Shown here: positions 1 through 64,000 of the stretch, piece by piece
Position numbering within the stretch: the first letter of the stretch is position 1
Layout: every line of letters begins with the position of its first letter
NCBI GenBank assembly: GCA_035609245.1
Contig: CP141202.1
Location: forward strand, 124,001 to 188,000
Direction of reading: 5' to 3'
Length of the DNA stretch: 64,000 nt
From: Bacteroidales bacterium MB20-C3-3
GTDB taxonomy: Bacteria; Bacteroidota; Bacteroidia; Bacteroidales; UBA932
Translations under genes and position numbers: made by a program
The notes under the pieces: generated by a model
Database searches by the model: none
What the model was told of the DNA's origin: nothing
Seen by the model: the letters and a program-made list of their open reading frames with translations, nothing else

Positions 1-1
1 A

Positions 2-118
2 TACTCTCTTTCTCATGCCAGATGGGCAAAGAGTGTAGATATGTACTTTAAACCTGTTGAGCAGTTTGATGTTAATCATAACAACAGGATAGAGTTCATG
101 GCAAAATACCTGTTTTAG
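2..118 (+). CDS. 3' end of an unidentified gene (partial)
   Basis: An open frame runs in from the window edge and ends at TAG (116-118), giving 38 C-terminal residues rich in aromatic and charged residues. It stops 9 nt before the flippase start, so the two are probably co-transcribed. Given that neighbour it may be the end of a polysaccharide-cluster enzyme such as a glycosyltransferase, but too little is visible to assign a family. Confidence 0.55.
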   Translation, partial: YSLSHARWAKSVDMYFKPVEQFDVNHNNRIEFMAKYLF

Positions 119-127
119 TAAACAAGA

Positions 128-1474
128 ATGGAGTTAGGCAGGAGAGACTTGCTTTGGAATTACGGCGCCAGTTTTATGAGGGTGGCTTCTGCCCTCATAA
201 TTCTGCCGCTTATTTTAAAGATGCTCTCCACTGAAGATTACGGTTTGTGGAGTATAATGCTCAGTATAAAGGCAATAACTGAGCTTTTAGATTTTGGCTT
301 TTCACCAACATTTTCCAGGGCTGTCACTTATATTTACAGTGGGGCAAAAAGTCTAAAGGCAGTTGGATTTGATCCTGTTGTTGATGGAGGAGAGGTTAAT
401 TACTCACTTCTGGGTGGTTTAATAAAGGCAGTTAAAAGGTTCTACGGTGGCGTTGCAATAATACTGCTTCTCTTTCTAGGGAGTGCAGGTATCCTCTATT
501 TGGAACATCTCCTTTCCGGATACGGAGGCGATTTAATGATGGCAAGGATCTCATGGTATGCATACGGGGCACTCTTGTGCTATCAGTTTTATACATACTA
601 TTACGACTCTATGCTGGTTGGCAGGGGAATGATCAGAAGAGCCAGGCAAATTGTTGTTTTATCCCAGACATTACATATTGTCGTTGCATCAATTATGCTA
701 AGTTTGGGTTATGGAATTATATCAATGGTTGCAGGCCAGGTTGTATCTGTTTTAGTAAACAGAATATTAGCATATAAAGCATTTTATGATAACCAGACAT
801 TGTCTGATTTGCGATCGGCTTCACCTTATGATTGGAGGGTTACCCTAAGAAACTTGTGGAGTACTGCTTATAAATCCGGTCTTACTGGGCTCAGCTGGAT
901 TATTTCAAACAGAATGCTTGCTGCATTTGCCGGTTTGTATATTCCTCTCTCTGTTATTGGAGACTATGGTCTAAGCAAACAGGTAGCAGAGATTACCTAT
1001 ACTCTCAGTGTTGTATGGTTTGTTACTTTTTACCCCAAAATTACTCAGCATAAAATTTCAAATAACAAACAGCAGTTAAGACGGATGTATTTTAAAGCTC
1101 TTTTTATTGCCTCTGCTGTTTTTATAGTTTGTCTCTCAGGAGTTCTTCTTCTTGGAGATTTTCTGCTGAACTTTATTGGTAGTCAGACTCATTTTATTTC
1201 ATTATGGCTTCTTATTTTATTGATGTTTTCTGCACTATTTGACGGATTTACCTATATATCAACTTCACTTCTGCTGGCAGGGAATGAAGTCCCTCATTAT
1301 AAGGCACAACTGTTAACAGCAATTTTTACGGTTATCTTATTGTTTCTGTTTTTACACTTTACGGATCTTGGAATAATCGCAATTGTACTGGTTCCATTTG
1401 GCTCCAATCTTTTGTACAATCACTGGAAATGGGCATCTGTTGTAATTACTTCTTTTAAAAAAGAGACCGATTAA
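128..1474 (+). CDS. O-unit flippase-like polysaccharide transporter (MOP superfamily)
   Basis: A 448-residue integral membrane protein with about a dozen hydrophobic segments. It begins with the short charged N-terminus and first helix typical of Wzx/O-unit flippase-like proteins (NYGASF..., then STEDYGLWS before the second helix). The family moves undecaprenyl-linked oligosaccharide repeat units across the inner membrane. The ATG at 128 follows the previous stop by 9 nt, so it is likely the last gene of a surface-polysaccharide cluster lying left of the window. The stop codon sits inside a hairpin that acts as terminator for the opposite strand. The exact substrate cannot be read from the sequence, and a broader MATE/MurJ-like relative is possible. 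Confidence 0.8.
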   Translation: MELGRRDLLWNYGASFMRVASALIILPLILKMLSTEDYGLWSIMLSIKAITELLDFGFSPTFSRAVTYIYSGAKSLKAVGFDPVVDGGEVNYSLLGGLIKAVKRFYGGVAIILLLFLGSAGILYLEHLLSGYGGDLMMARISWYAYGALLCYQFYTYYYDSMLVGRGMIRRARQIVVLSQTLHIVVASIMLSLGYGIISMVAGQVVSVLVNRILAYKAFYDNQTLSDLRSASPYDWRVTLRNLWSTAYKSGLTGLSWIISNRMLAAFAGLYIPLSVIGDYGLSKQVAEITYTLSVVWFVTFYPKITQHKISNNKQQLRRMYFKALFIASAVFIVCLSGVLLLGDFLLNFIGSQTHFISLWLLILLMFSALFDGFTYISTSLLLAGNEVPHYKAQLLTAIFTVILLFLFLHFTDLGIIAIVLVPFGSNLLYNHWKWASVVITSFKKETD

Positions 1475-1491
1475 TACAAGATTAACCGGTC
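1457..1491 (-). terminator. Intrinsic terminator of the 43-aa protein gene
   Basis: An 11-position stem with one mismatch (1465-1475 with 1481-1491) and a 5-nt loop. On the minus strand it is followed by TC and six T's (1462-1457). It lies 15 nt beyond the stop of the small minus-strand ORF. On the plus strand it overlaps the flippase stop but lacks a good U-tract. Confidence 0.7.
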
Positions 1492-1506
1492 CTCTCATTC
1501 ATTTCA

Positions 1507-1638
1507 TTATTCAGCCAGAGTTCTGCCGGCGTCAAATCCCGAGAGAAAAGCCTCCCAGTTGAAAAGTACAAACAGAACAATAATTGCTGCAAGAGCAATA
1601 GCTACCCATAGTAATACCATTTTTTTGCTGGTTCTCAT
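1507..1638 (-). CDS. Small single-pass membrane protein, 43 aa
   Basis: An ATG-started ORF of 43 codons: a basic N-terminus (MRTSKK), one strongly hydrophobic helix at about residues 7-26, then a short polar tail (NWEAFLSGFDAG... ending LAE). This predicts an inner-membrane protein with the N-terminus inside. It looks like a real gene because it has its own TAATTTTG -7 box 25 nt upstream and an intrinsic terminator just downstream, so it forms a monocistronic unit between the flippase and hydF. I do not recognise a named family. It could be a small accessory subunit or a stress-type microprotein, and the sequence gives no direct function. Confidence 0.7.
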   Translation of the reverse strand: MRTSKKMVLLWVAIALAAIIVLFVLFNWEAFLSGFDAGRTLAE

Positions 1639-1663
1639 AATTTTTGAATTTGTTAATCCATGT

Positions 1664-1671
1664 CAAAATTA
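1664..1671 (-). promoter_or_regulatory. Bacteroidota -7 box (TAATTTTG) for the 43-aa gene
   Basis: Matches TAnnTTTG on the minus strand, 25 nt before the ATG at 1638. No good -33 TTTG is seen at the expected spacing. Confidence 0.45.
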
Positions 1672-1701
1672 ACTCTCATATTACCATTTGGGTAAATTGG
1701 T

Positions 1702-1709
1702 TAACTTTG
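1702..1709 (+). promoter_or_regulatory. Bacteroidota -7 box (TAACTTTG) for hydFE
   Basis: Matches TAnnTTTG, 52 nt before the hydF ATG. The same octamer precedes gap, surE and yicC in this window. The -33 element is not clear. Confidence 0.45.
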
Positions 1710-1761
1710 AAGTGACGATTTTTCCAAAAACGGAGAATATATATTCAATTCTGGAATTACT

Positions 1762-2991
1762 ATGAACAAACCTAAATATATTGGTGTCTTTGGACGACGA
1801 AATTCTGGCAAAAGTTCAATTATTAATAAATTGACAGGAGAGGAGGTGGCAATCGTATCTGACACTCCCGGAACAACTACAGATCCTGTTAAAAAGAGGA
1901 TGGAAATTTTTGGGCTGGGCCCTACCGTATTGGTTGATACAGCCGGAATTGATGATGAGGGGGTATTAGGTGTAAAGAGGGTGGAGAAATCCAGGCAGAT
2001 TATTAAACAAATTGATTTAGCTCTTCTTATATATTCAAATAATCAGTTTGAAAAATTTGAAAAGGAGCTGGCCTATAGTTTTATTAACGCCGGAATACCC
2101 TTTATTATTATTCATAACCAGTCAGATATTGTCCCTATGGAGAGTGATATTGCTCTTGAGCTTACAACAAAGTTCAAATGTGATATCATAGAGTTCTCTT
2201 GTGCTGTTCTGGATGATAAGGAACAAAAAGAAATGGTTGAAAACCTAATCTCTTTATTGGTCAAAAATTTGTCAGACAGTGCTTTAGTTAAAAGAGGAAT
2301 GTTTGATTATTTAGTTAATCCGGGGGATAATATATTATTGGTAACTCCTATTGATAGTGAGGCTCCCGAGGGAAGACTCATACTTCCACAGGTAAATGCA
2401 TTGAGAGAGATACTTGATTTGGGCGGGGTGGCAACTGTTCTTCAACCAGACCAACTTCAGAGTTTTTTTAGTTCTAATAAAACAGTTGTTAAACTTGTCG
2501 TTACAGACAGCCAGGCATTTCAGAGAGTAAATGAGGTTATACCTCCTAATATTCCACTGACCGGCTTTAGCATTCTGTTGGCTTACAGTAAATCTGATTT
2601 TGAAAAATATCTTGTGGGTACTCCTGTGATAGACAAGCTGCAAAATGGAGAGAGAGTCTTAATTCTGGAATCATGTTCTCACCATAGTTCCTGTGATGAT
2701 ATTGGAAGAGTAAAAATTCCCTCTTTACTGAAAATGAGGAGTGGCGCATCTATAGAATTTGATGTAGTAGCCGGGCTTGACCAGATAGTAAAACCGGTAA
2801 CGGATTATGCGCTTGTTATTCAGTGTGGGGGATGTATGGTTACTCAGAGACAGTTAAGGGCCAGACTTAAGGATGCAATTGATGCCGGTATCCCTGTTAC
2901 AAACTACGGGATGACTCTTGCTTGGTGTATGGGTATTTATGAGAGGGCTATAGAGCCGTTGATGACAATTATTAAAAGAGATCAACAATGA
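1762..2991 (+). CDS. hydF: [FeFe]-hydrogenase H-cluster maturation GTPase HydF
   Basis: HydF is the scaffold GTPase on which the diiron subcluster is assembled before transfer to the hydrogenase HydA. The N-terminal Era-like GTPase domain (about residues 1-165) has the P-loop GRRNSGKSS, a switch TPGTTTDP, DTAG and an NQSD base-recognition motif. The C-terminal cluster domain carries C305-x-H307 and Q354-C355-G-G-C358, the family's CxH...xCxxC arrangement, with Gln where many homologues have His before the CxxC. The length of 409 aa is normal. Its stop overlaps the hydE start by 4 nt, a translationally coupled pair. No hydG and no hydrogenase structural gene is present in this window. Confidence 0.92.
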   Translation: MNKPKYIGVFGRRNSGKSSIINKLTGEEVAIVSDTPGTTTDPVKKRMEIFGLGPTVLVDTAGIDDEGVLGVKRVEKSRQIIKQIDLALLIYSNNQFEKFEKELAYSFINAGIPFIIIHNQSDIVPMESDIALELTTKFKCDIIEFSCAVLDDKEQKEMVENLISLLVKNLSDSALVKRGMFDYLVNPGDNILLVTPIDSEAPEGRLILPQVNALREILDLGGVATVLQPDQLQSFFSSNKTVVKLVVTDSQAFQRVNEVIPPNIPLTGFSILLAYSKSDFEKYLVGTPVIDKLQNGERVLILESCSHHSSCDDIGRVKIPSLLKMRSGASIEFDVVAGLDQIVKPVTDYALVIQCGGCMVTQRQLRARLKDAIDAGIPVTNYGMTLAWCMGIYERAIEPLMTIIKRDQQ

Positions 2992-4034
2992 AATTAAGGG
3001 GAATTTCCACCAAAGAGGAGATTATTGAAATATTAAACCAGAGGGAGCCTGATGTAATTAACCAGATAACACAAGAGGCTTATAAGGTTAAAGTTGAAAA
3101 TATCGGGAGTAAGGTTTTTCTGAGAGGGTTAATTGAATTGTCAAATATTTGTGTTAAAAATTGTCTCTATTGCGGAATTCGCAAAGATAATAATCATGTT
3201 CACAGATATGAACTTACTGAAAACCAGGTGCTGTATGGAGCTGAGTTTGCAATGAAAGCCGGTTACGGATCATTAGTTCTTCAGGCAGGGGAGAGAACAT
3301 CTCCTGAGTACACAAGGTTTGTAACAAAGCTTCTGCAAAGGATAAAAGAGATTTCAGCCGGTAAACTTGGTATTACACTTTCACTTGGGGAGCAGAGTAT
3401 TGATACTTACAAAGAGTGGTTTGATGCGGGAGCTCACAGATATTTGCTCCGGATTGAGACATCAGATCCGGTTCTCTATTCAAAAATCCACCCAAACAAT
3501 AGTACTCACTCTTGGGAGAGAAGGGTCCGTGCAATTAAGGATCTTATTAAGGTGGGCTATCAGACAGGAACAGGGGTGATGATTGGCCTGCCCTACCAGA
3601 CTATAGACAATCTTGCAGACGATCTTCTGTTTATAAGAGATATGGGTGTTCATATGGTTGGAATGGGACCCTATCTCAAACATTCAGAGACCCCTTTAGG
3701 GCAGTTGGGTGTGAATTCTACTGATCTGGATATGACTTTGAAAATGGTATCGGCTCTAAGATTGCTAATGCCAAAAATTAATATTGCCGCAACTACTGCA
3801 ATGCAGGTTATTGATCCTTACGGAAGGGAGAGGGCGGTATTGGCCGGTGCCAATATTATAATGCCTAATATGACAATAACTGAGGTTCGTGAAGATTACC
3901 AAATTTATGAAAATAAACCAGGCATAAAAGATGATGCAGATATCTCAAAGAGTAAACTTGAGGAGAATCTGTCAAAAATGGGTATCGAAATTGGATGGAA
4001 TGAATGGGGAGATTCAAAAGCGTTCAAGAGCTGA
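2988..4034 (+). CDS. hydE: [FeFe]-hydrogenase maturation radical SAM protein HydE
   Basis: A radical S-adenosylmethionine enzyme that works with HydG and HydF to build the H-cluster. The CX3CX2C motif (C55, C59, C62, within NICVKNCLYC) binds the [4Fe-4S] cluster. It is followed by the BioB/HydE-type barrel with LQAGE, a GTGVMIGLP motif and a C-terminal NIAATTAM segment. 348 residues is the usual length. PylB and BioB are relatives, but the ATGA overlap with hydF settles the call. It converges with the FMN-binding gene, with a single base between the two stops. Confidence 0.92.
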   Translation: MKLRGISTKEEIIEILNQREPDVINQITQEAYKVKVENIGSKVFLRGLIELSNICVKNCLYCGIRKDNNHVHRYELTENQVLYGAEFAMKAGYGSLVLQAGERTSPEYTRFVTKLLQRIKEISAGKLGITLSLGEQSIDTYKEWFDAGAHRYLLRIETSDPVLYSKIHPNNSTHSWERRVRAIKDLIKVGYQTGTGVMIGLPYQTIDNLADDLLFIRDMGVHMVGMGPYLKHSETPLGQLGVNSTDLDMTLKMVSALRLLMPKINIAATTAMQVIDPYGRERAVLAGANIIMPNMTITEVREDYQIYENKPGIKDDADISKSKLEENLSKMGIEIGWNEWGDSKAFKS

Positions 4035-4035
4035 T

Positions 4036-4569
4036 TTAAAATCTATTTTCGTAAGCTTTTCTTAGAATTATATCAATGTTTCGCCTTATGGAAACGGCTG
4101 TGATAGTGGCGCCGGAGTAACTGTCGGGAGATGCCTTAGCATTCATGGCATCCTTAATGGTCTTACCCTCCCATGAGGCAAAAAATTTATTATGTTTGAG
4201 CATCTCAACATAGGATTGGGTTTCATAATGTGATAAAAGGGTAACTCGTTTGATTGTTTTCTCCTTATCCAGTATTATCAATACAGGAGTTGCTGAGTGA
4301 TAACCTTTTATCCCTTCTGAGTATGGCTTACTGGAAATACAATAGCCAAGAGTTTGTTTTTGGTTATCGACTATTTTATGCCAAACATCGTTAATTTGAG
4401 CCAGCTCATGTGCTTGAGGAAATATTTTTTTAACCTCCTGGAATCCTGAAATCTCTTTTAATACAGGAATTTCATTTCCGTTTCCTCTGTGCTGAGAAAA
4501 GATAGGGTTAATAGATTGAGCTAAAATAAAGAGATAAAGCAGAGCGATTTTTTTCATTTTAATATTCAT
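4036..4569 (-). CDS. Exported FMN-binding domain protein (RnfG/NqrC-like)
   Basis: A 177-residue protein with an N-terminal signal peptide (about residues 1-25, ending IFSQ) and one FMN_bind domain. Near the C-terminus D149-S-Y-S-G-A-T-I-T157 fits the Dxx[ST]GA[ST]x[ST] signature recognised by the flavin transferase ApbE, which attaches FMN covalently to a Ser/Thr of the motif. It therefore probably carries periplasmic or membrane-facing FMN and takes part in electron transfer. No apbE and no rnf/nqr genes are in the window. It lies downstream of the ppdK terminator and converges on hydE; a link to hydrogen metabolism is only inferred from position. Initiation could also be at Met5. Confidence 0.78.
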   Translation of the reverse strand: MNIKMKKIALLYLFILAQSINPIFSQHRGNGNEIPVLKEISGFQEVKKIFPQAHELAQINDVWHKIVDNQKQTLGYCISSKPYSEGIKGYHSATPVLIILDKEKTIKRVTLLSHYETQSYVEMLKHNKFFASWEGKTIKDAMNAKASPDSYSGATITAVSIRRNIDIILRKAYENRF

Positions 4570-4586
4570 TTAGTATAGTTTTGACT

Positions 4587-4619
4587 AAAAGAGCCGGCAA
4601 AGGTTTACCCGGCCGGCTC
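4587..4619 (-). terminator. Intrinsic terminator of ppdK
   Basis: A perfect 8-bp GC-rich stem (GAGCCGGC at 4591-4598 with GCCGGCTC at 4612-4619) followed on the minus strand by TTTT. It lies 23 nt past the ppdK stop. Confidence 0.65.
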
Positions 4620-4641
4620 AATTATTCAATAAAGAGTTCTT

Positions 4642-7359
4642 TTATTTGTACTCTTTGATAGCCGCCTGTGCAGCTGCCAGTCTTGCTATTGGAACCCTGA
4701 AAGGTGAGCAGGATACATAGTTCATGCCAATCTTATGGCAGAACTCTACAGATTCGGGATCTCCACCATGCTCTCCGCAGATACCTATCTTGAGTTTAGG
4801 ATTGGTATTCCTGCCTCCCTTGATACCCAAATCCAGCAACTTACCTACAGATGATTGATCAAGAGTCTGGAATGGATCTGCAGTAAGCACTTTCTGAGAC
4901 AGGTAACCTCCCATAAATGATCCAATGTCATCTCTTGAGAAGCCAAATGTCATCTGAGTAAGGTCATTTGTACCAAATGAGAAGAACTGAGCTGTTTTTG
5001 CCATTTCATCAGCTAGAAGAGCCGCTCTTGGAATCTCAATCATAGTACCATAGAGGTAAGAGATTTTAACTCCAAACTGTTTCTCAACTTCAGCGTGAAC
5101 TTTGTCACATATAACTTTTTGATGATCAAGTTCGTTAACTGTAACAGTAACAGGAACCATAATTTCCGGCTGAGGATTGAATCCCTCCTTCATAAGTTCA
5201 GCAGTTGCTTCAAAAATTGCTCTGAACTGGATTTCAGAAATTTCAGGATAGGTAATCCCAAGGCGAACTCCTCTGTGACCCATCATTGGGTTAACTTCGT
5301 GAAGTGCCTCACCTCTTTTCTTAATCTCCTCAACAGTTATTCCAAGCTCTTTTGCAAGTTCTGCCTGCTTTTCACCTGCCTGAGGCACAAACTCATGAAG
5401 TGGCGGATCCAGTAACCTGAAGGTAACAGGTTTTCCGTCCATAACTTTCATTGTCCCTTTTACAGCTGCCTTAACATAAGGCTCAAGCTCTGCAAGAGCA
5501 GATTTGCGCTCATTGATGTTGTCAGCAAGAATCATCTTGCGTAATTTTGAAAGAGGAGCTTCTGAATTTAAACCGTAGAACATATGTTCAATACGGAACA
5601 GACCAATTCCCTCTGCACCAAAATTGATTGCATTCTGTGCATCCTCCGGAGTATCTGCGTTGGTTCTTACACCAAGAACTCTGTATTTATCTACAATATT
5701 CATGTATTCAACAAAACGAGGATTCTCGGTTGCAGACATTGTCTCAATCTTCTGATCATAAACAAATCCTTTTGATCCGTTAAGACTGAATACATCTCCC
5801 TCTTTATATGATTTACCGGCTATTGTAAGTGTCTTCTTGTGAAGGTCAATGTGAAGCTGATCGCAACCAACGATACAGCATTTACCCCATCCGCGTGCAA
5901 CCAGTGCAGCGTGTGAAGTCATACCTCCGCGGGCTGTGAGCAGACCATCGGCAGCTCTCATACCCTCAACATCTTCAGGATTAGTCTCCTCGCGAACAAG
6001 TATTACATTTTTACCTGCAGCAGCCCATTCAACAGCATCTTCAGCTGTAAATACAATCTGACCCACTGATCCGCCGGGACCTGCAGGAAGACCTCTGGCA
6101 ATTACTGTTGCTCTTTTTTCTGAAGCAGGGTCAAGTATCGGGTGAAGAAGTTCGTCAAGCTGAGCAGGTGCAACTCTCATTACAGCTGTCTTCTCGTCAA
6201 TGAGTCCCTCGTGAAGCATGTCCATTGCCATATTAAGGGCAGCCAGACCTGTTCTTTTACCTACACGGCACTGGAGCATCCATAGTTTACCGTCCTGTAT
6301 GGTAAACTCTATATCCTGCATATCACGGAAGTGTTTCTGAAGGCTGAGCTGTATTGTGTCGAGCTCTTTGTATACAACAGGCATTCCTGTCTCCAGAGAC
6401 TGAAGGTGCTTGTTCTGATCGTTCTTTGTTGATTCGTTTAGTGGGTTTGGTGTGCGGATACCTGCAACCACATCTTCTCCTTGTGCATTAACAAGCCACT
6501 CTCCGTAGAATTTATTTTCACCGGTAGCAGGGTTTCTTGAGAAAGCAACACCTGTTGCAGAGTTATCACCCATATTTCCGAATACCATTGCCTGAACATT
6601 AACGGCTGTTCCCCACTCATCAGGAATATTTTCAATTCTTCTGTATGAGATGGCTCTCTTTCCGTTCCATGATTTGAAAACTGCACCAACACCACCCCAA
6701 AGTTGCTCGTATGCATTGTCAGGGAATGGCTTTCCAAGAACCTCAACTACACGGCCTTTAAAAGCATCACATAGCTGAACAAGATCCTCTTCTGTCAGGT
6801 CGGTATCGCTCTTGTAGCCCTTCTTTGCCTTCACATCGTGAAGCATTCTGTCAAGCTGAACGCGAATTCCTTTTCCCTCTTCAGGCTCCAGACCCTCTGC
6901 CTTTTCCATTACCACATCTGAATACATCATAATGAGGCGACGGTAAGCATCATACACAAATCTTGGGTTTCCTGTTTTTTTAATAAGGCCTGGGATAGTT
7001 TCTGAGCAGAGACCAATATTAAGAACAGTCTCCATCATCCCGGGCATTGAGCTTCTTGCACCGGAACGGCAAGAGAGAAGCAGCGGATTCTCCTTATCGC
7101 CGAATTTCATCTCCATCACCGCCTCTGTTTTTGCAAGGGCCTCATCTACCTCTTTTTTAAGTTCGGCAGGGAATTGCATGTTGTTCTTGTAAAACTCAAC
7201 ACAAGTCTCTGTTGTAATTGTGAAACCTGCAGGAACCGGAATATCCAGTTTGCACATTTCTGCAAGGTTTGCTCCCTTGCCACCAAGCAGATTCTTCATT
7301 GAGCCGTCTCCTTCAGCATCTTTGCCTCCGAAGAAATAAACTCTTTTTAAATCAGACAT
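4642..7359 (-). CDS. ppdK: Pyruvate, phosphate dikinase
   Basis: Interconverts pyruvate, ATP and phosphate with phosphoenolpyruvate, AMP and pyrophosphate; in anaerobic Bacteroidota it serves glycolysis or gluconeogenesis at the PEP node. Domains in order: N-terminal ATP-grasp (GGKGANLAEM near residue 27, CRSGARSSMPG near 97), the swivelling phosphohistidine domain with GGMTSHAALVARG (phospho-acceptor H483), and the C-terminal PEP/pyruvate barrel ending in GICGEHGGDP and NYVSCSPFR. The length of 905 aa matches PPDK rather than PEP synthase. It is followed by its own terminator and preceded by a TATATTTG box in the short gap after phoH. Confidence 0.97.
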   Translation of the reverse strand: MSDLKRVYFFGGKDAEGDGSMKNLLGGKGANLAEMCKLDIPVPAGFTITTETCVEFYKNNMQFPAELKKEVDEALAKTEAVMEMKFGDKENPLLLSCRSGARSSMPGMMETVLNIGLCSETIPGLIKKTGNPRFVYDAYRRLIMMYSDVVMEKAEGLEPEEGKGIRVQLDRMLHDVKAKKGYKSDTDLTEEDLVQLCDAFKGRVVEVLGKPFPDNAYEQLWGGVGAVFKSWNGKRAISYRRIENIPDEWGTAVNVQAMVFGNMGDNSATGVAFSRNPATGENKFYGEWLVNAQGEDVVAGIRTPNPLNESTKNDQNKHLQSLETGMPVVYKELDTIQLSLQKHFRDMQDIEFTIQDGKLWMLQCRVGKRTGLAALNMAMDMLHEGLIDEKTAVMRVAPAQLDELLHPILDPASEKRATVIARGLPAGPGGSVGQIVFTAEDAVEWAAAGKNVILVREETNPEDVEGMRAADGLLTARGGMTSHAALVARGWGKCCIVGCDQLHIDLHKKTLTIAGKSYKEGDVFSLNGSKGFVYDQKIETMSATENPRFVEYMNIVDKYRVLGVRTNADTPEDAQNAINFGAEGIGLFRIEHMFYGLNSEAPLSKLRKMILADNINERKSALAELEPYVKAAVKGTMKVMDGKPVTFRLLDPPLHEFVPQAGEKQAELAKELGITVEEIKKRGEALHEVNPMMGHRGVRLGITYPEISEIQFRAIFEATAELMKEGFNPQPEIMVPVTVTVNELDHQKVICDKVHAEVEKQFGVKISYLYGTMIEIPRAALLADEMAKTAQFFSFGTNDLTQMTFGFSRDDIGSFMGGYLSQKVLTADPFQTLDQSSVGKLLDLGIKGGRNTNPKLKIGICGEHGGDPESVEFCHKIGMNYVSCSPFRVPIARLAAAQAAIKEYK

Positions 7360-7395
7360 ATTTATAATTATTTGGGTTATTTTTCATTGGGGGTG

Positions 7396-7403
7396 CAAAT
7401 ATA
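7396..7403 (-). promoter_or_regulatory. Putative -7 box (TATATTTG) for ppdK
   Basis: Matches TAnnTTTG on the minus strand, 36 nt upstream of the ppdK ATG in the 55-nt gap after phoH. No convincing -33 element, so a partial match only. Confidence 0.4.
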
Positions 7404-7414
7404 ACAAAAAATCC

Positions 7415-8755
7415 TTACAATAGTTTGCCCGCTAGTTCTGACAGCTCGCTTCTCTCTCCTTTAGTGAGGTTTATGTGGCAGAAGAGTTCCTGACCATACA
7501 TTTTTTCGCTTAGGTGAGTGAGACCATTTGAGTGAATATCGAGATAGGGTGAATCTATCTGATGAATATCACCTGTAAATACAAGTTTGGATCCCTCACC
7601 GGCTCTTGTTATAATTGTTTTTATCTCGTGAGGTGTAAGGTTCTGTGCCTCGTCAACAATAAAAAATACATTTGAAAGGCTACGACCTCTTATATATGCC
7701 AGAGGAGATATCAGAAGCTTCTCTGTTCTTAACATCTCTTCAATTCTTATAACCTCTTTGCTTGTGTCTCTGAATGAGTTTTTGATAACACTAAGGTTAT
7801 CAAAGAGTGGCAGCATATAGGGTCCCAGTTTCTCTTTTATATCTCCCGGTAAAAACCCCATGTCCTGATTTTGTAAAGGGATTACGGGCCTTGATAAAAG
7901 TATCTGGTCATATCCCTGCTCCTGCTCAATTGCTGCAGCAAGTGCAAGAAGGGTCTTCCCTGTACCTGCCATACCAGTCAGAGAGACTAGTTTAATGTCA
8001 GGATTTAAGAGAGCTTCCAGTGCAAATGCTTGTTCGTCATTTCTTGGTTCAATTCCGTATGATTTGACTTTTTTGACTCCAATCAGAGAATCGGACTCAT
8101 AAGAGTATCTTGCAAGAACAGGGTGAGAACCCTCCTCTCTCTCAATTTTGAAAAGCTGATTTGGAACCACCTTTTTGATTTTGAAATCTTTCAGAGGTGC
8201 TCCTCCTCCGTAAAAAAGTTTATCAACGGCAGTCTGTGGTATATCTTTCAGAGTTATTACCTCTTTATGAATACTGGCAACCTGCTCTTCAGTTACTTTG
8301 TCTGTCAGGTAATCCTCAGCCATTATCCTGAGAGCTTTGGCCTTCATCCTGAGATTAATGTCTTTGGTTACAAGAATAACACTCCTCTCAGGATAGCTCT
8401 CTTTAAGCCATTGTGTTGTTGCAATTATTCTGTGATCAGGTGTATCATCAAAAAAAGATTCGGCCATCTGTTCGCTAAAGGGGTGTCCAAGCTCAATCTT
8501 GATTAAACCTTTGCCTTTACCTATTCTTACTCCTTTGTCAAATAACTGGTTGTCAGTTATTTTGTCCATCTCTCTCACAAATTCTCTGGCATTGTAATTG
8601 ATTGTATCATTACCCTTTTTGAATTTGTCAAGCTCTTCAATTACAGTAATGGGAATTACAATGTCGTTTTCCTGAAAATTGTGAATGGATTTGAAGTCGT
8701 GCAAAATCACATTTGTATCAAGCACAAAAATTTTAGGCTCTTTAATCTTTTTCAT
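7415..8755 (-). CDS. PhoH-family ATPase with N-terminal PIN domain (PhoH2 type)
   Basis: A 446-residue protein joining an N-terminal PIN ribonuclease-like domain (FVLDTNVILHDF, then further acidic positions to about residue 150) to a PhoH P-loop ATPase domain (Walker A GMAGTGKT at 261-268, Walker B FIVDEAQNLT, then KLVFTGD). PhoH2 proteins are ATP-dependent RNA helicase/ribonucleases; a link to phosphate starvation applies to the E. coli namesake and is not shown here. It starts 6 nt after the purL stop, so it is probably co-transcribed with purL, and is separated from ppdK by 55 nt. Confidence 0.9.
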   Translation of the reverse strand: MKKIKEPKIFVLDTNVILHDFKSIHNFQENDIVIPITVIEELDKFKKGNDTINYNAREFVREMDKITDNQLFDKGVRIGKGKGLIKIELGHPFSEQMAESFFDDTPDHRIIATTQWLKESYPERSVILVTKDINLRMKAKALRIMAEDYLTDKVTEEQVASIHKEVITLKDIPQTAVDKLFYGGGAPLKDFKIKKVVPNQLFKIEREEGSHPVLARYSYESDSLIGVKKVKSYGIEPRNDEQAFALEALLNPDIKLVSLTGMAGTGKTLLALAAAIEQEQGYDQILLSRPVIPLQNQDMGFLPGDIKEKLGPYMLPLFDNLSVIKNSFRDTSKEVIRIEEMLRTEKLLISPLAYIRGRSLSNVFFIVDEAQNLTPHEIKTIITRAGEGSKLVFTGDIHQIDSPYLDIHSNGLTHLSEKMYGQELFCHINLTKGERSELSELAGKLL

Positions 8756-8761
8756 TTCAAA

Positions 8762-11700
8762 CTATTTTTTATTCTCAATCCACTTTCTTGCATTGATAAA
8801 CATTTCAAACCAAGGGGTTACCTCCTCCATCGATTTAGATGACGGGTAGTGTGCCCAATTATGAGGATGAATACAGCGTTCCGGATGAGGCATCATTGCA
8901 AGATGTCTTCCATCAGGGCTGCACACACCTGCAATTCCGTCAGGAGAACCATTAGGATTAGCAGGATAATCTGAATAGTTATATTTTATTGCAGTGACAA
9001 ATTTATCCTTGCCTGCCGGAAAGGAAAATTTTCCTTCACCATGAGCAACCCAAATGCCAAGGGAGCATTTTTCAAGTGTTTTAAGCATTACTGAAGGCGA
9101 CTCCTCAACAGTGACTCCTACAAAAGCACTCTCGTATTTGTGGCTGTCATTGTGAAGCATCTTTGGTGACTTCTCTCTGTCTTCAGGAGTGATAAGACCA
9201 AGCTCTGCCATTAGCTGACACCCATTACATACACCGAGGCTCAATGTATCCTCCCTTTTGTAGAAGCTGTCTAAAGCCTGTTTTGCTTTTAGATTGTACA
9301 GGAATGCTCCGGCCCACCCCTTTGCTGAGCCAAGGGTGTCTGCATTAGAGAATCCGCCAACAAACACAACCATATTCACCCCTGAAAGATTCTCTCTTCC
9401 TGTGATAAGGTCAGTCATGTGGACATCCTTTACTTTGAATCCGGCTTTATAAAGCGCCCACGCCATCTCTCTGTCTCCATTAGATCCTTTTTCTCTTATG
9501 ATTGCAGCTGTTGGGGCTCCTTTCGCTGGATTTTCCGATATATTGTATTGTAGTGTTTTACCGGTAAAATCTTCAGGAAATTTATAAATAAGAGGCTGAG
9601 TTCCGTAGTTCTCATATCTTTTTAGAGCCAGTCTCTCTCCGCTCTGCCTGATATCGTGCAGATATGATGTTTTCATCCACAAGGAGCGCATATGCTCTAT
9701 GTCAAAAACCTCTTTTTGTTTGAAAATAGTGACTCTTCCCTCTCTCTCATCAATCCGGCTTCCAATATTATATATCACAACACCATTATTATCAGAAATC
9801 TCTTCGATGCTTTCCAAATCTGAGTTAAGAACCTGAATGATTACACCGGGCATTTCAGAGAATAGGACTTTAACCGGATCTTTCTCTTCAAGAGCATTAA
9901 GATTCACTTCAAACCCACCATCTGTACTGGCAAAAGAGATCTCAAGAAGAGCTGTAACCAAACCACCTGAAGATATATCGTGTCCTGCCAGAACTACTCC
10001 TTTAGATATAAATTGCTGTAATGTCTCAAAACATTTTGCAAAGTACTCTGAGTCAATAATGTCAGGAGTGTTGTTTCCCAGTTGACCTGTAACCTGAGCA
10101 AATGCAGATCCTCCCAGTTCAAAGGATTTTTCGCTGAGCTGATTGAATGGTATGTAAACTATTGCAGTACCGGCCTCTTTAGCTAAAACCGGTTTTACTG
10201 TTACTCTTATATCTTTTGACTCTGCAACTGCAGATATTATTACTGTCCCCGGAGATATCACTCTCTCTCCGTCAGGGTATTTCTGAGTCATTGATAGAGA
10301 GTCCTTTCCTGTTGGGATATTTATCCCGAGTTCTGTTGCAAAATCACTTGCAGCCTTAACCGCTTTATAGAGCCTTGCATCTTCACCGGGGTTCCTGCAG
10401 GGCCACATCCAGTTGGCCGATAGTGAAACCCCTTTTAGCCCCATCTCAAGAGGGGTCCATACTATATTTGTCAATGCCTCGGCAATTGCAAGCCTGCTTC
10501 CTGCTGCTGCATTAATTATAGCAGGTGCAGGAGCATGTCCTATAGATGTGGCTATTCCCCTGTAGTCTTTATAGCCTATTGCTGTGACCCCCAGATTGTT
10601 CAATGGCAGCTGTATCTCACCTGCTGTCTGCTGAAGTGCAATAAGTCCGCTAACAGATCTGTCAACTTTATTGGTAAGCCAGTCTTTTGAAGCCACGGAC
10701 TCAAGTTGCATAACCTGCTCAGTATAATATTGAATTTCTTCCGGATCATACTCAAGAGGATCAAATCTCTCCTTTAGATCAATATCCTCCATAACTGTTT
10801 TGGGAGTTGATCCCAGCAGATCTTTTACCTCCAGATCGAGTGGCTTCTCACCAGTTTCAGAGTTTACAAATGTAAAATTATTATTGCCTGTTGCCTCACC
10901 CACAACATACATAGGGGCCCTCTCTCTATCAGCTGCCCTTTTTGCTGTCTCAATGTCCTTCTCTTTCATTATCATTCCCATCCGCTCCTGAGATTCGTTG
11001 CCGATTATCTCTTTTGCGGAGAGGGTAGGGTCGCCTACAGGAAGTTTATTTATGTATATATCTCCGCCGGTCTCCTCAACCAGCTCAGAGAGTGAATTTA
11101 AATGTCCTCCGGCTCCGTGGTCGTGTACAGAAACAATAGGATTGTTATCACTCTCTGCAAGAGCCCGGATAGCATTATATACTCTTTTCTGCATCTCCGG
11201 ATTTGAGCGCTGAACAGCATTTAATTCAATTGCATTTTCAAATTCACCGGTGGCAACAGATGATACAGCACCGCCACCCATTCCAATTCTGTAGTTGTCG
11301 CCACCCATAACAACAACTTTATCTCCCTTTTCAGGAGAGTATTTTAAGGCCGACCCCTTTTTTGCGTATCCAATACCGCCTGCAAGCATTATAACCTTGT
11401 CATAGCCGTAGTTTTTCCACCCCTCAGTATGCTCAAAAGTGAGCAGACTTCCGCAGATAAGCGCCTGTCCGAATTTATTGCCAAAATCACTTGCACCGTT
11501 AGATGCTTTTGTCAGAATCTCCTGAGGTGTCTGGTAAAGCCACTCTCTTTCCGGTGTTATCTCCCAGTCTCTCCCCTCAATCTCAAGTCTTGGATAGGAT
11601 GTCATATATACTGCAGTTCCGGCAACCGGAAATGATCCTCTTCCGCCTGCCATTCTATCCCTTATCTCCCCTCCGGATCCTGTTGCTGCTCCGTTAAAAG

Positions 11701-12472
11701 GCTCTACTGTTGTAGGGAAGTTATGAGTCTCGGCCTTAAGAGATATAACGGTATCCTCCTCTTTGGTTATGAAGAGATCCGGTTTGTCCGGAGAGGCAGG
11801 ATGGAACATATGAACTCTCGGCCCCTCAAGAAATGCACAATTATCTTTATAAGCTGATACAATCCTGTTTGGATTCTCTTTTGATGTTCTTTTAATAAGC
11901 TGGAACAGGGATGACTCCATTTCAACCCCGTTAATTATAAACCTTCCGTTAAAAATCTTATGTCTGCAGTGCTCTGAATTAACCTGGGAAAACCCAAAAA
12001 TTTCACTGTCAGTAAGTTTTCTGCCAATTCTCTCGGATAGTTTCTCCAGATACTCAATCTCTTCACTATTGAGTGCAAGGCCCTCTTTATCATTGTATTC
12101 AGAAATATTATCCACAGAGATTATCGCTTCAGGTTTGTGTTCAATTGTAAATATCTCCTGGCTGATTCCGTGATAAACTCTCTGAAGCATTTTGTCATAG
12201 ACAATTTCATCCTCTGAATTGAACGGGAAGAACTCCTCCATTCTTGAGATTCCCGATATATTCATATTTTGGGTGATCTCAACAGCAGTTGTGCTCCAGG
12301 GTGTGATCATCTCCCTTCTGGGTCCGGCAAAGAGACCCTCAATGCTCTCTGTTAAAATTTGTTCGGCCTCTCCAAAGAGCCATTTTAAAGCCTCTAACTC
12401 ATTAGTGGTTAGTTCTTTGCCGGTTGAAACTGCAATAACTGTTTTCTGATTGGTTCTGAAGAATAGAATCAT
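8762..12472 (-). CDS. purL: Phosphoribosylformylglycinamidine synthase, large fused form
   Basis: Catalyses the fourth step of purine synthesis: FGAR + ATP + glutamine to FGAM. At 1236 residues it is the single-chain form, with an N-terminal PurS-like region, two AIRS-type ATP-binding halves (for example NSEHCRHKIFNG, KAETHNFPTTVEPFNGAATG) and a C-terminal class I glutamine amidotransferase domain containing the nucleophile loop GVCNGCQLM and the MPHPERC His/Glu region. Separate purQ and purS are therefore not needed. The ATG at 12472 is 66 nt from the nearest possible folC start on the other strand. Probable first gene of a purL-phoH unit. Confidence 0.97.
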   Translation of the reverse strand: MILFFRTNQKTVIAVSTGKELTTNELEALKWLFGEAEQILTESIEGLFAGPRREMITPWSTTAVEITQNMNISGISRMEEFFPFNSEDEIVYDKMLQRVYHGISQEIFTIEHKPEAIISVDNISEYNDKEGLALNSEEIEYLEKLSERIGRKLTDSEIFGFSQVNSEHCRHKIFNGRFIINGVEMESSLFQLIKRTSKENPNRIVSAYKDNCAFLEGPRVHMFHPASPDKPDLFITKEEDTVISLKAETHNFPTTVEPFNGAATGSGGEIRDRMAGGRGSFPVAGTAVYMTSYPRLEIEGRDWEITPEREWLYQTPQEILTKASNGASDFGNKFGQALICGSLLTFEHTEGWKNYGYDKVIMLAGGIGYAKKGSALKYSPEKGDKVVVMGGDNYRIGMGGGAVSSVATGEFENAIELNAVQRSNPEMQKRVYNAIRALAESDNNPIVSVHDHGAGGHLNSLSELVEETGGDIYINKLPVGDPTLSAKEIIGNESQERMGMIMKEKDIETAKRAADRERAPMYVVGEATGNNNFTFVNSETGEKPLDLEVKDLLGSTPKTVMEDIDLKERFDPLEYDPEEIQYYTEQVMQLESVASKDWLTNKVDRSVSGLIALQQTAGEIQLPLNNLGVTAIGYKDYRGIATSIGHAPAPAIINAAAGSRLAIAEALTNIVWTPLEMGLKGVSLSANWMWPCRNPGEDARLYKAVKAASDFATELGINIPTGKDSLSMTQKYPDGERVISPGTVIISAVAESKDIRVTVKPVLAKEAGTAIVYIPFNQLSEKSFELGGSAFAQVTGQLGNNTPDIIDSEYFAKCFETLQQFISKGVVLAGHDISSGGLVTALLEISFASTDGGFEVNLNALEEKDPVKVLFSEMPGVIIQVLNSDLESIEEISDNNGVVIYNIGSRIDEREGRVTIFKQKEVFDIEHMRSLWMKTSYLHDIRQSGERLALKRYENYGTQPLIYKFPEDFTGKTLQYNISENPAKGAPTAAIIREKGSNGDREMAWALYKAGFKVKDVHMTDLITGRENLSGVNMVVFVGGFSNADTLGSAKGWAGAFLYNLKAKQALDSFYKREDTLSLGVCNGCQLMAELGLITPEDREKSPKMLHNDSHKYESAFVGVTVEESPSVMLKTLEKCSLGIWVAHGEGKFSFPAGKDKFVTAIKYNYSDYPANPNGSPDGIAGVCSPDGRHLAMMPHPERCIHPHNWAHYPSSKSMEEVTPWFEMFINARKWIENKK

Positions 12473-12568
12473 TTGATTTATAGATGATATGAATTGAGGC
12501 CATAAAATTACTGCTTTTTAACCAATGTGTAACAAAATATGACCATTTTTGTACTAATTAAATACCCA

Positions 12569-13876
12569 ATGGATATGTTTGATATTGATATTTACAACAA
12601 AGAGATAGAGTGGATTTTTAATAAATTCCCATCTTATCAGAGGGTTGGAAACAGAGCCTATAAACCGGGATTGGAGACTATGAGTGAATTTGACTCCAAT
12701 CTGGGGCATCCTCATAAAAAATATATGATTGTCCATATTGCAGGGACAAACGGAAAGGGTTCTGTTTCACATATGATTGCATCTGTTTTCGCAACAGTGG
12801 GTCTAAAAACGGGTCTCTATACATCTCCCCACCTGCTGGATTTCAGGGAGAGAATTAAGATAAACGGAGAGATGATTTCTAAAGAGGCAGTTCTGGAGTT
12901 CCTTTCAAAATGGAAACCATTTATGGAGGCGAGGAGTCCCTCGTTTTTTGAGATCACTACTGCCATGGCATTTGACTTTTTTGCCCGGGAAGGAGTTGAT
13001 ATTGCTGTTATTGAGACCGGGCTGGGAGGTAGGCTTGATTCAACTAATATTGTCTCTCCTGAGTTAAGTATTATTACAAACATTGCACTTGACCATTGCG
13101 AATACCTTGGTTATACTTTACCCGAGATTGCCGCTGAAAAGGGAGGAATAGTTAAAGCCGGTGTCCCGTTTGTAGTTGGTGAAGTGTTGAATAATACCAG
13201 ACCTGTTTTTGATAAAATATCGGTTGATAAGGGCTCTCCTCTGTTCTATGCACAAGAGTCAAGATTCAAAGGGGTGATGCCCGGTGAATACGAAATTGAT
13301 CTTAAGGGAGACTATCAGATACATAATATCAGAACAGTACTAACCGCTCTGAATGTTTTGGGCCATAACACAAGGTTCACAGCAAAGTGCGGAGTGGGCT
13401 GGAGTGATAAAAATATAAAGGAGGGTATTAAGTGTGCAGCCGGAAATACCGGTCTCAGAGGAAGGTGGGAGAGACTCTCAGATAGCCCTGAGATTATTTG
13501 TGACACAGGTCATAATGCTAATGGTCTCCGTATTGTTTTTTCTCAGCTAAGGAAGCAAAAATTTAAAAGGCTTTTTATTTTACTGGGTTTTGTTGCAGAG
13601 AAGGAGTTGGAGAAGATCTTGGGTTTTATGCCTCTTCACGCATATTATTTGTACTCCAAAGCAAATACAGAGAGGGCACTTGATCCCAATACCCTTATGA
13701 CAAAGTGCAAATCTCTTGGTTTCCGGGGAGAAGTTCATAATTCGGTTGAGTCCTCACTGATGAAATTTAAATCTGTTCACAGGGAGGGAGACCTGCTCTT
13801 TATTGGAGGCTCTACCTTCATTGTAGCTGATGCAATAAATTTTTTAGAAAATAATTCTGATTTTTTTGCAAAATAA
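12569..13876 (+). CDS. folC: Folylpolyglutamate synthase / dihydrofolate synthase
   Basis: Mur-ligase-type ATP-dependent enzyme that adds glutamate to folates and/or makes dihydrofolate from dihydropteroate. The P-loop HIAGTNGKGSVSH, the TSPHLLDFRERI loop, ETGLGGRLDSTN and the C-terminal CDTGHNANG motif are all present. ATG codons occur at 12539, 12569 and 12575. The start at 12569 (or 12575) is preferred because homologues begin only a few residues before the EIEWIF helix. It is divergent from purL. The stop lies inside the promoter of the downstream tRNA gene. Confidence 0.93.
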   Translation: MDMFDIDIYNKEIEWIFNKFPSYQRVGNRAYKPGLETMSEFDSNLGHPHKKYMIVHIAGTNGKGSVSHMIASVFATVGLKTGLYTSPHLLDFRERIKINGEMISKEAVLEFLSKWKPFMEARSPSFFEITTAMAFDFFAREGVDIAVIETGLGGRLDSTNIVSPELSIITNIALDHCEYLGYTLPEIAAEKGGIVKAGVPFVVGEVLNNTRPVFDKISVDKGSPLFYAQESRFKGVMPGEYEIDLKGDYQIHNIRTVLTALNVLGHNTRFTAKCGVGWSDKNIKEGIKCAAGNTGLRGRWERLSDSPEIICDTGHNANGLRIVFSQLRKQKFKRLFILLGFVAEKELEKILGFMPLHAYYLYSKANTERALDPNTLMTKCKSLGFRGEVHNSVESSLMKFKSVHREGDLLFIGGSTFIVADAINFLENNSDFFAK

Positions 13877-13895
13877 AAAAATGGGTATATCTTTG
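13865..13895 (+). promoter_or_regulatory. Bacteroidota promoter for tRNA-Val
   Basis: TTTG at 13865-13868, a 19-nt spacer, then TATCTTTG at 13888-13895: a full match to the Bacteroidota -33/-7 consensus. The -33 element lies in the last codons of folC. Transcription would start near 13902, about 26 nt before the mature tRNA. Confidence 0.8.
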
Positions 13896-13927
13896 CACTC
13901 CCAAACGAAAAGAATGGGGCTTCAAAA

Positions 13928-14002
13928 GGGAGCATAGCTCAGTTGGTTTAGAGCATCTGCCTTACAAGCAGAGGGTCGGGGGTTCGACTCCCTCTGCTCC
14001 CA
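13928..14002 (+). tRNA. tRNA-Val (anticodon UAC)
   Basis: A complete cloverleaf. The acceptor stem GGGAGCA pairs with TGCTCCC; the D arm contains GCTC/GAGC; the anticodon stem TCTGC/GCAGA closes the loop CTTACAA with anticodon TAC; the T arm carries TTCGACT. The discriminator base is A and the 3' CCA is not encoded, so it must be added after transcription. It reads GUA and, by wobble, other Val codons. Confidence 0.97.
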
Positions 14003-14014
14003 CAAAGAGAAGAT

Positions 14015-14053
14015 AAAGAGGTTGATCAATTTGGTCAACCTCTTTGTCTTTTT
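14015..14053 (+). terminator. Intrinsic terminator after tRNA-Val
   Basis: A perfect 11-bp stem (14015-14025 with 14035-14045) followed by GTCTTTTTG, 12 nt beyond the mature tRNA 3' end. Confidence 0.8.
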
Positions 14054-14148
14054 GAAACACAATTATCACACAATTTAATTAAGTATATTCCAGCTAAACC
14101 AGACGACCTCTGAATTGTTATAGTTAATAAAAATTAAAATTTAACTAT

Positions 14149-14970
14149 ATGTCTATACTTAATGAATCATATACTCTCAATAACGGAATCAAAATTCCTA
14201 AAATAGGATTTGGAACATGGCAGATTCCTCAGGATGTTGCAGAGAGAGCTGTTGCCGATGCCTTATCTGCCGGTTACAGACATATTGATACTGCACTAGC
14301 ATACAACAACGAAGCGGGTGTTGGCAATGCTATCAGAGAATCTGCTCTTGACAGGGGGGATATATTTGTAACATCCAAACTTCCGGCTGAGATTAAGGGC
14401 TATGATAATGCTCTCTTTTCATTTGACAAGACTATGAAAAATCTGGGTCTGGAGACTCTTGACCTCTATCTGATTCACGCACCATGGCCATGGAGTGAAA
14501 TGGGAAAGGATTATACAAAGGAGAATATTGAGTCATGGAGAGCATTTGTGAGAATTTACAAGGAGGGAAGAGTAAGGGCAATTGGTGTTTCAAATTTCTC
14601 AGTAAAAGATATTAAAGCAATTGAGGAGAGTTCTGATATATCCCCAATGGCAAATCAGATTGCATTTTATGCCGGAAGGACACAGGATGAGATCGTAGAT
14701 TATTGTAACGAGAAGAATATTCTTGTGGAGGCCTACTCTCCTTTAGCTACAGGAAGAGCATTAAAAGATCCTCTGTTAAATCAAATTGCAGCTTCATACG
14801 GAGTATCAGTCGCTCAGTTGCTTATAAGATTTACACTTGAGAGGGGAACACTTCCTCTTCCTAAAACTGTAACAAGAGAGAGAATTATTGAGAACTCCAA
14901 AGTAGACCATTTTGAAATATCCAAATCGGATATGGAGAGGCTTAGTGCAATAAAAAACGAATACAGATAA
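14149..14970 (+). CDS. Aldo/keto reductase
   Basis: A 273-residue single-domain NAD(P)H-dependent oxidoreductase of the AKR barrel family. The catalytic tetrad is visible as D47 and Y52 (RHIDTALAY), K77 (VTSKLP) and H110 (LYLIHAPWPW). GVSNFS and the C-terminal PKT...RIIEN segment are the usual cofactor-binding elements. It resembles the bacterial AKR5/2,5-diketo-gluconate reductase group, but the natural substrate cannot be told; general aldehyde detoxification or sugar reduction is likely. It stands alone after the tRNA terminator and converges with the GT2 operon (24 nt between the ends). Confidence 0.9.
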   Translation: MSILNESYTLNNGIKIPKIGFGTWQIPQDVAERAVADALSAGYRHIDTALAYNNEAGVGNAIRESALDRGDIFVTSKLPAEIKGYDNALFSFDKTMKNLGLETLDLYLIHAPWPWSEMGKDYTKENIESWRAFVRIYKEGRVRAIGVSNFSVKDIKAIEESSDISPMANQIAFYAGRTQDEIVDYCNEKNILVEAYSPLATGRALKDPLLNQIAASYGVSVAQLLIRFTLERGTLPLPKTVTRERIIENSKVDHFEISKSDMERLSAIKNEYR

Positions 14971-14994
14971 TCTGACTCTAAGGTTTTTAATAAT

Positions 14995-16413
14995 TTACTT
15001 TTTTGCAAAACCCTTTCGCTCCATCTTACCCCAGGAGCGTACTCCTGTCATGTAATGATAGTTTCCTTTAAGTGAAAACCAGACATTCATGGGGTGATTG
15101 AAAAATGGTTCAATAAGCGAGATTGCAATAAGTTTTATTAAATCTGAGCTTTTTTTGTATTTAGGGTAAGAGAACTCCTCAAATACAACGGCCCAGACAG
15201 AAAAAAGTATTGAAAAAAGATATGTAAAACCAAAAAGGATTAGAAATATATTTATATCCAGCTGGCCTATCGCAATTTGAATAATCATATAGATTATACC
15301 TGCAGCCTCAACTATTGGTGTAAGCCATTCAAAAATAATCCAGTATGGTAATCCTAACATTCCAAGGTTACCATATTTATAGTCAAAAATGAGTTTTCTG
15401 TGTTTTTTTAGTGTCTCTATAGTCCCTCTGGTCCATCTGTTTCTTTGCCTTGAGAGTATCTTTACCGGCTCAGGAACCTCTGTCCAGCAGAGAGGATCAG
15501 GAATATATACAACTCTTGCTATCTCTTTCTGCTCAAACATATACCTTCTCATTCTAATTACCAGCTCCATATCTTCTCCAACTGTTCCGTGGTCATAACC
15601 CCCTGCCTTTAAGACTATCTCTCTGTCAAAAAGGCCAAAAGCGCCTGAAATCAGCATCAATCCATTTATTCTGCTCCACGCCAGCCGTCCCATCAAAAAG
15701 GCCCTGCTGTACTCAAGAACCTGAACTCTTGCTATCAAATTTTCAGGCAGGTTTACCTCAACAATTTTCCCATCTTTCACCTTGCAGGAGTTTGCAACCC
15801 TTATAACTCCACCAACTGCTATAACCCTCTCTTTGTAATCCTCCATAAATGGTTTAACCATTTTGAGGATTGAGTCCTCTTCAAGGATACAATCAACATC
15901 TATACAGGCTATAAGATGCTTTGAACTTATGTTTATTCCTGCGTTAAGTGAATCGGCCTTGCCCCCATTCTCCTTATCTACAACCGTTAGTTTTGAGAAT
16001 GCCTTATTAGTTGATTTATAGACTCCTCTTACGGGTTTTGTTTTAATGTTATATACAACATGAAAATCTACTTTAACAAGGCTGTAATGGGCAATTACCT
16101 TCTCCATAGTGTTATCTTTACTGCCGTCGTTGATTATTATTACTTCAAAATCTCCGTAATGGAGCGATAGCAGAGAGCGGATATTCTCTATAATAGTATT
16201 GCCTTCGTTGTATGAAGGTGCCAAAATCGATACAGAGGGAGATATTGGAGAAGAGATAATTTTTGAGTAATCTGCAAAGCTGTTTTTTCTTTTGTATTTA
16301 ATCAGTTCAAAACCTGACATCACTGACAATATGGTGTAGGATGAAAAAATGGCCATAACATAAATGAAGACACCATTTACAAAAAAGTCGTTAATTATGT
16401 TGATGATCTCCAT
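14995..16413 (-). CDS. Processive family-2 glycosyltransferase (polysaccharide synthase)
   Basis: A 472-residue membrane synthase: one N-terminal helix (about 12-34), a cytoplasmic GT-A domain, then at least two C-terminal helices (about 356-381 and 388-411). The domain has INDGS (D96), DVD (D172/D174), GED (E280/D281, the catalytic base motif) and QRNRW at 323-327, the QxxRW signature of processive synthases such as PgaC/IcaA, hyaluronan and cellulose synthases. It therefore probably polymerises a sugar while pushing the chain across the inner membrane. No PilZ domain is present, so control is unlikely to be by direct c-di-GMP binding. It is the last gene of the minus-strand operon, 1 nt after the HEAT gene. 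The sugar is unknown. Confidence 0.88.
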   Translation of the reverse strand: MEIINIINDFFVNGVFIYVMAIFSSYTILSVMSGFELIKYKRKNSFADYSKIISSPISPSVSILAPSYNEGNTIIENIRSLLSLHYGDFEVIIINDGSKDNTMEKVIAHYSLVKVDFHVVYNIKTKPVRGVYKSTNKAFSKLTVVDKENGGKADSLNAGINISSKHLIACIDVDCILEEDSILKMVKPFMEDYKERVIAVGGVIRVANSCKVKDGKIVEVNLPENLIARVQVLEYSRAFLMGRLAWSRINGLMLISGAFGLFDREIVLKAGGYDHGTVGEDMELVIRMRRYMFEQKEIARVVYIPDPLCWTEVPEPVKILSRQRNRWTRGTIETLKKHRKLIFDYKYGNLGMLGLPYWIIFEWLTPIVEAAGIIYMIIQIAIGQLDINIFLILFGFTYLFSILFSVWAVVFEEFSYPKYKKSSDLIKLIAISLIEPFFNHPMNVWFSLKGNYHYMTGVRSWGKMERKGFAKK

Positions 16414-16414
16414 G

Positions 16415-17515
16415 TTATATTCTGGTGTCTTTTGCGTGTGAGATAATTGAAAGTAATTCAGGATCTGCAGAGAGGGCTATCTGATCTAATGCCTTCTCTC
16501 CTGTATCTCCTTGCTTAATTATTGCCTTGGCGATTAATATCCTCAGGATAGAATCCTCCTCATAGAGCAGCTGAGACTCATAGAAATGCAGAGACGACGA
16601 ATCGGAGATTGAGATCATTGCTTTAATAATCTCTCTTTTTATCTCATTACTCTCTTCTTCATAAATTGCAGTAAGCTTTTGAAGTGCCTCAGGTAGTGCC
16701 AGCATCTTTAAAGCTTTTACTGCCTCTTTTTTAATACCGGAGTCATTAGATTTCAAACAAAAGATTATTTTATCAAGACTCTCATATTGTTTGAACAATC
16801 CGCACATTCTTACTGAGAATTTTATCACATTTGGATTGCTATGCTCAATCCAGTTACCAAACTGAGGGATGACCCTGGTAGCTTTAAATACATCAATCGC
16901 ATTAACTTGCCACCAATCAGATAATGTAACATTTGGCAAATCAAGAAAAATTTCAGGATTTCCCGGGTGTAAGTAGATCCAGGCGATTTGTGAGTGTGAA
17001 ATAAGATATTTGTTTTTTGAACGCAGATGTTTTTTAATAATCTCTTCCCCATCCTCAATTTTCATTTGAAGAATTTCAGAAAACCCTTTAACCTTTATAT
17101 CCCATCTTAAGGATTTTGCTTTTTTAATTGAGTATTTTTCAAGGCCTGCCATTTTAAATAGTACCTCCAGCCTTAATGCGCTGTCTCCGGATAACCCGGA
17201 GTGAAGAAGCAGTAACTCTTTAGTGAAAAAGTCCCGTTTTACTCTGCTTCTCAGATGTTTTGACATAATAACCGGGATTGATTCCCCAATATAAAGATTA
17301 TATGCCCATTCAGTTATGAAATCGACACAGTATTCACTGAACAGATTCTCTTTTCTGATTTTTACTATTTTGGAGAGACGGTTAATTGTAACAACTAACG
17401 CAAGGAATATGGAACTGAATATAAATAGTATGCTAAGTAATATAACGCTCCTCACCAGTAATGGAGAGGTTTTGACATAGTCAACCAATTCTGCAGGTAT
17501 AAATTCCGGCATCAT
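16415..17515 (-). CDS. Membrane-anchored HEAT-repeat protein
   Basis: A 366-residue protein with one N-terminal transmembrane helix (about residues 20-44) and a long all-helical remainder. The part from about 240 shows HEAT-like helix pairs (for example SGIKKEAVKALKMLAL, NEIKREIIKAMISI, DSILRILIAKAII). Such repeats are protein-binding scaffolds. Its start overlaps the YaiO stop by 4 nt and its own stop is 1 nt from the synthase start, so it is expected in stoichiometric amounts with both. I infer a scaffold or regulatory subunit of the synthase complex, perhaps the contact for the receiver/Hpt proteins. There is no catalytic motif I recognise. Confidence 0.78.
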   Translation of the reverse strand: MMPEFIPAELVDYVKTSPLLVRSVILLSILFIFSSIFLALVVTINRLSKIVKIRKENLFSEYCVDFITEWAYNLYIGESIPVIMSKHLRSRVKRDFFTKELLLLHSGLSGDSALRLEVLFKMAGLEKYSIKKAKSLRWDIKVKGFSEILQMKIEDGEEIIKKHLRSKNKYLISHSQIAWIYLHPGNPEIFLDLPNVTLSDWWQVNAIDVFKATRVIPQFGNWIEHSNPNVIKFSVRMCGLFKQYESLDKIIFCLKSNDSGIKKEAVKALKMLALPEALQKLTAIYEEESNEIKREIIKAMISISDSSSLHFYESQLLYEEDSILRILIAKAIIKQGDTGEKALDQIALSADPELLSIISHAKDTRI

Positions 17516-18699
17516 AGTATAAATGTGAGACCAGCAATTAGTGTGAATCTGTTTTTTGCAATATTATTCTGAAACTCTTCTCTGGCATAGCCTGCACCCA
17601 AATTAAAAATGTACCAGTTTGCAAATTTTTGTTGATAATCTAATTGTAATCTGTTTGATTTAAGATATTGTAAATCAGGGTTATATGCATATTGCTGAAG
17701 GTCGGGTGAGAAGCCGGTACCTAAGTTAAGAGATATGAATGAGTCAGGATCAGAGAGATATCTTCTTGTCGTTAATGTGGCAGATGTGGACCAGTTATTG
17801 TCAGAGTAAGAGAAGTATGGTCTTACTGAAAACCACCAGTTACCAGAATACTTTCCTATGGTACCTGTTAATATAATAACCTCACCCTCTTTAAATGAGA
17901 GAAGACTCTCCTTTACGAAACTCATATATCTTATTCCGGCTGATGCTTCAAATCCGGCAGGGAGTTTTATATATGGTTCAACAGCTGCTCTCAGAAACGG
18001 GAAGTTTATGCTGTTTGAAAGACCGGCATTGAGATAAAGATAGATTCTCTTGCTTAAAATTGGATATGCATCTGCTTCAAACTGATGTCCGCTTTTTTGA
18101 TATCTGTTAGCGTAATTGTACCTTAATGAGAGAGAGCCAGATTTTTTAAATTTTTTTGTGTAGGTGAAGGACCCAAATAGCCAGGGGTCGTTTCCCTCAA
18201 TAAAATCACTCCAGAACTGAAGATGAATTCTGTTTGATTTTTGACCCCTCTTTAATTCTAAATCAGCACGAATCTCTTTACTCTTGAAAACCTCTTTATC
18301 AGGGAAGTGTTTCTGTGCAATTTTTGCGTATTCAATGGATGATTTATATCTGCCTGCAGCAAATTCATTGTCTGTGGCTGCTTCAAGGGCATCATAGCTG
18401 TATGGGTGCTTTTCCAATATCTCTGATATGATAGTTGCCGCAGAATCGTATTGTGCATTCCATGAGTATATTCTGGCAAGCAGAATAGCTGCATCTGTAT
18501 TTAAACTGTCTAATGAGAGAATCTCTTTGCAATTTTTGGCCGCAAGTGTGTAGTTGTTCTCTGCGGCAAGCTCTCTGCTTTTTTCAAAAAGATACAGAAT
18601 TCTTGACTCTTTATCGGCATTGTATTCTTGAGCCTTTAACTCAGAAAAGAGGAATAATGTTAATATAAAGAAAGATATTTGCCAGCTTAAAGACTTCAT
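17512..18699 (-). CDS. TPR plus YaiO-type outer-membrane beta-barrel protein
   Basis: A 395-residue protein with a signal peptide (about 1-23, ending ELKA), a helical TPR-like region (about 35-145; alanine/tyrosine-rich pairs such as NNYTLAAKNCKEILSLD) and a C-terminal antiparallel beta-barrel (about 155-395) rich in alternating aromatics and ending in a hydrophobic strand (LIAGLTFIL). It matches the YaiO family. The TPR-barrel layout parallels PgaA, the export porin for poly-GlcNAc, so a role as the outer-membrane exit channel for the polymer made by the downstream synthase is likely. It overlaps the HEAT gene by 4 nt and begins 10 nt after the receiver gene. Confidence 0.82.
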   Translation of the reverse strand: MKSLSWQISFFILTLFLFSELKAQEYNADKESRILYLFEKSRELAAENNYTLAAKNCKEILSLDSLNTDAAILLARIYSWNAQYDSAATIISEILEKHPYSYDALEAATDNEFAAGRYKSSIEYAKIAQKHFPDKEVFKSKEIRADLELKRGQKSNRIHLQFWSDFIEGNDPWLFGSFTYTKKFKKSGSLSLRYNYANRYQKSGHQFEADAYPILSKRIYLYLNAGLSNSINFPFLRAAVEPYIKLPAGFEASAGIRYMSFVKESLLSFKEGEVIILTGTIGKYSGNWWFSVRPYFSYSDNNWSTSATLTTRRYLSDPDSFISLNLGTGFSPDLQQYAYNPDLQYLKSNRLQLDYQQKFANWYIFNLGAGYAREEFQNNIAKNRFTLIAGLTFIL

Positions 18700-18709
18700 G
18701 ATTAGTGTT

Positions 18710-19072
18710 TTATCTTTTAATTAAAAGTCTCTTTACTCTTATTGATAATTCATTTGGGCTGAATGGTTTTGAAATATAATCATCTGCACCTAACTGAAAG
18801 GCTTCAATAATTGTCTCCTCATTCCCTATTCTGCTTAACACAATTATTGGTGTACTAAGTTTTAGGTCATTTCTTACTTTGTTTACCAATTCCAGACCAC
18901 TGCAGAAAGGCATCAGCATATCTGTCATGATAAGGTCATATTCGTTTGCCGATACCTTTTCAGAAGCCTGATTCCCGTCTGTGGCAACATCTATTGAGTA
19001 GCCATCGTTTTTTAATCTGTGTTCGATTGCTTTGGAAATAATTATATCGTCCTCGCAAACAAGAATCCTCAT
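18710..19072 (-). CDS. Single-domain response regulator (receiver only)
   Basis: A 120-residue CheY-like receiver with all key residues: acidic pocket E7/D8/D9, phospho-acceptor D51, S80 at the Thr/Ser switch position and K102 in the YISKPF loop. No DNA-binding or enzymatic output domain follows, so it must act by protein contact or as a phosphate shuttle. It lies 3 nt after the Hpt gene and 10 nt before the YaiO gene, inside the polysaccharide operon. A histidine kinase is not encoded nearby. The likely role is control of the synthase/export complex; this is inference from position. Confidence 0.92.
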   Translation of the reverse strand: MRILVCEDDIIISKAIEHRLKNDGYSIDVATDGNQASEKVSANEYDLIMTDMLMPFCSGLELVNKVRNDLKLSTPIIVLSRIGNEETIIEAFQLGADDYISKPFSPNELSIRVKRLLIKR

Positions 19073-19075
19073 AAG

Positions 19076-19423
19076 CTATAGTTTTTTTAAATCTGCAATG
19101 CCCTGGTTGATCATCTCCTCTGCCTCCACAACCATCTCAGTTTCGATAATACCATTTGCTGCACTTTTTTCAATTTTTTCAACCACAGGAACTGCGTAGT
19201 TTAATCCAACAACAAATAGATCTGACATTATTTTATGAGCTGCAAACCTAAGTGCTGGTGCGTCATTAGCTTTTGCACTATCTGTGATTGATTTTAACAT
19301 TGATGGGGCATTATCAATAAAAAGATTGACAATCTCCATAAAAAACTCATGATTTCCGTCTGACATCTCTTTTAAAAGAGACATATCAGGTTGAGGGTAA
19401 ATTTTGTTTTCTGTCTGGGACAT
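19076..19423 (-). CDS. Histidine phosphotransfer (Hpt) domain protein
   Basis: A 115-residue four-helix Hpt domain with phospho-acceptor H63 in AAHKIMSDLFVVG, matching the Hpt pattern AHxxxSxxxxxG. Hpt proteins relay phosphate between the receiver of a hybrid kinase and a second receiver. The downstream single-domain receiver is the obvious partner. It is the second gene of the operon, 39 nt after the esterase. Initiation at the ATG at 19423 gives a short polar N-tail before the first helix. Confidence 0.85.
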   Translation of the reverse strand: MSQTENKIYPQPDMSLLKEMSDGNHEFFMEIVNLFIDNAPSMLKSITDSAKANDAPALRFAAHKIMSDLFVVGLNYAVPVVEKIEKSAANGIIETEMVVEAEEMINQGIADLKKL

Positions 19424-19462
19424 AATATTCTGTTTTAATCGTATAAATTTAAGAAATCTCTT

Positions 19463-20305
19463 TTAATATCCAAGGTGTTCACCCTGTGCAATTCTCTTAA
19501 AATGGAAAAGATGCAAGTCCAGTGAATAGACCCAGTGAACCCAGGTGTGGTTACCGGGACTTAAGAGAAGAATGTTCTTTATGTCTAAAGAATCACATTT
19601 GTCAGTAAAGTCGCGGGAACTTTTTGCCAGAGCATCACTTTTACCGCAACTTATCAAGATTATCCTCTCCTTTAGAAAGTTATTTTTTTCAGTCTGTTCT
19701 TTAAAACCATTAAGTCTGTTAAGAGCTGACTGCTTTGAATAGTTGTCGTTTTCCACAGAGTATGGCCCAAGGACTTTGGGAATGTCACTTGTTTTTAATC
19801 TGGTATCCTCAAGATTCAATACTCCGGACATACTTCCGGCAGCCCTGAATTTTGAAATATCATCCAGGAAAACATTTACAGCCCCGTGTCCACCCATACT
19901 TAACCCGGATATAAATGTCTTTTCAGGATCAAGGGAATAATCTTTCATTATCAAAGGATAAAGCTCTTCGTGAAAAAATGTTCTCCATTGCATTCCTCCG
20001 GAGACAGTGCTATTGACATACCAGCTGTTATAGAAACCATCAGGAGTAATAATTATAAATCCATATTTATCACTCATTTTTTGAAGGTCTGCTTTGTCAT
20101 TCCAGTTGCGCCAGTTGCCACTCCATCCGTGAAGAAGGAATAGTGCCGGGATGCTCTCTCCTGAATAACCTGTAGGCGTATGAACAAGGATAGTATCATC
20201 GCAACCAAGGTGCTTAGATTTAATTATAATCTCTCTTTTTGAAGCATGTATCTGTGTGCAAAATCCCACTAACAGGAGAGTAATCAGAAGTTTTAGACCT
20301 TTCAT
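19463..20305 (-). CDS. Secreted esterase of the esterase D / PF00756 family
   Basis: A 280-residue alpha/beta hydrolase with a signal peptide (about 1-21). The triad is visible: nucleophile S136 in GLSMGGHGA, D224 in CGKSDA and H253 in PGNHTWVHW. LHGWSGN provides the oxyanion loop. The family includes acyl-sugar and feruloyl esterases and S-formylglutathione hydrolases. A signal peptide and its place as first gene of the polysaccharide operon suggest that it removes acyl groups from the exported polymer, or from host or plant polysaccharide. A TAATTTTG box stands 24 nt upstream. Separation from hpt (39 nt) allows a shared transcript but does not prove it. Confidence 0.82.
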   Translation of the reverse strand: MKGLKLLITLLLVGFCTQIHASKREIIIKSKHLGCDDTILVHTPTGYSGESIPALFLLHGWSGNWRNWNDKADLQKMSDKYGFIIITPDGFYNSWYVNSTVSGGMQWRTFFHEELYPLIMKDYSLDPEKTFISGLSMGGHGAVNVFLDDISKFRAAGSMSGVLNLEDTRLKTSDIPKVLGPYSVENDNYSKQSALNRLNGFKEQTEKNNFLKERIILISCGKSDALAKSSRDFTDKCDSLDIKNILLLSPGNHTWVHWVYSLDLHLFHFKRIAQGEHLGY

Positions 20306-20329
20306 TTTTTTACATTAATAATTATTATC

Positions 20330-20337
20330 CAAAATTA
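20330..20337 (-). promoter_or_regulatory. -7 box (TAATTTTG) for the esterase-to-GT2 operon
   Basis: Matches TAnnTTTG on the minus strand, 24 nt before the esterase ATG. It is the only clear promoter-like element found upstream of the six-gene run. A -33 TTTG is not seen at the right distance. Confidence 0.45.
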
Positions 20338-20340
20338 GCC

Positions 20341-20348
20341 TAAATTTG
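20341..20348 (+). promoter_or_regulatory. -7 box (TAAATTTG) for pgpH
   Basis: Matches TAnnTTTG, 36 nt before the pgpH ATG and only 3 nt from the oppositely oriented box of the esterase operon, so the two promoters are back to back. Confidence 0.45.
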
Positions 20349-20384
20349 TACTAGTCACACATTTTTTTATTTATTCGCTATCAA

Positions 20385-22379
20385 ATGATTTTTTCAGAGT
20401 GGTATAAAAAATATTACAGTATACTCTTCTTTGTTCTTGCAGCATTTACCGGCATGCTGATGCTCCCGGCAGAGGGGAAATTTAAATATGAATATCAGAA
20501 GGGCAGACCCTGGCTCTATGAAACTCTGATAGCCCCTGTTGATTTTCCCATATTAAAGAGCGAGCAGGAGTTAAGGGCCGAGAGAAGTATGGCTGCCTCC
20601 AAAAGTCCTGCATGTTATAATGTAGAACAGGAGGCCATGATTAGCACTAGAGAGGAGCTCCTCACTTTTTTTTCAAGCCTTTCTTCAGATTCTCTGATTT
20701 TACTTGATAGCAGAGTAGCATATCTTTACGACAAGGGGATAACTGAAAGAATGGATGGGGGAAATCCTCTTTCAAGAGTACTTATCTCAGATAATAATTT
20801 TACCCTGAAAGAGAGACCTGCGGCAGAGATTTTCTCTATTGAATCAGCGATAGCTTTTATTAACGAATTTGCCACACTCTCCAGAGATAAGTTAACCAAA
20901 CTGGAGTCCCTGATTAAGCCTAATCTGATATATGACAAAGAGGCTACCGAGTTGGCAAGAAGAGAGGCTGTTCAAAAGATATCTCCAACAAAAGGAGTCC
21001 TTTATGCAGGCCAGGTAATAGTAGCCCAGGGGGAGACAATTACAGCTGAGATAGAACAACTTCTTGATTCATATAAAGCGGAATATGAAATTAGTATGGG
21101 CTTTTCAGGAAGCTTACTTGTGTTGAAATCCGGACAACTTCTTATCTGTTTAGCGCTGTTCTTGTTACTATATATTACTTTATACTTTACAAAAAGAGAG
21201 ATTTTAAAAGAGAAGAGAAAACTTCTGTTTGTACTAATGCTGGTGCTTTTCTCAATTCTCGTTACAGTTGTTGTAAGAGGGATAAGCCCCTCATATCTCT
21301 TTATCATTCCTTTTTCTGTTTTTGCTCTTTATCTCTGCTCATTTTTCAATACAAAGATGGTATTGCCGGTATATATTGTAATAATACTTCCGGTTGTGAC
21401 AATTGCACAGAATGGAGCCGAAATATTTATGCTTAACCTCTTTGCCGGCAGTATTACTATACTTGCATATACATACTGGGATAAAGGGTGGATGCAGTTT
21501 GCTGTTGCATTTGCAGTTTTTATGACACTTTCCTTGTCATATATAGCATTCAGAATGGTAGAAGATGGAACTCTGGTGGAGATCAGCTGGAATACAACGG
21601 CTTATTTTGCCTGGAATGCAATCCTTATTGTTGCAGCTTATCCCTTAATCTATCTCTTTGAAAAACTATATGGCCTGGTATCAAACCAGCGACTTAAAGA
21701 TTTGGCGGATACTGACAGTAAATTACTAAGGGAGATGTCTGATAAAGCTCCGGGCTCTTTTCAGCACATTCTCCAAGTCGCAAGTCTTGCAGAGAGTGGT
21801 GTCTCTGCCATAGGAGGCTACTCTCTTCTTGCAAGGGTAGGTGCTCTTTATCATGACATCGGGAAAATTGAAAACCCTATGCTCTTTATTGAAAACCAAC
21901 CTACTGGAGCTAAAAATATTCACGAAGAGCTTGAACCGGCAGAGAGCGCCAGACTTATTATTAAACATGTTCAGGATGGTCTTGATATCGCAAAAAGGGA
22001 GAGATTACCACAAATTATAAAAGATTTTATTCTCTCTCATCACGGAAAATCAAAGACACTATATTTTTATAAAAAGCATATTAATTCAGGCGGAGACCCC
22101 TCTGATGCCCATCTCTTCACTTATGAAGGGATTATGCCCAAATACAAAGAGCAGGTAGTAGTAATGATGGCAGATGCAGTTGAAGCTGCATCAAGATCGC
22201 TGCGGGATTACAGTGAAGAGTCAATCTCAGGGCTTGTTGAGAGGGTGGTGGAGGAGAGAATTTCAGATGGTCAGCTTCTGGAAGCAGAGATCTCTCTTAA
22301 AGAGATAAAGATGGTAAAGGATGTCTTTAAGCAGAGACTTTCAGGAATGTATCACAGCAGAATGGTCAAGCCTTTATAA
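20385..22379 (+). CDS. pgpH: 7TM-HD family cyclic di-AMP phosphodiesterase (PgpH-like)
   Basis: A 664-residue protein with one N-terminal helix, a large extracytoplasmic 7TMR-HDED domain (about residues 40-245), a bundle of about seven helices (about 250-430) and a C-terminal cytoplasmic HD phosphohydrolase domain. HD-domain metal ligands are visible at H461 (SFQHILQVA), H490-D491 (ALYHDIGK) and in ILSHHGKS. Characterised PgpH proteins hydrolyse c-di-AMP to pApA, linking the nucleotide to osmotic and wall homeostasis. The gene is monocistronic, with a back-to-back promoter region and an overlapping terminator. A trkH potassium transporter, a typical type of c-di-AMP target, lies 17 kb away. 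Confidence 0.9.
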   Translation: MIFSEWYKKYYSILFFVLAAFTGMLMLPAEGKFKYEYQKGRPWLYETLIAPVDFPILKSEQELRAERSMAASKSPACYNVEQEAMISTREELLTFFSSLSSDSLILLDSRVAYLYDKGITERMDGGNPLSRVLISDNNFTLKERPAAEIFSIESAIAFINEFATLSRDKLTKLESLIKPNLIYDKEATELARREAVQKISPTKGVLYAGQVIVAQGETITAEIEQLLDSYKAEYEISMGFSGSLLVLKSGQLLICLALFLLLYITLYFTKREILKEKRKLLFVLMLVLFSILVTVVVRGISPSYLFIIPFSVFALYLCSFFNTKMVLPVYIVIILPVVTIAQNGAEIFMLNLFAGSITILAYTYWDKGWMQFAVAFAVFMTLSLSYIAFRMVEDGTLVEISWNTTAYFAWNAILIVAAYPLIYLFEKLYGLVSNQRLKDLADTDSKLLREMSDKAPGSFQHILQVASLAESGVSAIGGYSLLARVGALYHDIGKIENPMLFIENQPTGAKNIHEELEPAESARLIIKHVQDGLDIAKRERLPQIIKDFILSHHGKSKTLYFYKKHINSGGDPSDAHLFTYEGIMPKYKEQVVVMMADAVEAASRSLRDYSEESISGLVERVVEERISDGQLLEAEISLKEIKMVKDVFKQRLSGMYHSRMVKPL

Positions 22380-22399
22380 GACCTGACCATTCATTTTTT
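22360..22399 (+). terminator. Intrinsic terminator of pgpH overlapping its stop codon
   Basis: A perfect 9-bp stem, GAATGGTCA (22360-22368) with TGACCATTC (22384-22392), then ATTTTTT. The pgpH TAA (22377-22379) is in the loop, so the last codons form the 5' arm. The T-run abuts the 3' end of the oppositely oriented tmRNA. Confidence 0.75.
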
Positions 22400-22400
22400 G

Positions 22401-22796
22401 TGGAGATGGGCGGACTCGAACCGCCGTCCAAACAAACCATCCAAAAGCTTTCTACACGCTTATCCTCTCTTTAATTGTGGGTAATGAGCTGCCGGGAGGC
22501 AGGCTACTCAAAACTTATCCTCTGTTTCTTAAGACGCCTTAGAGGAGTAAACGCCGGCATCCTGTTTGTTTGATACCCCATATACAGAACATAACAGGAA
22601 TAAAGTTCTGCGGGATACTCGTCACGGCCGGACCTAGCCGGCGGCGATAAAGCGATTAAGCATGGCTTAATTACGCAGCGAGTGCATAGTTGTTGTTGCC
22701 AGTTAAGGCTTGAGTTCCGGGATTTACGAGCCGGCTTCACGACGCTCGACGTGCTTACAATCCGATTGAGTATGCTGTCAAAACCAAAACATCCCC
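22401..22796 (-). ncRNA. ssrA: tmRNA (SsrA)
   Basis: A one-piece tmRNA of about 396 nt that rescues stalled ribosomes and tags their products for proteolysis. The ends form a tRNA-like acceptor (GGGGATG pairs with CATCTCC through one G-U) with discriminator A and no encoded CCA. The 3' part contains a T arm (GGCGGTTCGAGTCCGCC). The 5' part has GGTTTTGACAGC, typical of tmRNA. The tag reading frame at 22700-22671 runs from GGC to TAA and encodes GNNNYALAA, a Bacteroidota-type tag. A 78-codon ORF through this region is only a by-product of the structured RNA. Confidence 0.97.
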
Positions 22797-22810
22797 AATT
22801 AATAAGTTCG

Positions 22811-22840
22811 CAAACTTACATATAATTAATCTAATTCAAA
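22811..22840 (-). promoter_or_regulatory. Bacteroidota promoter for tmRNA
   Basis: On the minus strand TTTG (22840-22837), an 18-nt spacer, then TAAGTTTG (22818-22811), 15 nt before the mature 5' end. The -33 element lies within the final codons of the upstream lysE-type gene, so tmRNA has its own promoter at the end of that gene. Confidence 0.7.
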
Positions 22841-23478
22841 AATGGAGCCAAAAATCTCCATACTCCTTCAAAAAAAGAGATCAGACCAATTACAATAATG
22901 ATAATGCCTGAGATCCGGTTTATCATCAGAAGCTGACGAAGTCTGAATTTCTTTCTGAATATGTTAATACCTGTACTTAGTGCATACCACCAGGTTGCTG
23001 CCCCTACAAATACACCGCCAAGAGCGGCAGTAATCATCCTGTTAGCAGCCTGGGAGTCAACATCCAAACCAACAAAGGCAAACATTCCCAGAATCAGGAA
23101 AATAGCTCCGGGGTTGGTAATTGTCATTAATATAGCAGAGAAGAGATCTTCCATATGTCTGTTGTTACCCTGGGCTTTCTGTCTGATCTGTTTTACAGGG
23201 TTTGTCAGGTAAATCTTAAGACCAATCAGTCCAACCACTACGCCACCAAAGAGAAGTACACCTCTTTCGTAATCTTCAATGAAACTTTGGATATAGGCCA
23301 GCCCCAATATGGCAAGAGCAGCGAATATTGTATCAGTAATTGCTGCTCCTAAACCGGTAATGAATCCTGAATTTCTTCCTTTGCTAAGTGTTTTTTGCAC
23401 ACACATAACCCCCATTGGTCCAAGAGGTATGGAAGCACCCAATCCAACGAGAAAACCCTTAACAAAGTCAATAAGCAT
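22831..23478 (-). CDS. LysE-family amino-acid exporter
   Basis: A 215-residue membrane protein with about six hydrophobic segments. The N-terminal GLGASIPLGPMGVMCVQ and the central MTITNPGAI motif are the family signatures of LysE/RhtB exporters. They use the proton motive force to export amino acids such as lysine, threonine or homoserine; the specific substrate cannot be read. It starts 5 nt after the TonB receptor stop and is presumably co-transcribed with it. Its 3' end overlaps the tmRNA promoter. No separate terminator is seen between it and tmRNA. Confidence 0.87.
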   Translation of the reverse strand: MLIDFVKGFLVGLGASIPLGPMGVMCVQKTLSKGRNSGFITGLGAAITDTIFAALAILGLAYIQSFIEDYERGVLLFGGVVVGLIGLKIYLTNPVKQIRQKAQGNNRHMEDLFSAILMTITNPGAIFLILGMFAFVGLDVDSQAANRMITAALGGVFVGAATWWYALSTGINIFRKKFRLRQLLMINRISGIIIIVIGLISFFEGVWRFLAPFLN

Positions 23479-23483
23479 CTATT

Positions 23484-25760
23484 CTAAAATTTAATTTTTA
23501 ATCCAGCTCCTACATTAAAGGGAACACCAGCCTGGGCAAAACCTTTTCCTGTTGTCTCAAAGTAGAATGTGTTATACTCACTGTCTGTGAAATTTCTCAT
23601 CCAGACAGATATTTCAAAAATAGATATTTTTACTGAACTCTCAATATCAACTGTAGAGTAAAATTTCTGTGCAACATCATTCTGTTCAGTCCAGTATATC
23701 TTTCCGGCTCCATTATATCTGATAGCTGCATTAAATTGCCTGAAGTTGCCTCTGTTTATTTTTACAGAGTATAATATGCCGGCATTCAGTGTGTTACGCG
23801 GAACAAAAGGAACAAATTTTCCTGAATAGTCATTCTGATTGTCTGTATAATGAGTAAATTTTGAGTAGGTGTAACCCCAGTTTAAGAAGGCTTCCAGCTC
23901 TTTGGAAATTTTGTAACTGGATGATATTTCTCCCCCTGTACTATATGATTTACCAGCATTTTTTGCGACTCTTCCAAGTCCTGTTGCTCCTGCAAACTGA
24001 ACCACCTGTTGGTCTCTGCTGTCAATATAAAAGAGAGATGCATTAAAGTTGAATTTTTCCGGAATTATCCATCCACTAAAGCCAATCTCATGATTCCAGT
24101 TATATTCAGGTTTATATGAAATTTTATCAGATATATCTCCTTCGATCTGAGCACCACCCGGCATTCCTCCCATAATTTTTGACTGTACTATGTCAGAAAA
24201 CATTTGAATGTTGTATCCTCCTGCTTTGTAGCCCCTTGCAGAGGTGTAAAAGAGTTTCAGATTATTGTTTTTGCTGTATTGAACAGAAAATTTTGGCAAA
24301 AACTGACCGAATGACTGATTTTCGTTTCCGGTTACTTCAGCCGGTATTTCCATAGAAATTGGTCTGGGTACCCCGGGCCTTACAAAAGACAAAGAGAGAT
24401 TCATTGCACTGTTGTAATCCAGTCTCTGTTTCTCATATTCGTATCTTAAACCAAGGGTTAGAGAGAGCCCTTCAGTAAATACTTTCCTCAATGTTACCTG
24501 ATGAAATGCTGCAGCTCCCCATGATCTCTGATCATATTCACCACTTACAGGAATTGTGTTGTTTCCAACCTTCATATGAAATGGCATTACTCCGGTTGTG
24601 TAGAGCCTGTCAAAATTATCCTGGAAGAATCTCTTGACACCATCTTCTCCAAATAGCACAGGTGCATCTGTATAGTTATTCTGAATGAATGCAGATATTC
24701 CGGAAACAAACTGATAATTTTTATCATTTTCTGATTTGAAGACCACCTCCTGAGTAAAGTTGCCAAACTTCTGAGATTGACTCATAGTATAAACAGATTG
24801 TGGTGTGAAATCCTGATCAAGTCTCATTGTATCTTTCAGATACTGGTATGCCGATATTAGATTCATCCTCCATCCGGGTGCGTTATGAGTAACAACAAGA
24901 CTAGTTGTGTTCAGAACACGCTTGTATGAAGAGGTGTCGTTGAATGACGGTGCAGCACTCTTTCCGGTCCCTTTATTGTACAAACCATATGGGTAAGCGC
25001 TGTGGTCGCTGAATTCAAATTGATTTGCAGCCTCTATCTTCCATCTTCTTGCAATATTATAAGCAACTCTTAACCTGCCTCCGGCTGAGTATCCATTGCC
25101 AATTCTCTTTCCGGTAGATTCGTTTTTAAAGAATCCTCCGTCACTGTTTAGAAATCCGCCAAGTGAAAATGCCAGTCTCTCATTTATCCTGTTTCTGGTA
25201 GTAAAACTTCCCCTGTACTGGCTAAATGTTCCTGCTTTTAGAGAAATTTCTGTGCCGGGATCAGAAAATGGTGATTTTGTTCTGATATGTACAATTCCTC
25301 CAAGAGCGTTTCTTCCATAAAGAGTACCCTGTGGTCCTCTTAAAATCTCTACTCTTTCAACATCAAGGAATTCAAAATCGAATGCACTTTTATCAATAAA
25401 TGGAACATTATCTTCATATAGTCCGATAGATGGTGATGGAGAGAATCTGGAGCCAATTCCCCTTATATATATAGCTGATGTTATTTTTGATCCGTAATCC
25501 GGGATAAAAAGATTAGGCACGGAAGAGGAGAGTCCTTTAATTGAGTTTTTTCCTCCCGATTCAACCTCTGCTCCACCAATTATACTGGTTGATGCAGGAA
25601 GCCGGTTTAGAAAGTAAGTCTCTTTGGGAGCTGTGATTATTGTCACACCTTCAAGTTGATAATTCTTAATTGTAGTATCTTTGTCCGATACTTGACCATA
25701 AAGGTTTAGAGCTGAGAAGAGCAAGATAATAAGAGCTGCTCTTTTTGAAATGGTACTCAT
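23484..25760 (-). CDS. TonB-dependent outer-membrane receptor
   Basis: A 758-residue protein with a signal peptide (about 1-22), a TonB-box-like LEGVTIIT segment near residue 37, an N-terminal plug domain (IYIRGIGSR..., LRGPQGTLYGRNALGGIVHI near 137-153) and a 22-strand-type barrel ending in a C-terminal aromatic strand (GAGLKIKF). It imports a ligand using TonB/ExbBD energy. It lacks the CarboxypepD-like N-terminal domain of SusC proteins and has no SusD partner, so it is closer to siderophore, cobalamin or small-metabolite receptors than to a polysaccharide-uptake system. The ligand is unknown. It is followed after 5 nt by the LysE-type exporter. Confidence 0.92.
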   Translation of the reverse strand: MSTISKRAALIILLFSALNLYGQVSDKDTTIKNYQLEGVTIITAPKETYFLNRLPASTSIIGGAEVESGGKNSIKGLSSSVPNLFIPDYGSKITSAIYIRGIGSRFSPSPSIGLYEDNVPFIDKSAFDFEFLDVERVEILRGPQGTLYGRNALGGIVHIRTKSPFSDPGTEISLKAGTFSQYRGSFTTRNRINERLAFSLGGFLNSDGGFFKNESTGKRIGNGYSAGGRLRVAYNIARRWKIEAANQFEFSDHSAYPYGLYNKGTGKSAAPSFNDTSSYKRVLNTTSLVVTHNAPGWRMNLISAYQYLKDTMRLDQDFTPQSVYTMSQSQKFGNFTQEVVFKSENDKNYQFVSGISAFIQNNYTDAPVLFGEDGVKRFFQDNFDRLYTTGVMPFHMKVGNNTIPVSGEYDQRSWGAAAFHQVTLRKVFTEGLSLTLGLRYEYEKQRLDYNSAMNLSLSFVRPGVPRPISMEIPAEVTGNENQSFGQFLPKFSVQYSKNNNLKLFYTSARGYKAGGYNIQMFSDIVQSKIMGGMPGGAQIEGDISDKISYKPEYNWNHEIGFSGWIIPEKFNFNASLFYIDSRDQQVVQFAGATGLGRVAKNAGKSYSTGGEISSSYKISKELEAFLNWGYTYSKFTHYTDNQNDYSGKFVPFVPRNTLNAGILYSVKINRGNFRQFNAAIRYNGAGKIYWTEQNDVAQKFYSTVDIESSVKISIFEISVWMRNFTDSEYNTFYFETTGKGFAQAGVPFNVGAGLKIKF

Positions 25761-25796
25761 GTGTAATAATTGTTACAATATTTGATCGGCGAAATT

Positions 25797-27422
25797 ATGC
25801 ATTTTAGTGTTAATAAAAAAACAAAAAGCGTTATCAGGCTTATTCTGGCAGCGGTTACACTTCTGTCGCTTCCATTTCTTGTAAAGGGAGCTGGGATTTT
25901 GATACTATTTGCCCTTACTCCTCTGCTAATGCTCGAAAATTATATTGAGAACAATAAAATTCCCTTCAGCTGGCTGATTATTTTTGTGGTGTTTTTTATC
26001 TGGACAGCAGCTACAACATACTGGGTTGCTTATGCAAATTTTAAAGGTGCAATAGCTTCTATGTTGATGTACTCTTTTGCCTTAACAGTGATTACAAAAT
26101 TATACGGGTGGTTTAAAAGTAGACAGGGAAGGGTCGTAGGGTATGCCTTTTTCATAACTGCCTGGCTATCCTGGGAGCATATAATGGCAGACGGGGAGAT
26201 TAACTTACTCTGGCTTGCACTGGGTAATGGATTTGCTTCTCTGCACAGAGTTGTTCAGTGGTACGAATTTACCGGTGTAGCAGGAGGCTCTCTGTGGGCG
26301 TTGCTCTTCTCTGTTTTAGCCTATGATACAATTATTTCCAGAGGTAACTGTGCAGCACCTCAAATGAGAGCCAGAAACATAACACTTGTACTCTTGCTGA
26401 TTGTCCCGGTATATATATCACATGCTTTGTATATTACATATGAAGAGAGTAGTGAGAATGCATCTTTTCTGATTATCCAGCCAAATATTGATCCATACAA
26501 CGATAAATTTGGGGGTATGACACAGAGAGAACAGGATGAAATTCTTATTAACCTGCTTAATGAGGGCTATGACAAATCGTTAGACTTTGTTATTGGTCCA
26601 GAGACATTTACTGCAGGCATAATTGAAAACAATCCTTACGAAAGTGACTCCTTCACCAGATTTGCAAATGCAGCAAAAGGGCTGGGAGAGGCAAAAATTA
26701 TAATAGGTGCCTCTACTCACTATCTCTACCCAAAAGAGGGTTACTCCCCTGATATTAAACCATTATCCTCTTCGCGAAAAATTGGTACAGGCTGGTACGA
26801 CTCCCATAACTCTGCAATTTTACTTGATAGTTCAGGTCGTTATCAGTTTTATTACAAATCAAAATTAGTACCACTTGTTGAGTATATGCCTTTTCAGAAA
26901 TATATGGATGGCTTAAGAATGTTTGTGATTGAGCTTGGTGGGTACTTTGGCAGTTATGGTGTACAGAAGGAGAGGAGTGTTTTTCATTCTTCTGACAGCG
27001 GGATAAGAATAGGAACAGCAATCTGTTACGAATCTGTATATGGTAACTTTTACAGAGAGTTTATACTTAAAGGAGCCAATGTTATGTCTATTATTACAAA
27101 TGACGGCTGGTGGCTTAACTCTCCCGGATATAAGCAGCATTTATGGTTTGATAAACTAAGGGCAATAGAGACAAGACGGTCAATTGCAAGGTGTGGTAAC
27201 ACCGGTGTAAGTGCATTAATTAATCAGAAAGGAGATATTGTCTCACAGACAAAATGGTGGAGCAGGGGGTGGCTTAAGGGAACTCTCTCTCTAAATGAAA
27301 AAATCACCATATTCGTTAAATATGGTGATTATATTGGAAGGGCTGCATACTACTCTATGCTGATTTTTATTGCTCTTGCAATTTTTGTCCTGACAAATAT
27401 TTCAGCGAGGGTGAGGCGATAA
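25797..27422 (+). CDS. lnt: Apolipoprotein N-acyltransferase
   Basis: Adds the third acyl chain to the N-terminal cysteine of lipoproteins at the inner membrane. The N-terminal half has several transmembrane helices; the periplasmic nitrilase-like domain has the triad E269 (IGPETF), K354 (YYKSKLVPL, followed by the VEYMPF glutamate) and C410 (TAICYESVYGN); a final helix follows. The ATG at 25797 is preferred to an in-frame TTG at 25770, giving 541 aa, close to the family norm. Its last 56 nt overlap the 3' end of the convergent ubiD-family gene, so both C-termini are encoded by the same DNA. Confidence 0.94.
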   Translation: MHFSVNKKTKSVIRLILAAVTLLSLPFLVKGAGILILFALTPLLMLENYIENNKIPFSWLIIFVVFFIWTAATTYWVAYANFKGAIASMLMYSFALTVITKLYGWFKSRQGRVVGYAFFITAWLSWEHIMADGEINLLWLALGNGFASLHRVVQWYEFTGVAGGSLWALLFSVLAYDTIISRGNCAAPQMRARNITLVLLLIVPVYISHALYITYEESSENASFLIIQPNIDPYNDKFGGMTQREQDEILINLLNEGYDKSLDFVIGPETFTAGIIENNPYESDSFTRFANAAKGLGEAKIIIGASTHYLYPKEGYSPDIKPLSSSRKIGTGWYDSHNSAILLDSSGRYQFYYKSKLVPLVEYMPFQKYMDGLRMFVIELGGYFGSYGVQKERSVFHSSDSGIRIGTAICYESVYGNFYREFILKGANVMSIITNDGWWLNSPGYKQHLWFDKLRAIETRRSIARCGNTGVSALINQKGDIVSQTKWWSRGWLKGTLSLNEKITIFVKYGDYIGRAAYYSMLIFIALAIFVLTNISARVRR

Positions 27423-29097
27423 AGGGGCCTATACCCAGTTTCTCCCATTTTTTGTCAACAATCTCAATTGTCTCAGGAGAGGAGAGGGCTTTCTCAGGCC
27501 ACTCTCTTTTGAACCCATTTTTCCCTTTATATTTTCGTCTGCTATCTGCAACAAGACGCCCGTCTGAAAAATCAGTGTCTCTTACCGGATCCCAGTTGCT
27601 TCCCCATAACCATAAACCGGAGTAAGAGTCATCTGTATCTTCCCATCTATCAAGTATAATATTGATGATTCCCTTTAAATCTTTTCCTGAGTGTGTAAAA
27701 TGGATTGCTTTGTTAGACAGTGGAGTGTGAGCGCCTCCCTCCTCAGGTAGTTTTTTTGTAGCATCAATAAGAATTTTTCCGCCATATCCGCAAACCGGTG
27801 ATGTGTGGTCAAGAACATCCATAGGTCCCCGGCTAAAATGAGTATCTCTTTCCGGATGATAGTTTCTGATTATTACCTCTTCTACTTGATGAATGTCTCT
27901 GATGTCAATATCTTCGTCAGTGATTATGATCGTTTTGCAAAACATCATCTGACCGGCACCCCATAGTGCGTGTCCAACTTTAATCCCCTGTCCCGGGTAA
28001 CTCTTTTCAATTTTTACTATTGCCAGATTATGACCAATTCCCTCTTCCGGGAGGTAAAGATCCTTTAATTCAGGTACCATAGTAAACTGTATAGGTGTCA
28101 GGAATATACTCTCTGTTGCCATTGCAATATATTTGTCCTCCTGAGGTGGAATTCCAACTATTGTTGCCGGATATATTGCATCTTTTTTATGCGAGATGCA
28201 GGTAATATGCATTTTTGGATAAAGATCTTCAAGAGAGTAAAATCCGGTGTGATCTCCAAATGGTCCCTCGACTACCGGTGCCTCTTTTGTATCTATGTAT
28301 CCCTCTATAACAAAATCACAATCGGCAGGAACCTGCAGAGGCTGTGTCAGACAATCTGTCAATGAGACCGGTTTGTTACGGAGAAATCCTGCAAGCATAT
28401 ATTCGTCAATACCCTCAGGCAGAGGAGCAGTAGCAGCGTATGTGTAGACAGGATCTCCTCCCAGTGCAACAGCAACCGGAAACTTTCCCTCTTTGCATCT
28501 TGAAAATTGTCTGGCCCCTGTTTTATGTCTGTGCCAGTGCATGCCGGTTGTGTTCTCACTGAATACCTGCATCCTGTACATCCCGACATTTCTGGCTCCG
28601 GTTACAGAGTCTTTTGTGTGAACCAGCGGGAGAGTAACAAAGGGTCCGCCATCCTGAGGCCAGCACTTCAGTACAGGCAGTCTGCCAATATCGGGCTGAT
28701 GTAATATTACCTCCTGACAGGGGGCAACACCTTTATGAGCCTTTGGCATCCAGGAGGCAGCCCGGCCTAAAAGAGGGATTGCTTTAAGCTTCTCCTGAAT
28801 AGTCCCTCTCTGCCTGGTGACCTCTTTTATCAAATCCCTCATAGATTCCGATATCTCATCAAACGAGGTTGCTCCTAATGCATAGAGAATTCTGTTTTTT
28901 GAGCCCAGCATATTGGTCAGAACAGGATATGCTGTTCCTGTATTTTCAAAAAGGAGTGCTTTGCCTCCTCCGGGCTGTTTACTTACTCTGTCTGTTATTT
29001 CGGTGATCTCTAATAAAGGGTCTGTAAACTCTTTAATACGAATGAGCTCTCCCTTTGATTCCAGAAATTCAATAAAATCTTTTAAACTTTTGTACAT
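27367..29097 (-). CDS. UbiD-family decarboxylase, possibly menaquinone (futalosine-pathway) decarboxylase
   Basis: A 576-residue protein of the UbiD family, which uses prenylated FMN made by a UbiX-type enzyme to decarboxylate aromatic or unsaturated acids. Typical segments are present: VEGPFGDHTGFYS, the Mn/K-prFMN binding region around NVGMYRMQVF and GMHWHRHKTGARQF, and GIPPQEDKYI. As mqnC lies in the same window, a role as the late futalosine-pathway decarboxylase of menaquinone synthesis (MqnL-like) is plausible but unproven. The start at 29097 (MYKSLKDFI) is favoured over 29121 because it follows the preceding stop by 1 nt. Its 3' end overlaps lnt by 56 nt. Confidence 0.85.
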   Translation of the reverse strand: MYKSLKDFIEFLESKGELIRIKEFTDPLLEITEITDRVSKQPGGGKALLFENTGTAYPVLTNMLGSKNRILYALGATSFDEISESMRDLIKEVTRQRGTIQEKLKAIPLLGRAASWMPKAHKGVAPCQEVILHQPDIGRLPVLKCWPQDGGPFVTLPLVHTKDSVTGARNVGMYRMQVFSENTTGMHWHRHKTGARQFSRCKEGKFPVAVALGGDPVYTYAATAPLPEGIDEYMLAGFLRNKPVSLTDCLTQPLQVPADCDFVIEGYIDTKEAPVVEGPFGDHTGFYSLEDLYPKMHITCISHKKDAIYPATIVGIPPQEDKYIAMATESIFLTPIQFTMVPELKDLYLPEEGIGHNLAIVKIEKSYPGQGIKVGHALWGAGQMMFCKTIIITDEDIDIRDIHQVEEVIIRNYHPERDTHFSRGPMDVLDHTSPVCGYGGKILIDATKKLPEEGGAHTPLSNKAIHFTHSGKDLKGIINIILDRWEDTDDSYSGLWLWGSNWDPVRDTDFSDGRLVADSRRKYKGKNGFKREWPEKALSSPETIEIVDKKWEKLGIGPFIASPSLKYLSGQKLQEQ

Positions 29098-29098
29098 C

Positions 29099-31918
29099 TT
29101 ATTCTCTGGTTGCCTCCTCAAGAAGGTAAAAAATTGATTTGTATGATATACCGCTATGTTTTGAGAGTCCTATTTCGCAGGTTCTTGATGTAGCGTATCC
29201 TTCTGAGCAACCTGCGCTCTGCTCCTTTATATTCCTCAATCCGTGCTTGTTAAGTTCAGGAAGCAAAAAACCTCTGTCCCCTGCAAATCCACAACAATTG
29301 CTGTCTATAACAACAACCTCCTCTGCACAAAGTTCTGCCAGCTTCTTCAGATGTTCTTCAACCTCCATCTTCTTAGCACTGCAGACAGCAAAAAGAGAGA
29401 TCTTCCGGTTGAGTTTACGGATTTTCAATTTATCCACGAGGAATTGAGTTGCGAATTCAGCTGGTTCATATAGCTTAATTCTCTCTCCAAAGTTACTCTT
29501 CATTGTGTAAAGACAAGGGCTCATGTCGCACAGAACAGGGTGTTTACCATTTTCAGAGGCTATTCTAAGTGCCTCTTCAAGTTTGTCAGAGGCTAGTTTA
29601 CCTGCTTCAACAAAGCCTTTGGAAGAGAAGGCCATACCGCAGCATAAAGAATCAAGATCATTTGGATAAATCACCTCCATGCCTGCTCTTTTTATCAGCA
29701 TATCAGTTACTTTAGTAACTTCCATTGCATCTGCATACTCCTTTGATACCCCCATACTTCTTGTTATACAAGATGGAAAATAGACAACTTTCTGAATATC
29801 TGAAGATACATTAGGATGAGTCGGTTTGATTTTTGTTGCACCCTTTGGAAAGTATTCATTCCAGAGCGGGACTAAACCGCCGGTGGCTTTGTGCATACCG
29901 GTTGCTACGGCTCCAAAGAGTTTTTTTCCTGTAATAAGCCTCAGATAGTAAAGAGAGCTAAGCCCTATTCTCATTCCAGAAGTGACTCCACCCATACTTG
30001 CAGCAATTGATTTTGCAATCTTTTCTGCCCTCTGAGAGTGCCCTTCGTGTCTTAGTTCTTTGACAAGTTTTCCTGTGTCAATTTTTACAGGGCATTTCAG
30101 AGCACACAGCCCATCTGTTGCACAGGTGTCCAGCCCGGCATAGCTGTACAGTTTAGAGAGTTCTGCGGCAATATGTGGCTGTTCTCCACTCTTCTCAAGT
30201 CTGGATATCTCTCTGTATACTGTGATTCTCTGTCTCGGTGACAGGGTAAATCCTTCAGATACACAGCCACCTTCACAAAATCCGCACTCCATACATTTGT
30301 CAACAATCTCTTTTGATTCCGGAAGAGGCTTGAAATTTTTAAGGTGAATCTCAGAATCATCATTAAGTATAACACCGGGGTTGAGAATACCTTTAGGGTC
30401 AAAAATTTGTTTTATCTCCTTCATAATGGAGTAAGCCGTTGATCCCCACTCCATCTCAACATACGGTGCCATATTTCTGCCTGTTCCGTGCTCAGCCTTG
30501 AGGGAGCCGTCATAGTCGTTAACAACCATCTTTGCAATATCGTCCATAAAGGCTCCATATTTGTCTATATCCTCTTGTTTTGAAAAATCAGGATTAAACA
30601 TAAAATGAAGATTTCCCTCCAGAGAGTGGCCAAAAATTACAGCTTCAGGATAATTATATTTTTCAAAGAGAGATTGAAGCTGAAGTGTACCTTCGGCAAG
30701 TCTTTCAATTGGAAAACAAATATCTTCAATAATTGGGGTTGTGCCACTCTCTCTCATAGCGGCTACTGTAGGAAGAGTCTCTTTTCTTATCTTCCAGAGT
30801 GACGCCTGAAGCTTTGGATCTGTTGTAAAAGTAAGGGGAAGCTCTGTGATTATTGAGGAGATGCTATCGGTGATTATTGATACATTCTGTTTAAGAAGCT
30901 CTTCATTTTCTGCTCTGGTCTCAACAAGGAGGGCAGCAGCCTTTTCTGAAATAGTCTTAATATAATCCGGTACCCCTTTAGTTGACTGAACAGACCTTAC
31001 TGCAGCCCTGTCCATTATCTCTGCTGCATTAACCGGTTGTTTTTTAAGAATCTGTACTGCTTTACAAGCACTCTCAATATCCGGATAAATAATTAAAGCA
31101 AGAGCTTTGTATTTATGGTCAACAACAGTGTTATATGTGATATCTGAGATAAATCCAAGTGTCCCCTCAGATCCTATCATGAGGTGCTTAATAATATCAA
31201 TGCCATCAGAATAGTCTGTAAGTGCATTAAGACTATATCCTGTTGTGTTTTTTATTTTGAATTTCTTTATAATCCGGTCGCTTAGCTCTTTATCTGCTTT
31301 TACTCTGGCCGATAGCTTCTCAATTCCACCGAGAAGCTCTTTGTGTGTTTTTCTGAAACTGTCACAACTTGATTTATCAGAGGTATCGAGTATTGTTCCA
31401 TCGTGAAGAACTATTCTAATGTCTGCAATAGTTTTATATGAGTTTTCTGCTGTCCCGCAGCACATTCCAGATGCATTGTTTGCAGCTATTCCTCCTATCA
31501 TCGCAGCATCTATTGATGCCGGATCGGGACCAATTTTTCTTCCGTATTTTACAAGTCTGTTATTAGCCTGTTGACCGCGAATACCACTCTGAAGCCTGAT
31601 TTTGGTACCAGAATCAAGTACTGACCAATCTCTCCATCCGTGGGTGGCAACAACCAGCACAGAGTCAGTTATAGCCTGTCCGGACAAAGAGGTTCCCGCA
31701 GCCCGGAATGTTAACGGGATATTCATTTCTGAGGCAATTTTTATTGTGGCTGTTACCTCTTCTTCATTATATACTTTAACTATCAGCTTTGGAATAAGTC
31801 TGTAGAATGAGGCATCTGTTCCAAAGGCAAGGGTGCTCAGCGAGTCGTGGAGTAGCCTCTCTGCGGGTATCGCTTTAGAAAGGAGATTATAAAACTCCTG
31901 ATATTTACCGGTAATCAT
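29099..31918 (-). CDS. FAD- and Fe-S-containing 2-hydroxyacid dehydrogenase (GlcD-GlcF fusion type)
   Basis: A 939-residue protein. N-terminal FAD-binding domain: FRAAGTSLSGQ near residue 73 and IGGIAANNASGMCCG near 141. A FAD-oxidase C domain with GHSLEGNLHF and AEHGTGRN. Then a ferredoxin-like segment with two clusters (CMECGFCEGGC and CATDGLCALKC) and a C-terminal CCG region (LCCGMAFSSKG and NCCGFAGDRG). This fused layout is typical of D-lactate or D-2-hydroxyglutarate dehydrogenases that pass electrons to the quinone pool. The exact 2-hydroxyacid is not determinable. It overlaps the thioredoxin gene by 4 nt and sits 1 nt before the UbiD gene. Confidence 0.9.
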   Translation of the reverse strand: MITGKYQEFYNLLSKAIPAERLLHDSLSTLAFGTDASFYRLIPKLIVKVYNEEEVTATIKIASEMNIPLTFRAAGTSLSGQAITDSVLVVATHGWRDWSVLDSGTKIRLQSGIRGQQANNRLVKYGRKIGPDPASIDAAMIGGIAANNASGMCCGTAENSYKTIADIRIVLHDGTILDTSDKSSCDSFRKTHKELLGGIEKLSARVKADKELSDRIIKKFKIKNTTGYSLNALTDYSDGIDIIKHLMIGSEGTLGFISDITYNTVVDHKYKALALIIYPDIESACKAVQILKKQPVNAAEIMDRAAVRSVQSTKGVPDYIKTISEKAAALLVETRAENEELLKQNVSIITDSISSIITELPLTFTTDPKLQASLWKIRKETLPTVAAMRESGTTPIIEDICFPIERLAEGTLQLQSLFEKYNYPEAVIFGHSLEGNLHFMFNPDFSKQEDIDKYGAFMDDIAKMVVNDYDGSLKAEHGTGRNMAPYVEMEWGSTAYSIMKEIKQIFDPKGILNPGVILNDDSEIHLKNFKPLPESKEIVDKCMECGFCEGGCVSEGFTLSPRQRITVYREISRLEKSGEQPHIAAELSKLYSYAGLDTCATDGLCALKCPVKIDTGKLVKELRHEGHSQRAEKIAKSIAASMGGVTSGMRIGLSSLYYLRLITGKKLFGAVATGMHKATGGLVPLWNEYFPKGATKIKPTHPNVSSDIQKVVYFPSCITRSMGVSKEYADAMEVTKVTDMLIKRAGMEVIYPNDLDSLCCGMAFSSKGFVEAGKLASDKLEEALRIASENGKHPVLCDMSPCLYTMKSNFGERIKLYEPAEFATQFLVDKLKIRKLNRKISLFAVCSAKKMEVEEHLKKLAELCAEEVVVIDSNCCGFAGDRGFLLPELNKHGLRNIKEQSAGCSEGYATSRTCEIGLSKHSGISYKSIFYLLEEATRE

Positions 31919-33444
31919 TTGATTATATTTTTTAGGGTTGCAAAATCAAAATTCTTTGCCACTATCCGTCCTTTTCTGTCCAGAAGAAGAGTGTAGGGGA
32001 CACTCTCTGTTTCATACAGCTGAAAGATTGAGCCGTTGTCGTTTTCTAAAGGAGAGAGTACATGCCATTTTATGTTTTCCAAAATTTTGTATTGGTTGGA
32101 GGAGGCAGGTGTCCCCATTGTATTAACTGCAATAATTTTTACCCCTTTTTTTCTGAGGTTTTTATACTCTCGCTTTAATATTTCTGTATATGTTTTACAT
32201 GTGGCGCAGTGTTGGTCTGTGAAATAAATGAGTGTAAATTTTGAGCATTTTTTGCCAAGTGTTATTCTCTTTCCTGATGTATTTAACATTGTATGTTCAG
32301 GAAAGAGGGAGCCAACCTGGTTCATTTTAGTCCGTTTTACCATTGATGGTACCCATATTGCCGGATACTCTTTATTAATCCAGAAATCAGGATAGGGAAT
32401 TATGAAATCCTCAGCAACAATAACAGAGGCCTCTCTCCGTTTCTCACTCTGAGAGTAGAGGAGCTCCTCATAAATATATGAAAATACACTACGGTAAAGC
32501 TCTTTGTCACTCGCTGAAGATAAATTTGAAAATAGTGATGAGATTGAAGTTTTCACAGATACTGAATCTTCAAAGTCTATTGCTTCAATATATGCAGCGG
32601 CAAATCTGGATGCCTGTTCACTGAATTCCTTATCATTTTCATACAACTTAGAAAGAAGCTCATCTAATGAAGATGAACTGAGATTTCTGCCTCTTATTTT
32701 CCCGGAGTTGTCTATAAGAAAAATCTGAGGTGTTTTAACAACATTATAAAGCCTGGGAAAATCTGTAGAGTAAGCCGGATCTGATACAAATGTCCAGTTT
32801 ATTATGTCATTAACAGGCAATCCTGCTATAAAATTTCTAAGTCTGGATGTATCGGGATGTGTAAAAACTGCAAAAACAGATAAACCCTCATAATCTGCGA
32901 ATTTTGAAATCTTTAGCAGCTCCGGAAGCTCTGTTTTGCAAATTGTGCACTGATCATCAAAAAACAGCAATACTGTATATTTGGAACCGAGACTCTCTTT
33001 TAAGGATTTGTGAATACCTGAGGGGGTTGTCATAACAAGATCAGGGGCATCCATCCCTATCAGTGAATGCTTGTTGAATTCAACGAATAGTAAAATCTCG
33101 GATTTATTTAAACCATCAGGAGGGGTAAGAGTGTCGCTAAGAAAATATTTCTGTGCTATATATACCGATACACTCTCAAGACCCATTATCCCGGAATCTT
33201 TGAAAATCATAAATAGTCTTCCGGCTATATATGAGGAAAGATTATTGCTTTCGCCAGCAGCTATCAGCCTGTCTGATGCGGCACTGAGAGAATCGGGATG
33301 AATCGGAATAGTGGACAGAAAGCTTGATATATGGCTGTCAACCTTTTGTCTTAAGGAATCGGCACCACTAATCTGCCTGGTTTGTGAAAAAAGACCAAGT
33401 GATATTGTAAGAAGTAAAAATAAGAGGGTTGCTTTAATGTTCAT
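31915..33444 (-). CDS. Exported protein with two thioredoxin/TlpA-like domains
   Basis: A 509-residue protein with a signal peptide (about 1-20), a helical N-terminal region (about 30-125) and two thioredoxin folds. The first has CTIC (C166/C169), with a cis-Pro-type VVKTPQIFLID. The second has CATC (C413/C416), with ESVPYTLLLD. Both are complete, so this is a tandem arrangement rather than one broken domain. It probably acts in thiol reduction or disulfide chemistry in the periplasm, perhaps in cytochrome or outer-membrane protein maturation. It overlaps coaD by 11 nt and the dehydrogenase gene by 4 nt. Confidence 0.85.
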   Translation of the reverse strand: MNIKATLLFLLLTISLGLFSQTRQISGADSLRQKVDSHISSFLSTIPIHPDSLSAASDRLIAAGESNNLSSYIAGRLFMIFKDSGIMGLESVSVYIAQKYFLSDTLTPPDGLNKSEILLFVEFNKHSLIGMDAPDLVMTTPSGIHKSLKESLGSKYTVLLFFDDQCTICKTELPELLKISKFADYEGLSVFAVFTHPDTSRLRNFIAGLPVNDIINWTFVSDPAYSTDFPRLYNVVKTPQIFLIDNSGKIRGRNLSSSSLDELLSKLYENDKEFSEQASRFAAAYIEAIDFEDSVSVKTSISSLFSNLSSASDKELYRSVFSYIYEELLYSQSEKRREASVIVAEDFIIPYPDFWINKEYPAIWVPSMVKRTKMNQVGSLFPEHTMLNTSGKRITLGKKCSKFTLIYFTDQHCATCKTYTEILKREYKNLRKKGVKIIAVNTMGTPASSNQYKILENIKWHVLSPLENDNGSIFQLYETESVPYTLLLDRKGRIVAKNFDFATLKNIIK

Positions 33445-33928
33445 TCTTCTCTTCTCTCCTTAATCTGCCGGTTAGATCCACTCCGGGAGCCAGGAATATC
33501 CGGGCATCTCCGCCATTTAAGAGAAGGTCTCTTACAACAGTAGAGGTAATAAATGAGCACTCGGCAGAGGATGGGATAAAAACGGTCTGAATATTTGGAG
33601 ATAATTTGTAGTTAGCTTGTGCAATAACCTGTTCAAAATCAAAGTCAGTGGTTGATCTGATTCCCCTTACAATAAAATCTGCTCCACAGGAGTTGCAAAA
33701 GTTTATAGTTAGTCCTGTGTAAGATTCTACCTCAACATTATTAAGATTTTTAACCGACTCTTTTATTATTTCTATTCTCTCTTCAATTGTAAAGAGTCCG
33801 CTTTTATTAATGTTGTATCCAACAGCAACAACAACTTTGTCAAATACTCTGAGAGATGACTGAAGGACATCAAGATGTCCTTTTGTGAAGGGGTCAAAAG
33901 ATCCCGGAAAAACAGCTTTTCTCATCAT
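33434..33928 (-). CDS. coaD: Phosphopantetheine adenylyltransferase
   Basis: Fourth step of coenzyme A synthesis: 4'-phosphopantetheine + ATP to dephospho-CoA. The nucleotidyltransferase signature FPGSFDPFTKGHLDV is at the N-terminus, with VRGIRSTTDFDFE and SAECSFITSTVVRDL further on. The length is about 164 aa, normal for bacteria. The ATG at 33928 (or the next one at 33925) is chosen over an in-frame GTG at 33937; it follows the dapF stop by 2 nt. Its 3' end overlaps the thioredoxin gene by 11 nt. Confidence 0.95.
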   Translation of the reverse strand: MMRKAVFPGSFDPFTKGHLDVLQSSLRVFDKVVVAVGYNINKSGLFTIEERIEIIKESVKNLNNVEVESYTGLTINFCNSCGADFIVRGIRSTTDFDFEQVIAQANYKLSPNIQTVFIPSSAECSFITSTVVRDLLLNGGDARIFLAPGVDLTGRLRREEKNEH

Positions 33929-33930
33929 AT

Positions 33931-34797
33931 TCAGCACTCAATTACGCAACTGAAAACATAAGTTGCAGGGCCGGTTAGTTTAATGTCTGTATAGTTATCC
34001 TCTCCAGTATATGTGAATTCTACAGTTAGCTCTCCTCCTTTGGTCTCAATAATATTCTTTACAGTTTGAGGGATCTTAATATCTACTTTACTGTATGAAA
34101 ACTTATTTCTGGTAAGCAGTTTATGATGAGCAATAGCCGATGCCGTTACTCCGGTTCCGCAGGAGAGGGTCTCGTCCTCAACACCTCTTTCGTATGTTCT
34201 TACTGATATTCTCTGCTCCTGCTCCTCATCAAATTTTGGTATATTGAATCTGCCCCAGCTTCCCTGAACAAAGTTAACATTAGTGCCTCCCGGAAAATGG
34301 GGGTGGTGTCTCCAAAGCTTCCCCTGCTCTCTTACATCATAATCACTTACATTCTCAACAAAAATCACCAAATGTGGTGATCCTGTATTTAACATATAGC
34401 TTTTTGGGGAGTAGTCCTTAACGCTTGTTACATCAGATATGCCAAGTTTAACTATGCAGGTTGAAGGTGAGTATTTAATAATTTCTGCCTCGTGAATACC
34501 ATCAACAGCCTCAAAAGTAAAATCTTTAATTCCCTTATGTGCTGCAAAAGCCACTAATGAGCGTCCTCCGTTTCCGCACATAGTCCCCTCTCTTCCGTCT
34601 GCGTTGTAATAGACCATTGAAAATGAGTATTTTTTACTTCTATTGAGCAACATCAATCCATCTGCTCCAACTCCAAATCTGCGGTCACAAAGATGTTTAA
34701 TCTGACTTTCGGTCAGTTCTAGCTGGCCCTCTCTGTTATCCAGGATAACAAAATCATTACCTGTTGCCTGGTATTTATATGCTGTTATTCTCATCAT
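33931..34797 (-). CDS. dapF: Diaminopimelate epimerase
   Basis: Converts LL- to meso-diaminopimelate for lysine and peptidoglycan, without cofactor. Both catalytic cysteines are in their motifs: MCGNGGRSL in the N-terminal half and LSCGTGVTAS in the C-terminal half. The N-terminus reads YKYQATGNDFVILDN. 288 residues is slightly long but normal for Bacteroidota. Two adjacent ATG codons (34797 and 34794) are possible starts; the first overlaps the stop of lpxB-ogt by 4 nt, indicating translational coupling. Confidence 0.96.
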   Translation of the reverse strand: MMRITAYKYQATGNDFVILDNREGQLELTESQIKHLCDRRFGVGADGLMLLNRSKKYSFSMVYYNADGREGTMCGNGGRSLVAFAAHKGIKDFTFEAVDGIHEAEIIKYSPSTCIVKLGISDVTSVKDYSPKSYMLNTGSPHLVIFVENVSDYDVREQGKLWRHHPHFPGGTNVNFVQGSWGRFNIPKFDEEQEQRISVRTYERGVEDETLSCGTGVTASAIAHHKLLTRNKFSYSKVDIKIPQTVKNIIETKGGELTVEFTYTGEDNYTDIKLTGPATYVFSCVIEC

Positions 34798-36434
34798 TTT
34801 TTCTCCTCTTCTTGAAAGAGGTTATTATCTGTTGTTAAATATGCTTTTTCCAATTCCAGTAAATAGCTCTTTTTATCTATTCCAATTGCAAAACCAGTAA
34901 GTTTATTATTTGCACCAACAACCCTGTGACAAGGGATTACAATTAAAAGGGGATTCATTTTACATGCTAATCCTACAGCTCTGCTGGCATCTCTGGATTC
35001 AACTATAGAGGCGATCTCTCCATATGTTTTTACCTCTCCGTATGGTATATTACTTAGCTCATGCCATACCCTTTTTTGGAATTCTGTCCCGTTTAATTTT
35101 ACAGGGAGTTCAAAATTCTCTCTTTTCTCCTGAAAGTATTCGTCAAGTTGTCTTGCTGTCTCAGACAATATGGGGTGAGAGCGATTTGTCTCCTCAGAGA
35201 GGTTTTGTTCATCTTCACCAACATATTCTACTCCGATTAGATTTGAATCGTCACAGATTAGCTTTAGCCTTCCCATAGGGGTTTCGTGAATAGCCGAGAA
35301 AAGATTGTCCTCTTTATGAGATTTTATCTCTTTTAGCATAGATTTAGCCACTTTTTCAGAGGCTCCCTCACCACCAAGTAATTTTCTTACTCTTTTATAT
35401 CCCGATAGAATCCTCTTTCTGTCTCTTCCAATAAGGATTTTTCCAATTTCTGCCGATATGTTTTCAGGAGTGCAATCCCATTGAAGGAGCTCCTTTACAA
35501 GCTCTTTGTCAAGAATTAAATTGACCAGGCTTGCGTATTTTACTTTGATAATTAATTTACCAAGCCATACAGTTACTGGATTCATTCCGTAACAAACAAC
35601 CTGAGGAGTGTCAATTATTGCGCACTCAAGGCTGGCAGTACCTGAAGATACTGCTGCTGCATCAGAGTGTTTAAGAATGGAGTATGTCTCTCCAAAAAAG
35701 AGTTTTATTCTGCTGCCACTAAGATATTGCTGGTAGTATGATGGCTCTATCGAGGGGGCTCCGGCAAGTAAAAACTGATATTCGGGGTAATCATCCTCCA
35801 GCCCTCTTAACTTGGGAAGAAGATATGAAATTTCGTGTTTTCTGCTCCCGGCCAGCAAAGCAATAGTGGGTTTATTATCAATATGAAGACGAGAGGTAAA
35901 TTCCTCTTTGGATTCTGAAAGTGCTTTGTCTGATATTATGCTGTCATATAATGGATTCCCAAAATATTTAACATCCATATTATGGCCTTTAAAGAACTCT
36001 TGTTCAAAGGGAAATATTATATATGTTTTATCAGTGTACCTTTTTAGTTTTTCAATTCTCGATTCCCCTCTGGCCCAGACTTTGGGCGGGATATAGTAAA
36101 ATACTCTAAAACCTCTCTCTTTTCCAAATTTTGCAATACGCAGGTTAAAACCGGGATAGTCAATTAAGATAATAACATCAGGCTTCCAGTCCAGAATATC
36201 TTTTTTACAATGTGAAAGATTTTCTCTTATTTTTCCAAGTTTTGAAAGAACTTCAACTATACCCATTACGGCAGTATCGCTATAGTGTTTAACAAGACCA
36301 TCATAAACAGATCTCATCAAATCACCGCCCCAGAATCTGAATTCAGCAGAAGGGTCTTCTTTAAGAAGACTTTTCATCAGATTGGAGCCGTGCAGGTCCC
36401 CGGACGCCTCCCCCGCAATGAGGTAATAACGCAT
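34794..36434 (-). CDS. lpxB: Fusion of lipid-A-disaccharide synthase (LpxB) and O6-methylguanine-DNA methyltransferase (Ogt)
   Basis: One uninterrupted 546-residue frame. Residues 1 to about 372 are LpxB, the GT19 enzyme joining UDP-diacylglucosamine and lipid X to form the lipid A disaccharide; GEASGDLHG, PGFNLRIAK, PPKVWARGE and ALLAGSRKHEI are present. Residues about 377-546 form a complete Ogt/MGMT: N-terminal subdomain, YGEVKTYGEIA helix, an Arg-finger SRAVGLACKMNP, the alkyl-acceptor PCHRVVG (C502) and LTGFAIGIDKK. The two activities, membrane lipid synthesis and direct DNA repair, have no known link. LpxB alone is normally about 380 aa. It lies 21 nt after surE and overlaps dapF by 4 nt. 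Confidence 0.9.
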   Translation of the reverse strand: MRYYLIAGEASGDLHGSNLMKSLLKEDPSAEFRFWGGDLMRSVYDGLVKHYSDTAVMGIVEVLSKLGKIRENLSHCKKDILDWKPDVIILIDYPGFNLRIAKFGKERGFRVFYYIPPKVWARGESRIEKLKRYTDKTYIIFPFEQEFFKGHNMDVKYFGNPLYDSIISDKALSESKEEFTSRLHIDNKPTIALLAGSRKHEISYLLPKLRGLEDDYPEYQFLLAGAPSIEPSYYQQYLSGSRIKLFFGETYSILKHSDAAAVSSGTASLECAIIDTPQVVCYGMNPVTVWLGKLIIKVKYASLVNLILDKELVKELLQWDCTPENISAEIGKILIGRDRKRILSGYKRVRKLLGGEGASEKVAKSMLKEIKSHKEDNLFSAIHETPMGRLKLICDDSNLIGVEYVGEDEQNLSEETNRSHPILSETARQLDEYFQEKRENFELPVKLNGTEFQKRVWHELSNIPYGEVKTYGEIASIVESRDASRAVGLACKMNPLLIVIPCHRVVGANNKLTGFAIGIDKKSYLLELEKAYLTTDNNLFQEEEKK

Positions 36435-36455
36435 ATTGGTTTATTTAGAAGTTCA

Positions 36456-37241
36456 TTACATTTCCCAGAGCCCGGATAATCTCTCCACCTCTGAGTAATC
36501 TGTTGTGTCAATTTTGTGAGGAACAATGCTAATGTATCCATCCTCAACCAAATTATGATCAGATTCCCTGTTATCAGGCTCCAGATTAAAAAACTCTCCA
36601 GTCATCCAGTAATAGTGGAACCCATAGGGATCTGTTCTCTCTTCAAACTCTTTTATCCACTGACCCTTTCCCTGATGACAGAATTTAATCCCCTTTATGG
36701 AGTTCAATGGTTTGTCCGGGAAATTTACATTTAAGAAAATCTCAGGTTTTGGAGGATTTTTCAAATATTGGTCAATTATAATTTTCCCGTAATGAATTGA
36801 AGCGGAGAAATCTGCATCTCTGTGATGAGATGAGAGAGAAAAGCCGACAGAGGGAATTCCGTAGACTGTCCCTTCAGCAGCGGCACCAAGTGTCCCTGAA
36901 TAGAGAGAGGCAACCGAAGCATTTGATCCATGGTTAATTCCTGAAACAAGAAGATGTGGAGGATTTGATGAAAAAAGCTGATTCATAGCCATTTTTACAC
37001 AATCTGCAGGCGTACCGCTGCATGCAAAAATCTTCAACCCCTCTTCTGACTTCAGCTCTGTAAGCCTTAAAGGTTTGCCTATAGTAAGTGCTGCTGACAT
37101 ACCTGACATTGCCTCAAATGGCGCTACGACTGTAATATCACCATATGGTCTCATCATATCAATAAGAGCAGAAATCCCTTTTGATTTTACTCCATCATCA
37201 TTAGTTATCAGTATATTAAGCTTTTCTCCTGTAGTCTCCAT
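36456..37241 (-). CDS. surE: 5'/3'-nucleotidase SurE
   Basis: A 261-residue metal-dependent nucleoside 5'-monophosphatase, a survival protein. The N-terminal LITNDDG (D15/D16) metal site, the SGMSAALT loop and SGINHGSN are the family signatures, and the dimerisation tail is present. It is the first gene of the long minus-strand train running down to the UbiD gene. A TAACTTTG box stands 34 nt upstream, back to back with the gap promoter. Confidence 0.95.
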   Translation of the reverse strand: METTGEKLNILITNDDGVKSKGISALIDMMRPYGDITVVAPFEAMSGMSAALTIGKPLRLTELKSEEGLKIFACSGTPADCVKMAMNQLFSSNPPHLLVSGINHGSNASVASLYSGTLGAAAEGTVYGIPSVGFSLSSHHRDADFSASIHYGKIIIDQYLKNPPKPEIFLNVNFPDKPLNSIKGIKFCHQGKGQWIKEFEERTDPYGFHYYWMTGEFFNLEPDNRESDHNLVEDGYISIVPHKIDTTDYSEVERLSGLWEM

Positions 37242-37275
37242 AAAAAGATGAGTATATATTTGTCCTTACAATCCA

Positions 37276-37283
37276 CAAAGTTA
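37276..37283 (-). promoter_or_regulatory. -7 box (TAACTTTG) for the surE operon
   Basis: Matches TAnnTTTG on the minus strand, 34 nt upstream of the surE ATG. No -33 TTTG at consensus spacing is seen. It would drive surE, lpxB-ogt, dapF, coaD and the following genes. Confidence 0.45.
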
Positions 37284-37299
37284 ATAAATTTGGCACGAT

Positions 37300-38383
<1,084 letters not shown>

Positions 38384-38407
38384 TTTTCAGATTTCAAAAT
38401 TTAATGA

Positions 38408-38440
38408 GGGTGGCTTTCGTATAGCCGCCCTTGTTTTTTT
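38408..38440 (+). terminator. Intrinsic terminator of gap
   Basis: An 8-bp stem GGGTGGCT / AGCCGCCC with one T-G pair and a 7-nt loop, followed by TTGTTTTTTT, 24 nt beyond the gap stop. Confidence 0.85.
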
Positions 38441-38467
38441 CATATATTTGTTTTCAAAACTTAAACT

Positions 38468-39238
38468 ATGGGAATAAGAAAGAAAATCTCTCTTGGTTTC
38501 GTTGTCATTGGAGCCATTCTGTTTCTTTCAAGCTTGATTGCCATCTTTGAATTTAACAGAATGCGACATTCAGTTGCCGCACTTATGACAGACAATATAA
38601 ACAGTATCAACACTTCAAGACTCCTTCTTGAACTGACTGATGAGTATAATTTTATGTTGCTGAGCAGCGTGATTCTGGATTCAACAATGAAGTCAGAGAA
38701 GATTGTGTACGATAACAGATTTGAAAGTTATATCTCTAACATAAAGAAGAAATTCGTCTCTTCAGCTGAAGCCTCTGTTGCCGACTCTCTGTCATCCGCT
38801 TACTCGGCCTATCTGGAGGTTATTGGAAAGGCCTCCGGTATAATGACTCTTAATAAAGCAGGAAGAGAGAAGTGGTACTCAAATGAACTGGTGCCGGCCT
38901 ATTCTAATCTAAGGCGATACAAAGGTGAACTTGGCCTCTTAACACAGGGAGCTCTTGCCGAGAATACAGATCAACTTCAGGAGGGATTCTACCGGAGTAT
39001 TATGCCGGGTGTAATTGCTGTTGCTGCAGGAATACTACTTGTTCTTCTTTTTAATTACTTTATCAATTTATATTTTATTTCACCACTTTTGTTGATTTCT
39101 AGAGGATTAAAGAGCTATAAGGAGTTTAATAAAAGTTACAATGTCCATTTTGATAACGATGATGAACTTCAGGATTTAAATGGTGAAATAAAAACATTGA
39201 TTGACGAACATAAAAACATGAAAAAATCCAGAGAATGA
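38468..39238 (+). CDS. Four-helix-bundle sensor-like membrane protein without output domain
   Basis: A 256-residue protein with two transmembrane helices (about 8-28 and 180-203) flanking an extracytoplasmic all-helical region of about 150 residues. This is the layout of 4HB_MCP-type chemoreceptor and kinase sensor modules. After the second helix only a short HAMP-like coiled segment of about 50 residues follows, with no kinase, methyl-accepting, cyclase or regulator domain. Its stop overlaps the trkH start by 4 nt, so it is translationally coupled to a potassium transporter subunit. I infer a possible regulatory partner of TrkH; a leftover sensor half is the alternative. Confidence 0.72.
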   Translation: MGIRKKISLGFVVIGAILFLSSLIAIFEFNRMRHSVAALMTDNINSINTSRLLLELTDEYNFMLLSSVILDSTMKSEKIVYDNRFESYISNIKKKFVSSAEASVADSLSSAYSAYLEVIGKASGIMTLNKAGREKWYSNELVPAYSNLRRYKGELGLLTQGALAENTDQLQEGFYRSIMPGVIAVAAGILLVLLFNYFINLYFISPLLLISRGLKSYKEFNKSYNVHFDNDDELQDLNGEIKTLIDEHKNMKKSRE

Positions 39239-40677
39239 ACCTCAAATTAGTCAGTAGAAATATAGGCCTGGCTCTTTTGCTGAATGCAATATTTATGTTC
39301 ATTTCAGCTGCTGTTTCCATTCTCTATGGAGTTGATGATTCATTCTCCCCTCTCATTCTAAGTGGAATTGTAACCTCTGTGGTTGCATCATTTCCACTTA
39401 TCTTTGTCCATAAATCAGGCGAAATCAACGCTAAGGAGGGACTTGTAATAGTAGTCTTCTCATGGATCCTCTCCTGCCTTTTTGGTATGCTGCCTTATAT
39501 ATTATACGGTGGAGAATTTTCAATTATTAACTCCTGGTATGAGAGTGTATCGGGATACACTACCACAGGTGCAACAATTCTGGTTAATGTAGAGGCACTT
39601 CCTAAAGGGCTCTTATTCTGGAGAGCCTCCACACACTGGCTTGGAGGTATGGGGGTAGTTCTTTTTATGTTATTGATTCTTCCATCAATTTCATCTTCAA
39701 GAATGTTGAGCAAATTTGAAATTTCATCTTTATCAAAGGATAATTTCAGGTTTAGGGCACAGCAGACAGTAAGGGTCATTTCTACAGTATATTTGGGATT
39801 GACAGTGGTTGAAACTATCCTTCTTAACCTTGCCGGAATGTCTCTTTTTGATGCTGTATGTCATTCATTTTCAACTATTGCGACAGGAGGCTTCAGTACT
39901 AAAAATTTATCTCTTGCTTATTATGATTCAGTTACTATTGATATTATAGTGATGGTTTTTATGCTATTTGCAGGGATGCATTTTGGACTTCTTTATACTG
40001 CCTTTACAGGAAAAGTGCAATCATTATGGAGGTCACCTGTTGTCAGGTTTTATCTCTCTTCTATCATAATTGTATCATTAGTAGTATCTTTAAATATTAA
40101 ATTTGCCGGTATTGAAACCGACTGGATTCATGCGTTAAGACACGCATTCTTTCAGGTTATCTCTGTGGGTACAACGACAGGATTTGCAAGTGCAGACTCC
40201 AGTATCTGGCCCTCCTTTTCAATTCTTCTACTAATATATTTTACTTTACAATGTGCCTGCTCCGGATCCACATCGGGTGGTATAAAAGTTGACAGAGTAT
40301 TGATTTTCTACAAGGCTTTCAAAGCTCAAATTAAAAAACAGATTCACCCGAATGCAATTGTCTCTGTTAAATTGGGAGGGCATACTCTTGATAAAGAGAT
40401 GGTAACCTCTACAGCACTTTTTATTGTTCTCTATCTATTTATTGTCTTTATTGTAACTGTAATTCTAACATTCCTAGGAGTAGAACTCTTTGATGCTTTT
40501 ACCGCATCTGCTGCTAATATGGGAAATGTTGGCCCGGGGTTTGGGAGTGTTGGGTCTCTTGGTAATTATTCACAAATACCTGCACTGGGGAAGTTTGTCC
40601 TCTCTGTCCAGATGCTTTTGGGTCGTGTTGAAATTTATTCAATGTTATTAATTGTTCTTGTCTTCAGAAAAAGATAA
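39235..40677 (+). CDS. trkH: Trk-type potassium uptake protein TrkH
   Basis: A 480-residue membrane protein with the four M1-P-M2 repeats of the Trk/Ktr/HKT superfamily. Selectivity-filter segments are visible as SGYTTTGATI, SIATGGFST, SVGTTTGFAS and ANMGNVGPG, each with the central glycine. It normally works with a cytoplasmic RCK subunit (TrkA), and none is encoded in this window. It overlaps the 4HB sensor upstream by 4 nt and runs close to the RecD-like helicase gene. Confidence 0.93.
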   Translation: MNLKLVSRNIGLALLLNAIFMFISAAVSILYGVDDSFSPLILSGIVTSVVASFPLIFVHKSGEINAKEGLVIVVFSWILSCLFGMLPYILYGGEFSIINSWYESVSGYTTTGATILVNVEALPKGLLFWRASTHWLGGMGVVLFMLLILPSISSSRMLSKFEISSLSKDNFRFRAQQTVRVISTVYLGLTVVETILLNLAGMSLFDAVCHSFSTIATGGFSTKNLSLAYYDSVTIDIIVMVFMLFAGMHFGLLYTAFTGKVQSLWRSPVVRFYLSSIIIVSLVVSLNIKFAGIETDWIHALRHAFFQVISVGTTTGFASADSSIWPSFSILLLIYFTLQCACSGSTSGGIKVDRVLIFYKAFKAQIKKQIHPNAIVSVKLGGHTLDKEMVTSTALFIVLYLFIVFIVTVILTFLGVELFDAFTASAANMGNVGPGFGSVGSLGNYSQIPALGKFVLSVQMLLGRVEIYSMLLIVLVFRKR

Positions 40678-40681
40678 ACAT

Positions 40682-42115
40682 ATGTCACTTGCTGATTTTC
40701 TGGAGAACAAAATGATTGAAGGGCTCGGCTTTGAACCCACATCTTGCCAGTCTGATCTTATAAAAACTCTCTCAGATTTCATTCTCTCTCCCGGTGCTGT
40801 CTCTCTGCCTTCCTCAAGAGAGATTATGGTTGTTAATGGTTATGCCGGCACGGGTAAAACATCGGTTTTGTCATCCCTTGTTAAGGTATTAGAGTCATTT
40901 GAAAGAAAGTATGTACTTCTGGCACCAACAGGAAGGGCCGCAAAAGTATTATCCGGATACACATCCAGAATAGCATATACTATCCACAAACATATTTACA
41001 GACAGAAATCAATGAGTGACGGGATAGGCCTCTTTACACTCAATGTAAATCTTAGCAATGAAACTGTTTATATAGTGGATGAGGCCTCATTAATCTCAAA
41101 TTATAGCGATACCTCTTCATTTGGATCAGGTCATCTTTTAGACGATCTGATCCAGTTTGTATACAGCGGAGAGGGTAATAAGCTTATTCTGGCAGGAGAC
41201 TCTGCTCAGTTACCGCCTGTTGGACTCAACCATTCTGAGGCACTCGATGTTGATTCAATGAAAAGATACGGTCATATAATATTTTCCCGGTTAAGGAGTG
41301 TTGTGAGGCAGGCTGAGAGTTCCGGAATTTTGTATAATGCAACCTTAATAAGGGAGTTGATTGAAAAAGAGGACTCCTCAATTCCACAATTTGAACTGAA
41401 TGGGTTTAATGATATAGTCAGAATCTCTGGGGGTGATCTTCTGGAGGAGCTGGAAAGCTCTTTTAGTAAATGGGGAGCAGACGAAACACTTGTTTTATGC
41501 AGATCAAATAAAAGGGCAAACAGGTATAATAAAGGGATAAGATCCACTGTGCTCTTCAGAGAGGAGCGCTTAAGCAGGGGGGATAAACTCATGATTGTTA
41601 AAAACTGCTATCAGTTTTTAGAGGATGCTCAGGGCATTGGCTTTATAGCTAACGGAGATGTGGCTGAATTGGTGAAGATTTCTAATTATGAAGAGAGGTA
41701 CGGATTAACTTTTGCTGATGCTGTTCTTTCATTTCCGGATTATAATAATTTGGAGATAAAGGCAAAGGTGATTCTTAATACTCTGGAAAGTGAGACTGCC
41801 TCTCTGGGATCAGATCAGCAGAGGGAGCTCTTCACACAGATTATGGAGGACTACAATCATATTAAAACTAAAAGAAAAAGAGTTGCGGCTGTAAGAGAGG
41901 ATAAATATTTTAATGCATTGCAGATTAAATTTGCTTCGGCAATTACTTGTCATAAATCTCAGGGTGGACAATGGTCTTCCGTATTTGTGGATAATCCGTT
42001 CTGGAGTGATGAACTAACCATAGATGATTTAAAATGGCTATATACTGCTATGACCAGAGCTACAGAGAAAATCTATTTTGTTAACTTTAAAGACTCATTT
42101 TTTAGAAAAACTTAA
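40682..42115 (+). CDS. RecD-like superfamily 1 DNA helicase / AAA ATPase
   Basis: A 477-residue SF1 helicase core: Walker A GYAGTGKT (G53-T60), the LLAPTGRAAKVL motif Ia, Walker B YIVDEASLIS, motif III LILAGDSAQLPPVG, and C-terminal TCHKSQGGQW plus WLYTAMTRATEKIY (UvrD/RecD C-terminal domain). It resembles the RecD2/Dda-type 5'-3' helicases. The ATG at 40682 is chosen because it lies just after the trkH stop (40677); the frame extends upstream to 40652 inside trkH but with no support. It is not adjacent to recB/recC genes, so it is probably a stand-alone repair helicase. Confidence 0.87.
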   Translation: MSLADFLENKMIEGLGFEPTSCQSDLIKTLSDFILSPGAVSLPSSREIMVVNGYAGTGKTSVLSSLVKVLESFERKYVLLAPTGRAAKVLSGYTSRIAYTIHKHIYRQKSMSDGIGLFTLNVNLSNETVYIVDEASLISNYSDTSSFGSGHLLDDLIQFVYSGEGNKLILAGDSAQLPPVGLNHSEALDVDSMKRYGHIIFSRLRSVVRQAESSGILYNATLIRELIEKEDSSIPQFELNGFNDIVRISGGDLLEELESSFSKWGADETLVLCRSNKRANRYNKGIRSTVLFREERLSRGDKLMIVKNCYQFLEDAQGIGFIANGDVAELVKISNYEERYGLTFADAVLSFPDYNNLEIKAKVILNTLESETASLGSDQQRELFTQIMEDYNHIKTKRKRVAAVREDKYFNALQIKFASAITCHKSQGGQWSSVFVDNPFWSDELTIDDLKWLYTAMTRATEKIYFVNFKDSFFRKT

Positions 42116-42124
42116 CATTCAATT

Positions 42125-44224
42125 ATGAAGAATTTTATCAGAAAGAGTATCGTAACATTGTTGGCAATTATCTTTATTGTGCATGTTAATGCGCAGGATA
42201 TTAAGCAACTATCTATGGTTTTGTCGTGGAAAGATAATTCCACTCTTTTAATGGCAGGCTTTGATAAAGATAAGCGTATTTACAAAGAGTATAATATTAT
42301 TACAGGAGTTTCTGCTGAAGTGGAGAAACCATCAGAGGTAAAGAGGGCTACAGTTTTTATTAAAGATGGTGATATAGTATATTCAGATGAAAACGGAGCT
42401 GAAAGCATAATTACAAAAACATCTTATGAAGAGAGGAATCCGGAACTTTCACCAGATGGAAAAAGGATTGCTTTTACCAGAGAGAATGATCTTTATTCTA
42501 TTGCTATTGATGGAGCAGGGGAGATGCGTTACACTTTTGATGGCACTGAACTTATAATGAATGGCTGGGCCTCTTGGGTCTATTACGAAGAGATTCTTGG
42601 CAGACCATCCAGATATAAAGCTTTTTGGTGGTCTCCGGATAGTAAGTCAATTGCATTTATGAGATTCGATGATACCAATGTTCCGATGTTCCCAATTTAC
42701 GAGGCATCAGGCAAACATGGAAAAATAGTTCAAACAAGATACCCTAAAGCAGGTGATGAAAATCCTCGTGTGAAGATCGGTTTTGCAGATGTTGATGCAG
42801 GAGGTGTAATATGGGGAGATTTTAATGATAATGAGGATCAATATTTTGGGACTCCATACTGGAATAGTAATTCCAACGAACTTCTGGTTCAGTGGATGGA
42901 CAGAGATCAGAGTAATTTTGTTCTTTACTCTGTGAAAAAGGTTAGTGGAGAAAAGAGAGTAGTTTATAAAGAGCACCAGAATAGCTGGATTGACTGGCTT
43001 GAGGAGGTTAGATTCGGGAATGAGGGTTTCTATTTTGTAAGAGACTTTGAACTTTGGGAGCAAATATACTTCCAAAGTTATGACGGAAAAAAACTTATAA
43101 AACTCACAGATGGGAAAAACTGGGGTATTAGGTTTACAGATTTTAATGAACAAGAGAGAGTTTTATACTTTACTTCAAGAAGAGAGACATCAGAGAGAGG
43201 TGACTTTTATCAACTAAGCTGGAATAAGGGTATGAATAAAAGAGAGATTAAAAGACTCTCTAAAGGGAGCTGGAATTTTACATCTGTAATTCTATCTCCA
43301 GATAAAAAGCATTATGTTGCCAATGTGTCATCAGTTTCTGATCCAACATCAACTATAGTTGTATCTCTTTCAAAAAAAGGAGTTGTAAAGGAGGGAGAGC
43401 ACATTGTAATTCAGGATGCTGCTGAAGGGGCAGATTTGTCAAAAATTCCAATAGCTGAAATGCTATTTATAACAACTGAAGATGGTTACAGATTACCGGC
43501 TTCCGTTATCTGGCCTGAAAATATGGATAAAAACAGGAGATATCCGGTTATTGTCAATATGTATGGCGGACCAAATTCCGGAACAGTAATGGATACATGG
43601 AGGAACCCGTCTGATGAGACAAAATTCTGGTATAAAAAGGGTGTGATTCAAATCAGTATTGATCACAGAGCTTCCGGTCATTGTGGAAAGGAGGGTCTAA
43701 ATTTCATCCACAGAAACCTGGGTAAGCAGGAGATTGAAGATTATATACTATGGGCGAAGTATTTGCACTCGCTTCCATTTGTTAATAAGGAAAAAATCGG
43801 CATAACCGGCTTCTCTTACGGAGGAACAATGACTCTTCTTGCATTAACAGAAGGAGCTGAATATTTTAGATTTGGAGTTGCAGGAGGTGGTGTTTATGAC
43901 TGGCATCTTTACGATTCTCATTATACAGAAAGATATATGGATACTCCTCAAGCCAATCCGGAGGGTTATAAAAACACATCTGTACTGGGAAAGGTTTCCA
44001 AGTACAGAAGTGAGTCTGGTTCAAGGTTGTATATTACTCACGGAACTTCAGATGATAATGTTCATTTTCAGAATACTCTCCAGTTAATTGATGCACTTCA
44101 GAGATCCGGCAAACAATTTGAACTTATGATTTATCCTGGAGGAATGCATGGTTACAGAGGAGCTCAGTCAATTCACGACAGAGAGGCTACAAGATCATTT
44201 TGGTTAAAGAATCTTTTTGATTAA
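42125..44224 (+). CDS. Dipeptidyl peptidase IV family serine protease (S9B)
   Basis: A 699-residue exported enzyme (signal peptide about 1-23, ending VNAQ) that removes dipeptides, typically X-Pro, from peptide N-termini. The N-terminal beta-propeller contains WVYYEEILG, retaining the double Glu that binds the substrate amino group (the usual YEEE reads YYEE). The C-terminal alpha/beta hydrolase domain has the triad S564 (GFSYGG), D643 (GTSDDNVH) and H675 (GGMHGYRG), and the YDSHYTERYM segment typical of DPP4. It probably serves peptide catabolism in the periplasm. Its stop shares TTAA with the convergent gene. Confidence 0.92.
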   Translation: MKNFIRKSIVTLLAIIFIVHVNAQDIKQLSMVLSWKDNSTLLMAGFDKDKRIYKEYNIITGVSAEVEKPSEVKRATVFIKDGDIVYSDENGAESIITKTSYEERNPELSPDGKRIAFTRENDLYSIAIDGAGEMRYTFDGTELIMNGWASWVYYEEILGRPSRYKAFWWSPDSKSIAFMRFDDTNVPMFPIYEASGKHGKIVQTRYPKAGDENPRVKIGFADVDAGGVIWGDFNDNEDQYFGTPYWNSNSNELLVQWMDRDQSNFVLYSVKKVSGEKRVVYKEHQNSWIDWLEEVRFGNEGFYFVRDFELWEQIYFQSYDGKKLIKLTDGKNWGIRFTDFNEQERVLYFTSRRETSERGDFYQLSWNKGMNKREIKRLSKGSWNFTSVILSPDKKHYVANVSSVSDPTSTIVVSLSKKGVVKEGEHIVIQDAAEGADLSKIPIAEMLFITTEDGYRLPASVIWPENMDKNRRYPVIVNMYGGPNSGTVMDTWRNPSDETKFWYKKGVIQISIDHRASGHCGKEGLNFIHRNLGKQEIEDYILWAKYLHSLPFVNKEKIGITGFSYGGTMTLLALTEGAEYFRFGVAGGGVYDWHLYDSHYTERYMDTPQANPEGYKNTSVLGKVSKYRSESGSRLYITHGTSDDNVHFQNTLQLIDALQRSGKQFELMIYPGGMHGYRGAQSIHDREATRSFWLKNLFD

Positions 44225-45165
44225 AGCATTGCAAGAAGCATCATTTCGTCATATAGCTCCCATATCAGAGACTCTTCTCCGTTGATTTTTTTATCTGCGA
44301 GTATCTCAGATGCTTTAATTAGTTCTCCATGAGGGGTGGTTGTTAAAGGGTTATAACTTGTAACAACCAGCCCTGATGTGATACAAAAGTTATTGTTTGT
44401 ACCTGTCTTCTTGTTTCTTACTTGCATGGATACATCTGATCTTGAAAAGTCATAGTACCATTTACCGTTATACTCTTTGTATCCAACTACATATTTGGCA
44501 TTGGTAATTTTTACCTTAATATGAGATGGTTTGTTTTTAATAAATGAGAGGTATCCATCTCCTCTATCTTCAATATTCATATTGAACTCTACTTTGGAGA
44601 TAGCGCGGGATTCAGATTCAATGTAAATTTTCCCTCTGTAAAGTATTTCATAACAAGCTACTTTCTGATCAAACTTTACAACATACATTATCTTTCCATC
44701 TTGTTCAACAGGAGTGTCGTATTCAAATGTATATAGATCTTCAATTTTCTTATTATCGCATCCCGGGAGTGAGTGTTTTACAACATCAAGTTTTGCTATA
44801 TGGACAGGGCCCCCCTGAAGTTTAAATTTCAAAGGCTCCGGCATATTTGTTTCATTCTTTCTTATTTTCTTTACAAGAATCTTGTCATTTTTACCATTGA
44901 GGTATGAAGCCTTTTCGATATCAAGTAAAGCTTCGTTTAAAGAGATTGTTTGATTGTTCTTTGAAACATTCTCTTTGTAATAGGCTGAGACAAGTGATTC
45001 GTCATTAGAATAGTTCCTGGATATTTTGCTAAAGGCTTCTTTAACAAGTATATCAGCACTATATTTAGGGTTTTGAACATAAGGTGCATCAGTTGCTGCA
45101 TATGCAGTCAGAGATGCTGAGGCCATCAAAATGGCTAGTGAAAAATTTGAAATTGTTGTTTTCAT
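44221..45165 (-). CDS. Exported protein of unknown function
   Basis: A 314-residue protein with a clear signal peptide (about 1-24, ending AYAA). The remainder is a mix of helix and beta strands, lysine- and tyrosine-rich, with a central FEYDTPVEQDGK...VVKFDQKVACYEILYRGKIYIE stretch (beta-rich, split here for length). It resembles the C-terminal part of Bacteroidota exported proteins in which a CarboxypepD-like domain precedes such a region, but that domain is absent here. No catalytic motif is recognised and no function is assigned. It is monocistronic, with 83 nt to yicC, and converges with DPP4 with a 4-nt overlap. Confidence 0.75.
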   Translation of the reverse strand: MKTTISNFSLAILMASASLTAYAATDAPYVQNPKYSADILVKEAFSKISRNYSNDESLVSAYYKENVSKNNQTISLNEALLDIEKASYLNGKNDKILVKKIRKNETNMPEPLKFKLQGGPVHIAKLDVVKHSLPGCDNKKIEDLYTFEYDTPVEQDGKIMYVVKFDQKVACYEILYRGKIYIESESRAISKVEFNMNIEDRGDGYLSFIKNKPSHIKVKITNAKYVVGYKEYNGKWYYDFSRSDVSMQVRNKKTGTNNNFCITSGLVVTSYNPLTTTPHGELIKASEILADKKINGEESLIWELYDEMMLLAML

Positions 45166-45248
45166 TGTAATGGGTTATTAATTGCATTTTTTTTCTGCAA
45201 TATAGACGACCCCTTACTTGAAAAAGTTGCAAAAAACTATATGATATT

Positions 45249-46121
45249 TTATAATATGTTAAGAGTCTGCTCTTTAATCTTTTCGAGTTCCTCTTTCATC
45301 TCAACAACCAGCCTTTGAATTTCTGCATGATTTGCTTTAGATCCAAGAGTGTTAATCTCCCGGCCGATCTCCTGAGCTATAAAACCAAGTTTTTTTCCTG
45401 GCATTGATTCAGTCTTAATTGTTTGAATAAAGTACTCGCAGTGTTGTTTAAGTCTAACCTTTTCTTCAGTTATATCAAGTTTTTCAAGGTAGTAAATAAT
45501 CTCTTGTTCAAATCTGTTCTGGTCTGCCATGAGTCCGGACTCTTCAAATCTGCTTAATAATTTGTTTCTGACAGATTCATTTCTTGAAGAATCCAGCTTC
45601 TCAGTCAACGACAGTGATGACAGAATATTATTTATTCTCTCTCTTATCTCTATCTCCAGTTTAGCCCCCTCAGAAGATCTGAATTCATCCATTGCAAGTG
45701 CTGCTCTTTTGATACAATCCGATAAATCTGACCAGAACGAGTCTGTTTCAAGAGGTTTTCTTGGTTCAGTTACATCTGGCATCTTCAGTACAATAGGAAG
45801 AAGATCTTCTTTGCTGACAGGAATATTCATATCAGATGCCAGTTGTTCAATTTGAGACCAGTAAGTTTTGAAAATCTCTCTATTCAGATGCTTTCCGGTA
45901 TTTTCAACAGAACTTTCCAGAGATATGTATAAATCTATGCTACCTCTGCTTAGCATTGCTGAAAGTAGTTGCTTTGTTTCAATCTCCTTCTCTCTTGGAA
46001 TAAATTGAGTCTTGAGATTAATGTCTGCGTTTTTTCCATTGACTGAACGAATCTCAACTGTGAACTTTCCCACTGAAGTAATTGTATCGGCTTTACCGAA
46101 ACCTGTCATTGATTTAAGCAT
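45249..46121 (-). CDS. yicC: YicC/YloC family endoribonuclease
   Basis: A 290-residue protein with the family N-terminus MLKSMTGFGKA and the C-terminal segment PGKKLGFIAQEIGREINTLGSKA (motif quoted in two parts: PGKKLGFIAQEI and GREINTLGSKA). The E. coli homologue takes part in degradation of the small RNA RyhB; the family is an RNase of stress and stationary phase. Full length. It is divergent from glnS, with the two -7 boxes in the 80-nt gap. Confidence 0.92.
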   Translation of the reverse strand: MLKSMTGFGKADTITSVGKFTVEIRSVNGKNADINLKTQFIPREKEIETKQLLSAMLSRGSIDLYISLESSVENTGKHLNREIFKTYWSQIEQLASDMNIPVSKEDLLPIVLKMPDVTEPRKPLETDSFWSDLSDCIKRAALAMDEFRSSEGAKLEIEIRERINNILSSLSLTEKLDSSRNESVRNKLLSRFEESGLMADQNRFEQEIIYYLEKLDITEEKVRLKQHCEYFIQTIKTESMPGKKLGFIAQEIGREINTLGSKANHAEIQRLVVEMKEELEKIKEQTLNIL

Positions 46122-46153
46122 TGTATCTACTTTTATCTTGAGTTAACCTTTCG

Positions 46154-46161
46154 CAAAGTTA
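46154..46161 (-). promoter_or_regulatory. -7 box (TAACTTTG) for yicC
   Basis: Matches TAnnTTTG on the minus strand, 32 nt upstream of the yicC ATG. It lies within the -33/spacer region of the divergent glnS promoter, so the two cannot easily be occupied at once. Confidence 0.5.
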
Positions 46162-46173
46162 CGCAAGAAATCT

Positions 46174-46181
46174 TATATTTG
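46174..46181 (+). promoter_or_regulatory. -7 box (TATATTTG) for glnS
   Basis: Matches TAnnTTTG, 20 nt before the glnS ATG, with a TTTC -33-like element at 46149-46152 (spacer 21). Confidence 0.55.
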
Positions 46182-46201
46182 CGGTTCAAAATCTAAATAG
46201 T

Positions 46202-47872
46202 ATGGAAGAGACAAAGGCAGCTGCGGCAGAGGAGAGACAACTTAATTTTATTGAGGAGATTGTTGAGAGGGATTTGCAAGAGGGAAAACATAAATCAATA
46301 TTAACCCGCTTCCCTCCTGAACCCAATGGATATCTGCATATTGGACATGCAAAAAGTATTTGTCTCAATTTTGGACTTGCAAAAAAATATGGCGGAAAGA
46401 CAAATCTTAGATTCGATGATACTAATCCCACTAAGGAGGATGTAGAGTATGTTGATTCAATAAAAGAGGATGTTAAATGGCTCGGCTTTGATTGGGCAGG
46501 TGAGTTTTATGCTTCCGATTATTTTGAGCAGCTTTATGAATGGGCTGTTCTTATGATTAAGAAGGGTATTGCATATGTAGATGATCAGACTCAGGAGCAG
46601 ATAAGAATTAACAGGGGTACCGTAACTCGTCCCGGAATACCCAGTCCGTGGAGAGATAGGGCTGTAGAAGAGAACCTTGATCTTTTCCGCAGAATGAGAG
46701 ATGGAGAGTTTGGTGATGGAGAGAGGGTTCTCAGAGCAAAAATTGATATGTCTCACAGCAATATGCTAATGAGGGATCCAATATTATACAGAATTATTCA
46801 CACTCATCACCACAGAACAGGTGACTCCTGGTGCATATATCCAATGTATGACTACGCACATGGACAGAGTGACTCAATAGAGAAGATCACACACTCAATA
46901 TGCACACTAGAATTTGATGTTCATCGCCCGCTTTATGACTGGTTTATTGAAAAGCTGGAGATTTTTCCGTCAAGACAGTATGAGTTTGCCAGGCTCAATC
47001 TTACATATACAGTTATGTCTAAAAGGAAGCTTCTTGAATTGGTGAAAAATGGTTATGTAACAAGCTGGGACGATCCAAGAATGCCTACTATATGTGGTTT
47101 GAGAAGAAGGGGGTATACTCCTGAAAGCATTAGGCTCTTTGCCGATAAGGTTGGCGTAGCCAAAAGGGACAATATTATTGACCTTTCACTGCTTGAGTGG
47201 TGTGTCAGAGAGGATCTTAACAAACGAGCCAACAGATATATGGCTGTAATCGATCCTGTTAAGCTAACCATTTCAAATTATCCTGAGGGAGAGACTGAGA
47301 TTTTTAAAGCTCCGGTAAATCAGGAAAATAGCGAAGCAGGTTTCAGGGATGTCCCTTTCTCTAGGGAGCTGTTTATTGAAAGAGAGGATTTTATGGAGAT
47401 CCCTTCAAAAAAATATTTCAGACTAAAGCCGGGAGGAGAGGTGAGACTTAAGTACTCTTATATAATTAAATGCGAAGAGATTGTTAAAGACTCAGAGGGC
47501 AATATTGTTGAAATTATTTGTACTTACGATCCTCAAAGCAGACCCGGAACCGGAGAGTGGAGATCTGTTAAAGGTACAATTCATTGGCTATCCGCTTCTC
47601 ACGCAATTGAGGCTGAGGTGAGACTTTTTGACAGATTGTTCACTGAAGCTGAGATGGATTCAATTCCTGAAGATAAGAGCTACATAGATTTTTTGAATCC
47701 TGAATCCCTTGTGGTAAAGAGAGGATATGCCGAACCTTCGCTTAAGGAGGATATCTCTGAAATTGCCGTCCAGTTTGAAAGAAATGGCTATTTTGTTAAA
47801 GATTCAGATTCAACACCTGATAAGCTGGTTTATAATAAAACTGTGGGTCTTAAATCAACCTGGGCTCAATAA
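46202..47872 (+). CDS. glnS: Glutaminyl-tRNA synthetase
   Basis: A 556-residue class I synthetase that charges tRNA-Gln directly. HIGH is at residues 46-49 ([10 protein letters not shown]), the KMSKS equivalent is VMSKR (272-274 = MSK), and the GlnRS-specific [11 protein letters not shown] segment and beta-barrel anticodon-binding domain are present. GlnRS rather than GluRS is indicated by the length and the C-terminal two-barrel region. A non-discriminating GluRS/GatCAB route is therefore not required for Gln. It ends 6 nt from the convergent MATE gene. Confidence 0.96.
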
Positions 47873-47878
47873 CAATTT

Positions 47879-49246
47879 CTAACTCATTGCTGTCTTTACC
47901 CTGTGCTTTTTCCAAAGGCCTGAATTATAGTAAAGTATTGCTCCAATACATCCGATTGTCCAACCGGCCGGGATTGACCACCAAATCCCTTTTGCCCCAA
48001 AATAGTCTGACAGAATGTAGGCAAGAGGGATTCTTATAATCCATAATGATAATGTTGTTATAAGCATAGGAACAAATGTGGCGCCTGCTCCTCTGGTTAC
48101 TCCATTTACCACAAACATTGTTGTAAAGAGGATGTAGAATGATGTTACTATTATCAAATACTCTTTACCGGTCTTTATTATCTCATCATAGTAAGGTGAC
48201 CCTGAATCAACGAAGAGATGCATTATGTTTTCTCCAAAGAAGACAACAATAAGAGTAAGAAAAATACATATTACTGTCGAATATTTAAGGGTTGCCCATA
48301 ATCCGTTTCTTATCCTGTCAAATCTTTCTGCACCAAGATTTTGACCAACGAATGATGAGAGAGCAGCTGCAAGATTCATTGCAGGCATTGATACGAACAT
48401 ATCTACCCTTCCCGCCGCTGTATAGGCCGCCAGAGTAGCTACTCCAAAGGGAGATACTATGCCGAGAAGTGCCATATTTCCCAGCCCGACTAAGGTTTGC
48501 TGAACTCCGGACGGAAGACCGATTTTTAAAGAGAGCCTGAAGTTATCCCAGTCAAATTCCCATTTTTTCCAGTTAAGATTAAATTTTATTATGTTTTCCT
48601 CTCTTTTATTCAGGTGATACCATAGAGCCAGCCAAGCCAAAACAGATGATATTCCCGTTGCCCAAGCTACTCCCTCAATTCCCCAATTGAACACAAGCAC
48701 AAAGAGAAGGTCAAGTATCATATTGAGTATAATTGAACCAATGGTAAAATATATTGGGGTAAGAGAGTTTCCAACACCTCTTAGTATGGCTGAAATCCCA
48801 AAAAGCATAAAGGAGGGGAGCGTGGTTGTTACTATTACAATATCAAAATATCTTACTGCGTCAGGTAATACCTCATCAGGAATTGATAAAAATTGAAAAA
48901 TGGGCTTACTGAATATGAAAAAAATAATTGTAAGTATAATAGAGCTTATAAGCAGAAATATCTGCAGAGTATCTGAAGTTATTTTAACTTTTTTTAAATT
49001 TTTTGCCCCAAAATATTGTGAAACAAGTACAGATCCTCCAATTGTAATTCCTGCTACAAGTGCAGAAAGTGTGAACAGGATGGGGAAACTGGCACCAACC
49101 GCAGCAAGAGCAACTGACCCCACAAATTTCCCAACGACAATACTATCTACAATATTGTATAGTTGCTGAAAAATATTACCAATAAACATGGGGATGGCAA
49201 AGAGTAAAATTTGTTTTCCCTCTTTCCCCTGTGTAAGATCCTTCAT
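47879..49246 (-). CDS. MATE family efflux transporter
   Basis: A 455-residue, 12-helix multidrug and toxin extrusion protein. The N-terminal half contains FAIPMFIGNIFQQLYNIVDS and FVGSVALAAVGAS; the second half repeats the fold with the AAALSSFVGQNLGAE motif typical of DinF/NorM-like MATE proteins. It exchanges Na+ or H+ for cationic drugs; the substrate is not known. A TATATTTG box lies 18 nt upstream. Confidence 0.9.
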   Translation of the reverse strand: MKDLTQGKEGKQILLFAIPMFIGNIFQQLYNIVDSIVVGKFVGSVALAAVGASFPILFTLSALVAGITIGGSVLVSQYFGAKNLKKVKITSDTLQIFLLISSIILTIIFFIFSKPIFQFLSIPDEVLPDAVRYFDIVIVTTTLPSFMLFGISAILRGVGNSLTPIYFTIGSIILNMILDLLFVLVFNWGIEGVAWATGISSVLAWLALWYHLNKREENIIKFNLNWKKWEFDWDNFRLSLKIGLPSGVQQTLVGLGNMALLGIVSPFGVATLAAYTAAGRVDMFVSMPAMNLAAALSSFVGQNLGAERFDRIRNGLWATLKYSTVICIFLTLIVVFFGENIMHLFVDSGSPYYDEIIKTGKEYLIIVTSFYILFTTMFVVNGVTRGAGATFVPMLITTLSLWIIRIPLAYILSDYFGAKGIWWSIPAGWTIGCIGAILYYNSGLWKKHRVKTAMS

Positions 49247-49263
49247 TTGCGAAAATTTGTGCG

Positions 49264-49271
49264 CAAATATA
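49264..49271 (-). promoter_or_regulatory. -7 box (TATATTTG) for the MATE gene
   Basis: Matches TAnnTTTG on the minus strand, 17 nt before the ATG at 49246. No -33 match. Confidence 0.4.
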
Positions 49272-49290
49272 AGAATTTATAACGAACAGG

Positions 49291-50199
49291 CTAGAACCTT
49301 TTTGTATAGGTATGACAGTATGGCTGTGTCCCCTTTCTCAAATAGTAGTCCTGATGATACTTTTCTGCAGGATAGAATTTTTCTGCTTTAGTAATCTTTG
49401 TTGCAACTCTGTACCCTTTTGTCTTAAGCTTTTCAACTAGAGATTTTGCAACCTCTTTCTGTTGTTCGGAAGTGTAAAAAATTTCCGATCTGTATTGTGT
49501 CCCTATATCCGGTCCCTGACGGTTTACCTGGGTAGGGTCGTGAATTTCGAAGAATTGCATAGTAAGTTTTTCATAACTTATCAGAGAGGCATCATAAATA
49601 ACCTCAACAGCCTCTGCATGACCACTTGTGCCACTGCTAACCTCTTCATATGTTGGATTTGAGAGACTCCCTCCTGTATATCCGCTCTCTACTGAGATTA
49701 CTCCCGGAAGGCTCCTCAGAAGATGCTCTACACCCCAGAAACATCCTCCTGCAAAAATTGCTCTCTCTCTCTTCATTGGAAGAAACTCCATTGATATAGA
49801 GTTTACACAGTGGCGTATGTTTTTAGAAGTGAATCTTTCACCCAAAAAAACATGACCAAGATGCCCTCCACAATTTGAACATACAATTTCTGTCCGTATT
49901 CCGTCTGCATCTCGTTTTCTGGTTACTGCACCCGGGATCTCTTCATCAAAGCTTGGCCAGCCGCATCCAGCATCAAATTTTGATGTTGAATTGTAAAGTG
50001 GATTTCCACATTGCCTGCAGATATAGGTTCCCTTCTCCTCATGTTTGTAAAATTTCCCCGTAAAGGGAGCTTCAGTCCCTTTATGGATAATAATTTTTTT
50101 CTCCTGTTCTGTAAGCGGTTTCATATTCTGTGAGTCCATAGTGCTTGAGAAAATTATAAAAATCAATAATAGAGATAATATTTTCATGGCTTTAGTCAT
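49291..50199 (-). CDS. msrBA: Exported MsrB-MsrA fusion, peptide methionine sulfoxide reductase
   Basis: A 302-residue bifunctional enzyme that reduces both diastereomers of methionine sulfoxide. A hydrophobic signal (about residues 5-20) precedes an N-terminal MsrB domain: Zn cysteines C61/C64 and C107/C110, and catalytic C131 in RHCVNS. The MsrA domain follows, with catalytic C153 in GGCFWGVE. The domain order is MsrB then MsrA, as seen in some Bacteroidota proteins, the reverse of the MsrA-MsrB order of PilB-type proteins. The signal peptide places it in the periplasm. Its ATG abuts the nfo stop directly. Confidence 0.92.
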   Translation of the reverse strand: MTKAMKILSLLLIFIIFSSTMDSQNMKPLTEQEKKIIIHKGTEAPFTGKFYKHEEKGTYICRQCGNPLYNSTSKFDAGCGWPSFDEEIPGAVTRKRDADGIRTEIVCSNCGGHLGHVFLGERFTSKNIRHCVNSISMEFLPMKRERAIFAGGCFWGVEHLLRSLPGVISVESGYTGGSLSNPTYEEVSSGTSGHAEAVEVIYDASLISYEKLTMQFFEIHDPTQVNRQGPDIGTQYRSEIFYTSEQQKEVAKSLVEKLKTKGYRVATKITKAEKFYPAEKYHQDYYLRKGTQPYCHTYTKRF

Positions 50200-51045
50200 T
50201 TATATAATGCTCCAGCCTTTGAGCTGAGCAATCTCTTCTGGCCAGATCTCCTCGTCTGGGGTTTCAAGTATCAGCGGGATATTGTCAAATCTTGGATCTT
50301 TCATTAATAGTTTGAATGTCTCTTCGCCCAGCTGGCCTTTACCAAGTGAGTCATGTCTGTCAACCCTGGAGTTGAGACCTTTTTTTGCATCGTTTAGATG
50401 CATCCCCCTGAGATATTTAAATCCAACAATTTTATCAAAATGTTCAAAGGCCTCTTGAAATCCTCTTTCGTTTGAGAGGTCATATCCTGCAGCAAATGAG
50501 TGACATGTGTCAATACATACACCAACTCTTGATTTATCTTCAACCTGATCAATTATCTCGGCAATCTGTTCAAAAGTATGACCAAGATTACTCCCCTGAC
50601 CGGCTGTATTCTCAATCACAGCTGTAACTCCTCTGGTCTTGTCAAGTGTAATGTTAATAGATTCAGCAATTCTGGAGAGACATTCACTAATTGATATTTT
50701 CCCAAGGTGGCTGCCAGGGTGAAAATTTAGTCTGTCAAGACCAAGTTGTTCACATCTCTGCATCTCATCCAGAAAAGCAGCTCTTGATTTATCAAGCCCC
50801 TCCTGTTCAGGATGTCCCAGATTAATTAGATAACTGTCATGAGGAAGAATCTGGAATGGTTTATATCCTAATTCAAGACATTTACTCTTAAAATTTTCAA
50901 TGCTTTTTTGTGACAGAGGTGCCGAAACCCACTGCCTCTGATTTTTTGTAAATAGTGCAAAAGCAGTTGCTCCAATTTTATTTGCATTTACCGGAGAGTT
51001 TTCCACTCCCCCTGATGAGCTTACATGTGTGCCAATGTATTTCAT
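50200..51045 (-). CDS. nfo: Endonuclease IV (AP endonuclease)
   Basis: A 281-residue Zn-dependent AP endonuclease of base excision repair. The barrel signatures are THVSSSGGV near the N-terminus, [39 protein letters not shown]...RHDSLGKG and LETP; together they supply the trinuclear Zn ligands. The start at 51045 (MKYIGTHVS) is chosen because it gives the standard N-terminus and begins after the recG stop at 51068; a longer frame to 51099 would overlap recG. It is co-directional with recG and msrBA, forming a repair/oxidative damage group. Confidence 0.95.
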
Positions 51046-51067
51046 TTTTTGTATGTTGTCAAAATTT

Positions 51068-53176
51068 TTAACTAATTCTGGAGAAATCCTCCTGTGCACC
51101 TCTGAGTTTAGCTAACTTATCGCGAAGCATCTGATTTGCCGGTCTCTCAATAAAAGGATCAGAGTCCAGGAGAGAGAGAGCAGTTCTTCTTGCCTCCTCC
51201 AGTATCTGTGAATCTTTTGCAAGATCTGCCAGCTTAAGATCTATAGGAAGTCCACTCTGCTGAGTTCCCTCTATATCCCCCGGACCGCGCATTCTCATAT
51301 CGGCCTCAGCCAGCTCAAATCCATCCTGAGTGGAGCACATAAGGTCAATCCTTTGTTTTGACTCTTTTGTTAGTTTATGTCCTGTCATCAGGATACAATA
51401 TGAGCTTTCTGCTCCTCTTCCCACTCTTCCCCTAAGCTGATGAAGCTGAGAGAGACCAAACCTCTCGGCACTCTCTATCATCATAACTGAGGCGTTAGGC
51501 ACATCAACTCCAACCTCTATAACAGATGTTGATACCAGAATGTTTGCTTTACCTGAAGCAAAAAGTTCCATATCGTATGCTTTGTCTTCATTTTTTTGCT
51601 TGCCGTGAACAACAGCTGTTACATATTCAGGTGCAGGAAACTCGCGTATAATGTTTTCGTATCCCTCTTGAAGGTTTTTATAATCAAGCGTCTCGCTCTC
51701 ATTGATAAGAGGATATACAATAAAGATTTGCCTCCCTTTTGAAATCTCCTCTTTCATGAATTCGTAAATCTTTTTCCTGTATGACTCGGTTGAGTGTATT
51801 GTCCTTATACTTTTTCTTCCCGGAGGTAGTTCATCAATTACTGAAACATCAAGGTCTCCGTAAAGAGTCATTGCAAGTGTGCGCGGTATAGGGGTGGCTG
51901 TCATCACAAGGACATGGGGAAGAGTATCGCTGTTTTTACTCCATAGCTTTGCTCTTTGTTCAACACCAAATCTGTGCTGTTCATCAATTACGGCAAAGCC
52001 TAAATTTCTGAACTGGACACTCTCTTCAATCAGTGCATGAGTGCCAAAGAGTAAATGTATTGTGCCATTGGTTAGCCCTTCAGCTATCTCTCGTCTCTCT
52101 TTTGCTTTAGTGCTACCAGTCAGGAGTGCTGTCTTTATTCCGGTATTTTCTAAAAGTTTAGCAGAGTTGTTATAATGCTGATTAGCAAGGACTTCAGTTG
52201 GAGCCATTATACAAGACTGATATCCGCTGTCAGCAGATAGAAGTGAACACAGTAATGCAACCATTGTTTTACCGCTACCAACATCTCCTTGTAGCAATCT
52301 ATTCATTTGTCTTCCTGACTTGAAATCTTCACGAACTTCACGAATAACTCTTTTTTGTGCATTAGTGAGTTCAAAGGGGATATTGTTATAGCATTTATTA
52401 AAGAAGTCTCCAACTTTGTGCATGATTATACCCCTTGCATTTCGCTCTCTTATACTTTTTTGCCTTAGTAATGAGAGTTGGAGATAGAACAACTCTTCAA
52501 ACTTGAATCTGAATTGAGCAGATGCAAGTTTTTTCATGTCAGAAGGAAAATGAATCATCTGAAGAGCCTCTTTTACCGGCATTAATTTTTTTTCGGCTGA
52601 AATATTCTCTGGAAGAGTCTCCTGTATTCCCTCAATACATTGCTTGAGAAGAGTGGCTTGCATTCTTGCAATAACCTTGTTCCCCAGTCCGCTGCTTCTG
52701 AGTCTCTCTGTCGAGGAGTAGACTCCTATCATATTCCCTATATAAAACGGGTTCTCTTCGTTAACGGAGTCAATCTCTGGATGGACAATGTTAAGACTTT
52801 GATTAAAAATTGTAGGTTTCCCAAATATTATATATTCATGATTTGTTTTAAGCCTCTCTTTTGTCCATTTAATTCCTTGAAAGAAGACAAGATCTATGGC
52901 ACCAGTAGGGTCTGTCAGTGTTGCAACTAGTCTTTTTGCAGGCCCTTTTTCACCAAGCAGAGTAATTCTGGAAATTTTCCCCCTCAGTTGAATATAGCTC
53001 ATAGAGGGTTCAATTTCGCTGATTGTATAGATTCTGCTGCGATCAATATATCTGAAAGGGAAAAAATAGAGCATGTCACTAAATGTTTTGATATTTAGCT
53101 CCTTCTCCAAAAGGGTGGCTCTTCTTGGACCAACACCACTGAGGAATTTTATGTCACTTTCAAGAATACCAGGCAT
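51068..53176 (-). CDS. recG: ATP-dependent DNA helicase RecG
   Basis: A 702-residue SF2 helicase that remodels stalled forks and branched DNA. It has the N-terminal wedge/OB domain ([13 protein letters not shown] and FPFRYIDRS), Walker A GDVGSGKT (K303), DEQHRFG as motif [10 protein letters not shown] as motif III, and the C-terminal QLRGRVGRG motif VI. 702 aa is normal. It is first in a recG-nfo-msrBA unit. Confidence 0.96.
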
Positions 53177-53180
53177 ATCG

Positions 53181-53188
53181 CAAAGTTA
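53181..53188 (-). promoter_or_regulatory. Possible -7 box (TAACTTTG) very close to the recG start
   Basis: Matches TAnnTTTG on the minus strand, but only 4 nt separate it from the recG ATG, so a transcript from it would have almost no leader. No -33 element. Treat as tentative. Confidence 0.3.
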
Positions 53189-53240
53189 ATAATCTTGACA
53201 GATTTTTGTATCTTGCGTCAAATTTGTTGAGATACATATT

Positions 53241-54302
53241 ATGAGCAATAAAATCGTAGTTGGAATAACCCAGGGAGACAGTAACAGTATATCATACGAG
53301 GTAATTATCAAAGCACTTACAGATGCCAGAATACTGGAACTTTGCACTCCTGTAATTTACGGTTCCTCTAAACTATTTGGTTATTATAAAAAACAGATAA
53401 ATGATGCAGATGGTATTGTCCCAAATGTTATCTCAGCCCCATCTGAAATTCATCATAAAAGGGTAAACATAATCAATTGTGTTCCTGAAAGTGTTACCGC
53501 AGAGCCAGGAAGATCAACCACAGAGAGTTCAAGAGGCGCTTTTCTATCTCTTGAGAAAGCGATTAACCATATAAAAAACGGAGAGATTGATGTTCTGGTT
53601 ACAGGACCATTTAATAAAGCATCTATGAAAAGTGATGGCTTTATTTTTCCGGGACATACTGAGTATCTTACTAAAGAGTTCCAAAAAGAGGACTCTTTGA
53701 TGTTTATGATATCTTCATCACTAAAAGTGGGCGTTGTTACAAATCATATACCTGTAAGCGAGGTTCCTCAAAATATTACAAAGGAGAAGATTGCAAAAAA
53801 GGCCAGACTGATGATAGATTCTCTAAAACGGGACTTTGGTATTGAGTATCCAAAGATTGCGGTTTTATCTCTCAATCCTCATGCAGGGGAGGAGGGTATG
53901 CTTGGCAGTGAGGAGATTGAAATAATCAGGCCATCAATAGCAGAGTTAAAAGAGGAGGGGCATCTTGTATTTGGTCCATTTGCTCCGGATGGTTTTTTTG
54001 CATCCCCTTCAATAAATAAATTTGATGCTGTGCTTGCAATGTATCACGATCAGGGTTTAATCCCTTTTAAGGCTCTCTCTCCTGATGATGGTATAAACTA
54101 TACAGCGGGATTACCAATTGTCAGAACCTCTCCTGATCATGGAACGGCTTACGATATTGCCGGAAAAAACATTGCAAATCATACCTCTATCTTAAACGCA
54201 ATATATAGTGCAGTTGACATTTTCAGAAAGAGAATTGAGTATGAGGAGTTAAGAAAGAATCCGCTTAAAGTAGAAATACCTGCTTCAAGAGGCAATGATT
54301 GA
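53241..54302 (+). CDS. pdxA: 4-hydroxythreonine-4-phosphate dehydrogenase
   Basis: A 353-residue enzyme of the DXP-dependent pyridoxal phosphate pathway, oxidising 4-phosphohydroxy-L-threonine. The signatures are GITQGDSNSISYE at the N-terminus, VTGPFNKASMKSDGF and PGHTEYL, metal-binding YHDQGLIPFK, and TSPDHGTAYDIAG. The length is slightly above the E. coli enzyme. It overlaps rnhA by 8 nt. Confidence 0.95.
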   Translation: MSNKIVVGITQGDSNSISYEVIIKALTDARILELCTPVIYGSSKLFGYYKKQINDADGIVPNVISAPSEIHHKRVNIINCVPESVTAEPGRSTTESSRGAFLSLEKAINHIKNGEIDVLVTGPFNKASMKSDGFIFPGHTEYLTKEFQKEDSLMFMISSSLKVGVVTNHIPVSEVPQNITKEKIAKKARLMIDSLKRDFGIEYPKIAVLSLNPHAGEEGMLGSEEIEIIRPSIAELKEEGHLVFGPFAPDGFFASPSINKFDAVLAMYHDQGLIPFKALSPDDGINYTAGLPIVRTSPDHGTAYDIAGKNIANHTSILNAIYSAVDIFRKRIEYEELRKNPLKVEIPASRGND

Positions 54303-54765
54303 GCTTTACACAGATGGTGCATCCAGGGGTAATCCCGGTCCGGGAGGATATGGAGTAGTCCTTAAGAGTGGACATCACAGAAAAGAGCTCTCCGGAGGTT
54401 TTGAATTGACTACCAATAACAGAATGGAGCTTCTTGCTGTAATTACAGGCCTTGAGACTCTTCGCAAAGCTGGTTCTGAGGTGACTGTTTATTCAGATTC
54501 ATCATATGTTTGTGATGCTGTTAATAAAGGTTGGCTTTTTGGTTGGGAGGCAAAAAATTTTTCAGGGAAAAAAAACAGCGATTTGTGGCTAAGATTCTTG
54601 AAAATTTACAGAAAACACAAAGTGAAGTTCGTTTGGATTAAAGGTCATGCAGGGCATCCGGAAAATGAAAGATGCGATACTCTGGCTGTAGAGGCCTCCA
54701 AGGAGCCCTTACTCAAAAAAGATGAAGGTTATATTGTTGAAGTTGTTAATACCCTGGGGTTATAA
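54295..54765 (+). CDS. rnhA: Ribonuclease HI
   Basis: A 156-residue enzyme that cleaves RNA in RNA-DNA hybrids. The catalytic residues D7 (YTDGAS), E45 (NNRMELLA), D68 (YSDSSY) and D128 (ERCDTLA), with H118 in the flexible loop, are all present. The C-terminal tail overlaps the 3' end of the convergent mqnC by 37 nt. It overlaps pdxA at its 5' end. Confidence 0.95.
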   Translation: MIELYTDGASRGNPGPGGYGVVLKSGHHRKELSGGFELTTNNRMELLAVITGLETLRKAGSEVTVYSDSSYVCDAVNKGWLFGWEAKNFSGKKNSDLWLRFLKIYRKHKVKFVWIKGHAGHPENERCDTLAVEASKEPLLKKDEGYIVEVVNTLGL

Positions 54766-55835
54766 TCCTGATCTCGCAGCCAAGGCTCAAAGCCAGCTTC
54801 TTTTATTGTATTAACCATTTCAGCCGAATCCAGTTTATGCTCGGCTCCTGCAGAAGAGACTACATTTTCTTCAATCATGATTGATCCCATATCATCTGCT
54901 CCCGAATGAAGCGCAAGCATTCCCGTCTCTCTTCCTGTTGTCAGCCAGGATGCCTGGATATGAGCAATATTATTAAGCACTATCCTGCTTATGGCTACCA
55001 TCTTAAGATGTTCTACAATTGAAATCTCGCGGGTTTCATATCTTTCGACAAGCTTTGTGCCTTCTGTCTGCATTGGCCAGCATATAAATGCTCTGAAGCC
55101 GGGTGATTCTTTTGGACGCTTTGACTGGAGATCTCTGATTTTAATTAAGTGGTCAACTCTCTCTTCAATAGTCTCAATATGTCCGTATACCATTGTAGCA
55201 GTTGTTCCAAGTCCCATTTTATGAGCAATCTCCATAACTTCTAACCATTGTGAAGTGGTTGGTTTTCCAGGAGATAGCTGTTTTCTTACCCGATCTGTCA
55301 GGATTTCGGCGCCGGCACCCGGAAGAGTGTTTAAACCAGCATCTATAAGTCTTGTGAGGGTCTCTTCTATTGTAAGAGAACTTAATCTGGCAATATGCGA
55401 AATTTCAGGAGGGCCAAAGGCATTAAGTTTAATCGAAGGGTCAATGGATTTTATTGTTTTTAAAAGTTTTTCGTAATATGATATGTCATAGTGCGGATGA
55501 AGCCCTCCCTGAAGAAGTATCTGGTCGCCTCCCAGTTGCCGGAGATGTTTTATCTTCTCTTCTAACTCTTGAGAATTAATTGTGTATGACCTCTCTTTAT
55601 CTGAAAGTTTACAGTGAAAATTGCAAAAGAGGCACCCGGATATACAGACATTTGTGTAGTTTATATTACGGTCAATTTGCCAGCTTACTCTCTTTTCCGG
55701 TATTTTTGCAAATCTGATTTTCTGAGCCAGTGAAAAAAGTTGAAAAGGGGGAGCTTCGTTAAAAAGCCTTACACCTTCATCTATTGTGAGATTAGTGAGA
55801 GAGAGGGCTTTTGTATATAATGTATTTAAAGTCAT
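54729..55835 (-). CDS. mqnC: Cyclic dehypoxanthinyl futalosine synthase (MqnC)
   Basis: A 368-residue radical SAM enzyme of the futalosine route to menaquinone, cyclising dehypoxanthinyl futalosine. The CX3CX2C motif is C64, C68, C71 (NVCISGCLFC). The C-terminal GADDMGSIMIEENVVSSAGA segment and RAFICWPMQTEGTKL distinguish MqnC from MqnE and from CofH. The ATG at 55835 is preferred to the longer frame (start 55895), whose extra 20 residues are unlike the family. Other mqn genes are not in the window. It overlaps rnhA by 37 nt at the 3' end. Confidence 0.9.
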   Translation of the reverse strand: MTLNTLYTKALSLTNLTIDEGVRLFNEAPPFQLFSLAQKIRFAKIPEKRVSWQIDRNINYTNVCISGCLFCNFHCKLSDKERSYTINSQELEEKIKHLRQLGGDQILLQGGLHPHYDISYYEKLLKTIKSIDPSIKLNAFGPPEISHIARLSSLTIEETLTRLIDAGLNTLPGAGAEILTDRVRKQLSPGKPTTSQWLEVMEIAHKMGLGTTATMVYGHIETIEERVDHLIKIRDLQSKRPKESPGFRAFICWPMQTEGTKLVERYETREISIVEHLKMVAISRIVLNNIAHIQASWLTTGRETGMLALHSGADDMGSIMIEENVVSSAGAEHKLDSAEMVNTIKEAGFEPWLRDQDYNPRVLTTSTI

Positions 55836-55861
55836 ATTGTTAATTCTCTTATTGAATATTG

Positions 55862-55869
55862 CAAAAGTA
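55862..55869 (-). promoter_or_regulatory. -7 box (TACTTTTG) for mqnC
   Basis: Matches TAnnTTTG on the minus strand, 26 nt before the preferred mqnC ATG. It lies downstream of the alternative start at 55895 and therefore supports the shorter protein. A TTTG is present 23 nt further upstream, longer than the usual spacing. Confidence 0.5.
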
Positions 55870-55901
55870 AAAGAATTATTTAAGAAGTGTCGCAAAATAG
55901 G

Positions 55902-55909
55902 TATATTTG
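55902..55909 (+). promoter_or_regulatory. -7 box (TATATTTG) for gpsA-pgi-addBA
   Basis: Matches TAnnTTTG, 40 nt before the gpsA ATG, with a weak TTTA at the -33 position (55879-55882, spacer 19). Confidence 0.5.
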
Positions 55910-55949
55910 TATAATGATTTGTTGCAAATTAATTCACATTCAATAATAA

Positions 55950-56963
55950 ATGGAAAATATTTTGGAGAGAGAGGGGCTGCGCTTTGCTCTTATAGGAGGT
56001 GGAAGCTGGGCCACGGCGCTTGCAAAGCTGCTGCTCAATCATCAGGAGAAGATTTCATGGTATATCAGAGACGAGGAGTCAATTGATATTCTAAAGAGTA
56101 CAGGTCACAATCCGTTTTACTTGCAGGCGGTGCAATTTGATCCTAAAAGACTTGAACTCTCAACAGATATAAACGAGGTTATCTGTAATGCTGATGTACT
56201 GTTATTCGCAATTCCTTCCGCCTATTTTATGGATATGGCTGTCAATATCAAATGTATTCTTGATAATAAATTCATTATTACAGCCATTAAGGGTATGGTT
56301 CCGGTTGATAATATTTCTATTGCGGAGTATTTTCATATAAATCACAAAATTCCTTTCAGCAGAATTGGGGTTGTAAGTGGTCCTTGCCATGCAGAGGAGG
56401 TTGCTATGGAGAGACTCTCATATTTAACTCTTTCAAGCAAGCATATTGAGGTTGCTCGTAATCTGTGTGATATTTTTGCCTGTAGTTATATAAAAACTAT
56501 ACCGGGAACAGATATTTACGGAGTAGAGTACGCTGCAGTACTTAAGAATATCTATGCTGTAGCTGCAGGTGTATGTCACGCACTTGGTTATGGTGATAAT
56601 TTTATGGCTGTATTAATCACTAACTCTTTTCATGAGATGAGAGATTTTCTGCATGCCAGTCATCCTGATAAAAACAGGCATACATCTACATCGGCATATC
56701 TTGGCGACCTCCTTGTAACATGCTATTCACAATTCAGCAGAAACAGAACTTTTGGTTCTATGATTGGTAAGGGATACTCAGTTCAATCTGCACAGCACGA
56801 AATGAATATGGTTGCAGAGGGTTATTATGGTACTAAATGTATTTATGAAATAAACCAGAAATATAAAATACATATGCCCATTGCAGAGGCTATGTACAAG
56901 ATTTTGTATGAACATAAATATTCGGCATATATAATTAAGCAATTAACAGAACAACTGCAGTAA
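55950..56963 (+). CDS. gpsA: NAD(P)H-dependent glycerol-3-phosphate dehydrogenase
   Basis: A 337-residue enzyme reducing dihydroxyacetone phosphate to sn-glycerol-3-phosphate for phospholipids. The Rossmann motif [14 protein letters not shown] is at residues 16-29, VSGPCHAEE replaces the usual GPxxAxE loop, and [14 protein letters not shown] carries the catalytic Lys. Normal length. It is followed by pgi after 2 nt. Confidence 0.94.
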
Positions 56964-56965
56964 AT

Positions 56966-58309
56966 ATGAATAATATAATTAATATTGAATATCCCTCAGT
57001 TACTACTTTTCTTGGTGAGAAAAGTTTGTCAGACTCTTTGGACAGAGCTTTATCGGCTTTGAAAAAGCTGAATGGCAGGATGGGAGAGGGGAGTGAATTT
57101 CTTGGATGGATGGATCTGCCATCTTCTCTTGAAGAAGATGTAATTATTAATATTGAAAATATTGCAAAAGAGTGGAAAGAGAAGTGTGAAGTGGTAGTCG
57201 TAATAGGAATAGGAGGATCCTACCTTGGTGCAAAATCTGCATTGGAGGCGCTTTCTAATCCATTCAGGAACTTCATGGATAGGGGTTTGTCTCCTCAAAT
57301 TCTTTTTGCCGGTCAGAATATGTCTGAAGATTATTTGTCTGAACTCCTGGAGCTATTGGATAATAAAAACTATGGAATAGTGGTTATATCAAAATCGGGA
57401 ACCACTACAGAGCCGGCTGTTGCATTCAGGATTTTAAAAACCCATATTGAGAAAAAGTACGGAAAATCAGAAAGCTCTTCCAGGATCATTGCAATTACAG
57501 ATAAGTCTAAAGGAGCTTTAAGAAGGCTTTCAGAGATTGAGGGGTACAGATCATTTGTTATTCCGGATGATGTGGGAGGCAGATTTTCTGTCCTCACTCC
57601 TGTGGGATTATTACCTATTGCTATTGCCGGTTTTAATATAAGAGAGTTGCTAAACGGAGCAAATAACGCTAATAGCTACACATCTTCAAGTGATAGAAAT
57701 AATCCAGCCTTACAATATGCAGCAGTTAGAAATGCGTTATACCAAAAGGGAAAAAAAATTGAGATAGTTGTTAACTATAATCCAAAATTACAATATTTTG
57801 CTGAGTGGTGGAAACAACTGTACGGCGAGAGTGAAGGAAAAGACGGAAAGGGTATATTTCCGGCCTCTGTTAATTTTACAACTGATTTACACTCTATGGG
57901 TCAATATATTCAAGATGGTGAAAGGACACTTTTTGAAACAGTTATAAGTGTGGATAATTCAGATAGATTACTCACCATTGATAATGATCCCCAAAATTTG
58001 GACGGGCTCAATTTCCTTTCCGGGAAAAGGGTAGAAGAGTGTAATAAAATGGCTGAATTGGGGACGAGAATTGCCCATGTTGACGGGGGAGTCCCAAATA
58101 TCAGAATATCAATAGAGAAAATTGATGAATACAATCTGGGATCGCTATATATGTTTTTTGAAAAAGCTTGTGGTATAAGTGCTTATATGCTGGGTGTAAA
58201 TCCTTTTGATCAACCTGGAGTAGAGGATTATAAGGTCAATATGTTTGCACTCCTTGGTAAACCTGGTTTTGAAGAGAAGGCAAATGAGTTAAGATCAAGG
58301 AATATCTGA
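56966..58309 (+). CDS. pgi: Glucose-6-phosphate isomerase
   Basis: A 447-residue isomerase of the short bacterial type. The [17 protein letters not shown] substrate loop, [14 protein letters not shown], the [15 protein letters not shown] signature and the C-terminal [10 protein letters not shown] catalytic Lys region are all intact. Its TGA overlaps the next ATG by 1 nt. Confidence 0.96.
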
Positions 58310-61047
58310 TGAAATTTCTTGGAAACATAGCTAAAGCTTTCTACGAGAGAGAGAGAGAAGAGATTTCAAAAATCTGTTTTGTATTTCCGGGCAGGAGGGC
58401 TTCACTGTTTTTCCAAAGAGAGTTAAGTGCTTTAATTGATAAACCCCTTTTTTCTCCATCACTAATTACAATCAGTGATCTTTTTTCTGAACTGTCAGGG
58501 CTTAGAAATGCAGATAAACTTGATTGTGTATACAGATTGTATAGGTTATATTGTGATATCAATGAGAACCCTGAACCCTTTGATGATTTTGTTTACTGGG
58601 GAGAGACTCTTTTATCCGATTTTGACGACACAGATAAATTTCTGGCAGATCCTTACAGGCTTTTTGCAAATATTAAGGAGTTAAAAGAGCTTGATACAGA
58701 CTACTCCTTTTTGTCTGAAAGGCAACTTAATTCAATTAAGAGCTTTTGGGCAAGTTTTCACAACGGAGAAGAGAGTGACAAGAAGTCAAAATTTAAGTCT
58801 CTTTGGTCATTGATGCTTCCGTTATACACAAACCTAAGGGTGAGTCTTGAGTCAGATGGGGCCGGTTATGAGGGGATGATATACAGGAAAATCGCAGAAC
58901 AAATCAGTAACGGGGATACAGTAAATGTTGATTCACTTCTATCTAAATACAGTTATGTTGTATTTATAGGTTTTAATGCATTAAATAAGTGCGAGAAAAC
59001 TTTACTCAACTACATCAAGCAGTCAGGGAAAGCTGATTTTTATTGGGATTATTGCGGAACTATGGTTAATGACCCAGATAATAAATCATCTTTTTTTATT
59101 AACGAAAACTTATCATCATATCCATCATCCATGGATATTGACTTCAATGAGGAGAGAATTGCTGAAATTGAGCTTATTGGCGTTCCCTCCGCTGTTGGTC
59201 AGGCTAAAATAGCAGGAGATATATTAAGTTCTTTGCCTACAGGCATAAATAGTGCTGTGATTCTGCCTGATGAATCACTTCTCACATCTGTAATAAGATC
59301 TTTAGATTATAATAAAGGAGAGATTAACATTACAATGGGCTATCCTTTAAGAGAGGCTTCGGTCGTCTCTTTTGCAGAGAGTTTGGTTGAGCTGCAGGGA
59401 GGCCCCTTCTATTTCAGACGAGTTCTTCCGGTTTTAAGACATAATTATGTAAAAGGTATTACAGGTGAACTCTCTGTTAGTCTTGAGAATAAGATAGTAA
59501 CAGCAAACATGTTGTATGTAAGTCAGGATCTTTTTACGGGTAATCATTTGTTAGAAATGATTTTTAGGAGAGTTATCAAAGATGATGATTCAAATGTTGA
59601 TAAAATCTCCAAAATTTCATCATATATTCTTGATGTACTTGATTACATAGTTAAGAATAAACAGGTTAATAAGTTTGAAAAGGAGCTGATTTACTATTTC
59701 TATACTCTTGTTGTAAGGATTAAGGATTTACAGATTCCAATGTCCGTAAAGACATATTTAAGGTTGTTAAAACAACTTGTAAATTCAACTTCCGTCCCTT
59801 TTAAAGGAGAACCACTAGCGGGTCTTCAGGTTATGGGAGTTCTTGAGGCTAGATGCCTTGATTTTGATAATATTGTAATATGTTCAATGAATGAAGGTGT
59901 TTTTCCCTCACGAAATCTCAGCACCTCATTTATCCCTTTAAATTTAAGAAAAGGCTTCTCTCTTCCTGAAAATGAGTATGCCGATGCAGTTTCAGCATAT
60001 AGCTTCTATAGAACAATTTACAGGGCAAAGAGGGTCTGGATGCTTTATGATACCAGAAGCGAAGGCTTGTCTAGTGGAGAACAGAGCAGATTTATTTTAC
60101 AGTTAAGATATCACTACAAGATTCCACTAAGAGATATGGTCTCATCCGGAGTTGTAACCAGAAACCAGAAATCTCCTATAATAATTGAGAAAAAAGGGGT
60201 GGTAGCTCAAGAACTGGAGAAGTTTAGAAGCGGTACGAAATTCTTTTCAGCATCTCTGTTATCAACCTATATCCTCTGTCCGTTGAAATTTTATTTTATG
60301 CATATTGAAGGTGTAAAGGATGAGGAGATAGTAAGCGAATCGGTGGAATCAAGAACTTTTGGTACCATATTGCATAACTCAATGGCAATTCTCTACAGGA
60401 GATTTGAGGGAAAAGATGTCTGTAAAAAAGATCTTTTGGCCATTCTGAATAATCAAAGTCTTATTGATGATATAATTTACAAAGAGTTCAAAAAGGAGAA
60501 GGGAGTTGAAGATGTTAAGGGGTATAATTATATAATATGCAATCTTATACAAAGATATATAATCAAAATTATCAAATATGATTTGGGCTTTAATTCATTT
60601 AGATATATCCAGTCAGAGAAGGATATAAGGAGCTCTTTAAAGCTTAGGGATGGTACGGAGGTTAAATTAAAAGCATATATTGACAGGATTGACAGAGTTA
60701 ACGGTAAATTAAGGATTATTGATTATAAGACAGGTAGAAAACCTGATACAATGAAGAGTTTAAACCAACTATTTGAACAAAACTCTTCAAAGAATCTATC
60801 TGTGTTTTTTCAGCTATATCTATATGGTTTGATGCTCTCTCCTGAGGGGGAGTCGCTTCTCCTTCCATACTTTCTCAGAGAGTTGGATCAAAAATATCAG
60901 ATAAACTGTACCGTTGAGGATTTAAATTCCTTCAGAGAGCTTCTCTCTTCAAAAATATCAGAGATACTTAATATAGAGATGCCTTTTATACAGACTGCCA
61001 GTCAAAAGAGTTGCGAATATTGTATTTTTAAACAAATCTGCAGATAA
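58309..61047 (+). CDS. addB: AddB-like PD-(D/E)XK nuclease with Fe-S cluster motif
   Basis: A 912-residue protein pairing with the helicase downstream for double-strand-break end resection, as in AddAB. The N-terminal two-thirds is helicase-like but has no usable Walker A (FPGRRASLFF in its place), as in many non-motor AddB subunits. The C-terminal RecB-type nuclease has DYKTG (D805/K807). Four cysteines, C657 (LCPLKFYF) and C902-x2-C905-x5-C911 at the extreme C-terminus, match the [4Fe-4S] staple of AddB. pgi and this gene overlap by 1 nt, and the next gene starts 2 nt after its stop, so they form one operon. Confidence 0.88.
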   Translation: MKFLGNIAKAFYEREREEISKICFVFPGRRASLFFQRELSALIDKPLFSPSLITISDLFSELSGLRNADKLDCVYRLYRLYCDINENPEPFDDFVYWGETLLSDFDDTDKFLADPYRLFANIKELKELDTDYSFLSERQLNSIKSFWASFHNGEESDKKSKFKSLWSLMLPLYTNLRVSLESDGAGYEGMIYRKIAEQISNGDTVNVDSLLSKYSYVVFIGFNALNKCEKTLLNYIKQSGKADFYWDYCGTMVNDPDNKSSFFINENLSSYPSSMDIDFNEERIAEIELIGVPSAVGQAKIAGDILSSLPTGINSAVILPDESLLTSVIRSLDYNKGEINITMGYPLREASVVSFAESLVELQGGPFYFRRVLPVLRHNYVKGITGELSVSLENKIVTANMLYVSQDLFTGNHLLEMIFRRVIKDDDSNVDKISKISSYILDVLDYIVKNKQVNKFEKELIYYFYTLVVRIKDLQIPMSVKTYLRLLKQLVNSTSVPFKGEPLAGLQVMGVLEARCLDFDNIVICSMNEGVFPSRNLSTSFIPLNLRKGFSLPENEYADAVSAYSFYRTIYRAKRVWMLYDTRSEGLSSGEQSRFILQLRYHYKIPLRDMVSSGVVTRNQKSPIIIEKKGVVAQELEKFRSGTKFFSASLLSTYILCPLKFYFMHIEGVKDEEIVSESVESRTFGTILHNSMAILYRRFEGKDVCKKDLLAILNNQSLIDDIIYKEFKKEKGVEDVKGYNYIICNLIQRYIIKIIKYDLGFNSFRYIQSEKDIRSSLKLRDGTEVKLKAYIDRIDRVNGKLRIIDYKTGRKPDTMKSLNQLFEQNSSKNLSVFFQLYLYGLMLSPEGESLLLPYFLRELDQKYQINCTVEDLNSFRELLSSKISEILNIEMPFIQTASQKSCEYCIFKQICR

Positions 61048-61049
61048 CT

Positions 61050-64000
61050 ATGGGAGAGGTTAAGATATTCAGAGCCTCTGCCGGCTCAGGAAAAACTCAC
61101 AGGTTAACACTTGAGTATTTAAATCTTTTGTCCAGGGATGAAAGAGCATACAGGAGAATTCTTGCTGTAACTTTTACAAATAAGGCTACAGAGGAGATGA
61201 AGAGAAGAGTAATTGAGCATCTTCACAAAAAGTCATCTCAAGGTGATGAGAGAGCTTCTAAATTATTAAAAAATATTCTTCACGATTACTCCTCTTTTAA
61301 TATCAGTACTATTGACCGATTCTTTCAGCAAACTCTTAGAGCATTTGCAAGGGAAATAGGCAAAAGTACTTCATACGGAGTTGAGTTAAACGAGGAGATG
61401 GTCAGGGCTCTGGCTATTGACAAAATCCTGTTTAACCTGGATACTTCAGATGATAATCGCCTCCTGGACTGGATAATGGAACTCTCTGTGCAGAGAATCG
61501 ATTCCGGTAAAAGCTGGGATATCAGGTCTTCAATAAATAGTACCTCTTCTCAATTATTTAAAGAGGCATACAGGACAGCAATAATGGGAGAGGATTTAAA
61601 CTTACTCAGCAAAGAGAGTATTGAAGAGTACTCTGGAATTATTGCAAACATTATCTCTGAATATGAGAAAAAGATGGTTGAGTTTGGAGAGAGAGGGGTT
61701 GAGATACTAGCTAAATCTGAATTGTCTCCATTTGATTTTTCTAATAAAAAGAGCTCTTTTGCTCAAAGATTCAGAAAACTTGTTGATGGAGATTTTTCGC
61801 TGTCAAATGTGACTTTCATTGATGCCGGAAAGGGAACGGAGAGATGGTTTTCTAAAAGTGCGTTAAAGGAGTCTCCTGACTTATTAGTAAAAGGTGCTAA
61901 GGCCGATTCTCTCTCTTTACGCTCCCTAATAAAGGAAATTGTAGATTATGAAGAGTCTTGTTCAAGAGACTACATTACTGCTGTTACTATATCAAAAAAC
62001 TTGTATGCTCTCGGATTAATGTCAGACATACAGAAAAGTATACAGGATGTTTGTGCAGAAAACGGAGTAGTGCTTCTAGCGGAGACTACAGAATTGCTAA
62101 ACGGAATTATTGATGGAAGTGATACTCCTTTTATTTTTGAAAAAATTGGAGCCAGAACTGATCACTTTATGCTTGATGAGTTCCAGGACACATCTCTTTT
62201 GCAATGGGAAAATTTTCGCCCCCTGATAAAAAACAGCCTCGCCTCAGGTTGTTCAAATCTGATTGTAGGAGATGAAAAGCAAAGCATATACAGATGGAGA
62301 GGTTCAGACTGGATGTTGTTAAACAAGAGGGTTTTTAGTGAATTTAATGAGGAGGAGATAAACTCATCGGCTTTACTGGAAAATTGGAGATCCGGAAAAG
62401 AGGTTGTTCAATTTATAAATGATTTCTTCCCAAGGGCTGCTGAAGCTTGTGATAATCTGTTAGAGAAAAATAGAGTTTTTGAAACAAGCGTGGCGTCAAT
62501 ATATTCTTCAGTTATTCAGACAATTCCAAAGCTCAATGAGAGTAAAAGTAGTTATGTTGAATTAAAATTCGGCACTAAGTCAGAGGAAAATAGTGATGAG
62601 AGTGAAGATATTCAAGACAACGAATCCTGTGAAGAGTCAGTTTTAAATTTTGTCAGGGAGAAAATTGAGTTACTTGTTACAAATGGTTCAAATTTATCAG
62701 ATATTGCTGTTCTTGTGAGAAAAAACAAAGAGGGGGCAATAATTGCAAATCATCTAATTAAGTCAGGAATTAAGGTAATATCTGGAGATTCATTGTTTAT
62801 TAAATCCTCCTCCTCTGTCTCTTCAATAATATCTCAACTCAGATATTTAAGTAACCCCCTGGATAGTGTTAATAATATACTAGCCCGGTTCTCAGGTATA
62901 GAGAATGTTACTAATAATAAAATATCTGCACTTCCACTATACGAGTTATGTGAATCTCTGATTGAGACTGTTCCTGAGGAGATAAAGAGAGCAGAATCTG
63001 CTTATATTCTTGCTTTCATGGATAATGTCAAAGAGTTTGTTAAGCAAAACAGATCAGATCTTTACGCCTTCTTAGAGTGGTGGGATGATTATTCAGAAAA
63101 ATTAACTATCCCTGCTCCTGATGGAGAAGAGGCTGTAAGAGTAATGACTATTCATAAATCAAAAGGGCTTGGTTTTTCTTCAGTTATAATACCATTTTCT
63201 GATTTTGAATTTAAAGGTAAGCAGGATATTTTATGGTGTAAACCTGAAACAGCACCTTTTAACATTATGCCGGTTGTTCCGGTTAATTTATCAGAAAAAT
63301 TGTCAAATACTCATTTTTCTCGTGATTATGAAAATGAGCGTTTTCTGGCAGTGGTTGATAATTTGAATTTGGCTTATGTTGCTTTTACAAGGGCAAAAGA
63401 TAATCTCTTTATTTATATAACTGAGCCTTTAAAATCAAGCAAAAAGGCCAAGGGAGTAGGCGATATTCTCTCGTATGTTTACTCTGATAAAGCTATTGAC
63501 AAAAGCCTCGTTTTTGGAGATTGTGTTGTTACCCCAAAACGAGATACTTCAATTTTATTAGAGAGAGAGATGCCTCTTATAAGGTCATACGATAATTCAG
63601 ATAATCTAAGACTTACATTAAGATCTGAAGAGTTCTTCAATGAGAATGATAATTCCCGCACAAGAGGTGTGGTCATACACTCAATTATGTCAAAAATAAT
63701 GAGACCTGATGATGTCTATGCCGCAGTCAATGATGCAGTAGCATCAGGAGAAATTGAACAGAGAGACAGGGAGAGCACAACGCAATTTATTCTCCGGTTA
63801 GTTAACGCTGTTGAAAAATATGGATGGTTTTCGAATAATGTCACAGTGATGAATGAGATAGGAATTATTCTGCCCGGGGGAGAAATTTACAGGCCTGACA
63901 GAATTGTAAAAGGAGAAGAGTACTCAGTTATTGATTTCAAGACTGGAAAACAGAGGAGCAGTTCCCACATTAAACAGATAGAGAGATATACATCATCAGT
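61050..64000 (+). CDS. addA: AddA-like UvrD/RecB helicase-nuclease (partial, runs off the window)
   Basis: The frame opens with ATG at 61050 and continues to the window end (983 codons so far) without a stop. Walker A is ASAGSGKT (9-16), followed by LAVTFTNKATEEMKRRV; motif II is LDEFQDTS (D376/E377); then VGDEKQSIYRWRG, and TIHKSKGLGF with YVAFTRAKDNL as motifs V-VI. A C-terminal PD-(D/E)XK nuclease has begun, with VIDFKTGK (D962/K964). This is the motor and second nuclease of an AddAB-type end-processing complex. The 3' end lies outside the window. Confidence 0.9.
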   Translation, partial: MGEVKIFRASAGSGKTHRLTLEYLNLLSRDERAYRRILAVTFTNKATEEMKRRVIEHLHKKSSQGDERASKLLKNILHDYSSFNISTIDRFFQQTLRAFAREIGKSTSYGVELNEEMVRALAIDKILFNLDTSDDNRLLDWIMELSVQRIDSGKSWDIRSSINSTSSQLFKEAYRTAIMGEDLNLLSKESIEEYSGIIANIISEYEKKMVEFGERGVEILAKSELSPFDFSNKKSSFAQRFRKLVDGDFSLSNVTFIDAGKGTERWFSKSALKESPDLLVKGAKADSLSLRSLIKEIVDYEESCSRDYITAVTISKNLYALGLMSDIQKSIQDVCAENGVVLLAETTELLNGIIDGSDTPFIFEKIGARTDHFMLDEFQDTSLLQWENFRPLIKNSLASGCSNLIVGDEKQSIYRWRGSDWMLLNKRVFSEFNEEEINSSALLENWRSGKEVVQFINDFFPRAAEACDNLLEKNRVFETSVASIYSSVIQTIPKLNESKSSYVELKFGTKSEENSDESEDIQDNESCEESVLNFVREKIELLVTNGSNLSDIAVLVRKNKEGAIIANHLIKSGIKVISGDSLFIKSSSSVSSIISQLRYLSNPLDSVNNILARFSGIENVTNNKISALPLYELCESLIETVPEEIKRAESAYILAFMDNVKEFVKQNRSDLYAFLEWWDDYSEKLTIPAPDGEEAVRVMTIHKSKGLGFSSVIIPFSDFEFKGKQDILWCKPETAPFNIMPVVPVNLSEKLSNTHFSRDYENERFLAVVDNLNLAYVAFTRAKDNLFIYITEPLKSSKKAKGVGDILSYVYSDKAIDKSLVFGDCVVTPKRDTSILLEREMPLIRSYDNSDNLRLTLRSEEFFNENDNSRTRGVVIHSIMSKIMRPDDVYAAVNDAVASGEIEQRDRESTTQFILRLVNAVEKYGWFSNNVTVMNEIGIILPGGEIYRPDRIVKGEEYSVIDFKTGKQRSSSHIKQIERYTSS

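Follow-up and report, generated by a model that had tools for sequence, protein, structure and literature searches.

The lipid A enzyme LpxB and the DNA repair protein Ogt are encoded as a single polypeptide in Bacteroidales bacterium MB20-C3-3, and this fusion is genuine, has both of its parts intact and is shared by a single branch of uncultured Bacteroidales, where it is conserved. The gene lies in the window, the whole 64,000-nt stretch of DNA that was analysed (CP141202.1, positions 124,001 to 188,000). A preliminary description of the window had reported one 546-residue frame carrying a full LpxB and a full Ogt, and this was borne out by Pfam and NCBIfam profiles and by full-length homologues in relatives. 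PF02684 (LpxB) matches residues 4-354 (E 3e-79, over the cut-off), PF02870 (Methyltransf_1N) residues 383-447 (E 1e-10, 42.1 bits against a cut-off of 21) and PF01035 (DNA_binding_1) residues 451-530 (E 2e-30, over the cut-off). The lpxB equivalog TIGR00215 scores 226 bits on the fusion against a cut-off of 190.25, and TIGR00589 (ogt) scores 105 bits against 46. Since PF02870 is present, the Ogt half is neither an ATL nor a bare C-terminal domain. Identity with the Ada regulator was rejected, as the domains of the fusion are LpxB, PF02870 and PF01035 only and the Ada equivalog NF011964, at 83 bits, stays below its cut-off of 345; an AGT-EndoV or AGT-2 type was likewise rejected, the Pfam partner here being LpxB rather than endonuclease V or a histone-like domain.

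The acceptor previously placed at C502 in PCHRVVG was confirmed. In the Ogt half C502, H503, R504, R485, Y471, N494 and E529, whose roles are those known for human AGT, are invariant among 22 aligned fusions, and PCHR is present in all 33 rows of a wider fusion alignment. Residues E15, S17, D98, S200, R201, T277, E281 and N316 of E. coli LpxB, which have catalytic or UDP-site roles (PMC5785501), align with E9, S11, D92, S197, R198, T266, E270 and N305 of the fusion, and all eight are invariant in the same 22 sequences. The hydrophobic membrane patch of E. coli LpxB, with positions taken from PMC5785501 and mapped by alignment to PDB chains, is hydrophobic at five of six positions in the fusion (V60, V62, L63, L66 and I69); R70 differs.

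Coordinates of the fusion, its parts, its operon neighbours and the UbiD-linked Ogt fusions of a related genus. Positions are those of the window unless a locus is named.
Feature	Residues	Position	Strand	Remarks
lpxB-ogt fusion gene		34794..36434	(-)	546 aa, ATG start; TGA stop at 34794-34796
LpxB half, lipid-A-disaccharide synthase	1-376	35307..36434	(-)	profile matches, PDB alignment
Ogt half, O6-alkylguanine-DNA alkyltransferase, N-terminal and DNA-binding domains	377-546	34797..35306	(-)	
Acceptor Cys502 codon, PCHR motif	502	34929..34931	(-)	invariant in 22 aligned fusions
Leu539-Phe540 of C-terminal tail	539-540	34815..34820	(-)	invariant in 22 aligned fusions
Junction	367-382	35289..35336	(-)	AlphaFold model
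Met366 codon, candidate internal start (SMLKEI Met)	366	35337..35339	(-)	not peculiar to fusions
surE, upstream, same operon		36456..37241	(-)	profile matches and gene order; ends 21 nt before fusion
dapF, downstream		33931..34797	(-)	start overlaps fusion stop (ATGA)
coaD, next operon gene after dapF		33434..33937	(-)	
UbiD-Ogt fusion		L142:1392-3722	(-)	genus g14
UbiD-Ogt fusion		L141:763-3039	(+)	genus g14

The LpxB plus MGMT architecture, which the preliminary description had proposed to look for across Bacteroidota genomes, was found in the same genus, in its sister (g13) and in a further, more distantly related genus of the family (g46). A homology search recovered the full-length fusion, at 53-99% identity and free of internal stops, from 22 of 25 same-genus genomes. 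Two of the exceptions (G003 and G014) are incomplete genomes in which no LpxB was detected at all, and the third is G005, described below. An apparent TAA inside the fusion of one genome (G023) proved to sit after the tail LF and to be the true end of the frame. Genus g13 is represented by one genome, where the fusion is split across two contig ends as pieces corresponding to residues 221-544 and 1-257. Genus g46 carries the fusion full-length in 10 genomes (about 40-43% identity) and cut by a contig end in two. The LpxB halves of this genus (L032, L048-L055) lack approximately 13 residues after position 38 and keep the catalytic residues; they also have a DLYA-type sequence, as against DLHG, near position 14 and form a long branch. 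The remaining genera of the family have an LpxB of ordinary size. Outside the family, a profile built from 22 fusions found no fusion among the matches listed for 393 genomes of the order, and none in 395 genomes of the phylum at a strict E-value that could hide a very divergent one. Two separate genes at this position, or a missed stop near the junction, had both been raised in the preliminary description; the former was not seen in the same-genus relatives, and as to the latter the frame is open in the homologues.

Both halves are, to judge from their substitution ratios, under purifying selection. In close pairs dN/dS was about 0.03-0.12 for the LpxB half and about 0.017-0.09 for the Ogt half; the 16-residue junction, which offers few sites, was looser at up to 0.4. 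These low ratios, together with the invariant catalytic residues, agree with the earlier impression that neither half is decayed. They also stand against decaying read-through with one dead half, just as the recurrence of the same frame in many separate assemblies of different species stands against a sequencing or assembly artefact; no point supporting either was found, and both can practically be dismissed.

The fused genomes that were searched contain one LpxB each. Of the 22 fused genomes of the genus, 21 have a single PF01035 gene, as do all 12 matching g46 genomes; the one exception, G011, also encodes a second Ogt that stands alone (L101 / L097, G011:C234). With a single LpxB and a single Ogt, each species would rely on the fusion for lipid A and, barring another repair route, for the direct reversal of O6-alkylguanine. 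Since lpxK was found in 12 of 13 g46 genomes, lipid A is probably made in that genus as well.

In the window, on the minus strand, surE, lpxB-ogt, dapF and coaD follow one another in a tight operon. Unfused relatives (genera g5, g12, g7 and others) have the order surE-lpxB-dapF with no ogt between, whereas in the fused genera g1 and g13 lpxB.ogt is followed directly by dapF and coaD, which shows that an ogt went in exactly at the boundary of lpxB and dapF and was joined to lpxB in frame. The reverse step appears in G005, which is nested within the fused clade in both the LpxB and the RpoB tree. Its lpxB stands alone (L100:4314-5466), 10 nt before dapF and with no ogt relic, and its Ogt is encoded elsewhere (G005:C19) and belongs to a different branch of the Ogt tree. 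On gene order and tree position, G005 has secondarily and cleanly lost the Ogt half while retaining Ogt function, indicating that the two halves are separable and that Ogt is still kept when they part.

The LpxB, Ogt and RpoB trees all place g46 apart from g1 and g13. A common clade of the fused groups was rejected for RpoB (p-AU 0.019, with g13 absent from the tested group) and was not rejected for LpxB (p-AU 0.26) or Ogt (p-AU 0.34), and the Ogt halves of g46 resemble those of g1/g13 no more closely than either set resembles stand-alone Ogts. The fusion may thus have arisen twice, once in g46 and once in g1/g13. With g46 branching off basally, a single early gain followed by losses is also a possible fit.

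In the AlphaFold model the last LpxB helix (358-376) abuts the first Ogt strand (379-385) with hardly any linker. The pLDDT exceeds 90 over most of the helix and falls to about 55-60 for the Ogt strand; the Ogt half, with a coverage of only three aligned rows, is for that reason poorly modelled, and no interface was read from the model. Unfused LpxBs mostly end 6-11 residues past the Met366 column. The preliminary description had proposed that an internal start at the Met of SMLKEI frees the Ogt, and a release of this kind, whether by a start at or near Met366 or by proteolysis at the junction, would leave the repair protein untethered. An ATG does occupy position 366 in 24 of 25 fused coding sequences, and translation beginning at it would yield an Ogt some 181 residues long. 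However, Met is ordinary for LpxB at this column, being found in 14 of 25 unfused proteins, and the remaining fused homologue (L052) has ATA, so that an internal start does not appear to be needed. No special start site was seen at Met366, although starts in Bacteroidota are hard to recognise, and the short junction, where the LpxB helix runs nearly straight into the Ogt strand, would expose little linker to a protease. Release of free Ogt by either route is therefore considered unlikely.

We consider it probable, from the conservation and gene order described above, that the fusion is one bifunctional chain of two independently working domains, an arrangement for co-expression and not a new pathway. 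The N-terminal half would be the cell's only LpxB, joining UDP-diacylglucosamine and lipid X at the inner membrane, and the C-terminal half, in nearly all these genomes the only O6-alkylguanine-DNA alkyltransferase, would act a single time per molecule, taking the alkyl group onto Cys502. Each activity would be independent of the other, and only expression would be shared: with ogt placed between lpxB and dapF of an old operon and read through in frame, the repair protein would be supplied constitutively along with an essential enzyme. Both domains would then be active in the intact chain, free Ogt would not be needed, and co-expression would be the benefit. The fusion presumably dimerises through LpxB, a membrane-associated dimer with swapped C-termini (PMC5785501), and would thus carry two Ogt domains. 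Among the three options offered by the preliminary description, it is the functionally accidental one, with no joint pathway, that fits best. Two points weigh against the co-expression reading. LpxB is membrane-associated (PMC5785501), an unexpected location for a repair protein whose task is to search the chromosome, and if the fusion is neutral, its persistence over roughly 45% within-genus protein divergence, together with a possible double origin, is somewhat surprising.

Long conservation, possibly from two origins, is what might be expected if the fusion coupled both jobs, with Ogt gaining from a tether to the inner membrane, or with alkylation of Cys502 destabilising the chain and lowering lipid A synthesis so that LpxB output reports DNA alkylation. 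UbiD, the other Ogt-tailed enzyme in the family (see below), belongs to a family that handles lipid-like substrates. Some AGTs are reported to be destabilised by alkylation (PMC10779285). Against such coupling, G005 dropped the Ogt half and kept LpxB, which indicates that LpxB manages without it, and the sequence gives no sign of an interface between the halves. To our knowledge there is no regulatory or pathway link between LpxB and Ogt, and no paper describing one was found. Coupling in this broad sense is regarded as quite unlikely. Its most specific form, in which alkylation of the Ogt half alters LpxB stability or activity, or the tether confines repair to the membrane, lipid A output thereby being tuned to alkylation damage, and the arrangement was selected independently in two genera, would be very improbable.

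The co-expression reading gains by analogy from a second fusion in the family, which suggests that an unrelated enzyme can carry Ogt at its C-terminus with the Ogt functioning, or at least being tolerated, there. In genus g14, a complete Ogt forms the C-terminus of a UbiD-family decarboxylase of about 760 residues. This UbiD-Ogt was found in four of nine g14 genomes (G036, G109, G095 and G078), others of the genus having a homologous UbiD match that lacks the Ogt portion, and in the Ogt tree the UbiD-linked Ogt groups with a stand-alone Ogt. In 159 genomes surveyed across the order, just two of the listed matches were Ogt frames of more than 400 residues: that of the window and one of 452 aa in G456, which was rejected as a further fusion since its sequence reads by eye as AraC/Ada-type. 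Ogt fusions of such kinds are rare in general and recurrent in this family.

The Ogt tail ends in a conserved ..LF, which is also seen in L081, L082, L088, L094, L095 and PDB 4wxc; M. tuberculosis OGT ends in DLTLF. In sequence this ending resembles a sliding-clamp-binding tail and may point to such a role; a literature search for the Ogt ..LF tail or for binding of AGT to the clamp found no paper.

No description of an LpxB-Ogt fusion was found in the literature searched, and the architecture, which joins an essential lipid A enzyme to the sole O6-alkylguanine repair protein in more than thirty species, is apparently undescribed. It is a test of the extent to which unrelated enzymes can be joined without functional linkage, and it advises caution in transferring function from fusions, since a 'Rosetta stone' argument would link lipid A to DNA repair in error. 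Provided that the fused Ogt is active, the protein would be a natural SNAP-tag-like LpxB, a lipid A enzyme that should take up benzylguanine labels directly.

Each half has a close counterpart among characterised proteins. E. coli LpxB (PDB 5w8n; PF02684, TIGR00215) belongs to the same family, and its listed catalytic and UDP-contacting residues are all present in the fusion; at 382 aa it ends about where the Ogt half of the fusion starts. M. tuberculosis OGT (PDB 4wxc/4bhc; PF02870 and PF01035) likewise has both domains, the PCHR acceptor motif and the C-terminal ..LF tail. Ogt/AGT is usually a separate protein of about 165-190 aa, whereas here it is the C-terminal part of an LpxB chain. Natural AGT fusions are known in Ada, the archaeal AGT-EndoV and the histone-like AGT-2 of C. 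elegans (PMC10779285), in which, as here, the alkyltransferase is joined to another domain. In those proteins the partner has a DNA-directed, DNA-binding or response-regulating role, in contrast to LpxB, which is a membrane glycolipid enzyme. The UbiD-Ogt of g14 is more similar in kind, as it too carries a complete Ogt at the C-terminus of an unrelated metabolic enzyme and is conserved in several species; it differs in that the partner is a UbiD-family decarboxylase and its Ogt groups with a stand-alone Ogt rather than with the LpxB-linked Ogts.
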